A stretch of DNA of 64,000 bases from Candidatus Coatesiibacteriota bacterium (GTDB lineage: Bacteria > RBG-13-66-14 > B26-G2 > JAUVZD01). The notes below the pieces were generated by a model. The model had not been told where the DNA came from and ran no database searches. It saw only the letters and a list, made by a program, of their open reading frames with translations. Within the stretch, counting starts at the first letter, position 1, and each line of letters begins with the position of its first letter. Positions 1-64,000 of this stretch are shown one piece after another. Both the position numbers and the translations under genes were made by a program. The DNA lies in assembly GCA_030602715.1 (NCBI GenBank), contig JAUVZD010000003.1:1-64000 (forward strand), in the 5' to 3' direction.

Positions 1-123
1 GACAATGTGAGCATAGAGGTTGAGCTGATCACGCCGATAGCGTTGGAGAAGGAGCTGCGCTTCGCCATCCGTGAGGGTGGGCGGACCGTAGGAGCCGGCG
101 TGGTCGCGGATTTAATTGATTGA
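1..123 (+). CDS. tuf: Elongation factor Tu, C-terminal fragment
   Basis: The window opens inside this gene. The 40 visible residues contain [17 protein letters not shown], the conserved end of EF-Tu domain 3, followed by a TGA stop. EF-Tu delivers aminoacyl-tRNA to the ribosome as a GTP complex. Its position 22 nt upstream of rpsJ is the usual tuf-rpsJ junction at the head of the S10 operon. The GTPase domain and the start lie outside the window. Confidence 0.93.
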
Positions 124-145
124 GTGGTGAGGGGATGATAAATAG

Positions 146-454
146 ATGGCAGCACAGAAAATAAGGATTCGCCTGAGGGCTTTTGACCACCGACTCCTGG
201 ACCGCTCAACGAAGGAGATAGTGGCTACCACGGAGAGAACCGGGGCTCGGGTCTCCGGACCGATTCCTCTGCCCACCAGGATAAATAGATTCACCGTTCT
301 GCGGTCACCGTTCGTGGACAAGAAGTCTCGGGAGCAATTTGAGATTCGCACCCATAAGCGCATGCTGGAGATTCACGAGCCCACCCCGGAGACTATAGAC
401 GCCCTGATGCGTCTCCAGCTCCCGGCGGGTGTGGATGTGGAGATAAAATTGTAG
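146..454 (+). CDS. rpsJ: 30S ribosomal protein S10
   Basis: This 102-residue protein has the normal family length. S10 sits in the 30S head and also acts as NusE in antitermination complexes. The sequence shows the [15 protein letters not shown] start and the [19 protein letters not shown] loop that is diagnostic of the family. The ATG follows a GAGGGGAT ribosome-binding stretch. It is the first ribosomal protein gene after tuf and is probably co-transcribed with it, because no terminator lies in the 22-nt gap. Confidence 0.97.
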
Positions 455-517
455 TAGAAGCTTGGGTGCAGTTTGATTTTTAACCGAAAAAATAAACGCC
501 AACAACGGCTGTGAACT

Positions 518-1144
518 ATGAGTGCTGGATTGATCGGAAAGAAACTGGGCATGACCCAGATATTTGATGATGAGGGGCGGGTGGTTCCGGTAACAGTGAT
601 AGCCGTCGGTCCCTGTTTCATCACCCAGATAAAGACCGAGGAGAAAGACGGTTATAAAGCCCTGCAGTTGGCTTACGAAGATGTTCGGGAGAAGATTCTG
701 ACCAAGCCCCAACTGGGCCATCTGGCAAAGTCCCAGATTTCCCCAAAGCGGGTACTTCGTGAGTTTCGCCAATCGGTTGAGGGTTACGAACTGGGGCAGG
801 AAATAAAGTGTGAGGGTATCTTTGAGGCGGGTCAGAGGGTAAATGTAAGAGGTCGTTCCAAGGGGAAGGGTTTTGCAGGTGGGGTAAAACGGCACGGCTG
901 GCGGGGGGGTAGAATGACTCACGGTTCTATGTTCCATCGGGCACCCGGCTCCATCGGCGCCTCGGCGTCTCCCAGCAAAGTATTCAAGGGTAAGACCATG
1001 CCCGGGCACATGGGCGATGAGTGGGTGACCGTCCGCAATCTGGAAGTGGTGAAGGTGGACGGAGACCGCGGGCTGATTTTGGTGCGGGGGGCGATACCCG
1101 GGGCGGCTGGGGGTATACTGGAGATATACAAAGTGGGAGCCTGA
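518..1144 (+). CDS. rplC: 50S ribosomal protein L3
   Basis: L3 is a primary 23S rRNA-binding protein that reaches toward the peptidyl transferase centre. The 208-residue product starts GLIGKKLGMTQIFDDEG and has the central KGFAGGVKRHGWRGG and GSIGASASPSKVFKGKTMPGHMG segments of the long loop, including the glutamine/histidine region near the catalytic centre. Length is normal. A 232-nt gap with its own promoter separates it from rplD, which is unusual for these two genes. Confidence 0.97.
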   Translation: MSAGLIGKKLGMTQIFDDEGRVVPVTVIAVGPCFITQIKTEEKDGYKALQLAYEDVREKILTKPQLGHLAKSQISPKRVLREFRQSVEGYELGQEIKCEGIFEAGQRVNVRGRSKGKGFAGGVKRHGWRGGRMTHGSMFHRAPGSIGASASPSKVFKGKTMPGHMGDEWVTVRNLEVVKVDGDRGLILVRGAIPGAAGGILEIYKVGA

Positions 1145-1167
1145 AGACCGCAATTTGAAAAAAACCT

Positions 1168-1196
1168 TTGACAGGTAATTTTTTTTGTGTTAGTAT
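1168..1196 (+). promoter_or_regulatory. Sigma70-type promoter between rplC and rplD
   Basis: A perfect -35 TTGACA (1168-1173) and a -10 TAGTAT (1191-1196) are separated by exactly 17 nt. The start of transcription would be near 1203, giving a leader of about 175 nt before rplD. No gene overlaps the site. It would let the rest of the S10 operon be transcribed independently of tuf-rpsJ-rplC. This is seen in sequence only; activity is inferred. Confidence 0.72.
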
Positions 1197-1304
1197 TCGC
1201 CTCTTTCCCTCCCCCACAGGTGTTCGCAACTCTGGAAATGTAACTCATTGAAAAGAAGACTTGTGGGGAGTGGTAAATTGGTATAGTTCGGTTTGTATGG
1301 GTGA

Positions 1305-1323
1305 ATTTGGGGAAATCCCAAAT
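1305..1323 (+). promoter_or_regulatory. Hairpin in the rplD leader
   Basis: ATTTGGG (1305-1311) and CCCAAAT (1317-1323) form a perfect 7-bp stem with the 5-nt loop GAAAT, about 54 nt before the rplD start. No T-run follows, so it is not a terminator. L4 autoregulates the S10 operon leader in Escherichia coli; whether this leader has a similar role is inference. Confidence 0.4.
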
Positions 1324-1376
1324 AAAAGGTGAGATTTGCGTTGAAACCTTACCTTGTGTAATAGCGGACGGTTTAG

Positions 1377-2000
1377 ATGAAATACGATGTCGTGGACAGT
1401 AGCGGAAATAAAGTAGGGGAGATGGAGTTGCCGGAGAAAGTCTTCTCCGTCGAGGAGCGCCCCGAGCTGGTCCACGAGGTGGTGGTAGCGCTTTTGTCCA
1501 ACAGGCGGGCGGGAAGTGCCTCCACCAAAGACCGCTCGGAGGTCAGGGGTGGGGGGCGCAAGCCCTGGCGCCAGAAGGGAACCGGACGGGCGAGGCACGG
1601 TTCCATTCGTTCTCCGATATGGCGTGGTGGGGGAGTAACCTTCGGTCCCAAACCGAGAAAGTATATCAAGCACATCCCCAAGAAGGTTCGCCGGGCGGCG
1701 TTATTCTCCGTATTGTCCAACCGCACCCGTGGCAAAAAGATGACCATATTGGATAACTTTGAGATGGAGGAGTATAAGACTAAGCGGGTGGTCAAGCTGA
1801 TGGGGGATTTGAAGGTGGAGGGGAATATTCTCTTTGTGGTGGAGGGCTTTCAGCCAAATGTTTTCGCATCAACTAACAACATCCCCAATGTGGATGCTTT
1901 GGCGGTTGGCAGGCTCAATGTTTACGATATCGCCAGCCACGACCACCTGGTAATCACTAAGAGCAGTGTGGAGCGGTTGGCGGAGGTGTATGCGGAATGA
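1377..2000 (+). CDS. rplD: 50S ribosomal protein L4
   Basis: This 207-residue L4 has the typical loop that lines the exit tunnel: VALLSNRRAGSASTKDRSEVRGGGRKPWRQKGTGRARHGSIRSPIWRGGGVTFGPKPR. L4 binds 23S rRNA early in assembly and is a known autogenous regulator in gamma-proteobacteria. No strong Shine-Dalgarno sequence precedes the ATG. Its stop overlaps the rplW start (ATGA), so the two are probably translationally coupled. A promoter at 1168-1196 would drive this gene. Confidence 0.97.
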   Translation: MKYDVVDSSGNKVGEMELPEKVFSVEERPELVHEVVVALLSNRRAGSASTKDRSEVRGGGRKPWRQKGTGRARHGSIRSPIWRGGGVTFGPKPRKYIKHIPKKVRRAALFSVLSNRTRGKKMTILDNFEMEEYKTKRVVKLMGDLKVEGNILFVVEGFQPNVFASTNNIPNVDALAVGRLNVYDIASHDHLVITKSSVERLAEVYAE

Positions 2001-2287
2001 AAGACCCCCACGATATTGTCCTTTTCCCCTATATGACCGAGAGGATTACCGAACTCAGGGAGAAGGTGAACAAATACGCCTTCGGGGTGGCGATGGATGC
2101 CAATAAGATAGAGATAGCCAAAGCGGTGGAGTTGATCTTCAATGTGAAGGTTATGGGGGTAAATACCATCCGCATGCGAGGAAAGGGCCGCAGATTGGGC
2201 TGGCGGGAGGGACGCACCCCAGACTGGAAGAAGGCTATCGTTACCCTGAAGGAAGGCGACACCATTGATGTTTTTGAGGGGGCTTAG
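1997..2287 (+). CDS. rplW: 50S ribosomal protein L23
   Basis: L23 lies at the tunnel exit and is the docking site for trigger factor and SRP. The 96-residue product has the family segments LFPYMTERITELREKVNKYAFGVAMDANKIEIAKAVE and VMGVNTIRMRGKGRR. It overlaps rplD by 4 nt (ATGA). Length is typical and nothing is unusual. Confidence 0.96.
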   Translation: MKDPHDIVLFPYMTERITELREKVNKYAFGVAMDANKIEIAKAVELIFNVKVMGVNTIRMRGKGRRLGWREGRTPDWKKAIVTLKEGDTIDVFEGA

Positions 2288-2320
2288 GCTCTTTGCTTTT
2301 ATTAACCGGGAGAGACCATT

Positions 2321-3145
2321 ATGGCGGTAAGAAAATATAAGCCCACAAGTCCCGGCAGACGCTTTATGAGTGTCTCTGAGTTTGAGGAGATTACCAAGAG
2401 TAAGCCGGAGAAGAAGCTGACCAAAGCCAAACGCAAGAAGGGTGGGCGCAACAATAAAGGGCGTATCACTATGCGCCGTCGCGGTGGTGGCCATCGCCAA
2501 CGTATTCGCATAGTGGACTTCCGTCGCCAGCGAGACGGCGTCCCCGCCAAGGTGGTGGCGATAGAATACGACCCCATTCGCTCGGCTCGCCTGGCTCTTC
2601 TCCATTTTCCCGACGGCAGAAAGGCTTACATAATCGCCCCGGATAAGGTGGAGGTGGGCAACATACTGGTCTGTGGCAGTGGAGCCAAGATTGAGACTGG
2701 AAATGTCATCCCCCTGCGGGATATCCCCGTCGGCTTGATGGTGCATTGTGTAGAAATGCGTCCGGGCAAAGGCGCTCAGGTAGCTCGGGCTGCCGGTGCC
2801 GGCGCTCAGATTCTGGCTAAGGAGGGGAAATACGCCCACATCCGTCTGCCCTCCGGTGAGGTGCGCCTATTCCATCTGGACTGTCGGGCAACAGTGGGTG
2901 AGGTGGGCAATAAAGACCACAATAATATCACTCTGGGAAAGGCGGGTCGCAAACGTTGGTTGGGAAGGCGGTCTAAGGTGCGGGGGGTGGCTATGAACCC
3001 CAATGATCACCCCCATGGTGGGGGTGAGGGTAAGACCTCCGGTGGGCGCCACCCATGCACCCCCTGGGGAAAGCCGACCAAGGGATATAAGACTAGACGC
3101 AAGAAGCCCTCGGATAAATTGATAGTCCGCCGTCGCAGGCAGTAG
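2321..3145 (+). CDS. rplB: 50S ribosomal protein L2
   Basis: L2 is an essential 23S-binding protein needed for subunit association and peptidyl transferase activity. The 274-residue product has the normal length. It contains [15 protein letters not shown] near the N-terminus and the [22 protein letters not shown] segment, which carries the conserved histidine region near the catalytic centre. The C-terminus ends [22 protein letters not shown]. It follows rplW by 33 nt. Confidence 0.98.
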
Positions 3146-3186
3146 AATCGTGTTTTTGGTGTATTTAACCGGTCAAGGAGATACTT

Positions 3187-3474
3187 TTGGCAAGATCGAC
3201 GAAAAAAGGTCCCTATATAGATGAGCGGTTGTTGGGGCGGATTCTGGAGATGAACGAGAGGGGGGATAAGAAGGTGGTCAAGACCTGGGCTCGTCGTTCG
3301 ACGATTCCCCCGGAGTTCGTGGGTCACACCATCGCCGTGCATAACGGCAGAAAATTTATCCCCGTCTACATAACTGAAGATATGGTGGGTCATAAATTGG
3401 GAGAGTTTGCCCCGACACGCACTTACAGGGGTCACTCCGGCGCTACAACGGATAGAACCATCCGCTTAAAATAA
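3187..3474 (+). CDS. rpsS: 30S ribosomal protein S19
   Basis: S19 is a 30S head protein that pairs with S13. The 95 residues start [18 protein letters not shown] and include [50 protein letters not shown], the most conserved part of the family. The start is TTG at 3187; an AAGGAG-like site lies just upstream, and the first residues match the family start. It sits between rplB and rplV as expected. Confidence 0.96.
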
Positions 3475-3547
3475 GATTGTGCCCTTTTTGAGCTAAGCCG
3501 GGACACTTGATATACGAGCATATCCGTTTTTGAATTGGTGATGGGAT

Positions 3548-4156
3548 ATGGAACTTAAAGCCAGTTGTAAATACATACTTCACTCTCCACGCAAGATGCG
3601 GCGGGCGGCAGACCTGGTTCGGGGAAAGGATTTGGGGGAGGCGCTGGATATACTTCGTTATCTTCCCAATCGCTCCGCCTATTATGTTGCTCGTGTCCTG
3701 CGTTCAGCAGCGGCAAATGAATTCAATCTAGGCGGGGATGACAAAGTAGATGAGGACCGTCTGTATGTGAAGGTTATCTATGTAAACGAGGGAGCCCGCT
3801 ACAAGCGGATAATGTATCGGGCATATGGCAGAGCCACCAAGGTGCTTAAGCGCACCTGTCATATTCATGTGGTTCTTGATGAACGACCGGAGGGTGAGCT
3901 CTCTAAGCGCACTCGCCGTCGGCTCTCCGAGAAGCCTACGAAAGGTAGAGCCAAGAAGAGGACCGCTAAGCCTGAGGCGGTAAAGGAGACCAAGCCCAAG
4001 AAAGAATCTGAACCCGAGAAGAAGACGAAAGCCAAGGCGAAGTCTAAGCCCAAGGCGAAGTCTAAGCCCAGGGCGAAGCAGAAAGCCAAGGAAGCGGGGA
4101 AGAAGAAATCCGCCAAATCCAAGGATAAAGAAGCAGAAAAGAAGCGTAAGAGATAA
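3548..4156 (+). CDS. rplV: 50S ribosomal protein L22 with long basic C-terminal tail
   Basis: Residues 1 to about 115 are a normal L22: HSPRKMRRAADLVRGKDLGEALDILRYLPNRSA at the start, and the tunnel loop ending GRATKVLKRTCHIHVVLDE. L22 lines the peptide exit tunnel. The protein then runs on for about 85 more residues, almost only K, A, S, P, E and R (positions about 118-202), giving 202 residues where 110-120 is usual. The tail is predicted to be disordered and would extend from the ribosome surface. Similar tails occur on S3, L29, S5 and L17 in this window. Confidence 0.95.
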   Translation: MELKASCKYILHSPRKMRRAADLVRGKDLGEALDILRYLPNRSAYYVARVLRSAAANEFNLGGDDKVDEDRLYVKVIYVNEGARYKRIMYRAYGRATKVLKRTCHIHVVLDERPEGELSKRTRRRLSEKPTKGRAKKRTAKPEAVKETKPKKESEPEKKTKAKAKSKPKAKSKPRAKQKAKEAGKKKSAKSKDKEAEKKRKR

Positions 4157-4207
4157 TTTGGTAACAGCAGGAATCCCTTTCTAATGTTTTATCCATAAAG
4201 GCAGGAT

Positions 4208-5305
4208 ATGGGTCAGAAGACAAATCCCATCGGTTTTAGGCTTGGATATATAAAGACCTGGAAGTCAAGGTGGTATTCTAAGGAGAACTACTCCACCTAT
4301 CTTCACGAGGATTTAAGCATGCGCCGACATATAAAGAGTAGTTTGGAGAATGCGGCGATATCGTCGGTGGAGATTGAGCGGCGGGGGGAGAATGTGACCG
4401 TATTCATTCATACGGCGCGTCCGGGGATAATTATCGGTCGGCGAGGCGCGGAGGTGAATAAGCTGAGGGAGGAGCTGAACAAGCTCTCCAAAGGAAAGGT
4501 AAACATTGAGATAAAGGAGATAAAGAACGCCGAGCTTGACGCTCAGTTGGTCGCCGAGTCCATCGCCAACCAGATTGAACGGCGCATCGGTTTTCGTCGG
4601 GCTATGAAGCGGGCGGTAGCAAACTGTATGCGCTTCGGGGCACTGGGGGTAAAGATTGAAGCCGCCGGTCGGTTGGGTGGAGCGGAGATGGCTCGCTCGG
4701 AGCGCTATTTTGAGGGGCGGGTCCCTCTGCATACCCTGAGGGCGGATATAGACTACGGCGTAGCGACCGCTAAGACCAACTCTGGAGCCGTGGGGATAAA
4801 GGTATGGATCTTCCTGGCGGAGAGACTTCCCGGTGAGGTGCGCGAGGAGATGATGGAGGTGGAGAGACGACCACCCAGGAAAGCGAAGAAGAAGCCCAAA
4901 CGGACTCCTCGGGCTGACGGGCAGGTGCCGCGGAGGAAACGGCGCAAGAAGAAACCTTCGGCTGAGGCGAAACCAGCACCAAAGGCGGAGAAAGAGGAGA
5001 AGAAGCCGGCTGAGGAGAAGGTTGAGGTTAAAGAAGCCGAGGCGAAGAAGCCGAAGGTAGAGAAGGCGGTGGAGAAGAAACCCGAGGAGGAAAAGAAGCC
5101 CAGGGAGAAAGCTAAGGCAAAAGAGACCGAGAAGGAAGAGGAGAAGGTAAAGAAGCCCAAAGTGAGCAAGAAGAAGGCTACTGCCAAGAAGAAGACGGAG
5201 GAATCTTCTGAGACCACCGCCGAGAGCACCACCACAAAGAAGAAGACGGCGGGAAAAGAAGATAAGCAAGAGAAGAAGGAAACTGAGAAAGAGGCTGAGA
5301 AGTAG
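4208..5305 (+). CDS. rpsC: 30S ribosomal protein S3 with long charged C-terminal tail
   Basis: The first 215 or so residues are a standard S3: GQKTNPIGFRLGYIKTWKSRWY at the N-terminus, a KH domain with VFIHTARPGIIIGRRGAEV, and the C-terminal domain with GRLGGAEMARSERYFEGRVPLHTLRADIDYG. S3 is at the mRNA entry site and has helicase-related function. About 145 further residues of Lys/Glu/Ala-rich low-complexity sequence follow, so the total is 365 against 210-230 for most homologs. The tail alternates basic and acidic blocks. Confidence 0.96.
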   Translation: MGQKTNPIGFRLGYIKTWKSRWYSKENYSTYLHEDLSMRRHIKSSLENAAISSVEIERRGENVTVFIHTARPGIIIGRRGAEVNKLREELNKLSKGKVNIEIKEIKNAELDAQLVAESIANQIERRIGFRRAMKRAVANCMRFGALGVKIEAAGRLGGAEMARSERYFEGRVPLHTLRADIDYGVATAKTNSGAVGIKVWIFLAERLPGEVREEMMEVERRPPRKAKKKPKRTPRADGQVPRRKRRKKKPSAEAKPAPKAEKEEKKPAEEKVEVKEAEAKKPKVEKAVEKKPEEEKKPREKAKAKETEKEEEKVKKPKVSKKKATAKKKTEESSETTAESTTTKKKTAGKEDKQEKKETEKEAEK

Positions 5306-5329
5306 ATAGATTGAGGATGGTGAGCGGTA

Positions 5330-5761
5330 ATGTTGATGCCCAAGAGGGTTAAGTATCGTAAGCAGCAGAAGGGGCGTGTCCGGGGGATTGCTACCGCCGG
5401 CAATCGTCTGAACTTCGGCGATTATGGATTGCAGGCTCTTCAGTGCGGCTGGCTCACCTCCCAGCAGATAGAAAGTGCCCGTGTGGCAATTAACCGGTAT
5501 ATCCGCAGAAGCGGGAAGCTGTGGATTCGGGTCTTCCCTGACAAACCGGTCACCAAAAAGCCTCAAGAAACCAGAATGGGAAAGGGTAAGGGGGCTCCGG
5601 AGTTCTGGGTGGCGCCGGTCAAGACCGGACGCATCCTGTTTGAGCTTGAGGGGGTCCCATACCATGTCGCCAAAGAGGCTATGCGTCGTGCCGGACATAA
5701 ACTTCCTATTAAGGTCAACTTCATCAGTAGGGTGAAGGAGGGGGAGTATGAAGCCCGGTGA
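5330..5761 (+). CDS. rplP: 50S ribosomal protein L16
   Basis: L16 organises the A-site side of the 50S. The product has [34 protein letters not shown] and the conserved [34 protein letters not shown]. Two ATG codons lie close together (5330 and 5336). The second gives the family start MPKRVKYR and may be the true one. The 3' end overlaps rpmC by 14 nt. Confidence 0.96.
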
Positions 5762-6101
5762 GTTGAGGGATATGTCCCCGGAGGAGCTGCGCATCCGACT
5801 GGGGGAGCTGAAGGGGGACCTATTCAAGGCTACCTACGAGTTGCGCAGTCGGCAGTCGGAGGATATCACCCGGCGAGGGCTCATCAAGCGGGACATCGCT
5901 CGGATAATGACCATATTGCGTGAGAAGGGTGAGGAGAGCTACCTGCCCCAGGAGAAAACGCCGAAGGACAAGAAGGGGAGGAAAGGGCGAAAGAAGGCTG
6001 ACAGGAGGAGAGGCGAGCAAGAATCGGCGAGTGAAAAGAAAGAATCCGCAAAAGTTAGCGAAAAGAAGGGGAGTAGGAAAGAGAAGAGAGCAAAGAGGTA
6101 G
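5748..6101 (+). CDS. rpmC: 50S ribosomal protein L29 with basic C-terminal extension
   Basis: L29 is a small helical hairpin protein beside the tunnel exit. Residues 1-65 match: [33 protein letters not shown], followed by the second helix with [19 protein letters not shown]. The remaining 52 residues are Lys/Arg/Glu/Ser-rich without recognisable fold, so the protein is about twice the normal length. The start overlaps the end of rplP by 14 nt, suggesting coupled translation. Confidence 0.93.
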
Positions 6102-6145
6102 ATTTCCGTAATAATTTTTTCTTTTATCACTTCTGGGGAGCGTCA

Positions 6146-6427
6146 ATGGAAGCTGGAGCGAAAGAGACGAAGGATAAACGGGGTATGTGTAAGGCTCGTG
6201 TGGGAGTAGTGGTCTCAAACAAGATGGATAAGACCGTGGTGGTGGCGGTTACCAGGCACATGATGCATCCCTTGTATAAAAAGACGGTCAAGAAGACGAA
6301 GAAATTCTATGCCCACGATGAGAACAACGAGTGTGGAGTGGGCGATAAAGTGGAGATTAAGGAAACCAGACCGCTCTCTCGCCTGAAGAGATGGCGGGTG
6401 AGCGAAATCTTGGAGAAGGCTAAGTAG
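6146..6427 (+). CDS. rpsQ: 30S ribosomal protein S17
   Basis: S17 is an OB-fold protein that binds 16S rRNA early in assembly. The 93-residue product has the core [70 protein letters not shown]. It has about 10 extra N-terminal residues ([10 protein letters not shown]). The ATG is preceded by a GGGGAG site. A 106-nt gap with no visible signal follows before rplN. Confidence 0.96.
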
Positions 6428-6533
6428 CCACTCTCTTACTCTATAAAATTTTGCGTTTGGCGGGTGCTGATAGGTTGGGTGTATGTCCGAGACGAACGAT
6501 TGCTTTAGATAGTGACAAGAGAAGTGAAGAGCG

Positions 6534-6902
6534 ATGATTCAGCATATGACCAGGGTAGTGATTGCCGATAACACCGGAGCCAAGAAGGCGTCTTGTATCC
6601 GTGTTCTGGGTGGTTCCGGCAGGCGCTACGCACGAGTTGGAGACCTCATTGTGATAACCGTCAAGGACGCTATGCCCAAAGGTTCGGTGCACAAGGGACA
6701 GGTGGTCAAGGCGGTGGTGGTGCGCACCAAATCTCAGATGCGTAGAGAGGACGGTTCTTATATCAAATTTGACGATAACGCTGCGGTCATACTGAATGAG
6801 CAAGGAGACCCGGCCGGCACCCGTATCTTCGGACCGGTGGCAAGGGAATTGCGGGAGAAGAAATATACGAAGGTGGTCTCCCTCGCTCCGGAGGTGCTCT
6901 GA
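6534..6902 (+). CDS. rplN: 50S ribosomal protein L14
   Basis: L14 contributes to bridge B8 with the 30S. The 122-residue sequence is typical: [48 protein letters not shown], and [28 protein letters not shown] at the end. The start is placed by the family N-terminus and by a GAAGAG ribosome-binding stretch. It is followed by rplX after 8 nt. Confidence 0.97.
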
Positions 6903-6910
6903 CCGTTGAG

Positions 6911-7264
6911 ATGGAAGGGAAGAGGGCTATGGAAAGGGGAAAGCTGAAGATAAAGAAGGGCGATGAGGTAGTGGTCGTCGCCGGTCGGGAGCGCTTCGCC
7001 AAGAAGAAGGGCAAGGTGCTGAAGATATTTCCGGAGAAGAATACGGTCATCGTGGAAGGTGTAAATTTCGTAAAGAAGCACCGTCGTCAAACCCGCCAAG
7101 ACCGCCAGGGGGGCATCATCAATGTAGAGGCTCCTATAAACATCTCCAATATAATGTTGGTGTGCCCCAAATGTGGCAAGCCCTCACGTGTGGGGCGCAT
7201 AAGGTTGGAGGGAGGCTCTTCGGCAAGGGTTTGCAGAAGTTGTAATGAAATTATTGATAAATAG
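6911..7264 (+). CDS. rplX: 50S ribosomal protein L24
   Basis: L24 starts 50S assembly by binding the 5' end of 23S rRNA. A KOW motif is visible (KIKKGDEVVVVAGRERFAKKKGKVLKIFPEKNTVIVEGVNFVKKHRR). The C-terminal part has CPKCGK and CRSC pairs that probably bind zinc, as in many bacterial L24 proteins. Length is 117 residues. ATG 6929 (MERGKLK) is an alternative start closer to the family consensus. Confidence 0.96.
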   Translation: MEGKRAMERGKLKIKKGDEVVVVAGRERFAKKKGKVLKIFPEKNTVIVEGVNFVKKHRRQTRQDRQGGIINVEAPINISNIMLVCPKCGKPSRVGRIRLEGGSSARVCRSCNEIIDK

Positions 7265-7328
7265 GCTTTTTCAGCAGGCGGGATGGAAAGTGAGTGCCGG
7301 GCGTTAGTGTTTAATTGAGGGCGTAAAG

Positions 7329-7892
7329 ATGGGCGATTATCTAAAGATGTATCGTGATGAAATGATCCCTGCGATGATGAAGCGCTTTGACTACAAGAAT
7401 CCCATGCAGGTTCCCAGACTGCTCAAGATAGTCATCAATAAGGGAATAGGCGAAGCTCACAGCAACAGCAAGATGCTGGAGGAGGCGATCGCCGAGCTTG
7501 CCGCAATCACCGGGCAGACGCCGGTGGTCGCCAGGGCACGCAAGTCCATCGCCGGTTTCAAGATTAGGGAAGGGTTCCCGGTGGGCTGTCGGGTGACTTT
7601 GCGCCGGCGTCGTATGTATGAGTTTCTGGATAGACTGGTCAATGTCGCTATTCCTCGCATCCGGGACTTCCGTGGTTTGCCCCGGAAGGGCTTTGACGGA
7701 CGGGGCAACTTTACCCTGGGCATAACCGAGCAGATAATCTTCCCTGAGGTTCCATACGATAAGATAGCACATATAAGCGGTATGAGCATAACCTTCGTCA
7801 CCGATGCCGAGACAGATGAGGAGGCAATGGCTCTTCTGGAGGCTTTCGGTATGCCTTTCGTCAGGATGCGGGAGGCGGTAACGGCGTCATAA
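7329..7892 (+). CDS. rplE: 50S ribosomal protein L5
   Basis: L5 binds 5S rRNA and contacts S13 across the subunit interface. The 187-residue protein contains [55 protein letters not shown] and [31 protein letters not shown], all diagnostic. A 64-nt spacer precedes it. Length is normal. Confidence 0.97.
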
Positions 7893-7946
7893 TCGTGTTA
7901 GTAAACGGTGGGACTTTTATGGCTGATTAACTGAGGGGAGTTTGAT

Positions 7947-8132
7947 TTGGCAAAGAAATGTCTGAGAGTGAAGGCGGATAGAAAGCCCAAGTTCAAGGTG
8001 CGGGCATACAACCGATGCCCCCTCTGCGGGCGGGCTCGGGGTTATTTGCGTAAATTTGGCATGTGTCGCATATGCTTCCGCACCCTGGCGTTGAATGGCG
8101 AGCTTCCCGGAGTCATAAAAGCTAGTTGGTAG
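7947..8132 (+). CDS. rpsZ: 30S ribosomal protein S14, zinc-binding short form
   Basis: The 61-residue product is the short (type Z) S14. It has two zinc pairs, CPLC and CRIC, in [41 protein letters not shown]14 sits in the 30S head. The start is TTG at 7947, supported by a GAGGGGAG ribosome-binding site and by the family start AKKCLRVK. It lies between rplE and rpsH as usual. Confidence 0.96.
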
Positions 8133-8230
8133 GCGATTTCATTTTTGTTGAATACTTTGGCTTGTGAGGAGTTGGGTAAGTAACCCGCAAGCTGTAGAAT
8201 AGATTGTCGCAGAGTTTACAGGAGCGCAGT

Positions 8231-8629
8231 ATGACTATGACCGACCCCATAGCGGATATGCTGACCCGCATTCGTAACGCCACAAGAGCACGCAAGAGCC
8301 TGGTGAGGATGCCCTCCTCCAATATGAAGGTTGCTATCGCCGAGATATTGAAGGAAGAAGGATACGTCACCGATTACTCTGTGGAGGAGGACAACAAGCA
8401 GAATGTGCTTTTGGTTAACCTGCGTTATCTGGAGGACGGCGAGTGCGCTATAAAGGGTATTAAGCGGGTGAGCACTCCCGGCTGGCGGCGGTATTTCTCC
8501 CGGGATAAGATTCCCTGGGTGAGGGACGGTTTGGGGGTATGTATTGTCACCACCTCCAGGGGGCTTATGACCGACGCCGATGCTCGCAAGGCAAATGTCG
8601 GCGGTGAGGCTATCTGTTTTGTCTGGTGA
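8231..8629 (+). CDS. rpsH: 30S ribosomal protein S8
   Basis: S8 is a primary 16S-binding protein and a translational repressor of the spc operon in Escherichia coli. The ATG at 8231 is chosen over the upstream TTG at 8204 because CAGGAG lies 6 nt before it. The protein then starts TMTDPIADMLTRIRNATRARKSLVRMPSSNMKVAIAEILKEEGYV, as in the family. The C-terminal domain ends ADARKANVGGEAICFVW. Length is 132 residues, the normal size. Confidence 0.96.
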   Translation: MTMTDPIADMLTRIRNATRARKSLVRMPSSNMKVAIAEILKEEGYVTDYSVEEDNKQNVLLVNLRYLEDGECAIKGIKRVSTPGWRRYFSRDKIPWVRDGLGVCIVTTSRGLMTDADARKANVGGEAICFVW

Positions 8630-8662
8630 TGGCAATATTTATGAAACTAAGGTATAGACGAA

Positions 8663-9214
8663 ATGTCAAGAATCGGTAAGAGACCTATTACGCTTCCTGA
8701 ATCGGTGAAAGTCTCCACTGAGGGGGATACCATCACCATTGAGGGACCGAAGGCGAAGTTATCCCACAAGATTCATCCCTTGATCACCGTGACCGTGGAT
8801 GAGGGTGAGATAGTATGCACCCGTCCCAATGATACCAAGGAGGCTAAACAATTGCACGGGCTTACCCGCACCTTACTGGGGAATATGGTGCAGGGGGTGA
8901 CCGAGGGTTTTCAGAGGAAGTTGTTCATCAAAGGCATTGGATATCGGGCAAGTGTTGACGGCAGTAAACTGAATCTCTCCGTGGGGCAGTCCCATCCGGT
9001 GATAATTGAGGTTCCCCCGGGGATAAACATCACCGTGGAGGAGAATACAATCATCTCTGTGAGCGGGGCGGATAAACAGATGGTGGGCTTCGTAGCCGCC
9101 CAGATTCGCTCCTGGCATCCGCCGGACCCTTATGTCCGTAAGCCGGACCCCCAGAAGGGCATCTTCTACGAGGGGGAACGGGTCAAATTAAAGGTGGGCA
9201 AGACCGGGGCGTAG
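8663..9214 (+). CDS. rplF: 50S ribosomal protein L6
   Basis: L6 lies near the factor-binding site of the 50S. The 183-residue sequence starts MSRIGKRPITLPESVKV and has the second-domain signature KLNLSVGQSHPVIIEVPPGI, then PYVRKPDPQKGIFYEGERVKLKVGKTGA. It lies 33 nt downstream of rpsH and 57 nt before rplR. Nothing is unusual. Confidence 0.97.
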   Translation: MSRIGKRPITLPESVKVSTEGDTITIEGPKAKLSHKIHPLITVTVDEGEIVCTRPNDTKEAKQLHGLTRTLLGNMVQGVTEGFQRKLFIKGIGYRASVDGSKLNLSVGQSHPVIIEVPPGINITVEENTIISVSGADKQMVGFVAAQIRSWHPPDPYVRKPDPQKGIFYEGERVKLKVGKTGA

Positions 9215-9271
9215 CTATTGGAACCTGCTGGATGTACTCAGAAGGGAAAATTTTGGCTGTGAGGAGAATAG

Positions 9272-9634
9272 ATGGCTAAAGAGTTACAATCTGCTCGCAA
9301 AAGACGGCACAGACGGGTGCGTAAAAAGCTCTCCGGAAGCGCTGAAAGGCCTCGTCTGTGTGTCTATCGCAGTCTTCAGCACATATATGCCCAACTAGTA
9401 GATGACGAGAAGAGCAACACCCTGGTCGCTGTATCTACACTATCCAAAGAATTATCCTCCAAGGTTAAATATGGGGGAAATGTTGAGGTGGCAAAACTGG
9501 TCGGGGAACTGCTTGCCAAGAAGGCTCAGGAAGCGGGGATTACCCGGGTGATATTTGACCGTGGGGGTAATCTATACCACGGTCGGGTGAAGGAGCTTGC
9601 GCAAGCGGCAAGAGAGGGAGGTTTGAAGTTTTAG
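9272..9634 (+). CDS. rplR: 50S ribosomal protein L18
   Basis: L18 binds 5S rRNA. The 120-residue sequence has the family core [47 protein letters not shown] and the C-terminal [39 protein letters not shown] ribosome-binding site precedes the ATG. It sits between rplF and rpsE as expected. Confidence 0.97.
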
Positions 9635-9696
9635 GCTCATTGGTTTTTTAGATATTTTTCATAAACGAATGGTTGCATAGATATGGGGGTTTCCGT

Positions 9697-10824
9697 GTGA
9701 AGCGTGATTCGGATCAGCAGGATGAATTAGTAGATAAAGTAGTTTATATAAACCGGGTGGCTAAGGTGGTGAAGGGCGGGCGTCGCTTCCATTTCAGCGC
9801 TCTGGTGGTGGTAGGCGACCGCAGAGGCCGGGTAGGCGTAGGTCTGGGTAAGGCTAACGAGGTCTCCGAGGCGGTGCGTAAAGGGGTGGACCTGGCTAGA
9901 AAGAGCATCTTCTCCTTCTCCAAGCTCGGCGGCACCCTGCCTCATCGCATTATCGGACGCTTCGGGGCGGCGAGGGTTCTGCTTAAGCCAGCCCGACCGG
10001 GCACCGGTCTGATAGCCGGGGGAGCGGTGAGAGCTCTCCTGGAGGTGGGAGGGGTGACCGACGCTTTTACTAAATGTATCGGCACCAATAACCCCCACAA
10101 TGTGCTCAAGGCTACAGTGGACGGGCTGAAGAGGATGATGTACCCCCGCAGGGTGATGGAGATGAGGGGGAAGGAGATTCCTCGTTTTATGCGTCTTTTG
10201 GAGCATGACAAGGAACACCGCAAGGTTTGGGAGGAAGAGTTAGCCAGGGAGCGGGCGAAAGCGGAGGCTGAGGAGCGGCGTAAAGCAGCCCGTAAGAAGG
10301 AGAGGGGTGGGGCTAAAGGGCGCCGCAGGAAGGGCGCTAGACGAGAGGAGAAACCGAAAGGGAAGGCGGTAGTGAAGGAGAAGGCGGAGGAGAAGAGGGC
10401 CGAGGTGGAGAAGGCAGTGAAGGAGAAGGCGGAGGAGAAGAGGACCGAGGAGGAGAAGGCAGTGGGGGAGAAGGCGGAGGAGAAGAGGACCGAGGAGGAG
10501 AAGGCAGTGGAGGAGAAGGCGGAGGAGAAGAGGGCCGAGGAGGAGAAGGCTGTGGAGGAGAAGGCGGAGGAGAAGAGGACCGAGGAGGAGAAGGCAGTGG
10601 AGGAGAAGGCGGAGGAGAAGGAGACCAAGGTGGCGAAGCCTGAGGTGGAGAAGGAGACCGAGGTGGCGAAGACCGAGGAGGAGAAGGCAGTGGAGGAGAA
10701 GGCGAAGGAGAAGAAGCCAAAGGCGGAAAAATCCGAGACGGAGCCGAAGAAAGATCAGAAGAGTGAGGAGAAGTCAAAGGCTTCCGGAGATAAGAAGAAG
10801 GAAGCGCAGAGCGACGAGGTCTAA
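9697..10824 (+). CDS. rpsE: 30S ribosomal protein S5 with long repetitive C-terminal tail
   Basis: S5 helps keep decoding accuracy at the mRNA entry. The core (about 165 residues) has [42 protein letters not shown] and the second domain with [25 protein letters not shown]. The start is taken as GTG 9697, 7 nt after GGGGG; TTG 9673 would add 8 residues. Beyond about residue 180 the protein runs on for roughly 195 residues of Lys/Glu/Ala, including five tandem 15-residue units. S5 normally ends near 165-170. The tail is expected to be helical or disordered and strongly charged. Confidence 0.95.
10381..10620 (+). repeat. 45-bp tandem repeat inside rpsE
   Basis: Five full 45-bp units start at 10381, 10426, 10471, 10516 and 10561, and a partial sixth covers 10606-10620. 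Each encodes the 15-residue unit [15 protein letters not shown] with few changes (mostly R-A or R-T and E or V/G swaps). The near identity at DNA level suggests recent expansion or contraction by slippage or unequal recombination. Confidence 0.9.
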
Positions 10825-10862
10825 ATAACCTTAGTGGGCTTTTCCTGGATTTTGGAGAGCGC

Positions 10863-11051
10863 ATGGCTGAAGGAAAGAAGATAAAGATAACTCTGGTGCG
10901 AAGTGTAATCGGTCGTCCCCCGGACCAAAGGGGAACCGCAAGAGCTCTGGGACTGACCAAGAGGGGAAAGACGGTGGTGCATAACGATACCCCTCAGATT
11001 AGGGGTATGGCTCATAAAATCCGCCACTTGGTAACTGTTGAGGAGATTTAG
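10863..11051 (+). CDS. rpmD: 50S ribosomal protein L30
   Basis: The 62-residue product matches L30: [57 protein letters not shown]30 is a small 50S protein absent from some lineages. It follows the S5 gene by 38 nt and precedes rplO, the normal spc order. A TTGGAGAG site precedes the ATG. Confidence 0.95.
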
Positions 11052-11077
11052 GAAGAAGATTGTTGAGGACAAGATTG

Positions 11078-11548
11078 ATGGTTGAAAAAGAGAATTCTGC
11101 CATGAAAATCGGTAATTTGAGCCCCAACCCAAAAGCGAAGAAGAGACGCAAGCGTGTGGGACGAGGTGGTTCCTCCGGATATGGGGGGACCAGCGGTCGT
11201 GGCACAAAGGGGCAGAAAGCCCGCTCCGGCGGTGGGGTTAGGCGAGGCTTTGAGGGTGGGCAGATGCCCCTGCAGAGGAGGCTTCCTTCAAGGGGTTTCA
11301 AGCGACCTGTGAAAGTGCTTGAGGATTGGGCGGTGGTGAATGTGGGCATGTTGAACCGCTTTCGGGCGCAGAGTGAGGTGGGGATGGAGCAGTTTTCCGA
11401 GGAGGGCTTGATTCCCCGAAAGGTTGTAAAAGTGAAGATTCTGGGAGATGGGGAGTTGAAGAAGGCTTTGACGGTGAGAGCGCATAAGTTCTCGGGAAGC
11501 GCCCAAAAGAAGATTGAGACAGCTGGTGGAAAGGTGGAGGTGATATAG
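11078..11548 (+). CDS. rplO: 50S ribosomal protein L15
   Basis: L15 is a late-assembly 50S protein. The glycine- and arginine-rich N-terminus [50 protein letters not shown] is unmistakable. ATG 11078 has TGAGG 9 nt upstream. ATG 11102 gives [17 protein letters not shown], closest to the family start, and is an alternative. The stop directly abuts secY with a 1-nt gap. Confidence 0.95.
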
Positions 11549-11549
11549 G

Positions 11550-12857
11550 GTGTTTGATGGTTTTCGCAACACATTTAAGATACCGGACCTGAGAAACCGC
11601 ATCCTATTCACCCTGTCTCTGCTTTTTGTATATCGCATAGGCGGGCACATTCCCCTGCCGGGAATAGATTATGAGTCCCTGGCGGAGTTTTTCGCCGGAC
11701 AGCAGGGGCTTTTCGGTCTGCTGGATATGTTCGCCGGGGGAAACCTGCGCAAGGCGACCATATTTGCCTTGGGCATTATGCCCTACATCTCCAGCTCAAT
11801 TATCTTCCAGCTCCTCACCGCAGTTATCCCCTACCTGGAAAAACTTTCCAAGGAGGGTGAGTCGGGGCGCAAAAAGATTACCCAATATACCCGTTACGGA
11901 ACGCTGATTCTTGCTGCGGTTCAATCTATGGGTATCGCCGTCTGGCTGGAGTCCAGTCCGGGAGGGATGCAGTTGGTCGCCACTCCGGGCTGGGGTTTCA
12001 GACTGCTTACCATGATCACTCTGACCTCCGGGACCGCTTTCATAATGTGGTTGGGGGAGAAGATTACTGAACGTGGAATCGGCAACGGTATTTCGCTCAT
12101 AATCTTCGTGGGTATAGTCGCCAGTTTCCCCGGCGGGGTGATTAAGACCGTTGCTCAGGTGATTTCAAAAGCCATGTCGGTGCCGGTGCTGATTTTGATA
12201 GGGGTCATCATGGTTCTGGTGGTGGCTGCGGTGGTGATAATGCAACAGGGACAGCGGCGAGTGCGGGTGCAATATGCCAAACGGGTGGTGGGACGCCGGG
12301 TCTATGGTGGTCAGGGGACCCATATCCCCCTGCGGGTCAATACCGCCGGGGTTATCCCGGTCATCTTCGCCAGCTCGGTGATTATGTTCCCGCAGACGAT
12401 TTTAACCTTCATGAATCCCGACCCGGCAGGCCTTATGGCTCGCATTGCTGGCATGTTTACCCCCGGACACTGGCTCTATTACCTCTTTGATGTGGTGCTG
12501 ATTATCTTCTTCACCTATTTCTATACCGCCATCGTCTTAAACCCGCAGGATATGGCTGATAACATGAAGAAATACGGTGGGTTTATCCCCGGCATTCGCC
12601 CGGGCAAGAACACCGCAGAATATATTGACCGCATCCTGACCCGTATCACCCTGGCGGGAGCGGTATTTCTGGCGATGATAGATATAATGCCCACATTCCT
12701 TTACCGCTTGTTCAATGTGCCCTTCTGGTTCGGGGGCACCGGTTTACTCATCGTGGTCGGCGTGGCTCTGGATACTATGCGTCAGGTGGAGTCTCACCTG
12801 CTGATGCGCCACTACGACGGATTTGTGAGGAAAGGGCGCCTCAGGGGGAGGGTGTAG
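11550..12857 (+). CDS. secY: Preprotein translocase subunit SecY
   Basis: SecY is the channel of the Sec translocon in the inner membrane. The 435-residue product has about ten membrane segments. It starts MFDGFRNTFKIPDLRNRILFTLSLLFVYRIGGHIPLPGID, carries the conserved cytosolic loop QQGQRRVRVQYAKRVVGRRVYGGQGTHIPLRVNTAGVIPVIFASSV, and ends with MRHYDGFVRKGRLRGRV. Translation starts at GTG. The stop abuts the adk TTG start with no gap. Its place inside the spc operon is standard. Confidence 0.97.
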   Translation: MFDGFRNTFKIPDLRNRILFTLSLLFVYRIGGHIPLPGIDYESLAEFFAGQQGLFGLLDMFAGGNLRKATIFALGIMPYISSSIIFQLLTAVIPYLEKLSKEGESGRKKITQYTRYGTLILAAVQSMGIAVWLESSPGGMQLVATPGWGFRLLTMITLTSGTAFIMWLGEKITERGIGNGISLIIFVGIVASFPGGVIKTVAQVISKAMSVPVLILIGVIMVLVVAAVVIMQQGQRRVRVQYAKRVVGRRVYGGQGTHIPLRVNTAGVIPVIFASSVIMFPQTILTFMNPDPAGLMARIAGMFTPGHWLYYLFDVVLIIFFTYFYTAIVLNPQDMADNMKKYGGFIPGIRPGKNTAEYIDRILTRITLAGAVFLAMIDIMPTFLYRLFNVPFWFGGTGLLIVVGVALDTMRQVESHLLMRHYDGFVRKGRLRGRV

Positions 12858-13493
12858 TTGTTCCGGCGGCTGATACTTCTCGGTCCCCCCGGGGGTGGGA
12901 AGGGAACCCAGGCAGGGCTGCTTGCCGAAAAATATTCGCTTTATCATATATCAACAGGCGAGGTTCTAAGGCGTGCGGTGAGGGAGGAGAGTGAGCTGGG
13001 AAGGAAGGTGGAGGAAATTTTAAGTCGGGGGGATTTGGTTCCGGACGAGCTGATGGTGGATATTATTAAGGAAAATTTAACTGAAGATAGAGCCACCGAC
13101 GGCTTTATATTGGACGGTTTTCCCCGCACCGTTCCTCAGGCGCAAGCCCTGAAGGAGAACGGAGTTGAGATAGACCGGGTTCTATTTCTGGATGTTCCCC
13201 GAGATGTGCTGGTGAAGCGACTCAAAGGTCGTCGGGAATGTCCCAGTTGTAAGTCCATCATAAATGCGGAGTCATCCTCAGTGCTTGACGATGGTGCTTG
13301 TCCACAGTGTGGGGAGAAACTGGAGCGCAGGGAAGACGACACCGAGGAGACGATTAACAAACGGCTGGAGATATATTTTCGGCGCACCCATCCGTTGATA
13401 GATTTTTATCGCCAGCGGGGTCTGCTGGTGGATATTGACGGCGACCAGAATCCGGAGATGGTATTTCAGGAAATCTGCGATGCCTTGGAATAG
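12858..13493 (+). CDS. adk: Adenylate kinase, zinc-LID type
   Basis: Adenylate kinase converts ATP plus AMP into two ADP. The P-loop GPPGGGKGTQ is at residues 9-18. The AMP-binding region has the DGFPRT motif, and the LID domain carries two cysteine pairs (CPSC and CPQC, about residues 130-155) that would bind structural zinc, as in many Gram-positive and thermophilic enzymes. The 211-residue length is normal for the long form. The start is TTG at 12858, immediately after the secY stop, which suggests coupling. Confidence 0.96.
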   Translation: MFRRLILLGPPGGGKGTQAGLLAEKYSLYHISTGEVLRRAVREESELGRKVEEILSRGDLVPDELMVDIIKENLTEDRATDGFILDGFPRTVPQAQALKENGVEIDRVLFLDVPRDVLVKRLKGRRECPSCKSIINAESSSVLDDGACPQCGEKLERREDDTEETINKRLEIYFRRTHPLIDFYRQRGLLVDIDGDQNPEMVFQEICDALE

Positions 13494-13509
13494 TTGAGGG
13501 AGAGTAACT

Positions 13510-14319
13510 TTGAGCGGTTTACTTGATGAGGTTTCCACCAGGTTTCGCTCCACGACCGCGATTCATCTGCGTAACGCCTGGGAGATCGAAAAGCTCCGGG
13601 CGAGCAATCAGGTGGTGGTGGAGACCCTAAACCTCCTTCGGGAGCATATCAAGCCGGGGACCTCCACCCTTCGGTTGGATAAGATGGCTGAAGATAACAT
13701 TCGTAGTAAGGGCGCCCTTCCAGCCTTCAAGGGGTATCGGGGTTTTCCGGCGACCATCTGCGCCAGCATCAACCACCAGCTGGTGCACGGCATCCCCTCA
13801 AAGAAGAAGATATTGAAAGAGGGAGATATCATAACCATAGATTGCGGAGCCGAGATGGAGGGATACTTTGGCGATGCCGCTGTAACCTACGCCGTGGGGG
13901 AGATAGACCAGCGCCGGCGCCTGCTCTTGGAGACCACCAAGCAGTGTCTTCTGGAAGCGATTGAGAAGATGCGGGTGGGCTTCCGACTCTACGACCTCTC
14001 CGCCACCATCCAGGAGATTGCCGAGGGGGCGGGGTTCAATGTGGTGCGGGAATATACCGGGCACGGCATCGGCGCCAAGATGCACGAGCCCCCGCTCATA
14101 CCCAACTATGGCACCGCCGGAATGGGTCCCCGGCTCAAGGCGGGCATGGTCTTTGCCCTGGAACCTATGCTCATTGATGGAGATTTTCGTGTGGAGGTAG
14201 CAGACGACGGCTGGACGGTATATCCTAAGGACAAGAGCCTGACCGCCCACTTTGAGCATACTGTGGTAGTCACCGAAGGGGAGCCCCAGGTGCTCTCCGA
14301 GGGGATAATCTGGGATTGA
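13510..14319 (+). CDS. map: Methionine aminopeptidase, type I
   Basis: This enzyme removes the initiator methionine from nascent proteins. The five metal ligands are visible at D111, D122, H185, E218 and E249, in the segments TIDCGAEMEGYFGDAA, EYTGHGIG, VFALEPM and AHFEHTV, and H93 (LVHGIP) is conserved. Length is 269, slightly longer than the usual 250 because of an N-terminal extension. A TTG start after GAGGGAGAG is used. The spc-alpha position between adk and infA is typical. Confidence 0.95.
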   Translation: MSGLLDEVSTRFRSTTAIHLRNAWEIEKLRASNQVVVETLNLLREHIKPGTSTLRLDKMAEDNIRSKGALPAFKGYRGFPATICASINHQLVHGIPSKKKILKEGDIITIDCGAEMEGYFGDAAVTYAVGEIDQRRRLLLETTKQCLLEAIEKMRVGFRLYDLSATIQEIAEGAGFNVVREYTGHGIGAKMHEPPLIPNYGTAGMGPRLKAGMVFALEPMLIDGDFRVEVADDGWTVYPKDKSLTAHFEHTVVVTEGEPQVLSEGIIWD

Positions 14320-14355
14320 ACGGTCTCTTTTTGAGGAGATAGACGAACCGAACTT

Positions 14356-14574
14356 ATGGCAAAGGAAGGCACCATACAGCTTGAGGGCACGGTGATAGAG
14401 CCCCTACCCAACGCCATGTTCCGGGTGGAGTTGGATAACGGGCATCGCATCCTGGCGCATATCTGTGGCAAGATGCGTATGCACTTCGTGCGCATACTGC
14501 CCGGGGACAGGGTAAAGGTGGAGATGAGTTCCTATGACCCCAGCAGAGGGCGCATCACCTGGAGGTTCAAGTAG
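14356..14574 (+). CDS. infA: Translation initiation factor IF-1
   Basis: IF-1 binds the 30S A site during initiation. The 72-residue OB-fold protein has the family core [69 protein letters not shown]. Length is exactly typical. It lies between map and rpmJ. Confidence 0.97.
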
Positions 14575-14627
14575 GTTTCGTTGGGGGATATTTGCTTTTG
14601 GGGGCAATTGGTGAGAGAGGGAAGAAT

Positions 14628-14741
14628 ATGAAAGTAAGGTCATCAGTGAAGAAGATGTGTAGTAAGTGCAAAATTATAAGGCGTCGTGGTGTGGTTCGGG
14701 TCATCTGTGAGAATCCACGCCACAAACAGCGCCAGGGTTAA
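14628..14741 (+). CDS. rpmJ: 50S ribosomal protein L36
   Basis: This 37-residue ORF starts at ATG 14628 after a GAGAGGGAAG site and ends in TAA. It begins [20 protein letters not shown] and ends [11 protein letters not shown]. The zinc ligands CSKC, C and H are all present, so this is the cysteine-containing L36. L36 is the smallest 50S protein and lies between infA and rpsM in most bacteria. Confidence 0.95.
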
Positions 14742-14764
14742 GGGCGACTGGAGAAGGAGTTGTA

Positions 14765-15139
14765 ATGGCTCGTATAGCTGGAGTTGACCTGCCCCGCAAC
14801 AAGCGCTCGGTTATAGCGCTAACCTATATTTACGGCGTAGGCCGTTCCCGGGCGTCGGAGATTCTGAAGGAAGCCGGGGTGGGTGAGGATACCAAAGTCA
14901 AGGACCTGACCGAAGAGGATGTCAGTAAAATCCGCAAGCAGATAGAGGAGAGATATAAGGTTGAGGGAGCTCTGCGGGCGGAGACAGCTGGCAATATAAA
15001 GCGCCTTATCTCAATCGGGTGTTATCGGGGTCTGCGCCACAGGCGGGGGCTTCCGGTGCGTGGTCAGCGCACCCGTGACAACGCCCGCACCCGTAAGGGT
15101 CCCCGTAAGACCGTGAGCCGTAAACGCAAGAAGCTGTAG
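14765..15139 (+). CDS. rpsM: 30S ribosomal protein S13
   Basis: S13 is in the 30S head and contacts the P-site tRNA and L5. The 124-residue sequence has [29 protein letters not shown] at the start and the basic C-terminus [46 protein letters not shown] site precedes the ATG. Confidence 0.97.
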
Positions 15140-15169
15140 TCCCATTATCCGTTTGGAGGATTTTAGTAT

Positions 15170-15559
15170 ATGGCTACACCGAAGAAGAAGTCGGCAAAGA
15201 AGGGTCACCGTGATGTCCTTGAAGGCATCGCCTATGTGAAGTCCAGTTTCAACAACACTATCGTGACCATCACCGATAAAGAGGGCAATGTTTTGGTCTG
15301 GGGAAGTGCGGGAACCTCCGGCTTTAAGGGGAGCAAGAAATCCACCGCCTTTGCCGCCCAATTGACTGCGGATGCTACCGCCAAGAAGGCAATAGAGATG
15401 GGTCTAAAAAAGATAGAGATACGTGTCAAGGGACCGGGCTCCGGTCGGGAGGCGGCGGTGCGCTCCTTGCAAGCCAGCGGTCTATTGGTTACCTCCATCA
15501 AGGACATCACTACCACACCGCATAACGGCTGTCGTCCACCCAAACGGCGGCGGGTCTGA
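15170..15559 (+). CDS. rpsK: 30S ribosomal protein S11
   Basis: S11 lies on the 30S platform near the mRNA exit. The 129-residue sequence carries [46 protein letters not shown] and ends with [17 protein letters not shown], the conserved rRNA-binding tail. It is preceded by a TTTGGAGG site and follows rpsM by 30 nt. Confidence 0.97.
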
Positions 15560-15608
15560 TCACTTCGGATGGGTTGCTCTTCGGGAATGGATTTGAAAGG
15601 AAACTGGT

Positions 15609-16253
15609 ATGGCAAGATACACTGGACCTAGATGCAAGCTCTGTCGCCGTGAGGGGGAGAAGCTCTTTCTGAAGGGGGAGCGCTGTCGTGTGGGCAACAA
15701 GTGTCCTTTTGACCGCCAGCAGAAGCCGAAGGCATATCCCCCGGGAGAACATGGTCTTCGCCGACCGAAGTTCTCCGACTACGGTGTTCAGCTCAGAGAG
15801 AAGCAGAAGGTGCGTCGGGTCTATGGGGTCCTGGAACGCCAGTTCCGCCGTTACTTTGCTAAAGCCGAGAGCCTTAAGGGCATGACCGGAGAGAACCTGT
15901 TGCGCATCCTGGAGCTCAGGCTGGATAATTCCGTCTATCGTCTGGGGTTTTCCACCTCTCGTTCCCAGGCTCGTCAGTTGGTGGGTCATTGCCACATTAT
16001 GGTTAATGGGCGCAGAGTGGATATCCCCTCTTATATAGTTAAGGTGGGGGATGTAATCTCCGTCAAGGAGAAGAGCCGGGAACATCAGGCGGTGACCAAT
16101 GCAATGGAGCTGTTCTCCACCGGCTCAACGGTTCCCTGGTTGAAACGGGAGCCCAACTCCTTTGAGGGGGTGGTGGAACATCTTCCCGAGCGGGAGGAGA
16201 TTCCCGGCACCTTGCAGGAACAGTTGGTGGTGGAGTTCTACTCCAGAGTTTAG
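15609..16253 (+). CDS. rpsD: 30S ribosomal protein S4, zinc-binding form
   Basis: S4 nucleates 30S assembly and can repress its own operon. The 214-residue protein has the N-terminal zinc site C9, C12, C26 and C32 (CKLC, C, C), then QKPKAYPPGEHGLRRPKFSDYGVQLREKQKVRRVYGVLERQFRRYF. The S4 RNA-binding domain follows with GFSTSRSQARQLVGHCHIMVNGRRVDIPSY. Length is normal. Its place between rpsK and rpoA is the classic alpha-operon order. Confidence 0.97.
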   Translation: MARYTGPRCKLCRREGEKLFLKGERCRVGNKCPFDRQQKPKAYPPGEHGLRRPKFSDYGVQLREKQKVRRVYGVLERQFRRYFAKAESLKGMTGENLLRILELRLDNSVYRLGFSTSRSQARQLVGHCHIMVNGRRVDIPSYIVKVGDVISVKEKSREHQAVTNAMELFSTGSTVPWLKREPNSFEGVVEHLPEREEIPGTLQEQLVVEFYSRV

Positions 16254-16361
16254 TTTTATATTATTGACCGAGCCCGATGACGGGGGAGACGGTCAGTCAT
16301 TTTTTTCCGTTTATGGATGACCTCTAAAATACCGCCAAAATTATATTTGGGGGTGAATTGC

Positions 16362-17351
16362 GTGAGATGGACAGGACTTAAGCGACCGAGGACGATGGAA
16401 TTTGACGAGTCGGTGAGCACCGATTCTTTTGGGCGCTTAATTGTGGAGCCCTTTGAGCGAGGTATGGGAACCACCATCGGGAATGCACTAAGGAGGGTGT
16501 TGTTATCTTCGCTTGAGGGGGCGGCTATCACCTCGGTGAAGATTGACGGCGTTTCCCATGAATTCTCAACCATTCCCAATGTCATGGAAGATATGATAAA
16601 CATCTGCCTAAATATTAAGGGAGTGGTGGTTAGGTTGGATGCGGACCGGCCCAAAGTAATAACCATAGACGCCGCCGGCGAGGGGGAGATAAAGGCAAAG
16701 GATATACTCTGCGACCCGGATGTTCAGATAGTCAATCAGGAGCACCATATAGCCACACTTGTGGGGGATGGGAAACTGAAGATAGAGATGGAGGTTACCA
16801 AGGGGAGAGGGTATGTCCCTGCGCTGAGGGAGACACCGGAGGATGAGGTCATAGGCAAGATATATCTGGATGCCGACTACTCGCCCGTTCGGCATGTGAA
16901 ATATGAGGTGCAAGACACCCGGGTGGGTCAGCGCACCGACTATGACAAACTGATTTTAGATATTACCACCGACGGTTCCGTCTCCCCTCGGGAGGCGACA
17001 AACCAGGCAGCGGCGATACTCACCGAATATGTGGAGATATTTATTGATTTTGAAAAAGGACTGGACCGAGAGACCGAGGTCCTTGACGAGAAGAAGGAGC
17101 AGTTGAAAGAACTCCTTGCTCGCAATGTGAATGAGCTGGAGCTGTCCGTTCGCTCGGCGAACTGCCTCAAGTTGGCTGATATACAGACCATCGCCGACCT
17201 GGTGCAGAAGACGGAGATGGAGATGCTCAAATACCGCAACTTCGGTAGAAAATCGCTGAACGAGATAAAAGAGGTTCTGGCGGATATGGGGCTCTCCCTG
17301 GGAATGAAGGTTGACCTGGAGGAAGGGGTCGTCATTGAGGAGGAGAAATGA
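16362..17351 (+). CDS. rpoA: RNA polymerase alpha subunit
   Basis: Alpha nucleates RNA polymerase assembly, and its C-terminal domain binds UP elements and activators. GTG 16362 is preferred because TTGGGGGTG lies about 7 nt upstream and the product is then 329 residues, the usual length; GTG 16353 and ATG 16317 are other in-frame starts. The N-terminal domain has [49 protein letters not shown]. The C-terminal domain has [48 protein letters not shown]. It overlaps rplQ by 4 nt. Confidence 0.97.
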
Positions 17352-17956
17352 GACACCGCAGGGCGAAATATCTGCTCAGCCGTAAGGTGGGGCATCGTAA
17401 TATGCTTCTCTCCAATATGGCTTCCGCGCTCATCAAGCATAAACGCATCCGCACCACCAAAACCAAAGCCAAAGCCCTTTCAATGATGGTGGAGAAGCTG
17501 GTGACCAAGGCTAAGAAAGGGGACCTGCACTCCCGGCGGCTGGTGACTCGCCACCTGCGCAATCCCCAGGCGGTCAAGGAGCTCTTTGAGGAGTTAGCCC
17601 CCCGCTATGAGGACCGTCCCGGGGGATATACACGCATATTGCTCACCGAACAGCGCCGTGGGGATGCGTCCCAGATGTGCATTATGGAGTTTGTGGATTT
17701 TGAGAAGGAGTTGACCGAGCGGGAGGAGAAGACCAAGAAGGCTAAAGTTGAAAGGCGGAGGAAGCGGGAGGAGGAGCGTGAAAAGGTGGAGGAGGAGATG
17801 GATGCTGAAGCCGCTGCAACCGCCGCTGAAGCTGAGGAGAGGGAGCGGATGTTAGAGCGTGAGGCACGCTCCAAGAAGGATAAGGAGCGTAAGGGTTTCT
17901 TCTTCCGCAGGCGAAAACGCAAAGACGAAGGGGGACCGAGCAAGAAGGGCAGTTGA
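17348..17956 (+). CDS. rplQ: 50S ribosomal protein L17 with charged C-terminal tail
   Basis: The first 118 residues are a standard L17: [43 protein letters not shown] and [31 protein letters not shown]17 lies near the tunnel exit. About 84 more residues follow, rich in Lys, Arg, Glu and Ala, with a final basic [10 protein letters not shown] cluster. The start overlaps the rpoA stop (ATGA). It is the last gene of the supercluster. Confidence 0.95.
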
Positions 17957-17966
17957 TAGATATTAG

Positions 17967-18054
17967 GGAGGGTTAGCCTAATTGGTAAGGCAGCGGACTT
18001 GAAATCCGCCGGGCATTGCGACCCTTGGGGGTTCGAGTCCCTCACCCTCCGCCA
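17967..18054 (+). tRNA. tRNA-Ser(UGA)
   Basis: The acceptor strands GGAGGGT and ACCCTCC pair perfectly. The anticodon stem GCGGA/TCCGC encloses the loop CTTGAAA, with anticodon TGA. A long variable arm (class II) and a TTCGAGT T-loop are present. The 3' CCA is encoded. It lies 10 nt after rplQ and is probably co-transcribed with it. Confidence 0.97.
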
Positions 18055-18087
18055 GCAATTTTACTTTACATAATATTGCTTTGGTTG

Positions 18088-18096
18088 TGCTATAAT
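18088..18096 (+). promoter_or_regulatory. Extended -10 promoter before tRNA-Ser(GCU)
   Basis: TGCTATAAT (18088-18096) is a perfect extended -10 element lying 10 nt before the mature tRNA. TTTACA (18065-18070) is the best -35 candidate but with a long 20-nt spacer, so the extended -10 probably carries the activity. Confidence 0.55.
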
Positions 18097-18106
18097 CGCT
18101 ATAAAC

Positions 18107-18201
18107 GGAGAGGTGGCCGAGTTGGCTGAAGGCGTCCGCCTGCTAAGCGGATGTGGGGCTAAAAGGTCTCACCCAGGGTTCGAATCCCTGCCTCTCCGCC
18201 A
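18107..18201 (+). tRNA. tRNA-Ser(GCU)
   Basis: The acceptor stem GGAGAGG/CCTCTCC, anticodon stem TCCGC/GCGGA with loop CTGCTAA (anticodon GCT), a long class II variable arm, the T-arm CAGGG-TTCGAAT-CCCTG and an encoded CCA are all visible. Together with the preceding UGA gene it reads AGC/AGU and UCN serine codons. Confidence 0.97.
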
Positions 18202-18212
18202 GAACTGCAAGT

Positions 18213-18245
18213 CCCGCCCGGTTCATCTGGGCGGGTGCTTTGTTG
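18213..18245 (+). terminator. Rho-independent terminator after the tRNA-Ser genes
   Basis: CCCGCCC (18213-18219) pairs with GGGCGGG (18229-18235), with a short loop. TGCTTTGTT follows, a moderate T-rich tail. It would end the tRNA transcript and any read-through from rplQ. Confidence 0.6.
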
Positions 18246-18396
18246 GCTTTGAACCACTATTGTTATAAACTCTTCCCCGTCCAAAAGGCTCCTTTTCGCT
18301 ATAAAACCCCACCTTAAACCTTAACACTCACATAAGAGTCTATATCATTGATAGCGACCGACAGTCGTCAAACCAATTCCCCGAGGAGGTAATACA

Positions 18397-18858
18397 GTGC
18401 CCCATCCGGAGATAGCCTATGCTCTGGAGCTGGTAGCTTTAGCCGCTGGTATCTTCCTTCTACTCAGGGTTGCCACCCTGGAAAAGCTTCCCAAAATTCT
18501 GGGTAGTGTCGTAAGCTACTTTATCATCGGCGTAACCGTCATCCTTATGGTGGTAACCACCGTAGGCACGGTTAATTTCATGCTCAACAAACCCGAGAAG
18601 CCCCAGGTTCCCCCGCCGGGCACTGAACTTGGTATGCTCCTGGGTCCGGGTGCCCAACATCAGGGTCCCCCGCCATTGTTCCAAAAGGAGATGGGTCCCA
18701 AGATTAAGATGAAGCTTAAGGAGAAGTTTGGCGAAGAGAAACCGGGACCTCTGGCTGACTTGGACCTGACCCCGGAGGAGAGGGAGGAATTGAAGGGGAA
18801 GGTGGACGCCTTTAAGGAAGAATTGCTCCAGGAATATATGGCTGAGAAGGGCAAGTAA
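18397..18858 (+). CDS. Small two-helix membrane protein of unknown function
   Basis: A GTG start with a perfect GAGGAGGT site 6 nt upstream opens this 153-residue ORF. Two hydrophobic segments lie at about residues 8-25 and 36-58. The remainder is a soluble tail that begins with a proline- and glycine-rich linker (KPQVPPPGTELGMLLGPGAQHQGPPPL). It ends in a helical charged part with DLTPEEREELKGKVDAFKEELLQEYM. I do not recognise the family. The topology suggests a membrane anchor presenting a C-terminal helix. It stands alone between the tRNAs and the convergent ruvX gene. Confidence 0.7.
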   Translation: MPHPEIAYALELVALAAGIFLLLRVATLEKLPKILGSVVSYFIIGVTVILMVVTTVGTVNFMLNKPEKPQVPPPGTELGMLLGPGAQHQGPPPLFQKEMGPKIKMKLKEKFGEEKPGPLADLDLTPEEREELKGKVDAFKEELLQEYMAEKGK

Positions 18859-18917
18859 GCGATAATAAGCCCGCAAGCGTCCTTTGACGGCTCGGCGCAT
18901 CCCGCTGAGCCGTTTCT

Positions 18918-19409
18918 CTATCTGTCTCTTTTCAGGGAATCAAGATAGGACTGCAGGAGGACGGAAGCGGCGGCTGAATCGTCCAAGACCTTTCGTGGGG
19001 GCGAACGCCTCTTTCTTTGCCCTCTTTTCCAGCCGGCGTTCTTTGAGGGGCGCCCCACCGGGGGGCGTCCTGCGGATTCAGCCAGCCTGCGTCTGGCTTC
19101 CTTGGAGGTAAGGCGTTCATCGCAAAGCAAGACGGGAACGGTGAGGCTTTTTTTCAGTTCTTGGGCTACAGTCTCCGCATCCCGACTGCTTTCCGTGCAA
19201 GAGCCGTCCAGGGATAGAGGATGACCGACGATGACCAGCCCCACCCCTTCCTCCTGGATGAGCTTTCTTAAGGCGGAGTAGTCCTCTTCCTCAAATTCAT
19301 GGCGGGAGAGGATATTAAAGGGGCTGGCTAGGGTGGCGGTGGAATCGGATATAGCCAAGCCCACCCGCACCCGCCCCACATCTATAGCCAGGATTTTGTC
19401 GCTTTGCAT
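18918..19409 (-). CDS. ruvX: Putative Holliday junction resolvase / pre-16S rRNA nuclease
   Basis: The YqgF/RuvX RNase H-like fold is recognised from ILAIDVGRVRVGLAISDSTATLASPF at the N-terminus, IVVGHP-type VGLVIVGHPLSLDG, and CDERLTSKEA with the catalytic acidic residue. The family acts in 16S rRNA 5' maturation or DNA repair. ATG 19409 gives the family start; ATG 19448 and TTG 19469 are longer in-frame options with no better ribosome-binding site. An insertion of about 17 basic and proline-rich residues (GRPPVGRPSKNAGWKRGQRK) lies before the final helix, making the protein longer than the usual 140 residues. It converges with the small membrane protein gene. Confidence 0.85.
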   Translation of the reverse strand: MQSDKILAIDVGRVRVGLAISDSTATLASPFNILSRHEFEEEDYSALRKLIQEEGVGLVIVGHPLSLDGSCTESSRDAETVAQELKKSLTVPVLLCDERLTSKEARRRLAESAGRPPVGRPSKNAGWKRGQRKRRSPPRKVLDDSAAASVLLQSYLDSLKRDR

Positions 19410-19562
19410 GGTTTGATGGGAAAGGTCTTGTGATTTGTCGGTTTTCATTGTAACATTAGAGCGTTGCAAGTAGATATATTTTCTTGAGATTAAAAAGGAG
19501 ATTATTATGCTTGAGGACGATTAATTGACCTATAAGTTTGCTTTTTTGGAGGGGGGAGACCA

Positions 19563-20519
19563 ATGAAGCATAGGAGAACAGAGAGATTGCTCAAGATGAT
19601 CTCTATTTTATCTCAACACCAGGGAATGTCTGCCGAGGATATGGCGACTAACTTCAATGTATCCATCCGCACCGTCTATCGGGACATCTCCTCCCTCTCG
19701 GAGATGGTCCCCATCTATTATGATGACGGATATCGTTTGCTTTCCCCTCCCAGCTTCGCCACCACCACCTTTACACCTCGGGAGCTGATGCTCATCAGGT
19801 TGGGTGTGGGAATAACCGCCTTAAACACCTCCACGCCCTTCTACGAGGATATCGCCAGTGCTCTGGATAAGATAGACATGACCATGCCGGGATTTGACCT
19901 GAAGGAGGACGAGATTATCGGTGAGAGGATCTCTGTAAAGGTGGATATGTATGCCAACTATGCCGGTAAGACCACCACCTTCAGCACTCTGGAAAAGGCG
20001 GTGCGAAAAAACCTTCAGGTGCTGGTGCGCTATTTCTCCCTGTCAAGCGGTCAGGTGCAGAGCAGGGCAATAGACCCCTACGCTCTCTTATTTCGCCGGC
20101 ACGCCTGGTATCTGGTCGGCTTCTGCCATCTGCGCGGCGAGGTGCGCACCTTCCGGGTGGAGAGGATTCGCTCGCTCAAGCTTTCCGGTGAGCGCTTCAA
20201 GAGACCGACCGATTTCAGCCTGGAGGGGTATCTCAAGAACGCCTGGGAGCTTCACAGCGGGAAGGAAGTGGTGGAGGTAAAGTTGCTCTTTGATTCCCGC
20301 CTTGCTCCACTCTTTCTGGAGGGGAAGCGCCATCCCTCCCAGAAGCTGGAGAAGCATCCCGACGGTCGGCTGATGTTCTCGGTGAAGGTCGCCGGAACTG
20401 AGGAGATAAAGCGGTGGATTCTGGGGTTTGGCGACCAGGCGGAGGTTCTGGAACCTCCAGAACTGCGGCGGGAGATGGCGGAGGTGGCTGGAAAGCTCAA
20501 GGAAAGATACAAACGATGA
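19563..20519 (+). CDS. HTH and WYL-domain transcriptional regulator
   Basis: The N-terminal 60 residues form a winged helix-turn-helix of the HTH_11 type (RTERLLKMISILSQHQGMSAEDMATNFNVSIRTVYRDISSLSEM). A WYL domain follows with YALLFRRHAWYLVGFCHLRGEVRTFRVERIRSLKL at about residues 175-210 and a C-terminal WCX-like part. Such regulators sense ligands, often nucleic acid, and include PafB/PafC and DriD. The ATG follows GGAGGGGGGAG. The stop overlaps the rlpA start, so the two may form an operon. The DNA target is unknown. Confidence 0.9.
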   Translation: MKHRRTERLLKMISILSQHQGMSAEDMATNFNVSIRTVYRDISSLSEMVPIYYDDGYRLLSPPSFATTTFTPRELMLIRLGVGITALNTSTPFYEDIASALDKIDMTMPGFDLKEDEIIGERISVKVDMYANYAGKTTTFSTLEKAVRKNLQVLVRYFSLSSGQVQSRAIDPYALLFRRHAWYLVGFCHLRGEVRTFRVERIRSLKLSGERFKRPTDFSLEGYLKNAWELHSGKEVVEVKLLFDSRLAPLFLEGKRHPSQKLEKHPDGRLMFSVKVAGTEEIKRWILGFGDQAEVLEPPELRREMAEVAGKLKERYKR

Positions 20520-20965
20520 GGGGAATAAGATTTCCAGTCGTTTTCTTATCTCTGTTTTTGCTTACAGCTCTTCTGGGTTGCCCGCCCCGACCGAGAAGTA
20601 ACATCTCCCTGAAAGAGCTTAAGCAACCATCTGATGCCATCTTCCGTGAAGGGGTTGCCGCGGAGCTTTCCGGTTACACCTTTGAGGGTTTGGCTTCCTA
20701 CTACGGCGCCGAAGCCCACGGTGGACCGACGGCGAGCGGGGAGACCTACGATATGTATGCCCTGACCTGCGCCCACCGCACCCTTCCCTTTGGGGCTATG
20801 TTGAGGGTCACCAATTTAAATAACGGGGAAAGTGTGGTGGTGCGGGTAAACGACCGGGGACCTTTCGTGGAGGGGCGGGTGATAGACCTCTCCTATGCCG
20901 CCGCTCGTCGGCTGAAGATGCTGGATGAGGGGGTGGTGTCGGTCAGGGTGAGGGTGATGTATTGA
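20516..20965 (+). CDS. rlpA: RlpA-like lipoprotein with double-psi beta-barrel
   Basis: ATG 20516 overlaps the upstream stop (ATGA). The first 22 residues form a lipoprotein signal ending in the lipobox LLGC (C22). The DPBB domain has GLASYYGAEAHGGPTASGETYDMYALTCAHRTLPFGAMLRVTNLNNGESVVVRVNDRGPFVEGRVIDLSYAAARRL, matching RlpA, a lytic transglycosylase acting on peptidoglycan lacking stem peptides. No SPOR domain is present, so septal targeting would differ. Its presence supports a diderm envelope. Confidence 0.92.
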   Translation: MRGIRFPVVFLSLFLLTALLGCPPRPRSNISLKELKQPSDAIFREGVAAELSGYTFEGLASYYGAEAHGGPTASGETYDMYALTCAHRTLPFGAMLRVTNLNNGESVVVRVNDRGPFVEGRVIDLSYAAARRLKMLDEGVVSVRVRVMY

Positions 20966-20997
20966 GGTTTCAAATTTTCACCTGCAATAGTTTATGT

Positions 20998-21029
20998 AAA
21001 AAACCCCGCACTTAACCTGGCGGGGTTTT
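20998..21029. terminator. Bidirectional terminator between rlpA and the PorV-like gene
   Basis: AAAACCCCGC pairs with GCGGGGTTTT around a 10-nt loop. A-run and T-run flank both sides, so it can act on either strand. It sits between the convergent rlpA (+) and PorV-like (-) genes. The following 230 nt up to 21258 hold no gene that I can support. Confidence 0.75.
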
Positions 21030-21258
21030 GAAAAATATATGCTATCGCTGGGTTCTACCTCTCATTCGCCTTATTTTTTACCCCAACCCACCGCGACCAC
21101 TTCCGTGTCCTCCTCCGACGAGGAGAGGTGCTTGAGGGCTTTTTGATTGGGGGGGGATTTGGTGGGGTTTTGAGTGGAATTGGAGAATCTGTAGGGAAAG
21201 TTATAGGGCGAAGCCGACCGCTCCGCCCTTTTTGCTTTGAGTTCGGTAGGTGGTTTTA

Positions 21259-22227
21259 TTAGAAGGTTACCCCGGCGCTTATGCGGTGGGACCCGCCGAG
21301 GTCGGTGTGGGTCTGGAAGGCGTAGTCAATCAGAAACATCTTGATGTGCACCCCGGCGCCGGCAGCGAAATGGGAACGGTAGGCACCGGCTCTGATGGCT
21401 AGGGTGTTGCGATAGACGAACTCCGCACCGTAGTGCAGATCAAAGCTGAGGGAGCCGGAGGAGAGCTGGGCGGAGTAGTCGTAGTTGTGCTTCTTTATGT
21501 CGGCGTCAAAGGCGGCGGTTAGTCTGCTCTCAATGGAGGGACAAGGAATGGTATAGGCTGCGCCTAGCTTGACATTCATGGGGAAGCGGTCGCTTGCTCC
21601 CGTATCCCAGTTCACCCTGGAGTGGATGTCCTGGAAATTAGTGGCAAAAGTTAGATTGTCAGTGGGGCTATACATTATGCCCACATCAAAGCCGTATCCG
21701 GAGCCGTGCCAGTCTCCACCGCCCTGGCGGAGTATCTTGGTGCTCAAGCCGATGTTGATTCCGCCGAAGAGTTTGCGGGCATAGGAGATGAATATACCCA
21801 TATCCGCCCAGTTGAATGTGCTTTTTATCTGTGGGCGACGGTTGGGGTCATCGGGGTCGTCCCACTCGGTCTCCTTGATGTCATCCACGCCCACACGGAG
21901 AAGCCCTGCGGATACGGTGCCGTATTTTTCATTGATAGGATAAGCGAATGAGAGGGTGTCCACCTTTACCAGTCCCTTGAAGGTGTAGGCGTGCATAAAT
22001 GAGCCCTCGCCGTGTTCCAGCAGGGCTAAGCCGGCAGGATTCCAGTAGGTGGCGCTGGAATCGTCGGCGACGGCAACAAAAGCTCCGCCCATACCCAGAG
22101 CCCTGGCTCCCATACCCAGGGAGAGGAACTCGCCTGCGTATTGATAGGTATCCTCCGCCCAAGAGGTATCCTGGACCAGCAGGAGGGAGAGTAGTAATGC
22201 CAGGATGGTTGCTGAGCATTTTCTCAT
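21259..22227 (-). CDS. PorV/PorQ-family outer-membrane barrel
   Basis: ATG 22227 follows AAAGGAT, and the first 25 residues are a signal peptide (MRKCSATILALLLSLLLVQDTSWA). The mature start YAGEFLSLGMGARALGMGGAFVAVADDSSATYWNPAGLA is the hallmark of the PorV/PorQ/UPF0164 family, and the protein ends with a strand finishing in F (ISAGVTF). PorV proteins carry type IX secretion substrates to the sortase PorU at the outer membrane. Here the gene lies 44 nt downstream of a gingipain-fold protein and is probably in its operon. Length is 322 residues. Confidence 0.9.
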   Translation of the reverse strand: MRKCSATILALLLSLLLVQDTSWAEDTYQYAGEFLSLGMGARALGMGGAFVAVADDSSATYWNPAGLALLEHGEGSFMHAYTFKGLVKVDTLSFAYPINEKYGTVSAGLLRVGVDDIKETEWDDPDDPNRRPQIKSTFNWADMGIFISYARKLFGGINIGLSTKILRQGGGDWHGSGYGFDVGIMYSPTDNLTFATNFQDIHSRVNWDTGASDRFPMNVKLGAAYTIPCPSIESRLTAAFDADIKKHNYDYSAQLSSGSLSFDLHYGAEFVYRNTLAIRAGAYRSHFAAGAGVHIKMFLIDYAFQTHTDLGGSHRISAGVTF

Positions 22228-22271
22228 GGCTTTATCCTTTTTTTGGCAGTGATGGCGAGTTTCCGTCATCA

Positions 22272-25200
22272 TCAGCGCATCACCACCAGTTTGCCGAATT
22301 CTTCTGCATAACTCTGTCCGTCATCGGCGATAATCTTATAGAGATATACCCCGTTGGCAAGTCGGTTGCCGTCCTGGTCACGACCGTCCCAGTATATCTC
22401 GTTGTAGCCCGCATCCTGATTGCTGGCGTATATCTCGGCGATCTTCCTTCCGGCGACGGTGAAGACCTGAATCTTCACCGACTGAAGGGCGACCTGGCTT
22501 TCAAAGGTGAAGTAGGTATCTGTGGAGAAGGGGTTGGGGCAGACGAGGAGATTTCTCAGGGTGTTTTCACTGCCCACAATCACGGTCACCGACTCAGTGG
22601 TGGTGTTGAGGAAGTTGTCGTATGCGGTGACTACAATAGTGTGTTTACCTTCGTTAAAGTCAAGACCGATTGAAGCGGTGCCGGTAGTGGGGTCGTCAAG
22701 GGCTGGACTGAAACGGTGGGTCAGGTCATATGATTTCTCGCCTATTGGGCTGACAATGCGTAGCAGTATTGGTTGAGGGATAGCTATGTCATCACGAGTC
22801 TCCAATGCGTCGTCAATAGTGTTGTCAGTTGAAGTAAGAACTCCGCTGGGGTCGGTTATGGTGACCTCCAGCAGGCATTTCGGGGGAATGTAGTCACCGT
22901 CACGGAAGTGTTCTCCCCCGGCGGTGATGGTGATATCCGGTCCTGTGAAATCGGTCTGTGGGGCACTGCCTATTACATTGGTTTTAACCTGGTCAAGCAA
23001 CACCGCACCGATTCCGTTCTCTTCATCGTATGCATAGATTTGCAGATGGGTTTCTATGGGGTCATCTTCAGCCTCCCCGCAGATGACCGGGATAATGATA
23101 TCACCCTCAATCTGCCCATCGGTTACGGTTAACTTCATGCTGTTGAGAGGGCGCAGGTGGTAAACTTCTGTCACCCCAGGATTATCGCTTTTACAATACC
23201 ATATGTTGTCATAGATGTTCACCACTGCTATACCATTAAAATTGGGTTGGTCGGCTACCGTTGCGCTGAAATGGAGGTTTTGTCCCCTCTGTATAGTGCT
23301 TGGGATAAAATCACAGTAAATTACTTTGGTGGGGAACGGTGGTCGGACTGCCGGGTCACCCAGAAGGACATGCTCTAAGCGAACTTCCTCATAGCAGTAT
23401 AGTTTGGCATGAAGATAAGCCTGCCCCACGGTAATGCACGGGTTGTTCAACTTGCGGTCAGGGAAGAAGGCTTCATAGAGAAGTCGGTGATATGCATCTT
23501 GGTAAGTTTCACGGCCCAGGCGGGTGGAGCCGAAGGTAACGATAGCTCCTCTGTTGGTAGGAACCAGTAACTTCTCCCCACAACTGTCCACATAGTGGTC
23601 AAAGAAGGATAGGTTGCAGGACATCATGCTGACTATGGGGAATCGTTTGTTATTGGTGAGCAGTTGGAAGTCGTGATATTCCGGATGGTGCCAGTCCTGC
23701 CAGGGGCTTTCGGGGTCCACTACAAAATCTACATACAGGTATTCGTGACACCAGACATTGTAGGAGCCGTGACCACAAAACTGTACCCAGGCGCCATCAA
23801 AGTGCTCACGGAGATAAGGGGTGAGGTTGGCACGGGTATAGAGCTTCCGGTTACCAAGGTGTTCAGGATCGTTCCAACTCTCATCCCAATCCAGGCTTTC
23901 CATATAAATCTTATGCGGTCTGAACCCCAATGGCATATAATCATTGACTTTACCCTCGCAGTCCTTGGTGAAAGAACCCGGTTCGTCCGATTGATTATTG
24001 TCAGCCACAAAGGTCAATTCAATATGCCAGTCGTCGTATTCCCTTTCGGTCTCATAGAGTATTATCTTATCTACGATTGAGGCACATTTCTCTATATCGT
24101 GGGGGCATATCCTGGATAGGATCAAGTCGGGATAGTAGGAGTGGTCATCAAAATCCATACATGCATACCAGTTGTCGTGGGGGTAGGTTTCGGTGTAGTG
24201 GGCGGGTATTTTATTCTGCCCGTGATGGATGTGAATGTTGTCGCGGTCTTGTTGATGCAACAGGTGGTCTTTATAGTCAAAGAAGGCATCTCCCACCAGA
24301 AGGACATACGCAGGAGGAATCTCCCAGTTGTGATAGGCGAAGAACAGGAAGTTGCGAATCGCCGTTGGGTCAAACAAGCCGCGGCTGAACTCCTCATAGA
24401 CATCCTCGGCTTTAATTAGTTTTGTCATATACCCCTGCGATTGGCGGAAGCTGGCTAACGGTTCTAGAGCCTCGATGAAGTCGTCGTAGGCGATGATTAT
24501 GTAGTCTGCTGCATTATTGGGGTCATGGAGGTTGCTGGGGGCATCTGGACGGATATCCCGAGGAAAAAGAGAACTATTATTGGTTACCCCGGCATAGCGG
24601 GCAGTCGTTTCTTCCGCCATAGCCTGGAATTCCGCATAGTATCCCCCCTCGCTGTCACCAGTAATCTCAATATTTTCCAACCAACGGTAGTTGGTATAAT
24701 CAATTACAAAGATGTTTTTGGATGTAAAGGGTCCGATATGGTAGCGGACCATACCGGTCTGATCTGAGGGAGACTGAAAGAGAATCCAGTCGTTTTCCGG
24801 GATAAACTCCCGCTTGTAGCCCACATCAAACCAGTCAAAGAAGATGCGGTCCTCTTTTAATGGGGGGTCAAAGGTGGGGTCGAAATACTCTTCCACCCAA
24901 AAAATATTGGTTCCCTCATGAAATAAGCTGGAATCCACGTTTACCGTTTCTTCAATATATGCATATCCAGCCCAGGATGGGTCGTCGTTCTCATATATCT
25001 TGAACTGCTCTATGGGTTCGTTCAAGTAGAGGGTGGTATGATGCCTGTTGGCCTGGTCACCCCCAGCTCCCTGATATCCCTGAATCCGGAATCTGATGGT
25101 CATATCATCCGGTATGTGGTTGGAAATGTTAAAGGGGGTGTCATGGTTGGTAATGGGTTGTGATAAGCTTGGGGAGAGAATAAACCAATACCATTCGTCT

Positions 25201-26594
25201 GACTCCTCGGGTATATCAGGGTCGCCACCTTTATACTGCACCTGTTCCTCGTAGTGTCTCCAGGACATGTAGTTCTCCACCAAAGGGGTCGTGTCCTGGG
25301 GGGTTCCATCAACCATCTCCATACGCAGGCCGGGTTCTCCGCCGTAGCTCAACCAGTAAACATTGTATTCCGTATAGTCTGATTTAAAGTAATTATATTC
25401 GTCATCGCAGAAGTTGGTCCCCGTTCCGAACATCAAGAAGTAATCTCCCGGATCGAAGGAACCGTCGTCATCACCTTCAAAATATATGGGTATTTCAAAG
25501 ATGTAATCGTTTGCTGGAATCTCATCTGGAGTGTCATAGTATAGCTCACGGCGATCACCGCATAAAATCTTTATCGTGCGGGGGTCAACCTCCTCTGGAC
25601 TGAAGCCGTTTTGCAACAACCATTCATAGGTTATCCTGTAAACCCCTTCGCTTAATATGTATAGCTTAAAGGGAACTCCGTAGGCATACAGGTCGTATGG
25701 GGTCATTCCGTCGCTGGTCGGGAGGGATTCTATAGGCTGTTTGAAGAAGGTGGAAGCGGTAGTATAGTTGAGCAGTAGATTCTCCAAAACTTGTTCTATC
25801 TCCCGTTCACCCTTGCTCATCTCCTCAGGGGCGAGAACGCCCTGCGGAGTGAGGGTGGCTCCGAAGAAGTCCACTCGCACCTTTATATTCTGGTAGAATT
25901 CCACACTCCCGTTGGCGGAGTTATAAACCAGCGGATTGACGATGATCTTTGCAATGTGGTAGCCTCGGCAGGTTCCCTCCTCAAAGAGCTCGGCGTTTAG
26001 TAGGGGATACATCTCACCTTTGTAGTAGGTGGCATCGTCCAGGGAATATTCCAATTCCAGTTGGGGAAAGTCCTCTCTGCCCTCAATGGGGTAAGCATAA
26101 GGGACGGGTTTTGGAACCGAATCCAATAATATCTGCGATAGAGGTCCTGCTTCTGCAGAGACCTTGACTACGGAGTCCGGGGGAATCCCGATGGCGATTA
26201 CCTGTGTGGGAAACTCGGGTTTTCCGGGTGTTATGGAGGTGAAGTTGGTGGGGATATAAAAAGATGTGAAGGTCTGACCATCAACCTGTTCTTCTACCAT
26301 CTGGGGATATGGAAAACTGACCTGGAAGGTAACTCCATTTATGTCCTCACTTATCAACTTTACCTCCACCCGGGGTAGTGCTTCCTCCTCCGGGATTAAC
26401 GAGCTGAATTGCTCTCCGATTGAACCGGAGCTCAAATCAGTTTTACCCGAAGAAAGGTCGGCTTTCGAACTTCCCATTTTATCTTCTTTGGGGTTTAGAT
26501 TTGATGGGCTAATAGTCTCTCCCCATACTACACTCAGCAGTATCACCACAAGAAGCGATAAGAAAATTAGGGAGGCTTTCTTCATCAATTCCAT
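22272..26594 (-). CDS. Gingipain-family (C25) secreted protein, PorU-like, with FlgD-like C-terminal domain
   Basis: The 1440-residue protein starts with a signal peptide (residues 1-25). A large N-terminal part of beta-rich sequence precedes a caspase-like C25 domain from about residue 690 (NAADYIIIAYDDFIEALEPLASFRQSQGYMTKLI). The catalytic pair is visible: H942 in WVQFCGHGSYNVW and C993 in FPIVSMMSCNLSFF. Ig-like segments follow, and the last 85 residues (LVCPNPFSTDTYFTF through GRDQDGNRLANGVYLYKI) are a FlgD_ig or T9SS-tail type domain. C25 proteins include the gingipains and the T9SS sortase PorU. The adjacent PorV-like gene supports a role in outer-membrane secretion or attachment; whether it is the sortase itself or a substrate is open. 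Confidence 0.9.
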   Translation of the reverse strand: MELMKKASLIFLSLLVVILLSVVWGETISPSNLNPKEDKMGSSKADLSSGKTDLSSGSIGEQFSSLIPEEEALPRVEVKLISEDINGVTFQVSFPYPQMVEEQVDGQTFTSFYIPTNFTSITPGKPEFPTQVIAIGIPPDSVVKVSAEAGPLSQILLDSVPKPVPYAYPIEGREDFPQLELEYSLDDATYYKGEMYPLLNAELFEEGTCRGYHIAKIIVNPLVYNSANGSVEFYQNIKVRVDFFGATLTPQGVLAPEEMSKGEREIEQVLENLLLNYTTASTFFKQPIESLPTSDGMTPYDLYAYGVPFKLYILSEGVYRITYEWLLQNGFSPEEVDPRTIKILCGDRRELYYDTPDEIPANDYIFEIPIYFEGDDDGSFDPGDYFLMFGTGTNFCDDEYNYFKSDYTEYNVYWLSYGGEPGLRMEMVDGTPQDTTPLVENYMSWRHYEEQVQYKGGDPDIPEESDEWYWFILSPSLSQPITNHDTPFNISNHIPDDMTIRFRIQGYQGAGGDQANRHHTTLYLNEPIEQFKIYENDDPSWAGYAYIEETVNVDSSLFHEGTNIFWVEEYFDPTFDPPLKEDRIFFDWFDVGYKREFIPENDWILFQSPSDQTGMVRYHIGPFTSKNIFVIDYTNYRWLENIEITGDSEGGYYAEFQAMAEETTARYAGVTNNSSLFPRDIRPDAPSNLHDPNNAADYIIIAYDDFIEALEPLASFRQSQGYMTKLIKAEDVYEEFSRGLFDPTAIRNFLFFAYHNWEIPPAYVLLVGDAFFDYKDHLLHQQDRDNIHIHHGQNKIPAHYTETYPHDNWYACMDFDDHSYYPDLILSRICPHDIEKCASIVDKIILYETEREYDDWHIELTFVADNNQSDEPGSFTKDCEGKVNDYMPLGFRPHKIYMESLDWDESWNDPEHLGNRKLYTRANLTPYLREHFDGAWVQFCGHGSYNVWCHEYLYVDFVVDPESPWQDWHHPEYHDFQLLTNNKRFPIVSMMSCNLSFFDHYVDSCGEKLLVPTNRGAIVTFGSTRLGRETYQDAYHRLLYEAFFPDRKLNNPCITVGQAYLHAKLYCYEEVRLEHVLLGDPAVRPPFPTKVIYCDFIPSTIQRGQNLHFSATVADQPNFNGIAVVNIYDNIWYCKSDNPGVTEVYHLRPLNSMKLTVTDGQIEGDIIIPVICGEAEDDPIETHLQIYAYDEENGIGAVLLDQVKTNVIGSAPQTDFTGPDITITAGGEHFRDGDYIPPKCLLEVTITDPSGVLTSTDNTIDDALETRDDIAIPQPILLRIVSPIGEKSYDLTHRFSPALDDPTTGTASIGLDFNEGKHTIVVTAYDNFLNTTTESVTVIVGSENTLRNLLVCPNPFSTDTYFTFESQVALQSVKIQVFTVAGRKIAEIYASNQDAGYNEIYWDGRDQDGNRLANGVYLYKIIADDGQSYAEEFGKLVVMR

Positions 26595-26738
26595 CTTTGT
26601 CTCCTAGTGCATGGTAACGGTTTGGAGATACCGAACCGTTTAGCTACATTGTAGCTTGGAATATGTCCATCACTTTCAACAACCGTATCTCACCTGATGG
26701 TTCCCCACAATATGCTTGGTCAATCCGTATAATTCATT

Positions 26739-26767
26739 AGAATACCATATAAGCTACTAAGTGTCAA
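26739..26767 (-). promoter_or_regulatory. Promoter of the C25-PorV operon
   Basis: On the minus strand a perfect TTGACA (26767-26762) is followed after 17 nt by TATTCT (26744-26739). Transcription would start near 26732, giving a leader of about 140 nt. The -35 overlaps the stop end of the upstream glycosyltransferase gene. Confidence 0.65.
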
Positions 26768-28152
26768 CTCTTTATCACTGCATCAAGGAGTTTTGCCATC
26801 CGCTTGGTCAGTTCGGGCCAGGAATAGGGCTTTAGCTCCAGATGGGGAACCTGGCTTTGCAGGTTGCCCGAGCGGAAGTCTTCAATCAAGCGGCGGAGCT
26901 CGCTTTGAACCCTAGAACCCCCGCTTGAGGATACTATGTGGGCTATCCCCAGCCTCTGAAGTAGGCGCATGCCTTCGGTCATCGGTCCTATGGCGAGTAT
27001 CGGTCGCCGTGCCCAAAGGTATTCAAAGGTCTTTAGTAATATACGGCTCCTCTCCACCTCCTCGCTTATGAGCAGGAGCAGAGCGTCACTTTCCAGGAGC
27101 GCCTGCAGTGCATCCCTGTGAGGGAGGTAACCGCAAAACTCCACCACATCTCCGATACCGAAGGATTCAGCCAGGTCAACATCCTCGGAGCGCATCATGC
27201 CCAGAAAACGGACGGTCAACTTTTCGCCCAACTTATCGTCCTTCTCTTTCATCCGGGAAAGCTCTTGCAGAAAAATCTTTGCGGAGTGGAGCCCGACAAA
27301 ATTGCCCACATGGGTCAGCACCATCTTTCCGTTGCCATTCTCTTTCGGTTTCCAGGGGAGCACTTCCGGGTCAAAGCCGTTTGTGATGGTGGCAAAACAC
27401 TCTCTGGGTTTCTCCGGGTGACGGGCGGAGAAATCTGCGGTCATCTTCGGGGAGACGGTGGTCACTGCATCTGCGCGGGAGAGCACCAAAGCTTCTAACC
27501 TGCGATTAACCCACTTGGTGGGACGGGGTTGGTCCTTTCTTATGGCACGGGTGGCCCACTCGTCACGGAAGTCAGCAAGCCAGGGGATGCCGGTAACTTT
27601 TGAGAGTATGAGCCCGATGAGGTGGATGGATTCCGGCGGAGAGGTGGTCATTATCGCCTTATAGTGACCTGTGGATATCTCCTCAAGCCCGGCCCGGACG
27701 GCAAATGGTAACCAGCCGAGTTTCTCGTCGGGGATGATGAAGTTCTTGAGTAAGGATAAAAAACCACGCTTTGCAGGAGTTATGAACTCCGGCGGGCTGT
27801 AGGGACGACCGCTAAGGCGGGCTTTGAACTCCAGCAGGATTCGGGCTAACCGCTGGGGGCAGAGGGAAGAGGTGCGGATAACCTTGCTTTCGGGCGGTAT
27901 ATTATTGAGCAGGGTGGCATCAAAGGCATAATAGTGGAGCGGGTTAGGGGTGATGACCGAACAGTTCCAGCCTGAGCGGGGCAGAAACTTGACCAGTTTA
28001 GTCACCCGCTGAACACCACTCACCCCCAAGGGGGGAAAGTAGTAGGCGAAGATGAGCATTTTTTTCGAGGATTGTCGGTCGGCAGAGTCCACAATCCGAA
28101 CTTTAAAGGGTTTGGGGAAAAGCAACCATTGCAAAAGAAACTTACCTGGCAC
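26764..28152 (-). CDS. Glycosyltransferase family 4-like protein
   Basis: A GT-B glycosyltransferase is recognised from the N-terminal MLIFAYYFPPLGVSGVQRVTKLVKFLP, the central linker with ADAVTTVSPKMTADFSARHPEKPRECFATITNGFD, and the C-terminal donor-binding half with LTHVGNF, VEFCGYLPHRDALQALLESDALLLLI and LLKTFEYLWARRPILAIG. It probably adds a sugar to a cell-surface polysaccharide or glycolipid. The GTG at 28152 adds 31 residues before the family start; ATG 28059 is a likely alternative, but neither has a clear ribosome-binding site. It stands alone, divergent from rho, so the substrate cannot be deduced. Confidence 0.88.
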   Translation of the reverse strand: MPGKFLLQWLLFPKPFKVRIVDSADRQSSKKMLIFAYYFPPLGVSGVQRVTKLVKFLPRSGWNCSVITPNPLHYYAFDATLLNNIPPESKVIRTSSLCPQRLARILLEFKARLSGRPYSPPEFITPAKRGFLSLLKNFIIPDEKLGWLPFAVRAGLEEISTGHYKAIMTTSPPESIHLIGLILSKVTGIPWLADFRDEWATRAIRKDQPRPTKWVNRRLEALVLSRADAVTTVSPKMTADFSARHPEKPRECFATITNGFDPEVLPWKPKENGNGKMVLTHVGNFVGLHSAKIFLQELSRMKEKDDKLGEKLTVRFLGMMRSEDVDLAESFGIGDVVEFCGYLPHRDALQALLESDALLLLISEEVERSRILLKTFEYLWARRPILAIGPMTEGMRLLQRLGIAHIVSSSGGSRVQSELRRLIEDFRSGNLQSQVPHLELKPYSWPELTKRMAKLLDAVIKS

Positions 28153-28217
28153 TAATCTCTACTGCCGACCTCCCGTTAGCGTGGGGTGTGAATGTGTGTT
28201 GCTTCTTCTAGATGGAG

Positions 28218-28246
28218 TTTTTAACATATTGCTTGCCCGTTGTCAA
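28218..28246 (-). promoter_or_regulatory. Possible promoter of the glycosyltransferase gene
   Basis: TTGACA on the minus strand (28246-28241) is followed after 17 nt by TAAAAA (28223-28218), a weak -10. The start of transcription would be about 60 nt before GTG 28152. Confidence 0.4.
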
Positions 28247-28269
28247 TAGGAAAATCGTACCAAAACATC

Positions 28270-28298
28270 TTGACTTTTCTTCGGTTTAGGGGTATATT
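28270..28298 (+). promoter_or_regulatory. Promoter of rho
   Basis: TTGACT (28270-28275) and TATATT (28293-28298) are 17 nt apart. The predicted leader before the rho ATG is about 150 nt. Long leaders ahead of rho are known sites of autoregulation in other bacteria; this one shows no obvious hairpin. The 303-nt gap between 28153 and 28455 holds this promoter, the divergent one and nothing else I can support. Confidence 0.65.
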
Positions 28299-28455
28299 TT
28301 CTAAAACTAATCCTGCCATTTTCCTGCAGTTTAACCATCCCCAAAAAACGTCTGAATCTCTCTTCTATGATCTCTTTCTAAAAGGATACCAGTGATATTT
28401 TCGGTTATTTGCCGCATTTGGCAAGCCGTTTAACTATGGCTACAATGGAGATGCC

Positions 28456-29706
28456 ATGAACCTGCTTGAATTGAAGGAGAAATCGGTCTCCGAGTTGGGC
28501 GATATCGCCAAGAAATTGGAGATTGAGGGGGTAGGCTCGCTCTCCCCCCGGGAGCTCATCTTTGAGATTTTAGGCGCACAGGCAAAGGCGGACGGTCTCA
28601 TCTTCGGCGAGGGAGTTCTGGAGATTCATCCCGACGGCTTCGGTTTCCTGCGCTCACCGGATAACAACTACCTTCCCGGTCCGGATGATATCTATGTCTC
28701 CCCGTCGCAGATTCGCCGCTTCGGTCTGCGCAAAGGGGAGGTGGTCTCCGGGCAGATCCGCCCCCCCAAGGAGGGAGAGCGCTATTTTGCACTCTTAAAA
28801 GTGGAAGCGGTCAACCACGAACCCCCGGAGCAAGCCTCCCGCAAGGCTTTCTTTGAAAGCCTGACCCCCCTCTATCCTGAAGAGCGCATCAAGCTGGAGC
28901 GGAACGACGGGGACCTCTCCATACGGGTCATGGACTTGATTACCCCCATCGGCAAGGGACAGCGCGGGCTCATCACCAGCCCCCCCAAGGCGGGGAAGAC
29001 CATCCTGCTGCAGAAGGTAGCCAACTCGGTCACCGAGAATCACCCGGAGATGGAGCTCAATGTATTGCTGATAGACGAACGCCCGGAGGAGGTTACGGAT
29101 ATGGAGCGTTCGGTTAAGGGCGAGGTGATTGCCTCCACCTTTGACGAGCCGGCAGAGCGTCATGTGCAGGTGGCGGAGATGGTCATTGAGAAGGCAAAAC
29201 GCTCCGTGGAGCACGGCAAGGATGTCATCATTCTTCTGGATTCCATCACCCGTCTGGCTCGGGCTTATAACTCGGTCGTCCCTCCCTCGGGGAAGATACT
29301 CTCCGGCGGTGTGGACGCCAACGCCCTGCACCGACCCAAGCGTTTCTTTGGGGCGGCGCGCAATGTGGAGGAGGGAGGATCCCTGTCCATCATCGCCACC
29401 GCCTTGATAGAGACCGGCTCCCGGATGGACGAGGTCATCTTTGAGGAGTTTAAGGGCACCGGCAACATGGAGATGGTGCTTGACAGGCGCCTGGCGGACA
29501 GGCGAATCTTCCCTGCGATGGACATCAACCGCTCCGGCACCCGCAAGGAGGAGCTACTGCTCACCGAGGAGGAGTTGCAGAAGATATGGCTGCTGCGCAA
29601 GGTGCTTGCCGGGGACAACCCGGTGGAGGCTATGGAGCTTTTGCTGGATAAGATGCGCAGGACCAAGAACAACGCCGAGTTTCTGGCGATGATAAATAGC
29701 ATTTGA
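28456..29706 (+). CDS. rho: Transcription termination factor Rho
   Basis: Rho is the hexameric RNA helicase that ends transcription. The 416 residues show the N-terminal Rho_N helix ([23 protein letters not shown]), the cold-shock-like RNA-binding domain with [65 protein letters not shown], and the ATPase core. The P-loop is SPPKAGKT, then [25 protein letters not shown] and RKEELLL. Length matches the short proteobacterial form with no large insertion. Confidence 0.97.
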
Positions 29707-29796
29707 GCTGTAGATGTAAGTTAGTAAACATCTCCCGTAGGCATGATCATAAATCCTTGCCTTAATTCCAGATCATCATTAATAACTTTCCACACA

Positions 29797-30540
29797 CTAT
29801 ACCCCCTCCTCCACCTCCCTCACATCCTCCTCCAACTTAAAGAAACGCTTGAAGGCGGGCGGTAGGTCTCTTATCCACTCGTTCAAGTCGGCGCCTATCA
29901 ATAACCAGAAGACCTCCTCTTTGGTCACCGTTCGGCGGATGAGACAGGGCTGCTTTTTGAGTATCTTGAAGCCAAAATTGGCGTAGGTGCGCTCAAACTC
30001 GCCCCGCTTGGTGATGCCCAAGCCGTGGACGCGGGTCGCACCGTTTTCCAGGGCGTGCTTGAGGAATGTGGGAACCACCTGTAGCCACAGGCGTCGGTCA
30101 CGGCGGAATTTTTGGGCTATGTTGAGATGAAAATGGGCCGGATATTCGGCTAGGGGTAGATGGATTTTCCCATACTTGACCATCTCCAGGATTGAATACC
30201 ACACCAGCGGTATCCATTTCCATCCCAGGCGGTATCTTCCGCTTAGAATCTTCACCGCACAGCGGGGCAGGATGATGTAGTTTACAAGTCTCTCCGAGCG
30301 GCGGGTGTCGGTGCACAGGGCAAGATAAGCCACCACCCGCCCTTCGCATATGGCGACATAAGTGGACTGGGGCTCATAATCGGTGTAGTAACTGGTGAAG
30401 ATGTCGGCGAATATCTCCGGGTCCACATCAAGCCAGGTGTCCAGGGGCTTTCCAAAGACCGTTACCTCCACACAGAGCCTTCGTATTCCCTCCCTATCCT
30501 TCGGCTGGTATTTGCGCAATGTGAGCGGTGCTCTGCTCAT
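29797..30540 (-). CDS. GNAT-like acetyltransferase-fold protein
   Basis: The start MSRAPLTLRKYQPKDREGIRRLCVEVTVFGKPLDTW and the middle segment YVAICEGRVVAYLALCTDTRRSE resemble GNAT acetyltransferases. The late segment VPTFLKHALENGATRVHGLGITKRGEFERTYANFGFKIL fits the acetyl-CoA-binding and C-terminal GNAT strands. A canonical Q/RxxGxG/A loop is not clear, so activity is uncertain. ATG 30540 follows GAGGGGTG. It converges with rho and is divergent from hemW. The substrate is unknown. Confidence 0.65.
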   Translation of the reverse strand: MSRAPLTLRKYQPKDREGIRRLCVEVTVFGKPLDTWLDVDPEIFADIFTSYYTDYEPQSTYVAICEGRVVAYLALCTDTRRSERLVNYIILPRCAVKILSGRYRLGWKWIPLVWYSILEMVKYGKIHLPLAEYPAHFHLNIAQKFRRDRRLWLQVVPTFLKHALENGATRVHGLGITKRGEFERTYANFGFKILKKQPCLIRRTVTKEEVFWLLIGADLNEWIRDLPPAFKRFFKLEEDVREVEEGV

Positions 30541-30610
30541 AACTTCACCCCTCACCCATTTTTACATCCCCCGCAAGGAAAGGCAAGGTTTTTTGAAAAC
30601 CGGAGTTGTC

Positions 30611-30640
30611 TTGACCGCTCATTCGCTTTTGTGATATATT
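30611..30640 (+). promoter_or_regulatory. Promoter of hemW
   Basis: TTGACC (30611-30616) is followed after 18 nt by TATATT (30635-30640), which is also an extended -10 (TGATATATT). The start of transcription would be about 24 nt before the hemW GTG. Confidence 0.65.
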
Positions 30641-30670
30641 TGCTTAATTGTTTGCCGGGGGTGAACGATT

Positions 30671-31786
30671 GTGAACCACTTCGGCGTCTATATCCACATC
30701 CCCTTCTGTTTGGGCAAGTGCCCCTACTGCGACTTCTATTCACTCCCCTACAGGGAGGGGGATATGAGCCGATTGGTGCGGGCTCTCCTTTCCGAGGGGG
30801 AGATGGCTCGACGGTCTCTCTCCATTCCGGGGGAGGTGGATAGCTGGTATGTCGGTGGGGGGACGCCCAGCAGGCTCCCCGCCGAGCTTTTGGATGAGCT
30901 GGTCGGGGGACTTGCCGGGGCGTTCCCGCTGAGCGGTGATGGTGAATCCACCGTTGAAGCCAATCCCGAGGACATTACCCTGGCATTTCTGGAAAAGATA
31001 ACTAGGCTTGGTTTCACCCGCCTGAGCCTGGGGGTGCAGAGCCTGCGACCTCGTATACTTTCGGCTCTTGGCAGGCGCACCAGCCGGCAAAAGAACCTTT
31101 ACGCCCTTGAATTGGTCAAGGATAAGTGGAAGGGAAGCCTCTCCGTTGACCTTATCTACGGCTTAGCCGAAGGGGGGCTTTCCGGCTGGCTTGCGGATCT
31201 GGAAGAGGCGCTTCAGTTTTCACCCCAACACATTAGCGCCTATGAGCTAACCCTGGAGGCGGGGTCTCCCCTGGAGGGACTGAAGGGGGAGGATGAGCTC
31301 TGTCGGGAGATGTTTCTTACTAACCACAGACTGCTTGAGGAGCGGGGATATGAGCACTACGAGATATCCAACTACGCTCTTCCCCAAAGTCTGAGTAAGC
31401 ACAATATGAACTACTGGCTGGGCGGAGAGTATCTCGGTCTGGGTCCCTCCTCAGCCTCCTTTATCGGCGGTGAGCGGTTCGGTAATCCGCCCGACCTGGA
31501 CCGCTATCTGAGCGATGTTTTTCGGGGAAGCCCCCCCACCTGCTGGCGGGAGAGACTGGCAGGGGATAGGCGGGGTCGGGAGGCGCTCATCCTGGCGCTT
31601 CGGCTCGGTGAGGGGGTGGAGATGGATGAGTTTTCAAGGGTGCACGAGATTGATATTGAGGGGATGGTCAACCGGGAGCTTGCGCCCTACTTTGAAAGTG
31701 GGCTTGTGGAGATTGAGGACGGACGGTTGCGATTGACACTGGAGGGGATGCTCCTCTCCGATGACGTTTTCGGGGGCATTGTGTAG
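30671..31786 (+). CDS. hemW: HemW-family radical SAM protein
   Basis: The radical SAM cluster motif CLGKCPYC lies in FGVYIHIPFCLGKCPYCDFYSLPY at the N-terminus, followed by WYVGGGTPSRLP. The HemW marker HNMNYWLGGEYLGLGPSSASF is present. HemW binds and delivers heme; it was earlier called an oxygen-independent coproporphyrinogen oxidase-like protein. The 371-residue length is normal. GTG is the start, with GGGGGTG upstream. The C-terminal domain with ALILALRLGEGVEMDEF is typical. Confidence 0.93.
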   Translation: MNHFGVYIHIPFCLGKCPYCDFYSLPYREGDMSRLVRALLSEGEMARRSLSIPGEVDSWYVGGGTPSRLPAELLDELVGGLAGAFPLSGDGESTVEANPEDITLAFLEKITRLGFTRLSLGVQSLRPRILSALGRRTSRQKNLYALELVKDKWKGSLSVDLIYGLAEGGLSGWLADLEEALQFSPQHISAYELTLEAGSPLEGLKGEDELCREMFLTNHRLLEERGYEHYEISNYALPQSLSKHNMNYWLGGEYLGLGPSSASFIGGERFGNPPDLDRYLSDVFRGSPPTCWRERLAGDRRGREALILALRLGEGVEMDEFSRVHEIDIEGMVNRELAPYFESGLVEIEDGRLRLTLEGMLLSDDVFGGIV

Positions 31787-31814
31787 TTGGGAGAGATTGA
31801 AAAGCGGGGTAATT

Positions 31815-32237
31815 TTGAAAGAGGACGATGATGGGCAAGGTGAGGGAAGTTCTGAGCGGAGAAGCGGAACATCAACTGGATGGATTAGAAGGGTATTGAT
31901 TGTCGCAGGTTTCTTATTCGTGGGTCTGGGAATTCTGGGGATATTTTTGCCTGTTTTGCCCACCACGCCCTTTCTTCTACTTGCTGCGGCGTGCTTCGCT
32001 AGAAGTTCGCAGAAATTTTACAACTGGCTCTTGAATAACCGATGGTTTGGAAGATACATTAGGAATTACAGGGAGGGGAAGGGGATTCCATTAAGGGTCA
32101 AGATTATAACTATCTCATTGTTATGGGTCACCATATTGATTTCAGCATATTTTGTATCAATCATCTATGTGCGTATTTTTTTGATTTTGGTGGCAATTGG
32201 GGTTACAATACATGTGGCAAGGATTGGTAGGGTGTGA
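31815..32237 (+). CDS. DUF454 (YbaN-like) inner-membrane protein
   Basis: The core IRRVLIVAGFLFVGLGILGIFLPVLPTTPFLLLAAACFARSSQKFYNWLLNNRWFGRYIRNYREGKGIP is the DUF454 signature. Two more hydrophobic helices follow. The family is a small inner-membrane protein of unknown function. TTG 31815 with GGGG 5 nt upstream is taken as the start; the open frame also continues upstream into the hemW end. A second, decayed copy of the last 22 codons lies 150 nt downstream. Confidence 0.85.
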   Translation: MKEDDDGQGEGSSERRSGTSTGWIRRVLIVAGFLFVGLGILGIFLPVLPTTPFLLLAAACFARSSQKFYNWLLNNRWFGRYIRNYREGKGIPLRVKIITISLLWVTILISAYFVSIIYVRIFLILVAIGVTIHVARIGRV

Positions 32238-32309
32238 GGGGGGAGTAGGGTTTAGATCATCTTCTACCCATTTATTGTTGTCCAACACACTGATTTACGG
32301 TTTTTTCTC

Positions 32310-32399
32310 ATCATCTATGTGAAAATCTGTTTGCTTTTAGTGGCGATTGGAGTTACAATACATATAGTCAGATTGATGGGGGGTTGGTTAATAGATTAA
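32310..32399 (+). pseudogene. Decayed duplicate of the DUF454 3' end
   Basis: The frame reads IIYVKICLLLVAIGVTIHIVRLMGG, closely matching IIYVRIFLILVAIGVTIHVARIGRV at the end of the intact DUF454 gene, and ends in TAA. No upstream part of the gene is seen. It marks the left edge of the AT-rich island. Confidence 0.75.
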
Positions 32400-32441
32400 T
32401 GATAGCAAAGTATGTAACGAATCACAATGAAAGGAGACAAA

Positions 32442-33341
32442 ATGGAAAACAGGAATGACCAGGAAGAAGTTATATTAAACATGAGGATTGAACTTGATAA
32501 AATTATTCACGACGATTGTATTAATGGGATGAAAAATTTACCAGAAAATTCCTTTGACATTGCGATTGCTGACCCACCATACAACCTTAGCAAGGGTAGC
32601 CAATGGAAATGGGATAATACAAAAAAACTTAAAGGCTTTGGTGGCGACTGGAATAAGGTCATGCAAAACTGGGATAGTATGACCCTAGAAGATTATTTAT
32701 CCTTTACCCTTTCATGGCTTAGTGAAATAAAACGCATTGTCAAACCGACAGGTTCTATTTGGATTCACGGAACTTACCATAATATCGGGGTAATTAATGT
32801 TGCGTTGCAAATGCTTGAAATTGAAATCATCAACGAAGTTATTTGGTTTAAACGAAATAGCTTCCCTAACCTTTCAGGTCGCCGACTTACTGCGAGTCAT
32901 GAGGCAATTCTTTGGGCACATACTGGAACATCTCAAAACCGATTATACATGTTCAATTACTTAGAGTCGAAAGAGATGGAGTGCCCCGAAGACAGCATAA
33001 AAAGATTAGGGAAGCAGATGCGAACGGTTTGGGATATTCCGAATAACAAGACACGTAAGGAGTTAGCTTACGGAAAGCATCCAACTCAAAAACCATTGAG
33101 ATTATTAACCCGAATGATCAACCTATCAGCTAAACCAAAGGAACTCTGTCTTGTCCCTTTTGCTGGGTCTGGCTCAGAGTGTATAGCAGCCTTGAGATGT
33201 GGACTACGTTTTCTCGGATACGAAATAAACCACGAATATGCAACCATTGCTCGTCGTCGTTTAATTGGAGAGAATACTTTGTTTTCTGAATCCAATTCAA
33301 AAAATGGGTCAAAATTCAATACCAGCGAGCAAGGAGGATAA
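32442..33341 (+). CDS. Site-specific DNA N6-adenine methyltransferase, beta class
   Basis: Motif IV DPPYNL lies near residue 45 (FDIAIADPPYNLSKGSQW). Motif I lies near the C-terminus as FAGSGSECIAALRCGLRFLGYEINHEYATIARRRL, so the order is that of beta-class methyltransferases. GKHPTQKPLRLLTRMI is motif X-like. DPPY indicates N6-adenine methylation. ATG 32442 has AAGGAG 5 nt upstream. It is followed by a D12-class methyltransferase after 1 nt and then by a likely restriction nuclease, so it probably protects one strand of an asymmetric site. Confidence 0.92.
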   Translation: MENRNDQEEVILNMRIELDKIIHDDCINGMKNLPENSFDIAIADPPYNLSKGSQWKWDNTKKLKGFGGDWNKVMQNWDSMTLEDYLSFTLSWLSEIKRIVKPTGSIWIHGTYHNIGVINVALQMLEIEIINEVIWFKRNSFPNLSGRRLTASHEAILWAHTGTSQNRLYMFNYLESKEMECPEDSIKRLGKQMRTVWDIPNNKTRKELAYGKHPTQKPLRLLTRMINLSAKPKELCLVPFAGSGSECIAALRCGLRFLGYEINHEYATIARRRLIGENTLFSESNSKNGSKFNTSEQGG

Positions 33342-33342
33342 C

Positions 33343-34182
33343 ATGGGAAATGAATTGATCGTAAAAAGTACAAATATACCACCTTTAATAAAATGGACTG
33401 GAAGCAAAAGAAGGCAAGCGTCAAAAATCTACCCTTTATTTCCGAACTTCAGTACATATTTTGAGCCTTTTCTAGGGGGTGGAGCACTCCTTTATCTAGT
33501 TTATCCAAGAAAAGCAATAGTTGGAGATATATATAAGCCTCTCATAAATTTTTGGAAGATTGTGAAAGATAACGCAAGTCAGGTCGTAGAGAAATATACC
33601 GAAAATTGGGAACTGCTGCAACAGAACATACCTGATTATTACTATAAGGTTAGAGATCGCTTCAACCAAGAACCTAATGCTTTTGATTTGTGCTTCCTCA
33701 CTCGTACATGTGTAAACGGTATTGTCCGTTTTAATAAAGACGGAAAATTCAACAATTCATTTCACTTATCTAGGAGGGGTATGCATCCTTCTAGATTTTG
33801 TAAAGTTGCTATGAATTGGCAAAGAAGAATACAAAATGTCGAATTCAAATGCTTCGATTATGAAATTACTCTTGAACATGTGCAAAAGGGAGATTTCGTT
33901 TACTTTGACCCACCCTATGCAGGAAGTAGAAACCGATATACTTCGAACCTTGATTTAAAAAGATTTTACCATACGCTAGAAAAACTAAATGCAAAAGGTA
34001 TCAAGTGGGCTTTATCTTTTGACGGCAGAAGAGGTGAAACTGATATGAGAAAGCCTATTCCCGATACTTTGTATAAATGCCACTTCTTTATTGAAGTTGG
34101 GAACTCGCCTGTAAAAAATGTTCTTTCTGGATCATTAAATAAGGTTCAAGAATCCCTTTACTTGAATTATCTACGTGAGTAA
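33343..34182 (+). CDS. D12-class DNA N6-adenine methyltransferase, alpha class
   Basis: Motif X IPPLIKWTGSKRRQASKI and motif I FEPFLGGGALLYLV open the protein, and motif IV DPPYAGS follows near residue 190, the order seen in Dam and M.FokI-type enzymes. Start ATG 33343 has AAGGAGG just upstream. Length is 279. The pairing of an alpha- and a beta-class N6 methyltransferase in one operon fits a type IIS or other asymmetric system in which each enzyme methylates one strand. Confidence 0.92.
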   Translation: MGNELIVKSTNIPPLIKWTGSKRRQASKIYPLFPNFSTYFEPFLGGGALLYLVYPRKAIVGDIYKPLINFWKIVKDNASQVVEKYTENWELLQQNIPDYYYKVRDRFNQEPNAFDLCFLTRTCVNGIVRFNKDGKFNNSFHLSRRGMHPSRFCKVAMNWQRRIQNVEFKCFDYEITLEHVQKGDFVYFDPPYAGSRNRYTSNLDLKRFYHTLEKLNAKGIKWALSFDGRRGETDMRKPIPDTLYKCHFFIEVGNSPVKNVLSGSLNKVQESLYLNYLRE

Positions 34183-34253
34183 TGTCAACGCAAAGAACTC
34201 GGTATATAGTTCAGTGACATTCAAGCAACCATATTTAGTTAAAGGTAAATAAA

Positions 34254-36251
34254 GTGATTACAAAGAGATTCCGAATCCACGGTGATAATATTGTTGAGTG
34301 CGAGCGTATTCTCTCTTTAGTCATAAAGGGTTGTAGTTCTAATTACTCATTTAATGGTCCAAAAGGTAGTGCCACAAACCCCAAGTTTTTTCTCCACAAT
34401 TCAAACGAAACACTCGAGTTTACTTTTTTCCCAGGGTTGGGTCATAAAAGGTGGAATGTTGATATCAGGGAATCACTCCATCAAAGTGAAAAAACTTTGA
34501 GGGAAACTGTGGATTCGCTGGTTACTATCTTAGAAAACGGTAATGAAATACCTTTAATAGCTGTTGAGTATTGTAGCTCACTTGATGCAGGTAATAACGC
34601 TTGGCAAAGATGCGGAAGAGCCTACTCATTTTCACAATCAAATTTACCTTATTTCTATTTAACTGATATCGGAGGTTTTGAACTTGATAAAAGTAGAAAG
34701 CGTAAGGCGAGAAGATATCCGAACCCAGCTGTACCTTTCGCATATGTTTGCCTTTCTCTTAGGTCAACGGAACCAACTTTACCCGTTTTTGAACGTCATC
34801 CTTCAACAGATAAAGAATTGGATTTATTTTTCACTTCAGTTTTCAATGGTGGTATTTTTGAAAAACTCTTATTTGCGACCCTCCAACGTCAAAAAACAAA
34901 AGTTTACGAAAAGGCACTCATCACCAAAGCACTTGAATTCTCAAAGCTTCTAGCAACACGTAGCATAAAAGGATCTGGTAGTATTTCGTTTGATGCTAGC
35001 AAAGCATTTTCTACTATTTCAGCTGGAGGAACATTAGCAGAGTTTATGAAAAAAGGGAATTCATTCCCTTGGAAGAAAACAATTACTATACCAATAAGTA
35101 TAACAGCTTATGAATTCCTTCAAGTATGTTCAAGATTTGGAAGAGGTCTTACGAAATATACACTTCCTTTCTGTTACATACCTGCCACATATATTGGATC
35201 TTTCAAAAAAGATTTATTAAGTATATACCCTGGACTCTTAGATAAGTTCAAAGGATTTTTAAGTGAAACACAAGAACTTGTTATATGCTGGATTGCAGGT
35301 TTCAAACCGAGAGGAGATGATTCTCGGCCAGACCGTGGTTTGGTTCCCCTGGCTCGTATGCTTTTTGGTGACCAAATCAATATACTATCAATAGTTTATG
35401 GACCTGCAAAAGAATACATGTTTAATCTACTTGATAAAGAACCTGAAGCCTTAATACGTTCTAATGGTTTGTGGGAAGCGGTTTTGAAGTTAAGCGATGC
35501 CGTTATCATAGATTCAAAGAAATCACCAACCCACACAGCAATGGGGTACACAAAAGAGCATTTCAAACAAACTGAAAGAAAAGCATTTAATAAAAAAGTA
35601 TTTGTAAATGAAAATCCAGTAAAATATGGGGAACAGGATATAGACACGACTCTTCATTTATTAGTTAAATATGTATTAAAGGATTTTATGTTTGAAGGGA
35701 TGTGCAATCCACCAGGTGGTGATTGGAGCGGTGTTTCTATAATAAATGATTCGCGAAATGTTGAATACCGATGGCTTACTCTTCCTAGAGTAAGTGGGCC
35801 AGGGACTAAAAGACCAGATCATGTCTTTCAAATATTTCCAACTAAACAACAATCATTGCTAATAACAGTAGAATCCAAGAACAAACCTAACGACGTAGAA
35901 CAAAATATTGGTCCACGACTTGAAGCCTATTTAACAAATCTCCTCAAGACTAATCCCAATGTAGAGAGGAATTTCCCAGTAGGAATGTGGAGTTCTTCAA
36001 AAAAGACGGACTTTCAAATTACAATACCAATTATTACTGTAGTTGCTTTTCAGAGTAATTCTTCTGAAATTATCCTCTCTACTTTAAAAAAATCAAAAGC
36101 AGATTTTGCTATGGGACTATCATACTCTGAAGATGGTTTAACCTGCGAAATTCTAGCAATTTCAGAAACTGAAAAGGGATTGATAGTCATTCAGTTTTTA
36201 AAAGATAAGATTAAAGTAAATACTGAACAATATAAAATCAGGATTATTTAA
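34254..36251 (+). CDS. Putative type II restriction endonuclease with PD-(D/E)XK motif
   Basis: This 665-residue protein starts at GTG with AAAGG upstream. Near the C-terminus it has a plausible PD-(D/E)XK site: P521-D522 in KRPDHVFQ and E540-S-K542 in LLITVESKNKPND. It is preceded by GDWSGVSI and by RWLTLPRVSGPGT, segments that look like conserved motifs. The N-terminal 490 residues match nothing I know and may read the DNA target. Its place behind two methyltransferases and its AT-rich composition support a restriction role. The family and the target sequence are not recognised. Confidence 0.72.
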   Translation: MITKRFRIHGDNIVECERILSLVIKGCSSNYSFNGPKGSATNPKFFLHNSNETLEFTFFPGLGHKRWNVDIRESLHQSEKTLRETVDSLVTILENGNEIPLIAVEYCSSLDAGNNAWQRCGRAYSFSQSNLPYFYLTDIGGFELDKSRKRKARRYPNPAVPFAYVCLSLRSTEPTLPVFERHPSTDKELDLFFTSVFNGGIFEKLLFATLQRQKTKVYEKALITKALEFSKLLATRSIKGSGSISFDASKAFSTISAGGTLAEFMKKGNSFPWKKTITIPISITAYEFLQVCSRFGRGLTKYTLPFCYIPATYIGSFKKDLLSIYPGLLDKFKGFLSETQELVICWIAGFKPRGDDSRPDRGLVPLARMLFGDQINILSIVYGPAKEYMFNLLDKEPEALIRSNGLWEAVLKLSDAVIIDSKKSPTHTAMGYTKEHFKQTERKAFNKKVFVNENPVKYGEQDIDTTLHLLVKYVLKDFMFEGMCNPPGGDWSGVSIINDSRNVEYRWLTLPRVSGPGTKRPDHVFQIFPTKQQSLLITVESKNKPNDVEQNIGPRLEAYLTNLLKTNPNVERNFPVGMWSSSKKTDFQITIPIITVVAFQSNSSEIILSTLKKSKADFAMGLSYSEDGLTCEILAISETEKGLIVIQFLKDKIKVNTEQYKIRII

Positions 36252-36342
36252 GTATATTAAGCACATATAAAGTAATTGCACATATTAAATAGACAACATG
36301 CCATGAAATTCGCTAAAATCGGATTTTTTAAATTAAAAAATT

Positions 36343-36366
36343 CTCTACCGACTGAGCTAGCGACCC
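36343..36366 (-). pseudogene. tRNA 5'-half remnant
   Basis: Read on the minus strand this is GGGTCGCTAGCTCAGTCGG and onward to GGTAGAG: a 5' acceptor strand plus a complete D-arm of a tRNA. The sequence beyond it is AT-rich, and neither a canonical anticodon arm nor a T-arm follows, so it is not functional. It may mark an integration point of the island. The tRNA identity cannot be set. Confidence 0.65.
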
Positions 36367-36377
36367 CCCCCCCCCCC
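36364..36377. repeat. C14 homopolymer at the island edge
   Basis: Fourteen C in a row join the tRNA remnant to the last codon of the methyltransferase gene on the minus strand, whose TAG stop takes its G from this run. Such a run is unusual and could be a slippage site or an assembly join. Confidence 0.9.
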
Positions 36378-37102
36378 TACAACATCCCCGCCACCTCCGC
36401 CGTGTATTCCCCCTCCCCCCGCCATACATAGAGCGGGGGCTCAACGGTCAGCTCCACGCCCCCGCCCAGGCAAACCTCTAGCAGAAAGAGGTTGGCGGGT
36501 TTGTCCGGGAAGGGGTGGATGAGGCGCAGGCGCTTTGCCTGCAAGTTGTAATCTGGTAACGATGCCAGCAACTCAGCCATCCTGCGGGTGGGATATACCA
36601 GAAAGGCTCGCCCCCGGGGCTTGAGGGCGAAGTCTATCCCTTTCAGGAGTTCCTCTTGACTCAACGCTACCTCGTGGCGGGCAAGCCTTCTCCCCTCGTC
36701 GGGAGGGATGCGCCCCCCGCCCTTCTCCCTATACGGCGGGTTGGCGCAGACCAGGGGGAAGCTTGAGCGGGGGATGAGGGAGCATATCCGGCGGATGTCG
36801 CCGGGGATGATCTTCACTCGGTCCTGGAGGGCATTCTCAGCCACCCCCAGTTCCGCAAGTCGGACAAGTTCATCTTGATATTCAACGGCGGTTATGTTTA
36901 AGTGGGGATGGAGGTGGGCGAGGAGGAAGCTGACCACACCGCTCCCGGCGCCGATTTCCAGAAGGGAGGTTTCGTTCTTTTTGGGGTTGATGAAGTGTGC
37001 CAGCAATACCGCATCAATGGAGAAGCGGTAACCCCGCTTGGGCTGGAAGATGCGCACCGCACCGCCCTTCAAGGTGTCAACGGTATATGATTCCTCGCTC
37101 AT
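36377..37102 (-). CDS. tRNA1(Val) A37 N6-methyltransferase-like protein
   Basis: The class I methyltransferase fold shows motif I LLEIGAGSGVVSFLLA and motif IV ANPPYREKGGGRIPP, with the N-terminal GGAVRIFQPKRGYRFSIDAVLLAHF that is typical of the TrmN6/YfiC (COG4123) group. The likely substrate is adenine in tRNA, but RsmC-like roles are possible. ATG 37102 has CAGG upstream and gives 241 residues. The stop codon lies in the C14 run, so the native 3' end may have been altered by the island insertion. Confidence 0.85.
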   Translation of the reverse strand: MSEESYTVDTLKGGAVRIFQPKRGYRFSIDAVLLAHFINPKKNETSLLEIGAGSGVVSFLLAHLHPHLNITAVEYQDELVRLAELGVAENALQDRVKIIPGDIRRICSLIPRSSFPLVCANPPYREKGGGRIPPDEGRRLARHEVALSQEELLKGIDFALKPRGRAFLVYPTRRMAELLASLPDYNLQAKRLRLIHPFPDKPANLFLLEVCLGGGVELTVEPPLYVWRGEGEYTAEVAGML

Positions 37103-37163
37103 AGCCTGGATATTATCATCATGGAGCGGGCGAGTAAAGGTTTTAACAGAATGAGGAAGATAT

Positions 37164-37748
37164 ATGGAAGCCTTTTTTGCCAGTCTGGCGCTGGTGGCGT
37201 TAAGCGAGCTGGGCGACAAGACCATGCTGGTGGTTCTGGCCCTTGCCGGTCAGGGAAGCGCCAAGCAGGTCTTTGGGGGGACTTTTCTGGCGGTATTACT
37301 GCTTTTCGGGGGAGCGGTGCTTCTGGGTAAGGCGGCTGTGGAACTTCTTCCTCGGCAGTATATTGCCTATGGGTCGGGGATATTATTTATTGCCATCGGT
37401 ATATATGGTTTGGTGGTGTTCTTACGCCACAAGGAGGAACATTCAATTGAAAGGAAGCCGGCGGGCAATCTGTTTTGGCCCGCTTTTGGTATATTCGCCG
37501 TTGCTGAGTTGGGAGATAAGACCCAACTGGCTACCGTGGGTCTAACGGTGAAGTTCAGCAATCCCTGGGCGGTCTTCTTCGGTGCAGTTGCCGGGGAGAC
37601 GCTCATCGTCCTGCTGGCGATTCTTCTGGGAAAGGTTGTTGCCAGATATTTGCCCACCAGGCTAATCAATCTAATCGCTTGCTTTATTTTTATTGCCGTA
37701 GGAGTATACATTGTTGTGAGCGTTGCCTTTCAATTCACTATCCTGTAG
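37164..37748 (+). CDS. GDT1/UPF0016 family cation transporter
   Basis: Two copies of the family motif E-x-G-D-K-T are present: ALSELGDKTMLVV near residue 15 and AVAELGDKTQLATVGL near residue 115. Six hydrophobic segments lie in two sets of three. The family (TMEM165, Gdt1, MneA) moves manganese or calcium out of the cytosol. Length is 194, typical for bacterial members. It is followed after 9 nt by the prepilin-peptidase-like gene. Confidence 0.92.
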   Translation: MEAFFASLALVALSELGDKTMLVVLALAGQGSAKQVFGGTFLAVLLLFGGAVLLGKAAVELLPRQYIAYGSGILFIAIGIYGLVVFLRHKEEHSIERKPAGNLFWPAFGIFAVAELGDKTQLATVGLTVKFSNPWAVFFGAVAGETLIVLLAILLGKVVARYLPTRLINLIACFIFIAVGVYIVVSVAFQFTIL

Positions 37749-37757
37749 GATTTTAGG

Positions 37758-38462
37758 ATGGCTCCCATATTCATCATTCTGGCGGGGATTCTGGGCGTCG
37801 TTTTGGCATCACTCACCTCCTTGCAGGGGGAGAGGGTTCCGCTCAAGGGTTGGGTAGCCTTAAGGCGGGGCTTCTGCTCCCACTGTGAGCTGGGGTGGTC
37901 CCGCTGGCGGCGCCTGCCCCTGGTCTGGTATCTGGCAACGCTGGGGCGCTGTCCTCAATGTCGGCGGGCTTTATCCGGGTCTCGCTTCATCTGGGAGCTT
38001 TGCGGGGGGATATTTGCGATTGCGCTGATACTATGGTTCGGGCCGGGTGTTGAATTCTACCGCCATCTGGCGCTGTCCGCTCTGCTTGCCTGGGAGCTCT
38101 CCCTGGTCCTGGCACGCATCCCCCCCTCCTGGGCGCTCATCGGCTGGTCTTTGGGCTTGGGAGCGATATTGGTCTATCTCGGCGCCATCGGTTTGCTCCA
38201 GGCTCTGTTGGGTGGCGTTGCACTTCTTATCGGCAGAGGCTTTTACCGGCGCTTGGGTGTGGCTCATGTTTTGGCGATAAGCGGTTTACTCGGCGGTTTT
38301 TTGGGGCATTATCAATTGTTCTTCGCCCTCTTTGTGGCTCTTTTGGTTGATTTAATCCTTAGGATTCGCCGTCGCAGGTTGCTCTACCAGATATATGCCG
38401 GGGTGGCTTTGGGTGCGGTGTTGTTCTCTGGTCCCCTGCAGGAGATAATCGGTCGGCTTTGA
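37758..38462 (+). CDS. Prepilin-peptidase-like membrane protein lacking the catalytic aspartates
   Basis: The N-terminal part matches the cysteine domain of type IV prepilin peptidases: CSHC and CPQC enclose RWRRLPLVWYLATLGR, and SGSRFIWELCGG follows. The rest is a multi-pass membrane domain. The two aspartates of the A24 peptidase are missing: the first site reads LVLARIPPSW instead of D-x-x-x-x-IPD, and the second reads LGVAHVLAISGLLGGFLG instead of G-x-GDVKL. The protein may be an inactive homolog or keep only the N-methyltransferase-like part. Length is 234. Confidence 0.7.
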   Translation: MAPIFIILAGILGVVLASLTSLQGERVPLKGWVALRRGFCSHCELGWSRWRRLPLVWYLATLGRCPQCRRALSGSRFIWELCGGIFAIALILWFGPGVEFYRHLALSALLAWELSLVLARIPPSWALIGWSLGLGAILVYLGAIGLLQALLGGVALLIGRGFYRRLGVAHVLAISGLLGGFLGHYQLFFALFVALLVDLILRIRRRRLLYQIYAGVALGAVLFSGPLQEIIGRL

Positions 38463-38651
38463 TTGCAGGCGATTATGATAAAATATTGTCCCTGTTAAAG
38501 GGCAATTTTGATTTTGGGAGGATATACTAAAGGTGCGGTCCCGGGTAGTTGAGGGGTCAGGCGACATTTTCAATCCCTTTCAGCCACCTTGTCGGTTCTA
38601 TCCTTACTGACCCTAGAATGGGTATATGGACTTGTGTAGCAAGGTTTACTC

Positions 38652-38680
38652 TTGACTTGATTTTCACAAAATTGTATTAT
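38652..38680 (+). promoter_or_regulatory. Promoter of the TPR-roadblock operon
   Basis: TTGACT (38652-38657) and TATTAT (38675-38680) are separated by 17 nt. The start of transcription would be about 84 nt before the TPR gene. This is the only signal I support in the 308-nt gap 38463-38770. Confidence 0.65.
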
Positions 38681-38770
38681 TTGTGGTCTATCTTATGTAG
38701 TTTTTTAGGTCTTTTTGGGGGGATTTTCATCCCACCAAGTAGTTAGTCTATATCCAGTGGGTGAAATTTC

Positions 38771-40039
38771 ATGGCCATTGAACCTCAGCGAAAGGAAGAC
38801 CTGCTCAAACGGAAGGCTTACTATCAGGGTGTTCTCCACAAGGACGCCACATCGCCTGTATTTTTTAACCTTGCCGCGGTCCTAATGCAACTCGGCGAGC
38901 TGCAAGAAGCGGAAGATGTCCTGGATAAGGGCTTGGTCTACCATCGCAAGTGTCCCCAGGGGCATATACTCTTTGCTCACCTCCTGGTGGATAAGGGAGA
39001 GTTTGCCAAGGCGGAATCATACCTGCAGGTCGCTCTGGAGGTAGACCCCTACAACTTGGAAGCCCACTTTGAGAAAGCTCGGATGTTGGAGGAATCTGGA
39101 AAGCTTATTGAGGGTGAGGTAGTTTATGAGCGTATACTTGCCGAGGACCCGAACAACAGACGGGCTCGGAAGGCTTTAGCCCAACTTCGTTCTAGGCGCC
39201 TGCTGGGCGAGTATGAGGGAATGGTGTTCAGAGAAGACGCCGAAAGGACCGAGGTGCCCGAAGAGGGAGCCGTTGATAAAGAAGAGTTCGCCACCCTTGC
39301 CCTGGTTGATATCTACTTCAAGCAGGGACATGTGGAGAAGGCTAAAAGCATTGCCCGGCGGATACTGGAGGAAGACCCGGAAAATGTCCCCGCTGCCGAG
39401 TTTCTACAGAAGATAGAAGCTCAGATTGCCGAGCAGGAACTTCCCGAGGGGAGCCTGACCCTGGAGCTGACCAAGGATTATGCCGGCTTAGCCCCAGAGG
39501 AGATGGTCTATGAGGAGCTGGACATCACCCCGGATAAGAAGGATGTAGCTCCCACCGCCAGGCGCTTCGGCACCGGCATCCATCCTGCGAGCAGTGCACC
39601 TGAAGTGGAACTGCCGGATATTGAGGAGCTGAAGGAGCGGTTGGAGATTGACCTTACTACTTCCGACCTGACCGAGGAAGGCGTCGTTGAAGAGGTCTTT
39701 GAGGTGGATATGGACAGCCTGTTTCTGGGTGAGGGCGTCCCTGAGATTGAAGCGGAGGCGGAAGCCGGAAGAGCAGATGAGCTGATTGCGGAGAAGCCCC
39801 CTTCAGGGGACGAGAGGGAAGTGGAGCAGGAGGTATCAGCTCCTGAGAGGGTGCCGGAGGTAACCGTTGAGAAGCCGACACCTCCGCCTGAGGAGGTCCC
39901 ACCGGAAACAAGGGGTCCTCAAAGAGATGATCGGGAAGTTGAGCTTCCCGAACCGTATAAGATGCTGGAGTTGGAGGAGGACGAAACCGAGGATATTGAG
40001 ACTTTCCAGCAGTGGTTGGATAGGTTGACCCGGGAGTAG
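38771..40039 (+). CDS. Tetratricopeptide-repeat protein with acidic C-terminal half
   Basis: The N-terminal half has TPR units: FFNLAAVLMQLGELQEAEDVLDKGLVYHRKCP, GHILFAHLLVDKGEFAKAESYLQVALEVDPYN, LEAHFEKARMLEESGKLIEGEVVYERILAEDPNN, and a later LVDIYFKQGHVEKAKSIARRILEEDPEN (about residues 180-210). The C-terminal half is Glu/Pro-rich and probably disordered, ending EEDETEDIETFQQWLDRLTRE. No signal peptide is seen, so it is cytosolic. It precedes two roadblock-type genes and may act as a scaffold with them. Confidence 0.88.
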   Translation: MAIEPQRKEDLLKRKAYYQGVLHKDATSPVFFNLAAVLMQLGELQEAEDVLDKGLVYHRKCPQGHILFAHLLVDKGEFAKAESYLQVALEVDPYNLEAHFEKARMLEESGKLIEGEVVYERILAEDPNNRRARKALAQLRSRRLLGEYEGMVFREDAERTEVPEEGAVDKEEFATLALVDIYFKQGHVEKAKSIARRILEEDPENVPAAEFLQKIEAQIAEQELPEGSLTLELTKDYAGLAPEEMVYEELDITPDKKDVAPTARRFGTGIHPASSAPEVELPDIEELKERLEIDLTTSDLTEEGVVEEVFEVDMDSLFLGEGVPEIEAEAEAGRADELIAEKPPSGDEREVEQEVSAPERVPEVTVEKPTPPPEEVPPETRGPQRDDREVELPEPYKMLELEEDETEDIETFQQWLDRLTRE

Positions 40040-40132
40040 CCTTTCTGGTGATATGCGGTAAAGCCTTTTGGATGGTTTGAGCTGGAAGCTTAGGTGGGGG
40101 ATATTCCCCCACATCAAACAGTTGGAGGATAT

Positions 40133-40489
40133 ATGGAGTTTCAACGATTATTGACCCAACTTCTGGAGAGGATAGATGGAGCTTTGGCGGCCAGCTTTTG
40201 CGGTGCTGACGGTATTAAGGTGGAGACGGTAACCTTCCGTGAGGATCTGGAGACCGCCGAAATTGAGGTGCATATTGCTACCATGTTGAAGATAGTAAAT
40301 CGGGTGATGGGAAGTTTGGAGGTTGGTGAGATAAGGGCGTTCCTGTTTGAGGCGGAGAAGATGGTGGGGCTTCTGGAAAAGTGCGGGAAGGGCTATTTCA
40401 TAGCGGTTCTGCTCAAGCCCGAGGGCAACATAGGTCGGGCGCGCTTTGAACTGAGGAAGCTTTCCGAAAAGCTGGCTGAGGAGACCTAG
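40133..40489 (+). CDS. Roadblock/LC7-like protein
   Basis: ATG 40133 has GGAGG 5 nt upstream. The 118-residue product has an alpha-beta layout (LLTQLLERIDGALAASFCGADGIKVETV, then EKMVGLLEKCGKGYFIAVLLKPEGNIGRARFELRKLSEKL) like roadblock/LC7 domains, which regulate small GTPases. The similarity is weaker than for the next gene. A perfect 7-bp hairpin (40094-40112) lies in the gap before it. Confidence 0.6.
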   Translation: MEFQRLLTQLLERIDGALAASFCGADGIKVETVTFREDLETAEIEVHIATMLKIVNRVMGSLEVGEIRAFLFEAEKMVGLLEKCGKGYFIAVLLKPEGNIGRARFELRKLSEKLAEET

Positions 40490-40507
40490 TCGTCGCAGGG
40501 GTTTTAT

Positions 40508-40867
40508 ATGAATCGGGTAAAGGACATACTTACAGAGCTTTCCGAACTCGCCGGCGTGCAGGCGATTATACTGCTAGATTCCAGTGGTTTTCCTCTGGAG
40601 TCTTTCTACCGCACGGAGATAGACGGCGAGGAGTTGGCAGGTGTAGCCCGTGACGCCCTCATCTCCAACATCCGCCTGGCGAATAACTTCCGCAAAAGCG
40701 TCTTCATTCAGGGCGTGCTGGAGACCTCCAAGAGCTTGATGATCCTGACCCAGTTCCCCAAAGGCATTTATATGGTGACCGTCGCCGAGCGGAATGTCGG
40801 ACCTCAGAAACTGTGGAATGAGGTGGGGAGAAGGTATCGTCAGTTGGCGGAAGCGCTGGGGGAGTAG
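40508..40867 (+). CDS. Roadblock/LC7 domain protein
   Basis: The 119-residue product starts MNRVKDILTELSELAGVQAIILLDSSGFPLESFY and has KSVFIQGVLETSKSLMILTQFPKGIYMVTVAERNVGPQKLWNEV, the roadblock fold seen in MglB. MglB is the GTPase-activating partner of MglA in polarity systems. No MglA-type GTPase lies nearby. It is 18 nt behind the previous roadblock-like gene. Confidence 0.85.
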   Translation: MNRVKDILTELSELAGVQAIILLDSSGFPLESFYRTEIDGEELAGVARDALISNIRLANNFRKSVFIQGVLETSKSLMILTQFPKGIYMVTVAERNVGPQKLWNEVGRRYRQLAEALGE

Positions 40868-40970
40868 AAATCAAGATTAGATATTTTGATAAGGATAACC
40901 GGCTCTATGCCGCATTTTTTATTGAGCACTATCTTATGGTGGTTTTTTCCTCCAGGGAGAAGTTTTCCAA

Positions 40971-41537
40971 ATGATCACTCCTAGCGACCTGCGAAAAGGG
41001 ATGACCATTGAGATGGATGGCGAGCTATATCAGATAGTCTCCGCCGAGCATTACAAGCCCGGCAAAGGACCCGCCTTTGTGCGGGCTAAGATTCGTAATC
41101 TGGACAGTGGAGCCATCGTTAACCACAAGTTTCGCACCGACGAGAAAGTGAAGCGGGCGATGCTTGAGGAGCGCAAAGCCACATTCCTCTACCGAGACGG
41201 CGAGCGCTATATCTTCATGGACAGCGAAAGCTATGAGCAGTTCCCCTTCTCCGCTGAGTCCTTGTCCGGTGTGCTGGACTATCTGGTGGAGAACATGGAG
41301 CTGACCCTCACCTATTCCCAGGGTAAGCCTATCTCCGTTGAGCCCCCGGTCACTGTGGAGATGAAGGTGACCCGAGCCGACCCGGGTTTTAAGGGGGATA
41401 CCGCCACCGGTGCGACCAAGCCGGTCACCGTGGAGTCGGGTGCCATAATTCAGGTTCCCCTGTTCATAGAGGAGGGCAATATTATCAAGATTGATACTCG
41501 CAGTGGCGAATATATTGAGCGGGTGAAGCAGAAGTAG
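40971..41537 (+). CDS. efp: Elongation factor P
   Basis: EF-P rescues ribosomes stalled at consecutive prolines. The N-terminal domain has [47 protein letters not shown], where the lysine between P-G and G-P is the residue modified in many species. The C-terminal OB domains end [42 protein letters not shown]. Length of 188 is typical. It is followed by accB after about 30 nt, a common order. Confidence 0.97.
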
Positions 41538-41568
41538 TCCCTTGATGGACCTTGCTGAGAGGTTGAAT

Positions 41569-42069
41569 ATGAATCTGAATAGATTGAAGCGGATTCTGGA
41601 ACTGATGAATGATTACGGCTTGTCGGAGGTTGAGCTTTCAGGTCCCCTGCGCCGACTGGTGGTGCGCCGGGGGATAAATCCAACCGGTGCGCAAACACCC
41701 ACAGCCGTGGTTCCCCAAACCGCCGCCCAGCCCGCTTCTCAAAAGGCGGAGGCGGAACCCGCCGGAGTGGCCGGGGGAGCAGTGGTTGAGGAGAAGCTCC
41801 CCGCCGGGGTGGAAGTCAGCCCCGACAGGATACGGGAGATTAAAGCTCCCATGGTGGGCACCTTCTACCGGGCGCCAGCGCCGGACGCCGAACCCTATGT
41901 GGAGGAGGGGGGGAGGGTGGAGAAGGGCGATGTGGTGTGTATAATAGAGGCTATGAAGCTGATGAACGAGATAGAGAGCGAATTTAACGGCATCGTCCGC
42001 GAGATTCATGTGGAGAACGCCCAGCCGGTGGAGTATGGACAACTACTCATTACTGTGGTGGCGGGGTGA
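41569..42069 (+). CDS. accB: Biotin carboxyl carrier protein of acetyl-CoA carboxylase
   Basis: The biotinyl domain at the C-terminus has [34 protein letters not shown], where K in EAMKLM is the biotin attachment site. A short N-terminal helix ([25 protein letters not shown]) and a proline- and alanine-rich linker precede it. ATG 41569 has GAGAGG 6 nt upstream and matches the family start. The usual next gene accC is absent; a strong terminator follows instead. Confidence 0.94.
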
Positions 42070-42135
42070 ATTTATGTAGTCAGGAACTATCATTCTCGGC
42101 TATAAAAGAAAAGCAAACAAGCAGATCGTGCATCA

Positions 42136-42160
42136 GGGGTGGAATACCACCCCATTTTTT
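42136..42160 (+). terminator. Rho-independent terminator after accB
   Basis: GGGGTGG (42136-42142) and CCACCCC (42147-42153) form a perfect 7-bp stem with a 4-nt loop, followed by ATTTTTT. It ends the efp-accB transcript. Confidence 0.85.
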
Positions 42161-42249
42161 CATTGTAAGTAGTTACGGCTATTTAAAATCAACCCTAGAA
42201 CAATTACATCTCCGCTCTATTTGCTCAACTCAAAATCCCCAAGAAAGAC

Positions 42250-42279
42250 TTGCCTCTACAAGTTGAAACTTGATATAAT
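42250..42279 (+). promoter_or_regulatory. Promoter of the M48 protease gene
   Basis: TTGCCT (42250-42255) and TATAAT (42274-42279) are 18 nt apart, and TGATATAAT makes it an extended -10. The start would be about 32 nt before ATG 42318. Confidence 0.7.
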
Positions 42280-42317
42280 AGAGAAAAAGGTAATGAAACT
42301 GACCCCCGTCGCCAAGG

Positions 42318-43970
42318 ATGGTTAACAATATGGTCTTCAGTCTGTTCGGACGTTCCCTGTTGGTGCTGGCTCTGCTCTTCGGCTTGCTCTTTGCTGTTCT
42401 TATGGGCTTAGGCGCATACCTGGGCTGGAATATCTATGTAATCCTGCTGATCGCTATAGGCATCGTCGGCTTGCAGTATTTTCTCTCCCCCTACATAATC
42501 CAGTGGATATATCGCATCAACTGGGTGGGGCTTGAGGGGTTGGATCCCCATCAGGTGGCATTCATTGAGCAGACTTGCCAGGAGCGCAGGATACCAATCC
42601 CCCGCATAGGCATGGTGGAGGACGGCAACCCCAACGCCTTTACCTTCGGTCATTTCCCCGCCGACGCCCGCCTGGTGGTCACCCGTGGCTTGCTGGAGAA
42701 ACTGAATCCGGGGGAGATAAATGCGGTCATCGGTCATGAGCTGGGGCACATCAAGCACTGGGATTTCGTCATCATGACCGTCGCCTCCCTGGTGCCGATT
42801 ATATTCTACGTTATCTTCCGGGGGATGTTCTCCTCCACCAGGGGTAGGGGCAGTCGTAAGAACGCCGGAGGAGCTCTGCTCGTCGGCCTGGTAGCCTTTC
42901 TCATCTACATCATCAGCCAGTATATCGTCCTCTTCCTCTCCCGGGTGCGGGAGTATTATGCCGACGAGTTCTCCGCCGAGGTCACCGGCGACCCCAATCA
43001 GTTGGCGAGCGGGCTGGTGAAGATTGCCTACGGCTTGTCCGCAGAGGCGGGAAAGAGCGGGAAGGAGAACAAAGGCTTCCGCCAGCTCTCCGGAGCGAAA
43101 TCGCTGGGCATTTTTGACCCCACTACAGCTCGCCATCTGGCGGTGGCTGCCGCCGGAAGCGGGGGCTTCACCCAGGAGAATATGGAGAATGCCATGAAGT
43201 GGGACCTGTGGAATCCCTGGGCGATGTTCTATGAGTTTTCCTCCACCCATCCCCTGCCGGCTAAGAGGATAATCCGCCTGGAGAGGTCCGCTCAGAAGTT
43301 CGGGCAGGTGCCGGCATACGCCTTCCGCCAGGTGAAGTCGGAGAGCTACTGGGATGAGTTCGCAGCCGACCTGTTTATGAACAGCCTGCCTCTGCTTTCA
43401 TTCTTCGTCATTCTGGTGCTCATCCCCCTGCTCTTTGCGGTCAATAATTTGGATATGAGCTACGGGATCTTTCTCGGGTTTACCCTGGGGATGACGGTCG
43501 GCGGATTTTTCTCTCTGCTCAAGACCCGCTTCAAATACCGCAAGGGGGGTTTCCCCAAGCGCACCGTAGTTGACCTGGTGGGGGAGGTCAAGGTCAGCCA
43601 CATACGCCCGGTTCCGGCTACCCTTTTAGGGAGGATAATCGGCAGAGGAATACCCGGTCTAATTTGGAGCGACGACCTGGTTCTACAGGATGAGAGTGGA
43701 TTTATGGTCATAAACTACCGCCAACCGCTGGCTATATTGGAGTTTATCTTCGGCTTACTTCGGGCAAAGAAGCAGGTGGGAAAGGAGGCGAAGGTCGTCG
43801 GTTGGTATCGCCGTTCGCCCATGCCCCATTTTGAGATGTATAAGTTGATCACCGAGGACAAGACCCGCAAGGGGTATGTATATGGCACCAAGCTGGTTTT
43901 TGCCTGGATATGCGCCGGGCTGGGGGTATTGCTCACCGTTCTCTTGGTGGGTTCTGCAGCAGGCGTTTAG
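42318..43970 (+). CDS. M48-family membrane metalloprotease (HtpX-like)
   Basis: The zinc site is GHELGHIKHWD with H140, E141 and H144. The third ligand is E212 in REYYADEFSAEVTGDPNQLA. Two N-terminal membrane helices (LLVLALLFGLLFAVLMGLGAYLG and YVILLIAIGIVGLQYFL) and two more after the zinc site fit HtpX, which degrades misfolded membrane proteins. The protein is 550 residues, much longer than HtpX (about 290). The extra C-terminal half has further membrane segments and a soluble region of unknown role. Confidence 0.92.
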   Translation: MVNNMVFSLFGRSLLVLALLFGLLFAVLMGLGAYLGWNIYVILLIAIGIVGLQYFLSPYIIQWIYRINWVGLEGLDPHQVAFIEQTCQERRIPIPRIGMVEDGNPNAFTFGHFPADARLVVTRGLLEKLNPGEINAVIGHELGHIKHWDFVIMTVASLVPIIFYVIFRGMFSSTRGRGSRKNAGGALLVGLVAFLIYIISQYIVLFLSRVREYYADEFSAEVTGDPNQLASGLVKIAYGLSAEAGKSGKENKGFRQLSGAKSLGIFDPTTARHLAVAAAGSGGFTQENMENAMKWDLWNPWAMFYEFSSTHPLPAKRIIRLERSAQKFGQVPAYAFRQVKSESYWDEFAADLFMNSLPLLSFFVILVLIPLLFAVNNLDMSYGIFLGFTLGMTVGGFFSLLKTRFKYRKGGFPKRTVVDLVGEVKVSHIRPVPATLLGRIIGRGIPGLIWSDDLVLQDESGFMVINYRQPLAILEFIFGLLRAKKQVGKEAKVVGWYRRSPMPHFEMYKLITEDKTRKGYVYGTKLVFAWICAGLGVLLTVLLVGSAAGV

Positions 43971-43998
43971 TGGAGGATGGACGGCTTCTGCAAGATAG

Positions 43999-44029
43999 AG
44001 GCGCCCTAGCTTGGGTGCCTTCTTCTTTT
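43999..44029 (+). terminator. Rho-independent terminator after the M48 gene
   Basis: AGGCGCCC pairs with GGGTGCCT (one G-T pair) around TAGCTT, followed by TCTTCTTTT. Confidence 0.7.
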
Positions 44030-44168
44030 CACCCGAAGTGCCTTTTGGGTTGATTTAGAAGGTAAATGCTTGACCTTGGGGCTGATTTAGTGCTAAGTTA
44101 TGGGCTTGGTGGCCCGCTGAGCTGATGGATCAGCTCCTATTAAAAAATGTTAGAAAAATATAAAACAT

Positions 44169-45218
44169 CTAATCAATGACATATCTCGCTGATTGACAAC
44201 TGGCATTCCAACCTATGCCTACCATCCAGGCATCATCATAATCTATTGAAAATACTGCTTTTGGTCCTATAAAATTGGGCGCCTTGGACCTCTCCCATTC
44301 AACGCCGTCCCAGTGCCAGAAAAATCCCTCTCCTTGAGGGTTCTCTTTTGTTGGCTCTCCGCCATACATCCAACCTTCATCAGGTGATGAGAAATGCAGA
44401 CCGTTATAAGTTCCATTATAATCATAATCCCGGTGGTATTCGCCATTCTCCCATCTGGCCAGATTATCCCCACCTATAAATGCCGTAGTCGGGGTATCAT
44501 ATGCAACGCAAGAATAATCCCCTCCAAAATCATAAGTAATCAAATCCCAACTAACACCATCCCAGTGATAGACAAATTTGTAATATCCGACCGCCAATCC
44601 GTCAGTTGCAGAACCAAAGGCAAGAGCACCCAAACCACAATTCCCCGGATATAAATTTACGAATTCCAATTCGCTCCCATTCCAATGATATAAATCTCCA
44701 CCAGAACTTCCCTCAACTCCATGGACAACAAACCAAATATCGTTTTCTGTTATTATAAACATTGGACCAACAGTTTCTTCAAGATGTTCTCTAAAAACAT
44801 ACCAATTATTCCCATCATATCTCAGAATGAACCCAAATGACCTATCTTCTCCAGTGTATTTATAAAATACTGCTCCTGTGCACCACCCATCATCTGGAGA
44901 ACTAAATGCGATATCATATAAGGGTATACCTATAAAATCCCCTTCATCATCAAACCATCCCGGATAGTCATATTCAGTCCACACACCACCATTCCAATGA
45001 AGAAGAATTATCTTGTCTGGAACTCCCGCTCCCTCACTACCACACGCCCACCCATCATCAGGTGAATTGAAGTAACAGGCGTACAGATGTCCCTCTCCAC
45101 CAGGCGTGGGCACCTCCTGCCAGGGTCCGGTGTATATGTCCATCTCATCACAAGAGATGGGGATGAGGGTTAGAGAGATTACAGATAGCAGAGATAATAT
45201 CTTCACTATGGGTTTCAC
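44169..45218 (-). CDS. Secreted propeller-like protein, paralog 1
   Basis: The 349 residues begin with a signal sequence (MKPIVKILSLLSVISLTLIPISC); C23 could be lipidated, but the lipobox is imperfect. The mature part repeats short segments such as SPDDGWACGSEG, SPDDGWCTGAVF, ATDGLAVGYYK and SPDEGWMYGG, the pattern of YCF48/BNR-type beta-propeller blades. Such proteins are often surface or stress-related in this kind of genome. GTG 45218 has AGAGG 6 nt upstream. A close paralog of equal length lies 264 nt upstream on the same strand. Confidence 0.85.
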   Translation of the reverse strand: MKPIVKILSLLSVISLTLIPISCDEMDIYTGPWQEVPTPGGEGHLYACYFNSPDDGWACGSEGAGVPDKIILLHWNGGVWTEYDYPGWFDDEGDFIGIPLYDIAFSSPDDGWCTGAVFYKYTGEDRSFGFILRYDGNNWYVFREHLEETVGPMFIITENDIWFVVHGVEGSSGGDLYHWNGSELEFVNLYPGNCGLGALAFGSATDGLAVGYYKFVYHWDGVSWDLITYDFGGDYSCVAYDTPTTAFIGGDNLARWENGEYHRDYDYNGTYNGLHFSSPDEGWMYGGEPTKENPQGEGFFWHWDGVEWERSKAPNFIGPKAVFSIDYDDAWMVGIGWNASCQSARYVID

Positions 45219-45271
45219 AGCTTACCTCTTTTTATAGCGAAAACCGATAACATAATTATATATAAATTATT

Positions 45272-45436
45272 TTAGGCAAATACAAGTGAAATATCCACCG
45301 TTTGATTCAGCATCATGGCATCGGTGATGTTCTCCGGCAGCTCCACAAAGTGAACTCCAGCAAATGATGCGGAACTGATGAGTAGAGAGAATGTCAATAA
45401 AATACCGAGTGTTACCCTTCTCTTAGATACCAACAT
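45272..45436 (-). CDS. 54-residue secreted peptide or truncated secreted protein
   Basis: ATG 45436 has GAGGAGGG 6 nt upstream, a near-perfect ribosome-binding site. Residues 1-29 are a signal peptide (MLVSKRRVTLGILLTFSLLISSASFAG). The remaining 25 residues VHFVELPENITDAMMLNQTVDISLVFA have no family I recognise. It is either a genuine small secreted product or the 5' remnant of a longer gene cut down during the neighbouring duplication. It lies between the two paralogs. Confidence 0.6.
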   Translation of the reverse strand: MLVSKRRVTLGILLTFSLLISSASFAGVHFVELPENITDAMMLNQTVDISLVFA

Positions 45437-45482
45437 CTGGAACCCTCCTCTTGAAAGTGTTAAGAAGTTTAAAAAACATCTA

Positions 45483-46532
45483 TTAAGGGATATACCTCCA
45501 AGAACCACAATTACCGGTATCATCTATGCCCACCGCCCAGGCATCTTGATAATCTATTGAAAATATATCCCTCGGATGCATGAAATAAGCTCTTTTAAAC
45601 CTGGTCCACTCAACGCCGTCCCAGTACCAGATAAAACCCTCACCTTCCGGATGTTCTTCCGTCGGCTCTCCACCATACATCCAACCTTCATCAGGTGATG
45701 AGAAATGCAGACCGTTATAAGTTCCATTATAATTATAATCCCGGTGGTATTCGCCGTCCTCCCATCTGGCCAGATTATCTCCACCTATAAATGCTGAAGT
45801 CGGGGTATCATAGGCAACGCAAGAATACTCCCCTCCAAAATCATAGGTAATCAAATCCCAACTAACACCATCCCAGTGATAGACGAATTTATAAACTCCG
45901 ACCGCTAATCCGTCATTTGCTGAACCAAAGGCGATATCAGTAATACCCAAATTGAGCGGAGATAGATTTACAAATTCAAGTTCACTGCCATTCCAGTGAA
46001 GGAGATCTGAACTATTAATTCCATATAGCTCCCAACAGGAAAACCACACATCATCAGTTGATATCGCAAATACACTGCCTACACCTTCTCCTAAATGGTC
46101 TTCAAACACATACCACTGGTTTCCATCATATCTCAAAATAAAACCTGAGGAACTATCTTCACCAGTTGCTTTATAGACTAACGACCCAACACACCAACCG
46201 TCATTAGATGATGTAAAATAGAGGTCATGTAAAAGAATTCCAATAAACTCTTCATCATCAAACCATCCCGGATAAGCATACTCGGCCCACGCACTGCCAT
46301 CCCAGTGCATAAGAATTAGTTTATCCGGATCATCTCCTCCCTCATAATCACCACAAGCCCACCCATCATTCGGCGAGATAAAGTAACAGGAAAACAAATT
46401 TCCCCAGCCGCCAGGCGTGGGCACCTCCTGCCAGGGTCCGGTGTATATATATCCGTTCGTATCACAGTAGATGGGGACCAGGGTGAGAGAGATGACAGAA
46501 AGCAGAGATAGTATCTTCACTATGGGTTTCAC
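45483..46532 (-). CDS. Secreted propeller-like protein, paralog 2
   Basis: The 349 residues align over the full length with paralog 1, from MKPIVKILSLLSVISLTLVPIYC to near the end. Shared segments include DGWACG, HWDGVSWDLITYDFGG and YNGTYNGLHFSSPDEGWMYGGEP. The lipobox is degraded here (YC). GTG 46532 has an AGAGG site, and about 50 nt of the upstream sequence is almost identical to that of paralog 1, showing that the duplication included the promoter end. Several positions have diverged in the first third. Confidence 0.85.
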   Translation of the reverse strand: MKPIVKILSLLSVISLTLVPIYCDTNGYIYTGPWQEVPTPGGWGNLFSCYFISPNDGWACGDYEGGDDPDKLILMHWDGSAWAEYAYPGWFDDEEFIGILLHDLYFTSSNDGWCVGSLVYKATGEDSSSGFILRYDGNQWYVFEDHLGEGVGSVFAISTDDVWFSCWELYGINSSDLLHWNGSELEFVNLSPLNLGITDIAFGSANDGLAVGVYKFVYHWDGVSWDLITYDFGGEYSCVAYDTPTSAFIGGDNLARWEDGEYHRDYNYNGTYNGLHFSSPDEGWMYGGEPTEEHPEGEGFIWYWDGVEWTRFKRAYFMHPRDIFSIDYQDAWAVGIDDTGNCGSWRYIP

Positions 46533-46568
46533 AGCTTGCCTCTTTTTATAGCGAAAACCGATAACATA

Positions 46569-46577
46569 ATTATATCA
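46569..46577 (-). promoter_or_regulatory. Extended -10 promoter of paralog 2
   Basis: On the minus strand TGATATAAT (46577-46569) is an extended -10, about 37 nt before GTG 46532. No good -35 is seen. A related TATATATAAT stretch precedes paralog 1. Confidence 0.5.
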
Positions 46578-46647
46578 AATGTTTAGGTAAAATTAAGTGA
46601 AATCGCCATCGTCGCTCCCCACAGATTATAGAAACTCATTCACCCAA

Positions 46648-46667
46648 TGTTATAATATATTATAACA
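46648..46667. promoter_or_regulatory. 20-bp perfect palindrome upstream of mfd
   Basis: TGTTATAATATATTATAACA is its own reverse complement. It lies in the 224-nt divergent gap between paralog 2 and mfd and contains TATAAT on both strands. It may be an operator overlapping promoter elements. A run of further AT-rich sequence follows to 46700. Confidence 0.6.
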
Positions 46668-46756
46668 AAAATTATAATACTTTCAATAAGAAACACTACC
46701 ATATACAAATGCGATAATTCCGTCCCCAGCTAAATCTTGACCTCTATTCCTGTTTA

Positions 46757-49700
46757 GTGATAAACTGCGAAAATGCTTCTTTGGTAATGGAAGAATTACT
46801 CAAACAAATTCCCGAAAAAATTGAGCTGGGTGAGTTTCTCTCCCGCAAGGGGGGAGAACTATGCCTTTCGGGATTAACTCCCTCCGCCCATCCCCTGCTC
46901 ATAGCCTCCCTCCACATTCGGAATCTTTCGCCTATTATTGCCCTCCTCCCAAATCCGGAATCTGCAGAGAGGGCATACAACGACTTTCTGGGCTTCCTGG
47001 AACTGTCCCCGGACATCTCTCTTATAAAGGGCGAAACTGCCCTCTTTCCCCCCTGGGAGCTCCTTCCCTACGAGCTGACTACACCGCACCAAAAGTTGAT
47101 GGGACGGCGCCTGACTGCCTTAGCCGGTCTTCTTCAGGGTCGTATTACCACCGTGTTCACCTCATATTCCGCCCTCGCCCAGCGCCTCATCCCCAAGTGG
47201 ATATTGGCGGAGTCGGTCCTCTATCTTAAGGCAGGCCAGCAGATTGCCTTGGATGCTGTATTGGAGTTCTTGGTCCATCTGGGCTATCTTCCGGAGGCGG
47301 TGGTGGAGACCCCCGGTCAGTTCAGCCGTCGGGGAGGGATTCTGGACATCTTTCCCGTGGGTGAGGAGGAGCCCCTGCGACTGGAGTTCTTCGGGGATGA
47401 AATTGATTCCCTGCGACGATTCAATCCCGTAACTCAGCGCTCCACCACCCCGGTAAGCGATGCCCTGATAATCCCCCGCCGTGAGGCGGTGGCTCCCCCC
47501 GGAGGTTTTGAAGCCCTGCTGGAACGCTTGAAGGGGAAGGGAAGTCCTTATCTTCCCCAGCTGGAGAAGATAATCCTTGCCAATGAGGAGCAGGAGGGTC
47601 TGGAGGGCTTCCTGCCCGTCCTTTATGGGGATACCTCCCTGCTAACCGACTATTTCTCCATTGCGCCGATGATGGTGGTCGCCGACAGTGCAGGCGTGGA
47701 GGAGGCGGCAAAGGAATTTGCCGAGCAGGTGGTTGAGCGCTATCGCTCGGCTGAGGAGGGCGGAATCTTGTTCCCCGCGCCGGAGGAGTGTTGGGCGGGT
47801 TTGGAGGAGTTGTGCGGACAGCCATACTCCCGACGCTTGGTGTTGGAGGCGGAGTCCGGTGGAGGAGCCGGTGAGTATTTCCGGGTCTTTGAGAGGAAGA
47901 GGACCTCCTCCCGTCGGTTTGGGGAGTTCAGTGGACAGTTGGAGTTCTTTGAACGGGAGGCGGAAAGGGCTTTGCAGGAGGGTTGTCGCTTGATAGTGGC
48001 TTGCGCCACAGAGGGGGATAGGCGCCGACTGGCGGAGATACTTCCCCTGCACGCCGAGGGGGTGGCTGAACAGTGCGAGCTGGTGGAGAGTTCTTTGGCC
48101 GCCGACTTTGTGTGGTCCTCGGTGGGTCTGGCGATGACCAACGACCAGGCGATCTTCTCCCGCTACAAGCCGAGGAGGGTGAGAAAGCGTTTCGGTCTGC
48201 CCAAGGAGGTGGCGCCGGTAACCGCCCTGGGCGACCTGGAGCCGGGAGACTTCTGCGTCCACGCCGACCACGGCATCGGGGTTTTTCTGGGGCTCTCGGT
48301 GATGAAGGTAGGCGGGGTCAGTCGGGAGTTCGCCACCTTGGAGTATGCCGAGGGGAACAAGCTCTATGTCCCCATTGAGACGATATATAAACTCTTTCGC
48401 TATATCGGCGGCGATATAGCTAAGCCCAAAATTGACCGTCTGGGGGGAGTGGAGTGGGGAAGGCGTAAGGCTGTGGTCAAAAGGAGCGCCCGTGATATTG
48501 CCCGCCAGCTACTGGAACTGTATGCCCGCAGGCAAACCGCCTCTGGCTTTGCCTACTCCCCGGATACCGTCTGGCAGTATGAGTTGGAGGAGAGCTTCCC
48601 CTATAAGGAGACCGAGGACCAGAACTCAGCCATAATGGCGATCAAGGAGGATATGGAGAGGCCCCGTCCTATGGACCGTCTGGTCTGCGGGGATGTGGGT
48701 TACGGCAAGACCGAGGTGGCGATACGAGCCGCTTTCAAGGCGGTGAACGACGGCAAACAGGTGGCGCTGCTGGTGCCCACCACAGTTCTTGCCGCCCAGC
48801 ACTTTGAGACCTTCAAAGAACGATTGAAACCCTTCCCGGTGGAGGTGGCGGTGCTCTCTCGGCTGGTGCCCCCCCGCCAACAGAAGGAGACAATCAAAGG
48901 GATAGCAGGCGGGAAGGTGGACATAGTCATCGCCACCCACAGACTGCTCTCCTCTGATATCCGCTTCGCCAACCTTGGGCTATTGATCGTTGATGAGGAA
49001 CAACGCTTTGGGGTGACCCACAAGGAGCGGATAAAGGAGATGCGTGCCGAGGTGGATGTGATTACCCTCTCGGCGACGCCTATACCCCGCACCCTGTCTA
49101 TGTCCCTGGCTGGCATTCGTGACCTCTCCATCATTAACACCCCGCCGCCGGGAAGGCTGCCCATATACACCTACATCAAGCGATTCGGTGCCCCTCTCAT
49201 CTGCGATTCCATCACCCGGGAGATTGAGAGAGGGGGACAGGTATATTTCGTTCACAACCGGGTGGAGTCCATCGCCGCCATGGCGGAGTGGCTCTCCCGG
49301 CAACTGCCCAAGGTCCGTTTGGAGGTGGCTCATGGTCAACTACCTGAAGTCCAGCTGGCGAGGATTATGACTGACTTTTATGCCGGACGGTTTGACCTTC
49401 TGGTAACCACCACCATTATTGAGAGCGGGATAGACATCCCCCGGGTGAATACAATGATAATCAACCGGGCGGATACCTTTGGTCTGGCACAATTGCACCA
49501 GTTGCGGGGTCGGGTGGGACGAAGTGGTGAGCAGGCATTCTGCTACCTACTGATTCCCACCCACGGGAGGATAAGTGAACCCGCCCGCCGCCGCCTGGAG
49601 GCGATTCGTGATTTCACCGAACTGGGTAGTGGCTTGGCTTTAGCCCTTAAAGACCTGGAGACTCGTGGGGCGGGAAACATCTTGGGTGCGGAGCAGTCCG

Positions 49701-50230
49701 GTCACATCGCCGCCGTGGGCTTTGAGACCTACACCCGCCTGATTGCCGAAGCGGTGGCTGAGTTGCGGGGAGAGGTCCCCGCCAAGCCCCCTGATGTGAA
49801 GATGGAGCTGTCTGTGGAGGCGTATCTGCCCACAAGCTATGTCCCCGAACCAAAGGGGCGCATGGGGGCGTATCGTCGCCTTTCCGAAGCGGCGACCTTT
49901 ACAGCGGTAGCTGAAAGCGAGGAAATGCTTCGGGATATGTATGGACCCCCGCCAAAGCAGGCGCGCAATCTATTGGCGATAGTCCGTCTGCGGGTTGTTG
50001 CCGAGAGGGTGGGGGTGGAATCAATTCGTGAGGAAGGGGAGCGGATTATGATAGTTTTCAGGGAGAGGCTGAAAGCGGAGAAGTTTGGGGGAAGGGGGAT
50101 AAAGGGGATAAGCGATGTTCGCCTCCTGACCACTTCCGGGGGGAAGGTGGTCTTTGCCCTGCGCATTACCTTCCGGGAGGCGGAGGAGCGACTGGCTGTG
50201 CTTGAGGATGTGCTCTCTCGTTTGGAATAA
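46757..50230 (+). CDS. mfd: Transcription-repair coupling factor Mfd
   Basis: Mfd removes stalled RNA polymerase from DNA lesions and recruits UvrA. The 1157-residue product has the UvrB-homology part at the N-terminus (FPPWELLPYELTTPHQKLMGRRLTAL, ETPGQFSRRGGILDIFPVGEEEPLRLEFFGDEIDSLRRF), the RNA polymerase-interacting domain with LEPGDFCVHADHGIGVFLGLS, and the helicase core. Motifs are GDVGYGKTEVAIRAAFKA, DEEQRFGVTHKE, TLSATPIPRTLSMSLAGIRDLS and QLRGRVGRSGEQAFCYLL. The C-terminal TRCF domain is complete. GTG 46757 is the longest start; ATG 46787 is possible. Confidence 0.97.
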   Translation: MINCENASLVMEELLKQIPEKIELGEFLSRKGGELCLSGLTPSAHPLLIASLHIRNLSPIIALLPNPESAERAYNDFLGFLELSPDISLIKGETALFPPWELLPYELTTPHQKLMGRRLTALAGLLQGRITTVFTSYSALAQRLIPKWILAESVLYLKAGQQIALDAVLEFLVHLGYLPEAVVETPGQFSRRGGILDIFPVGEEEPLRLEFFGDEIDSLRRFNPVTQRSTTPVSDALIIPRREAVAPPGGFEALLERLKGKGSPYLPQLEKIILANEEQEGLEGFLPVLYGDTSLLTDYFSIAPMMVVADSAGVEEAAKEFAEQVVERYRSAEEGGILFPAPEECWAGLEELCGQPYSRRLVLEAESGGGAGEYFRVFERKRTSSRRFGEFSGQLEFFEREAERALQEGCRLIVACATEGDRRRLAEILPLHAEGVAEQCELVESSLAADFVWSSVGLAMTNDQAIFSRYKPRRVRKRFGLPKEVAPVTALGDLEPGDFCVHADHGIGVFLGLSVMKVGGVSREFATLEYAEGNKLYVPIETIYKLFRYIGGDIAKPKIDRLGGVEWGRRKAVVKRSARDIARQLLELYARRQTASGFAYSPDTVWQYELEESFPYKETEDQNSAIMAIKEDMERPRPMDRLVCGDVGYGKTEVAIRAAFKAVNDGKQVALLVPTTVLAAQHFETFKERLKPFPVEVAVLSRLVPPRQQKETIKGIAGGKVDIVIATHRLLSSDIRFANLGLLIVDEEQRFGVTHKERIKEMRAEVDVITLSATPIPRTLSMSLAGIRDLSIINTPPPGRLPIYTYIKRFGAPLICDSITREIERGGQVYFVHNRVESIAAMAEWLSRQLPKVRLEVAHGQLPEVQLARIMTDFYAGRFDLLVTTTIIESGIDIPRVNTMIINRADTFGLAQLHQLRGRVGRSGEQAFCYLLIPTHGRISEPARRRLEAIRDFTELGSGLALALKDLETRGAGNILGAEQSGHIAAVGFETYTRLIAEAVAELRGEVPAKPPDVKMELSVEAYLPTSYVPEPKGRMGAYRRLSEAATFTAVAESEEMLRDMYGPPPKQARNLLAIVRLRVVAERVGVESIREEGERIMIVFRERLKAEKFGGRGIKGISDVRLLTTSGGKVVFALRITFREAEERLAVLEDVLSRLE

Positions 50231-50269
50231 TAATAATAGGATGGCGCATTTAAGGCTTTGCAGAGGGAT

Positions 50270-50327
50270 GTTAAGGAGGTAAGTTGTTATTATTCAACCC
50301 TGACGGATAGGGTTGAGGTAAGACTCA
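50270..50327 (-). ncRNA. Small-RNA-like unit, copy A
   Basis: This diverged copy of the unit at 50456-50553 holds the stem TCAACCCT/AGGGTTGA (50294-50301 with 50309-50316, 8 bp) and an overlapping alternative stem TTGAG/CTCAA (50313-50317 with 50324-50328). Downstream on the minus strand it has ACTTACCTCCTT, similar to the 16S rRNA 3' end. Promoter elements lie at the homologous place. No terminator is visible; the 3' end is unknown and the transcript could run into the antisense of the mfd end. Confidence 0.5.
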
Positions 50328-50333
50328 ATATTT

Positions 50334-50376
50334 TTTATACGAGATTCTCGGTTAGATAACAAGAGATATCGTGCTG
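50334..50376 (-). promoter_or_regulatory. Promoter and conserved box of copy A
   Basis: Reading the minus strand: box CAGCACGAT (50376-50368), 5 nt, -35 TTGTTA (50362-50357), 17 nt containing TAACCGAGAAT, -10 TATAAA (50339-50334). Spacing equals that of copy B. Confidence 0.5.
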
Positions 50377-50455
50377 TCGCTATAATTCTTCTGTTACGAT
50401 GAGGAGTTTTGGGGTTTAATATCGTGAGGGGTTGTTTTTTTCCCTTTACGAGGAG

Positions 50456-50487
50456 AAAAACCGGGAAGGCGCCTAAGGCGCCTTCCC
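50456..50487 (-). terminator. Terminator of small-RNA copy B
   Basis: A perfect 11-bp stem GGGAAGGCGCC/GGCGCCTTCCC (50463-50487) with a 3-nt loop is followed on the minus strand by GG and TTTTT (50460-50456). On the plus strand there is no T-run. Confidence 0.7.
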
Positions 50488-50553
50488 AGGAGAGTAAAGG
50501 AGGTAAGTGATTATATTCAGTCCTAACGAGTAGGACTGAGGGTAAAACTCAGC
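50456..50553 (-). ncRNA. Small-RNA-like unit, copy B, about 98 nt
   Basis: On the minus strand transcription would start near 50553, 7 nt after a TATAAT. The transcript first holds CTGAG (50552-50548), which can pair with CTCAG (50540-50536). An 8-bp stem of 50539-50532 with 50524-50517 uses the same middle strand, so the two hairpins are mutually exclusive. A single-stranded part with CACTTACCTCCTTTAC follows. The end is a strong terminator with an 11-bp stem. I do not recognise the family. The plus strand alternatively shows AAGGAGG and tiny ORFs, but promoter and terminator favour the minus strand. Confidence 0.6.
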
Positions 50554-50559
50554 GTGCAT

Positions 50560-50602
50560 ATTATAATAAATCCTCGGTTAAATGTCCAGTATAATCGTGC
50601 TG
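50560..50602 (-). promoter_or_regulatory. Promoter and conserved box of copy B
   Basis: Reading the minus strand: box CAGCACGAT (50602-50594), 5 nt, -35 TGGACA (50588-50583, 5 of 6 consensus), 17 nt containing TAACCGAGGAT, -10 TATAAT (50565-50560, perfect). Confidence 0.65.
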
Positions 50603-50626
50603 GTTTTTTGTGGTTAGAGCTTAGGT

Positions 50627-50641
50627 GCTCAATTGGTAGAG
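50627..50641 (+). pseudogene. tRNA D-arm-like fragment
   Basis: GCTCAATTGGTAGAG is an exact match to a common tRNA D-arm. No paired acceptor, anticodon arm or T-arm can be drawn around it, so it is at most a decayed tRNA. Confidence 0.35.
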
Positions 50642-50722
50642 ATGAGCATCTTTACCCTTGTACCCTTCTTGAAAGTTGAGGAAGTTACCTTCATCAGTGC
50701 AGTCGCAGGGCTATATTGGAGA

Positions 50723-50750
50723 AAAGGGGTCGGCGGAAAGCGACCCCTTT
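50723..50750. terminator. Terminator hairpin after the barrel gene
   Basis: AAAGGGGTCG (50723-50732) pairs perfectly with CGACCCCTTT (50741-50750) around an 8-nt loop. On the minus strand TTTT follows, so it probably ends the barrel gene transcript whose stop is at 50816. Confidence 0.65.
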
Positions 50751-50815
50751 CTAGCGGGATGTTATTTCATAGCTATCCGATTTCACCAGAAACGGTGATG
50801 ATTTTGAATTTGTGG

Positions 50816-51637
50816 CTAGAAGCCTAACGATAACATGGTGAAGATGGAGTATTTCTCGGAAGAGTCCTTGGCTCCGAATGTCGCTCCGATGTCCACGGTG
50901 AAAAGGGGGCTGAAGCCCACGCAAAGGCCGATGCCCACGTTGACCGGTTTGGCATCAGAGCCCGGCTGGAAGTTGCCGAAGACCTCGGCGTAGGTATATA
51001 CGAACTTCCACAGCCTGAAGTCGCCGGCACCAGACCAGTCAAAGTAGTTGGGTGCAGGGTCATTAGGGTCTAGTTTGTCTCCGCCGATGTTTTCACGATG
51101 GTAGCCGAAATTCCCGTGGAGTCCGAAGAGGTCCAGCATGAAATATTTGGAGACCAGCCCTTTGATGTAGAAGGCGTAGGCACCGCTTCCAGTGGGATAT
51201 GGATGCTCGGCGGTTACTTCCTCCTTTCCGGTGGGGACGGTTACCACCACCAGGGTGCCGACGCCGATGGGCTTTTTATGAGGGTCAATGATCATCACTT
51301 TGGTCCAGATGTCCATATCCCCTATCTCAAAGTAGCTGTCCCCGTCTTTGGGCATGGTGTAGAACAGCGGAACCTTAACGGAGACATCCAGGAAGGGAAG
51401 TATACCCACATAGGGTTGCATGGTAATACCTACTTGGGCGGCGCTTTCAAAAGTTTGACCCTCAACATCTACTTCTGTATCAATCTTGGCGTAAGCTCCG
51501 CTTAGCTCCAGCTTAAATTTGCCCATTCCCATAGTGTCGGCTGGTTCGGTGACCATACCGTTGGATGCCCATCCCTGGGTCGTAGTAGAAATGGAAAGAA
51601 GGGCTAAAGCGAGCAGACATAAACCGGCGTTTCTCAT
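50816..51637 (-). CDS. Outer-membrane beta-barrel protein of unknown function
   Basis: ATG 51637 has GGAGGTAG upstream. A signal peptide (MRNAGLCLLALALLSISTTTQGWA) is followed by alternating amphipathic strands and many G-x-G turns. Segments such as VTEPADTMGMGKFKLELSGAYAKIDTEV, MQPYVGILPFLDVSVKVPLFY, GTLVVVTVPTGKEE and the final VGIGLCVGFSPLFTVDIGATFGAKDSSEKYSIFTMLSLGF resemble transporter-like barrels of the phenol-degradation MetA type. The last residue is F, as expected for BamA-dependent assembly. The ligand is unknown. Confidence 0.75.
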   Translation of the reverse strand: MRNAGLCLLALALLSISTTTQGWASNGMVTEPADTMGMGKFKLELSGAYAKIDTEVDVEGQTFESAAQVGITMQPYVGILPFLDVSVKVPLFYTMPKDGDSYFEIGDMDIWTKVMIIDPHKKPIGVGTLVVVTVPTGKEEVTAEHPYPTGSGAYAFYIKGLVSKYFMLDLFGLHGNFGYHRENIGGDKLDPNDPAPNYFDWSGAGDFRLWKFVYTYAEVFGNFQPGSDAKPVNVGIGLCVGFSPLFTVDIGATFGAKDSSEKYSIFTMLSLGF

Positions 51638-51683
51638 TCTCTACCTCCAAAGTGAATTAACGATTGGACAGAGGATTGAATTC

Positions 51684-51699
51684 ATGCTAATTTTAGCAT
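51684..51699. promoter_or_regulatory. Inverted repeat upstream of the barrel genes
   Basis: ATGCTAA-TT-TTAGCAT is a perfect 7-bp inverted repeat in the 280-nt divergent gap. It could be an operator for one of the two flanking barrel genes. Confidence 0.4.
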
Positions 51700-51848
51700 A
51701 TCGCTTAAAATATGGAAGGCTTATTTTATGCATCAAGCCCCGACCGACGATTTTGAGCTGGTTGGGAAATGCTCAAGACCAAGCGCTTGGTTAGGCGATT
51801 TTGACAATACCTCGTCTGGTCCTGCAACACCAGCGCTCTAATTTGCGA

Positions 51849-51877
51849 TTGACATATTGGGGCATTTATGATAGATT
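51849..51877 (+). promoter_or_regulatory. Promoter of the second barrel gene
   Basis: A perfect TTGACA (51849-51854) is followed after 17 nt by TAGATT (51872-51877), a moderate -10. If active, transcription starts near 51884, which favours the TTG start at 51919. Confidence 0.5.
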
Positions 51878-51918
51878 ATAAATCTACCTTTTCCAAAAAA
51901 AATCTGACGGAGAATACC

Positions 51919-52524
51919 TTGCGATACCTTTTCTCAACTTTGGTTTTATTTGCCATTTTGCTCCCCTTTCTGGCGTGTGCAGGCGTCACCACCATAGATA
52001 AGACCAATACCTTCGGCGTTGGGGTGGGATTCGGGTTCAATGTTTTTACGGGTGATTTGGTGAAGGATGCCTTCAAGAGTGGGGGTGGGTTGGGGGGTTG
52101 CGTAAGCTATAATTTTAACGGCTACTTCGGTGTCTTCACTAGCTTCTACTACCAGCGCCCCAGACCGACGGAGTTGCTGAAGAGCGAATACGGCGGGGGT
52201 AGGATGCGCATCTACTCGCTTTCTTTCGGTCCTCGCATCAGTTTTGCAGTCGCCGGCGAGTTGAACCCGATCATAGACCTCTTCTTCGCTTACCATCAGG
52301 TGAGATTCAGCGGAAGTATCGGGGAATATAATTCCACACTTTATTCTCTCGGTGGACGATTCGGTGTGGAATTCTTTATGGGAAAGAAATTCAGCGTAAC
52401 CCCGACAGTGGGATATCACTATTTACTCAATGAACTGGACACCGGTCCGCTCTATATTCCGCCAACAGAAAATCGCAAAGGTGGATTCGCTCCCCTTTCC
52501 ATTGAACTGCTCTTCTACATATAG
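51919..52524 (+). CDS. Small outer-membrane beta-barrel protein
   Basis: TTG 51919 has GGAG 6 nt upstream and gives a compact signal peptide MRYLFSTLVLFAILLPFLACAG. ATG 51868 would add 17 charged residues in front and lies inside the likely promoter. The mature 180 residues show an 8-strand barrel pattern: TFGVGVGFGFNVFTGDLVKDAFKSGGGLGGCVSYNFNGYFGVFTSFYYQRP, IYSLSFGPRISFAV, YSLGGRFGVEFFMGKKFSVTPTVGYHYLL and a final strand APLSIELLFYI. The family and the ligand are not recognised. Confidence 0.78.
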   Translation: MRYLFSTLVLFAILLPFLACAGVTTIDKTNTFGVGVGFGFNVFTGDLVKDAFKSGGGLGGCVSYNFNGYFGVFTSFYYQRPRPTELLKSEYGGGRMRIYSLSFGPRISFAVAGELNPIIDLFFAYHQVRFSGSIGEYNSTLYSLGGRFGVEFFMGKKFSVTPTVGYHYLLNELDTGPLYIPPTENRKGGFAPLSIELLFYI

Positions 52525-52647
52525 GCTCAAGGGGAAATAGCCCAAGATAGCAAATTCCAGTCGGTCTTTTTTACTTGCTTCTTTTTTGTGGGAAAAGGTA
52601 GGTAAGTTTTACCTGCCTTTGCTTTTTTCTGAAAGGGATTTTGACAG

Positions 52648-53601
52648 TTGCAGCCTAAAACACCGCCCATCGTTGCTTTCCAAGCCGAAGCCCTACGACT
52701 CCTTAAAAGTATCATAGAGCAGGAGCGGGTGGGTCATGCCTATCTCTTCACCGGTGATGTTGGCTGTGGAGCTTTGGAGTTGGCACACTCCTTTGCCCAG
52801 ACTATTTTATGTCAGAAGCTGGTGGATGGATGGGCTTGTGGCGCCTGTCCCTCCTGTCGGAAGTTCCTCACCGTAAGCCATCCTGATTTCTTGCTGATTC
52901 AGGCAGGGGAGAGGTATATCAAGATAGATGAAATTAGAGAGCTGAAGAGGGAGTCTGCCTTAAATCCCTTTGAGGGGGGGCGCAGGGTGATATTGTTGGA
53001 GGAGGCTGAACGGATGAACCTGGAGGCGGCTAACGCCTTCCTCAAACTGCTGGAGGAGCCCCCACCCTCCACAGTAATCTTGCTTACCACCGCCAAGCCC
53101 AACCTTCTGCCGACCACTGTCCTCTCCCGGCTTCTGCGCATCAACCTGCGTCGCCCCCCGAACTCGGTGATTGCCCAACAGTTGGTCTTTGAGGGGATGG
53201 AACAGGAATCGGCGGATAAGGCGGCAAGGCTTGCCCGGGGTAGTGTGGAGACCGCCCGCAAGCTGGCATCCGCTGAAGCCGGGGATTCGGCTGGCGCAGG
53301 GGGTGATGTGGGGGGTGCCCAGCTACTGGGCAGTTTAGGCACCATTGAGGGTGCGGTGAAATCCGCCAAGATGTGGGGTAAAGACCGTCAGAAGGTTCTG
53401 GAGAATCTTGATGGGTTGAGTGCCTTTTTGGAGGGGAAACTGGGTGAAGGAGGAGAAGATGTTACTTCAGTCGTTGAAGAGGCTATACATGGGGTAATCT
53501 CCGCTCGGGTGGCAATCTCCGCCAATGCGGCAATTGAGTTGTGCTTGGTGGACCTGTTTATCAAGCTGGGGGATCTGGGTCTTTGCCGGATTGTCGTTTG
53601 A
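52648..53601 (+). CDS. holB: DNA polymerase III delta-prime subunit
   Basis: The clamp-loader AAA+ fold is recognised from VGHAYLFTGDVGCGALELAHSFAQTILCQ, the zinc module CGACPSC with an upstream C, HPDFLLIQAG, KIDEIRELKRESALNPFEGGRRVILLEEAERMNLEAANAFLKLLEEPPPSTVILLTT and LLPTTVLSRLLRINL. The P-loop lacks the lysine (GCGALE), as expected for delta-prime, which does not hydrolyse ATP. It acts in loading the sliding clamp. TTG 52648 has AAAGGGA 9 nt upstream. The order holB-ricT-tatD is shared with Firmicutes. Confidence 0.92.
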   Translation: MQPKTPPIVAFQAEALRLLKSIIEQERVGHAYLFTGDVGCGALELAHSFAQTILCQKLVDGWACGACPSCRKFLTVSHPDFLLIQAGERYIKIDEIRELKRESALNPFEGGRRVILLEEAERMNLEAANAFLKLLEEPPPSTVILLTTAKPNLLPTTVLSRLLRINLRRPPNSVIAQQLVFEGMEQESADKAARLARGSVETARKLASAEAGDSAGAGGDVGGAQLLGSLGTIEGAVKSAKMWGKDRQKVLENLDGLSAFLEGKLGEGGEDVTSVVEEAIHGVISARVAISANAAIELCLVDLFIKLGDLGLCRIVV

Positions 53602-53635
53602 TAGTTAAAATTATGATTCCGAATAGAGGTAAGTT

Positions 53636-54469
53636 ATGCCCAAAAGATATATAACCATACACACTTTGAATGACGCCCAACAACGAGTTATAGAGGTGGT
53701 GGAGGACATTTTTGAGCCGGGGGATATCTGTCTTCTGAGCGGTGAGTTGGGTGAGGAGTTCTGTCGGGTGGTGATGGTTATGCCGGTGCCTGCGCAGGAT
53801 GACCAGAAGCTGGAGTTAGCCCCCCTGCGTAAGGCTACTGAAGAGGATATGGAAAGGCTTCGCCTTATCCGGGAACGGGAGCGGGAAGCCCGCCGATTCT
53901 GCCTTCAGTGCGTTGAAGCCAGGGGGTTGGAGATGAAGTTGGTGGATGTCCATCTGGCTCCGGACGGCTCCAAACTTATCTTTTTCTACACCGCCGACGA
54001 CCGGGTGGATTTTCGGGACCTGGTCAAGGATTTGGCTTCCGCCTTCCGCATCCGCATTGAGATGCGCCAGATTGGAGTGCGAGACGAAGCCCGCAAGATA
54101 GGCGGTTTGGGGCTTTGTCTGCGTCCCCTGTGCTGTGCCACCTTTCTGGATGAGTTCGTCCCCATCACCATGCAGATGGCTAAAGACCAGAATCTTACCC
54201 TGTCGCCGAACAAGATTTCCGGCATCTGCGGCAGACTGATGTGCTGTCTGGCTTATGAGCAAGAGGTATATCTGAAGGTGCGAGAGACGATGCCCTCAGA
54301 AGGGACTACGGTAATCTATAAGGATAAGAATTACACAGTCAAATCCCTGCTCGCATTCAACAAGCAGTTGGTCCTTGAGAATGATGAGGGAGGAGAGATA
54401 ACCGTCTCTTCCGACGATGTAACCCCGGCTTCTGAAGCCCCCGATCTTACAGAGCATACCACCGAATGA
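53636..54469 (+). CDS. ricT: PSP1-domain protein, RicT/YaaT-like
   Basis: The conserved PSP1 core has DRVDFRDLVKDLASAFRIRIEMRQIGVRDEARKIGGLGLCLRPLCCATFLDEFVPITMQMAKDQNLTLSPNKISGICGRLMCCLAYEQEVY, with the cysteines that hold an iron-sulfur cluster in the Bacillus Ric complex. RicT works with RicA and RicF in RNA processing through RNase Y. The protein has 277 residues. It lies between holB and tatD as in Bacillus. Confidence 0.93.
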   Translation: MPKRYITIHTLNDAQQRVIEVVEDIFEPGDICLLSGELGEEFCRVVMVMPVPAQDDQKLELAPLRKATEEDMERLRLIREREREARRFCLQCVEARGLEMKLVDVHLAPDGSKLIFFYTADDRVDFRDLVKDLASAFRIRIEMRQIGVRDEARKIGGLGLCLRPLCCATFLDEFVPITMQMAKDQNLTLSPNKISGICGRLMCCLAYEQEVYLKVRETMPSEGTTVIYKDKNYTVKSLLAFNKQLVLENDEGGEITVSSDDVTPASEAPDLTEHTTE

Positions 54470-54479
54470 TGGAGGTGGG

Positions 54480-55907
54480 ATGGGGGATAGCGGAGCAAGT
54501 CAAAGCTGTTATTCGGGGAGAGTAGATGAGGAGGAGAGCGGTGGTGAGCCCATACTTGCCGATGCCCACCTGCATCTGGATATGTCAAATTTTGACTCCG
54601 ACCGGGAGGAGGTTGTAGCGCGGGCTGGCGAGGTTGGGGTGGCGATTTTAGTGCAGGCGGGCTCAGACCTCCCGTCTTCTCAGTTCGGAATGAGATTTTC
54701 CGCTGCCCATTTGAATGTATATTTCACTTCAGGGCTTCATCCCCACCAAGCCGACCTGGGAAGCGACGACTATCTGCAGAAGCTGGCTGGATTGGCGAAG
54801 GAGCCCAAATGCGTGGCAATCGGTGAAGCGGGGCTGGACTATTATTATGACCACTCCCCGCGCCCGGTGCAGAGGAAGGTGTTCGCAAGACAGATAGAGC
54901 TGGCGCACCAGCTTGACCTTCCCCTGGTGGTGCACAGTCGGGAGGCTTTTTCCGATACGGTCGCTGTCCTCAAGGAGGTGGGAGTGCCGGCTAAAGGGGT
55001 TCTCTTCCACTCCTTTACAGGTAGCGGGGAGGCGGCGGTCCTGCTGGCTGAGATGGGGGCTTATATCTCGGTTAACGGTATTATTACATTTCCTAAAGCC
55101 AATGCCCACCGGGAGAGCTTGGCGACTTTTCCCCCGGAGAGGATAATGCTTGAGACCGATGCACCGTATCTTGCGCCGTCTCCCAGGCGGGGGAGGAGAA
55201 ATGAGCCGGCTTATCTTCCCCACACGCTCAGGTCTTTAGCTGAAATGCTGGCAAGAGGCGAGGAGGAGCTTGCCTATCTGACCACCAAGGCTTGTCGCAG
55301 ATTCTTCAACATTCCCTATGAGACACTCGGCACCATAACCTATCGCATCCGTAACTCCCTCTATCTGAACATAACCAATCGCTGTAACAACGACTGCCCC
55401 TTCTGCGTGCGCCAGAGGGGTGACGGCGTTTGCGGGTATGACCTTCGCCTCTCCGTCGAGCCGCTGGCAGACGAGGTCATTGCTGAGATAGGCGACCCGA
55501 AATTATATGATGAGATTGTCTTCTGCGGTTTCGGAGAGCCCCTGTTGCGTCCCCTGCTGGTGAAGGAGGTGGCTGGCTGGATAAAGGCGCAGGGGGGAAG
55601 GGTTCGCATCAACACCAACGGCACCTCCTCCCTCTACCACCAGCGGGATATTGTGGCTGAGCTGGACGGCTTGGTGGATGTCTACTCGGTCAGCTTGAAT
55701 GCGGTAAGCGAGGAGGAGTATCAGCGCAACTGTAAGCCTTCTCTAGTAGGTTCATTTAAGGCGGTGCTCTCCTTTATCAAGAGGGCTCGTGAGTCGGGTG
55801 CGGAAGTGGTAGCCACCTTCGTGCACCTGCCGGGGCTGGATGAGGAGTCCGCACGTCGCCTGACCGATGAGTTGGGGGTGAGACTGCGCATTCGGGCACA
55901 TGTATAA
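54480..55907 (+). CDS. TatD-family hydrolase fused to a radical SAM domain
   Basis: Residues 27 to about 280 form a TatD metallohydrolase: ILADAHLHLDM, TSGLHPHQA, VAIGEAGLDYYYDHSPRPVQRKVFARQIELAHQLDLPLVVHSREAF, GVLFHSFTG and MLETDAPYLAPSPRRGRRNEPAYLPHT. The C-terminal 190 residues form a radical SAM domain with the cluster motif CNNDCPFC and FCGFGEPLLRPLLV. It matches the known TatD-linked radical SAM group, here fused to TatD in one chain. The radical SAM reaction is unknown. TatD acts as a deoxyribonuclease. ATG 54480 follows GGAGGTGG. Confidence 0.9.
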   Translation: MGDSGASQSCYSGRVDEEESGGEPILADAHLHLDMSNFDSDREEVVARAGEVGVAILVQAGSDLPSSQFGMRFSAAHLNVYFTSGLHPHQADLGSDDYLQKLAGLAKEPKCVAIGEAGLDYYYDHSPRPVQRKVFARQIELAHQLDLPLVVHSREAFSDTVAVLKEVGVPAKGVLFHSFTGSGEAAVLLAEMGAYISVNGIITFPKANAHRESLATFPPERIMLETDAPYLAPSPRRGRRNEPAYLPHTLRSLAEMLARGEEELAYLTTKACRRFFNIPYETLGTITYRIRNSLYLNITNRCNNDCPFCVRQRGDGVCGYDLRLSVEPLADEVIAEIGDPKLYDEIVFCGFGEPLLRPLLVKEVAGWIKAQGGRVRINTNGTSSLYHQRDIVAELDGLVDVYSVSLNAVSEEEYQRNCKPSLVGSFKAVLSFIKRARESGAEVVATFVHLPGLDEESARRLTDELGVRLRIRAHV

Positions 55908-55937
55908 GGCCGGGATGATTATCTCTGGGGAGAGTCT

Positions 55938-56726
55938 ATGCGAACTGATTCAGCGGAGTATTTTCGCCGTCGCCTGAGGGAGATTGCAGGCAGGAAAAAA
56001 GAGGGGGAGAAAGGGACCGAGGAGCGCCCTTCTGCTGTTTCCCCACTCACTTTGGAGGAGGCTTTCCCCGAAAGTCAGGTGGCGAGCGTTGAGGGGATGG
56101 AATATCTCCATCTGGAGTCACCCCTTGATGAGTTGGGAGATGCCCAGGACGAGCTGGAGATGCTGGATAGGGCTTTTCGGGAGGAGAGAGGCGTCCTTAA
56201 GGGCTATTCCCTAAACCGGCTGTTGTTCCTGGACCTGGAGACCTGTGGTCCTGCCACATCTCCCCTCTTCCTTTTCGGGGTGATGACCCTGGACGGGGGT
56301 CCCCGCCTTATCCAAGGGCTGGCGCGCAGATACCCGGAGGAGGAAGCCTTGATAAGAGCGGTTTCCGGCTGGATAGAGCGTTATCCATATCTTGTAACCT
56401 TCAATGGAAAGGCTTACGACCTCCCTTTCGTCCACCAGAGGGCGATACGCTACTTGCTGAAGCCCCCTCGTCCGAAGGAACATCTGGATCTGTTCCATCT
56501 AGCCCGCAGGCGCCTGCCCAATGGCACCCTGCCCAACCGCAAACTGCTCACCCTGGAGCGATTTCTTTTGGGAAAGACCCGCCGGGGGGATGTCCCCTCA
56601 CATCTGATTCCCGCACTGTATCATCAGTTCATAAAGAGCGGGGACGCACGACTGCTGGTCAATGTCGTCCGCCACAATGCTTACGATGTGCTCACCATGG
56701 CTCAACTTCTCCCGCTGCTCACTTAG
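55938..56726 (+). CDS. YprB-like ribonuclease H-fold exonuclease
   Basis: The RNase H-fold exonuclease core (COG3359) starts at about residue 90 with NRLLFLDLETCGPATSPLFLFGVMTLDGG, where the D-x-E pair is catalytic. VTFNGKAYDLPFVHQRAI and HLDLFHLARRRLP follow, and VRHNAYDVLTMAQLLPLL ends the domain. The first 85 residues are charged and low in structure. The substrate is probably a nucleic acid 3' end. It follows the TatD-radical SAM gene by 30 nt and completes this operon. Confidence 0.85.
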   Translation: MRTDSAEYFRRRLREIAGRKKEGEKGTEERPSAVSPLTLEEAFPESQVASVEGMEYLHLESPLDELGDAQDELEMLDRAFREERGVLKGYSLNRLLFLDLETCGPATSPLFLFGVMTLDGGPRLIQGLARRYPEEEALIRAVSGWIERYPYLVTFNGKAYDLPFVHQRAIRYLLKPPRPKEHLDLFHLARRRLPNGTLPNRKLLTLERFLLGKTRRGDVPSHLIPALYHQFIKSGDARLLVNVVRHNAYDVLTMAQLLPLLT

Positions 56727-56789
56727 TGCGGATGATAGATAGACATAATATCTCCAGTGTAGATATTTCTCGCAATTTGCTTTCCCCGG

Positions 56790-56967
56790 TGGCTTTTCTG
56801 ATGTTATTCTCCACTATATCGGTCGGCTGGTTTTACTGGATGTCGCAATAGCGAATCTTGGGCGGGAGAATATCTTTATTGTGGTGACGGGTCTTCCCGC
56901 ACCGTTCATCTTCTTCGCTTTTCTGACTGCTATGGGGTACCCCCGAAAAGGAAGTTGGATGGGATGA
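56790..56967 (+). pseudogene. Possible remnant of a FecCD-type ABC permease
   Basis: One frame reads GFSDVILHYIGRLVLLDVAIANLGRENIFIVVTGLPAPFIFFAFLTAMGY and then stops at TGA. This resembles the C-terminal end of FecCD permeases (LLLAD, ELPVG, GAPFF). No start and no upstream part is present, so it would be a decayed fragment. The resemblance is weak. It lies in the 362-nt gap before gyrA. Confidence 0.35.
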
Positions 56968-56997
56968 CGATAATGGGGAGAACAGGCAGGTCTAAAC

Positions 56998-57026
56998 TTG
57001 ATTTCAGTCAGGTGCAATGTTATAAT
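56998..57026 (+). promoter_or_regulatory. Promoter of gyrA
   Basis: TTGATT (56998-57003) and a perfect TATAAT (57021-57026) are 17 nt apart. The start of transcription would be about 56 nt before the gyrA ATG. Confidence 0.75.
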
Positions 57027-57088
57027 AGTAGATTATTCAACCTCTAAATCCATGTATCCAGAACACTGAAGGAAGATAGGAGCTTTCC

Positions 57089-59515
57089 ATGGCTGGGGTG
57101 CGTGAGCGCATAATCCCAATCGGCATTGAAAAGGAGATGCGGGAGTCCTACCTTGACTACTCCATGTCGGTCATCGTGGGCAGGGCTCTGCCCGATGTCC
57201 GTGACGGGCTGAAGCCGGTGCACCGCCGCATCCTTTACGGCATGAATGAGCTGGGCATAAACTTCCGCTCTCCGTATAAGAAGAGCGCCCGTATCGTCGG
57301 GGAGGTGATGGGGAAGTATCATCCTCATGGTGATTTAGCTATCTACGAAACCCTGGTGCGAATGGCTCAGGATTTCTCCATGCGCTATCAGCTCATTGAC
57401 GGGCAGGGTAACTTCGGCTCCATTGATGGCGATCCCCCGGCGGCTATGCGCTACACCGAAGCCCGCCTGGCTTCTATCGCCAGCACCATGCTTGATGATA
57501 TTGGCAAGCAGACCGTTGAGTTCGGTCCTAATTTTGACGATACTCTGAAGGAGCCCCTGCTTCTACCCACCCTCCTGCCCAATCTGCTGGTCAACGGTGC
57601 CGACGGCATCGCCGTGGGAATGGCTACCAAGATACCTCCCCACAATCTCCAGGAAGTGGTATCAGCGGTAATCGCCCTGATAGAAAAACCCGACCTGGAG
57701 ACCAAGCAGCTTTTGCGCTACATCCCCGCTCCGGACTTTCCCACCGGTGCATACATACTCGGCAGAAGGGACATTCTGGAGGCATATGAAAAAGGGCGAG
57801 GACGCATACGGGTGCGGGCAAAGGTCAACATTGAGCGGGGGCGAAGCGGGCGGGAATCCATTGTGGTCACCGAGATACCATTCCAGGTCAATAAGGTCCG
57901 GCTCATAGAGCGCATCGCCGACCTGGTCAAGGAGCGGAGGGTTGAGGGCATCGCCGATATCCGTGATGAGAGCGACCGTGACGGCATGCGTCTGGTGATT
58001 GAGGTTAAGAGGGGGGAGAATGTCAAGGTCATTCTGAATAAACTATTTTCCCTAACTCCACTGGAGACCACCTTCGGGGTGATAATGTTGGCTTTGATCA
58101 ATGGCCAGCCGAAGATATTCACTCTGCGGGAGATGCTTAAGCATTTCATTGACTTCAGGATTGAGGTGGTCACCAGGCGGAGTAAGTATCTGCTGGAGTT
58201 AGCCAAGAGAAAGGCTCATATTTTAGAGGGTTTGAAGGTAGCGGTTGATAATATAAACGAGGTCATCTCCATCATCCGCAAATCCAAGACGGTGGAGGAT
58301 GCAAAGACCGGTCTGCGTAAGCGTTTCAAGTTCAGCGAGATTCAGGCTAAGGCTATCCTTGATATGCGTTTAGTCCGTCTGACCGGTCTGGAGCGGGAGA
58401 AGTTGGTGGAGGAGTTGAAGGCGGTGCGAGGGGAGATTGGACGCTTAGAGAAAATCCTTGCCGAACCCAAGGTTATGATGAAGCTGATTAAGGACGAACT
58501 GAAGGAGCTCGCTCTGAAATATGGTGATGAGCGGCGAACCGAGGTCATTTCGGCGCCGAAGGATATCAAACTGGAGGACCTGATAGCTGAGGAGGATATG
58601 GTGGTCACCATCACCAACTCCGGCTTCATCAAACGCACGGTTACCTCCACCTATCGCCGTCAGAGCCGGGGTGGGGTGGGGGTGGTGGGCACAGGCGCCG
58701 CAGACGATGACTTTGTGGAGCACCTCTTCGTCGCTTCCACCCACGACTATATCCTCTTCTTCACCGATAGGGGACGCTGTTACTGGCAGAAGGTCTATGA
58801 GCTTCCCGAGGGAGGGAGAGCCTCCCGTGGGCGCAGAGTAACCAGCCTCATTGAGGTGGAAAAAGGGGAGACGGTTACCGCCCTCTTGCAGGTGCGGGAT
58901 TTCTCCGAATCCGGCTACCTGGTCTTCGCCACCAAGAGGGGCTTCGTCAAGAAGACCGAACTGGAAGCCTTTGCCAATCCCATGCGTAAGGGTATCATCG
59001 CCACCAACTTAAAAAAGGGCGATGTGGTTATTGAAGTGGTATATACCACAGGCGGTGATGATGTCATTATTGTCACCAAGAAGGGTCAGGCTATCCGTTT
59101 CAACGAACGGAGCGTCCGTCCTATGGGGCGTAATGCAATGGGGGTGGTTGGCGTGAAGTTGGAGAAGGGCGATGAGGTGGTGGGGATGATAGCAGCCAAA
59201 CGTGAGGCGGATTTGCTGGTGGTAACCGAGAAGGGCTTCGGCAAACGCACTCCCATCTCCGAATATCGGCTCACCCAGCGTGGAGGTAAAGGGGTCATCA
59301 CCCTGAGCAACATTGAGAAAGTGGGGGGAATCGTAGGGGGATTGGAGGTTCTACCTGAGGATGAGGTGATGTGTGTAACCAACGACGGACAGCTTATTCG
59401 GGTAAAAGTCTCCGAGATTCCGGGGAGTGGAAGGGCAACTCAGGGGGTGCAGTTGGTCAAGCCTAGGAGGGGGAAGAGAGTGGTGGCTGTCGCCAGAATC
59501 ATAAAGGAGAAATGA
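57089..59515 (+). CDS. gyrA: DNA gyrase subunit A
   Basis: GyrA forms the breakage-reunion part of gyrase. The catalytic tyrosine is Y122 in [14 protein letters not shown], the same number as in Escherichia coli. The N-terminal domain starts [38 protein letters not shown]. The C-terminal wheel has six repeated blades, and the GyrA-box QRGGKG is present at about residue 730, which separates it from ParC. The 808-residue length is normal. gyrB is not in the window. Confidence 0.97.
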
Positions 59516-59559
59516 CCACCTGTTAAAAACCCGGAAAACATGGGTGTTTCCGTGAATTT

Positions 59560-59594
59560 GCCGCTCAATCAGTATGATTGGCGGCTCTTCTTTT
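59560..59594 (+). terminator. Terminator after gyrA
   Basis: GCCGC(T)CAATCA pairs with TGATTGGCGGC around GTA, with one bulged T, followed by TCTTCTTTT. It overlaps the last codons of the convergent minus-strand gene. Confidence 0.75.
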
Positions 59595-60878
59595 GTGCAG
59601 TAGCGGTAATATGATGGCGACGCCCAAAGAGGCCAAGATGATTATGAATGGTTCCATTGGCAGGCGAAAGCGGGAGCCAGCCCAGAAGATGAGCGCCGAA
59701 AAGATGGTGGGGAGGGCGACTGCCAGCATGAGTAGATATTTTCGTGGTCCTCTAAAAGCCCATAGCACCAGACCCCAGAGGGCAAGGAGCATGACCGGAG
59801 CGAAGGAGAATAGATGGACCAGGCGAAATATTCTGGGGTGGTTTTCCGGCCAGGGGTCAAAGAGGTCAACTATTTTTTTGCCCAGCAAGCGGGGAATGAG
59901 TCGGGGATGTTCGCTCAGATAGTTAAGAATAGCTTTCTGCAGGGCTTCATCCTCAACCCATGGAGGGGCATTGGTCAACTCAGCCTTCTGCTCGGCGGAG
60001 AGTATCTCGTCGGGGAAATAGATGTCGTATTTCTTGAAGGGGTTATCCTCCTCAAGGACCTTGGGGTTGTTGCTGGCGGCGAGGAGGCGCCCCGAATTGG
60101 TGACGATGGGAATCAAGTGCCCGGTGCGGTGATAATTATATAAAGTCCAGGGAACAAGGCAGGCTAAGGCTACTGTCGTTATAAGGAAGGAGTTTATAAT
60201 GGTATATTTGAAGCCCCTGCCGGCAAGGAGTAAAGACAAGGGGAGGAAAAGGAGTGCGGAGAGCATCATGGGGCGGGTGAGTATCGCCAGGGCAAGGATG
60301 AAGCCGGCGAACATTGAGTAGGTCAGGGCTCGTTTTCCCCCGGAGTTGAACAGAGCCAGCAGGAGGAGGACGAGGGTCAGGTTCAACGGCACGATGAGAT
60401 TCTCGGATAGTATAAGTGGGCAGTATTTGATTAAGAGGGGGTATATGGCACATATTCCCGTAGAGATTAGACCCACCAGGGGTCCAAAACACCGCCTGGC
60501 AAGAAGGTAGGCTAAGAAGACTGCAACTATCCCTAAGGCGATATTTATAAACTGCCCGGTTTCAACATAGGGGGCAAAGGCGTAAAATGGGGTGAGAAAG
60601 AGGACATAGCCCGGAGCACGACGATAGCTCGGTTTCCCCTCAATCTCGTAGCCTCCACCTCCTGCCAGGGAGAGGGCGAGATGATGGTAGTCAAATGCGT
60701 CATTTTCCGGTGGGGCGCCCAGCCCGATATACATCACCCAGGATAGGCGAACGAGAGCAGAAGCAATCAAGATGGCGATTAGCACCGTCCGCAGGATGGT
60801 CGGTGGTGGTTGGGGGAGGCTCCTCTTCAGGAAGGATTTTACCATGATAGGTATACGGGTTATGTGGGTCTTATCCAT
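59565..60878 (-). CDS. GT39-like membrane glycosyltransferase, paralog 1
   Basis: This 437-residue polytopic protein has about ten membrane helices. The first periplasmic loop is GLGAPPENDAFDYHHLALSLAGGGGYEIEGKPSYRRAPGYVLFLTPFYAF, which is the acceptor-side loop of GT39/ArnT-type enzymes. The later LTRPMMLSALLFLPLSLLLA and YNYHRTGHLIPIVTNSGRLLAASNNP are shared with its neighbour. These enzymes use polyprenyl-phosphate sugars. The ATG at 60878 overlaps the end of paralog 2 by 8 nt, so the genes are coupled. Confidence 0.85.
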   Translation of the reverse strand: MDKTHITRIPIMVKSFLKRSLPQPPPTILRTVLIAILIASALVRLSWVMYIGLGAPPENDAFDYHHLALSLAGGGGYEIEGKPSYRRAPGYVLFLTPFYAFAPYVETGQFINIALGIVAVFLAYLLARRCFGPLVGLISTGICAIYPLLIKYCPLILSENLIVPLNLTLVLLLLALFNSGGKRALTYSMFAGFILALAILTRPMMLSALLFLPLSLLLAGRGFKYTIINSFLITTVALACLVPWTLYNYHRTGHLIPIVTNSGRLLAASNNPKVLEEDNPFKKYDIYFPDEILSAEQKAELTNAPPWVEDEALQKAILNYLSEHPRLIPRLLGKKIVDLFDPWPENHPRIFRLVHLFSFAPVMLLALWGLVLWAFRGPRKYLLMLAVALPTIFSALIFWAGSRFRLPMEPFIIILASLGVAIILPLLHKRRAANHTD

Positions 60879-62184
60879 CCTGTGGATACTTTAAATGGGA
60901 GTGGTGAAGGTTTGGGTGATTTCTTCTTTTTTGTAGTAGGGACAGTATGATACTGATGGCCAGTGCGGCTAAGACAATGATTAAGGGTTCCATAGGCAGG
61001 CGAAAGCGAGCGCTTGAGTAGTAGATGAGATTGGAGACGATGGTGGGAAGGATGACCGCCAAAATGAGTAGATATTTTCGCGGTCCACGAAGTGTCCACA
61101 ACAGCAAACCCCAGAGGGCAAGGAGCATAATTGGGGCAAAGGAGAGGAGATAAACAAGCTGAAACAGTATGGGGGAGTTTTCCAACCAGGGGTCGAATAG
61201 ATGAACTATTTTTTTCCATAGCAGGCGGGGAATGAGGTGGGGGTGTTCGCTTAGATAGTTGAAAGTAGCCTGTCTTAAAATTTTGTCGGCAATCCATGGA
61301 GGAGAATTTTTTAGCTCGGCCTTCTGCTCATCGGAGACCATTTCCTCTGGAAAATTGTAGTCATATTGCTTATAAGAATTATCCTTTTCTAGGACCTTGG
61401 GGTTATTGCAAATGGCAAAGAAGGTTCCTGAGACGGTGATTATGGGAATAAAGCGACCGGTGCGATGATGGTTGTACAGAGTCCAGGGGATAAGGCAGGC
61501 GGTGGCAACTATCGCTATTACGAGATAATAAAAAATGGATTGTTTAATACCCTTGCCAGCGAGGAGTAGGGAAATAGGTAGGAATAGGAATGCAGAAAGC
61601 ATCATGGGGCGGGTGAGTATTGCCAGGGCAAGGATGAGCCCTGCGGATATTGAATAGACCAAGGCTCGCTTTCGCTCGGAATTAAAAAGGGCTAATAAAA
61701 GGAGGATGAGGAGTAGGCAGAGCGGAACGACGAGATTCTCGGATAGTATAAATGAGCTGAATGCGATTAAGAGGGGGTATATGGCACAGATTCCCGCAGA
61801 GATTAGACCCACCAAGGTGCCAAAACACCGCCTGCCAAGAAGGTAGGTTAAAAAGACGGTCACTACCCCCAGGGCGGTATTTATAAATTGCCCGGTTTCA
61901 ACATAGGGGGCTAAGGCGTAAAATGGGGTGAGAAGGAGGACATATCCCGGGGCGCGGTGGTAGATAGGGTTTCCCAGAACCTCGTAACCACCGCCTTCTT
62001 CCAGGGAGAGGGCGAGATGGTGGTAGTGAAAGGCGTCGCTTTCCGGTGGGGCGCCCAGCCCGATATGCATTACCCAGGATAGGCGAACGAGAGCAGAAGC
62101 TATCAAGATGGCGATGAGCACCGTCCACAGGATGGTCGGTGGGGGTTGGGGAAGAGGGCTCCTCTTTAGGTTGAATCCAGCCAT
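60871..62184 (-). CDS. GT39-like membrane glycosyltransferase, paralog 2
   Basis: Also 437 residues, with the same membrane plan and more than half of residues identical by eye to paralog 1, for example LIAILIASALVRLSWVMHIGLGAPPESDAFHYHHLALSLEEGGGYEVLGNPIYHRAPGYVLLLTPFYAL. The ATG at 62184 lies 11 nt behind the relA/spoT stop on the minus strand, so the three genes may be one transcript. The sugar and acceptor are unknown. Confidence 0.85.
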   Translation of the reverse strand: MAGFNLKRSPLPQPPPTILWTVLIAILIASALVRLSWVMHIGLGAPPESDAFHYHHLALSLEEGGGYEVLGNPIYHRAPGYVLLLTPFYALAPYVETGQFINTALGVVTVFLTYLLGRRCFGTLVGLISAGICAIYPLLIAFSSFILSENLVVPLCLLLILLLLALFNSERKRALVYSISAGLILALAILTRPMMLSAFLFLPISLLLAGKGIKQSIFYYLVIAIVATACLIPWTLYNHHRTGRFIPIITVSGTFFAICNNPKVLEKDNSYKQYDYNFPEEMVSDEQKAELKNSPPWIADKILRQATFNYLSEHPHLIPRLLWKKIVHLFDPWLENSPILFQLVYLLSFAPIMLLALWGLLLWTLRGPRKYLLILAVILPTIVSNLIYYSSARFRLPMEPLIIVLAALAISIILSLLQKRRNHPNLHHSHLKYPQDG

Positions 62185-62194
62185 AATCTGAAAA

Positions 62195-64000
62195 TCAGCT
62201 TAAGCGGGTCCTTTCCACCTGTGGGACTTCCTCTATCTTGGTAAGCATTGCTCGGGTGTCGAAGTCCGGGGCGAAAGAGAGCACGAATTTGAAGCGGGAC
62301 TTGGACTTTCCCTCAAGCACAAAAGCCTCCGCCTTTACTATATCCACGCCGAAGGAGGCGATGGTTGCGGAAAGTTCGGCAAGCAACCCTCGCCAATCCA
62401 GAGCCTCCACCGTAAGCCGAGCCATCTTCCGAGTTACGGTAATATCTCCCACCCAGCGGGCTTTGAGTCGGCGCTCCTTCGGCGCCCGGAGGATATTGGG
62501 ACAGCTTGTGCTGTGGACGGAGACACCTCGGCTCTTGGTGGTGAAGCCGACGATAGCCTGCGGAGGAGAAGGAAGACAACAGCCGGCTATCCGATAGTCA
62601 AAATCGCCGCTTCCCTCAATCTCCACCCGGCATATCTCTGTTGTGGGAACGATGGTGGGCGGGGGTGCAACTTTGCTCTTCAGCAGTCTGTCCAGGAAAC
62701 CCACCGCATTGATGCGTCCGTCCCCAATTGCGACCAGGAAACTGTCCTCATCGGTAAATCCGTATTGCTTTATGAGCTTTTTATAATTATCCTCCTTGTG
62801 CAGAGCGGAGAGCTTCTTGCGCCGTCGGCGGGCTTCCTCATCCAGTTGCCTCTGACCGTCACTGTGGTAGGTCTCCTGCTGGGTCTCTCGTAAATGTTGA
62901 CGGATTCTGGAGCGAGCCCTTGAAGTTACCACAATATCCAGCCAGTCCCGGCTGGGAGCGGCGTTGGGGTTGGTCAAAATCTCCACCACATCCCCGGTTC
63001 GCAACCTGTAATTGAAGGGCACTATCCGTCCGTTTACCTTAGCCCCAACCGCCCGTCTGCCCACCTCGGTGTGGACGGCGAAGGCAAAATCCAGGGGGGT
63101 GGCGCCTAAGGGAAATTCCTTGACCTGTCCTTTCGGGGTGAAGACGAAGACCTCCTCCTCAAAGAGCCCCCTGCGCAGGGCGTCCATTATCTGTCCCGGC
63201 TCCACCAGATCGGTCTGCCATTCCAGAACTCTGTCCAGAAATGCCAGGGAGGTATCGTCGTGCAGTCCCGGCTTGGTCCTCTCTTTATAGCGCCAGTGGG
63301 CGGCAACCCCCACCTCGGCCCGGCGGTGCATCTCCTTGGTGCGTATCTGAAATTCAAAGAGCTGGCCTGCCTTGTCCACCACCACGGTGTGGATGGACTT
63401 GTAGCCGTTGGTCTTGGGCAGGGCAATGTAGTCCTTGAAGCGCCCGGGTATAGGGGTGAAGGCGGTGTGGATTAAGCCCAAGACGGTGTAACACTGTCTA
63501 ATTGAGCCCAGAACGATGCGGATGCCGTGCAGGTCGGTTACCTCCTCAAAGGACCTGCCCTCCTGCATCTTACGCCAGATGCTGAAGAAGTGTTTGGGGC
63601 GACCGGCAATCTTCGCCTTGATGTTGGCTTTGGTAGATACTCCCTCAACCGATGCAATAGCGGAGGCGATTATATCCTCCCTTTCGGCGAGCTTTTTTGC
63701 CACCCGCCTTTCAATGTCGGCATAAGCCTCCGGCTCCAGATAGCGAAAGCAGAGGTCCTCCATCTCCCAGCGGATACTGCCGATGCCCATTCGGTTCGCC
63801 AGTGGGGCGAATATGTCCATACTCTCTTGGGCGATGCGTCTCTGGTCCTCTTGGTTTTTGTGATGGAGGGTGCGTAGATTGTGCAAGCGGTCTGCCAGCT
63901 TGATGAGCACCACGCGCACGTCCTTAGCCATAGCCAGCAACATCCGCCGTAGATTGTGAGCCTCGGCAAGAGCCGGGTCCGGGGAGAACTTGGACAGCTT
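62195..64000 (-). CDS. RelA/SpoT bifunctional (p)ppGpp enzyme, C-terminal 601 residues
   Basis: The gene enters from the right edge of the window. The visible part starts in the HD hydrolase domain (MLLAMAKDVRVVLIKLADRLHNLRTLHHKN). The synthetase domain follows with TDLHGIRIVLGSIRQCYTVLGLIHTAFTPIPGRFKDYIALPKTNGYKSIHTVV and FEFQIRTKEMHRRAEVGVAAHW. The TGS domain has VFTPKGQVKEFPLGATPLDFAFAVHTEVGRR, and an ACT domain closes the protein. The synthetase residues look intact. The N-terminal start lies outside the window. Confidence 0.95.
   Translation of the reverse strand, partial: KLSKFSPDPALAEAHNLRRMLLAMAKDVRVVLIKLADRLHNLRTLHHKNQEDQRRIAQESMDIFAPLANRMGIGSIRWEMEDLCFRYLEPEAYADIERRVAKKLAEREDIIASAIASVEGVSTKANIKAKIAGRPKHFFSIWRKMQEGRSFEEVTDLHGIRIVLGSIRQCYTVLGLIHTAFTPIPGRFKDYIALPKTNGYKSIHTVVVDKAGQLFEFQIRTKEMHRRAEVGVAAHWRYKERTKPGLHDDTSLAFLDRVLEWQTDLVEPGQIMDALRRGLFEEEVFVFTPKGQVKEFPLGATPLDFAFAVHTEVGRRAVGAKVNGRIVPFNYRLRTGDVVEILTNPNAAPSRDWLDIVVTSRARSRIRQHLRETQQETYHSDGQRQLDEEARRRRKKLSALHKEDNYKKLIKQYGFTDEDSFLVAIGDGRINAVGFLDRLLKSKVAPPPTIVPTTEICRVEIEGSGDFDYRIAGCCLPSPPQAIVGFTTKSRGVSVHSTSCPNILRAPKERRLKARWVGDITVTRKMARLTVEALDWRGLLAELSATIASFGVDIVKAEAFVLEGKSKSRFKFVLSFAPDFDTRAMLTKIEEVPQVERTRLS

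Follow-up and report, generated by a model that had tools for sequence, protein, structure and literature searches.

Two tandem units between mfd and an outer-membrane protein gene as probable sibling small RNA genes with an anti-Shine-Dalgarno linker

Two paralogous units, A and B, located in a 64,000-nucleotide stretch of DNA from a Candidatus Coatesiibacteriota bacterium (contig JAUVZD010000003.1, positions 1 to 64,000; hereafter the window), are read here as tandem sibling small RNA (sRNA) genes on the minus strand, which would have arisen by whole-gene duplication and carry an anti-Shine-Dalgarno (anti-SD) linker, a reading to which we assign a probability of roughly 0.75. The RNA is undescribed at the sequence level, while its kind is already familiar, that of tandem siblings with a 5' hairpin, a CU-rich anti-SD linker and a terminator.

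Paralogy of the two units and their genomic setting

Unit A (50268-50380, minus strand) and unit B (50492-50606, minus strand) each consist of a box, a promoter, a hairpin and an anti-SD linker, and lie in tandem between the convergent mfd gene (plus strand) and an upstream outer-membrane protein gene (minus strand; PF13557 match). The two were aligned in a whole-genome search with 71% identity over about 107 nt (E 6e-6), and the alignment runs along the minus strand through the whole gene, in the order CAGCACGAT box, -35/-10, 5' arm, 8-bp hairpin and ACUUACCUCCUU linker. The claim of two paralogous small-RNA-like units, made in a sequence-only reading of this DNA, is borne out by this alignment, and with 71% identity, promoters in register and two genomic copies A and B have the marks of two homologous genes produced by duplication.

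No further copy was found in the organism's own genome (2.31 Mb in 18 contigs), where a 131-base query around B returned only B itself and A, and where a covariance model likewise found A and B and no third locus; a search of the 64-kb window with filters off revealed no third, degenerate copy. Two weak BLAST matches to B in the same genome were judged on reading not to be copies. That only two copies exist, and that the terminator of one is degraded, is what a non-functional repeat might leave behind, be it a decayed mobile element or an accidental duplication. However, conservation between A and B is uneven and concentrated in the box (9/9 identities), the -10 element and the anti-SD linker (12/14 identities in the linker block), the hairpin is compensated, and the genome holds no other copies, all of which make such a repeat a very unlikely explanation.

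Promoters, terminators and the predicted transcript

Unit B is preceded by a promoter, TGGACA-17-TATAAT (50560-50588, minus strand), which matches at 11/12 positions in the promoter scan and is one of only two sites of that quality on both strands of the window. The alignment places a promoter-like sequence of A, TTGTTA-17-TATAAA (50334-50362, minus strand), in register with it, weaker at 9/12 and with the same 17-nt spacer. On the minus strand the CAGCACGAT box stands 5-6 nt upstream of the -35 element of B (50594-50602) and is identical in A (50368-50376), and together with TAACCGAG in the promoter spacer it forms the best-conserved part of the unit. The combination of CAGCACGAT and TAACCGAG at fixed spacing is intact genome-wide only at A and B, and no wider regulon was apparent. 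The box is a possible regulator site or operator for both promoters, through which the two sRNAs would be regulated.

On the same strand, about 100 nt from its promoter, B has a strong intrinsic terminator (50461-50489, minus strand), a 13-pair stem followed by TTTTT, and no other perfect stem of 10 bp or more on either strand of the 64-kb window has five or more T in its 7-base tail. The promoter and terminator scans, together with the fold, predict a minus-strand RNA of about 98-100 nt (50456-50555), starting at 50555 or 50553 and ending at about 50456. This agrees with the sequence-only reading, which had placed promoter (50588-50560), unit and terminator in a row on the minus strand of B and had proposed a transcript of about 98 nt. 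A counterpart of the B terminator was found in A at 50238-50256 (minus strand) by local alignment (shuffle p 0.016), although it is degenerate and forms no stable stem (-0.9 kcal/mol). Thus B has both its own promoter and its own terminator, while A, with its 9/12 promoter and no functional-looking terminator, may be decaying.

The outer-membrane protein gene has a separate terminator of its own (50723-50751, minus strand; fold -17.6 kcal/mol), so that B is not simply a 3' UTR produced by readthrough from that gene and is probably a free-standing sRNA gene. Since no minus-strand gene follows A and B before 46532, a role as a leader RNA is also disfavoured.

We then have to consider that the functional element lies on the plus strand, either as a structure or attenuator-like hairpin in the mfd 3' UTR or as tiny leader ORFs, with the minus-strand promoter a coincidence. 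The plus strand of the units indeed carries GGAGGTAAG followed by TTG/GTG, with a TAG in the loop, and AAGGAGG with an 8-codon frame in both A and B; the main hairpin can also form on this strand, extended by G-U pairs, and there is a weak terminator-like site at 50586-50603. However, a spacing of just 3-4 nt between SD and start and frames of eight codons are not convincing, the next plus-strand gene does not begin before 51868, with the minus-strand outer-membrane protein gene intervening, and the B promoter, the in-register promoter of A and the strong minus-strand terminator would be left unexplained. We regard a plus-strand element as unlikely. For the plus strand, where the loops are ACGG and ACGA, a resemblance to the ACGR loop of guanidine-II was considered and set aside, the loop being a pentaloop with one hairpin per unit and no Rfam match.

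The same plus-strand frames bear on a further alternative, a type I toxin-antitoxin module or another cis-antisense pair, in which a small ORF on the plus strand would have its SD covered by the minus-strand RNA. Modules of this type typically show tandem duplication and an RNA of about 100 nt complementary to an SD-like sequence, as is found here. However, the sole plus-strand frame at the SD is eight codons long, and A and B have no hydrophobic ORF of at least 20 aa in common, which makes an antisense pair of this sort extremely improbable.

Main hairpin and overlapping 5' hairpin

The main hairpin of B (stem 1; 50517-50539, minus strand) consists of 8 bp, 50517-50524 with 50532-50539, plus a closing A-U pair (A525-T531) and a pentaloop. 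That of A (50294-50316, minus strand) has 8 bp, 50294-50301 with 50309-50316, with two double changes relative to B. A second, 5-bp hairpin (stem 2) overlaps stem 1 in both copies, pairing 50536-50540 with 50548-50552 in B (50536-50552, minus strand) and 50313-50317 with 50324-50328 in A (50313-50328, minus strand). All of these base pairs and their coordinates had been listed in the sequence-only reading and were correct on direct inspection, as were the triple at the shared position (A297-T313-A328 in A versus G520-C536-G552 in B) and the second pair change from C-G to T-A (C298-G312 in A versus T521-A535 in B).

These changes had been read as what selection on two alternating structures would give, a view that we could not support as it was stated. 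The predicted energies of stem 1 are -11.9 kcal/mol in B and -10.1 kcal/mol in A, and those of stem 2 are -3.7 and -2.7 kcal/mol, so that stem 2 is weaker by 7-8 kcal/mol. Stem 2 was seen in predicted folds of nascent chains of about 20-36 nt of both copies and was missing from the full-length folds. In B it appeared at 24 nt (-6.3 kcal/mol) and had given way to the main hairpin by 40 nt (-12.9 kcal/mol), and in A it appeared at -3.2 kcal/mol with the main hairpin present by 36 nt (-10.2 kcal/mol).

A and B differ in 13/57 transcribed alignment columns. When these 13 differences were placed at random, a stem 1 with Watson-Crick pairs throughout and two or more double changes was obtained with p = 0.0023, while a stem 2 still fully paired given the observed stem 1 was obtained with p 0.06 (Watson-Crick) or 0.09 (with G-U), values which come from one sequence pair picked because it had already been noticed and which should be discounted accordingly. 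The compensated pairing suggests that stem 1 has probably been kept by selection. Two sequences amount to one evolutionary comparison, and the 'concerted covariation' described for the two stems therefore stands on a single change in the shared column.

A bistable RNA, in which both overlapping stems would be functional end states between which the molecule switches, would account for the one shared-strand change that is matched on both partners and for the predicted formation of stem 2 in nascent chains of A and B. However, the weakness of stem 2 and its absence from full-length folds, the p of 0.06-0.09 in a single comparison, the failure to recognise a ligand site, the lack of a downstream gene to control and the lack of further homologues in our searches all speak against it, and we hold such a switch to be improbable. 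Stem 2 is best read, from the modelled folds, as a transient 5' hairpin that would be displaced once the main hairpin forms. The bistable claim would gain weight only with more homologues or with probing data.

The predicted B RNA (100 nt) has a fold of -41.9 kcal/mol in which a 5' hairpin domain is followed by the linker CCUCCUUUACUCUC, for the most part unpaired, and by the terminator; for a slightly longer stretch the fold has a z of -6.7, to which the terminator contributes much. In the predicted full-length folds of both A and B, the 5' UGAGU pairs with ACUUA directly before CCUCC, a helix that is invariant between the two copies and is thus without covariation support.

The anti-SD linker

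The linker of B (50493-50508, minus strand) contains the anti-SD element ACUUACCUCCUU, of which CCUCCUUUAC is predicted to be mostly unpaired and ACUUA to pair with the 5' UGAGU. Over 12 nt the complement of the linker, AAGGAGGTAAGT, is identical in A and B. The unit therefore has the feature that would be expected of an anti-SD sRNA, a CU-rich, SD-complementary stretch (CCUCCUUUAC) that is unpaired in the predicted fold and conserved in both copies. By its complementarity to the SD, and by analogy with proven precedents, the conserved and mostly unpaired linker would be the natural working part of the RNA.

Near-perfect complements of the linker (AAGGAGGTAAGT with at most one mismatch) were not enriched genome-wide, 14 sites including both loci being found against 21 in the reversed control, and targets would therefore need shorter pairing at the SD. 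Duplex scores against the genes of the window gave no clear target candidate, and a search with the linker-block pattern in relatives gave no excess over the reversed control. A scan with the linker pattern of genome and viral contigs gave three matches, which on reading were judged unrelated.

Searches for homologues, Rfam families and Hfq

At gathering score no Rfam family matched the 50.2-50.8 kb region (highest score 19.9 bits, cut-off 80.4), and relaxed thresholds brought out no family for the A/B locus either. The weak cmscan similarity of linker and terminator to Listeria sbrA (RF01489; 16.5 bits, E 1.3, gathering score 45) is at chance level. The absence of an Rfam family agrees with the sequence-only reading. 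Its statement that the layout was known from no RNA family holds at the level of sequence and fails for the layout itself, which is well known, for example from NmsRA/NmsRB (PMC5362039).

BLAST searches with B of its own and 97 other genomes returned only A and B, the remaining matches being short and at chance level. A covariance search with A and B as the family was carried out in 386 genomes including their own, with stricter filters above 40 genomes, and among the 385 others, which include 13 sampled members of the phylum, it found no homologue; relatives with compensating changes, by which the alternating structures could have been backed, did not come to light there. Plasmid and phage collections yielded no homologue, and a scan of genome contigs for the Mfd C-terminus yielded no relative. 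The arrangement downstream of mfd was not conserved in nine relatives; in the closest of these, from the same order, the place is taken by an ABC-transporter permease-like gene. Because no homologue was found outside the genome itself, both structure and strand are deduced from two sequences. The pair is probably lineage-restricted, judging from these sequence searches, although the nearest sampled genome belongs merely to the same order (Mfd 44% identical), so that absence there is no proof of a family confined to the species.

A search for Hfq (PF17209) gave no match in the organism's own genome or in 13 other members of the phylum, and a match in 5/14 control genomes. Pairing by the linker would thus be independent of Hfq or make use of another chaperone.

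Comparison with known sibling sRNAs

The closest parallel is provided by NmsRA/NmsRB of Neisseria meningitidis, tandem sibling sRNAs with 70% identity whose anti-SD stretches have been tested by mutation (PMC5362039). Like A and B, they lie in tandem in one intergenic region with about 70% identity and similar predicted folds, their first stem-loop is followed by a single-stranded, UC-rich anti-SD stretch, and the copies are unequal in strength (PMC5362039). In contrast, NmsRA/NmsRB comprise three stem-loops with two anti-SD sites and their host has Hfq, and no sequence relationship to A/B was detected (no Rfam match).

Tandem siblings that share more than 65% identity are met with repeatedly (PMC4211561). 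AbcR1/AbcR2 of the Rhizobiales, with more than 65% identity in Agrobacterium, are thought to derive from duplication and so resemble A and B as a tandem sibling pair of that origin (PMC4211561), but belong to an alphaproteobacterial family that acts on ABC-transporter mRNAs, with no detected sequence relationship to A/B. The multicopy LhrC1-5 of Listeria are also CU-rich and bind the SD region through a single-stranded stretch and loops, and LhrC blocks the lapB SD without requiring Hfq for lapB repression (PMC4132741). They differ from A/B in having three UCCC motifs, five copies and a different sequence.

Proposed mode of action

We propose that a sigma-70-type promoter belonging to B would drive synthesis of an RNA of about 98-100 nt that ends at the strong intrinsic terminator. 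During synthesis the 5-bp stem 2 would form first and be short-lived, being displaced on completion of the main hairpin; the 5' UGAGU freed in this way could then close an outer helix with ACUUA. In the finished RNA the CU-rich anti-SD linker (ACUUACCUCCUU) would lie, mostly single-stranded, between the 5' hairpin and the terminator hairpin, with the main hairpin positioning and protecting the linker. The exposed CCUCC would pair with the SD region of target mRNAs and block their translation, probably without Hfq.

If transcribed, the pair would be a concrete riboregulator from a bacterial phylum that is sparsely sampled and in which Hfq was not found. It would also add a further independent case to the tandem sibling sRNAs that carry an anti-SD linker, which would suggest a repeated origin of this architecture. 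A more speculative extension, to which we give little credence, is a new sRNA family in this phylum without detectable Hfq, in which the 5' arm would follow a programmed path, starting in the 5' hairpin, being released by the main hairpin and finally joining part of the anti-SD linker in an outer helix. The time at which the anti-SD seed becomes available would then be set by folding during transcription or by the binding of a target.

Other features of the window

On the minus strand, 45483-46532 encodes a 349-aa protein without NCBIfam match, preceded by a promoter-like site at 46686 that matches at 11/12 positions. Two tandem tRNA-Ser genes with the anticodons TGA and GCT are present at 17967-18201 (plus strand). 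A 475-aa fusion protein is encoded at 54480-55907 (plus strand), in which a TatD nuclease (TIGR00010, residues 26-277) is joined to a TatD-linked radical SAM domain (TIGR04038, residues 285-473), partners that NCBIfam names separately.
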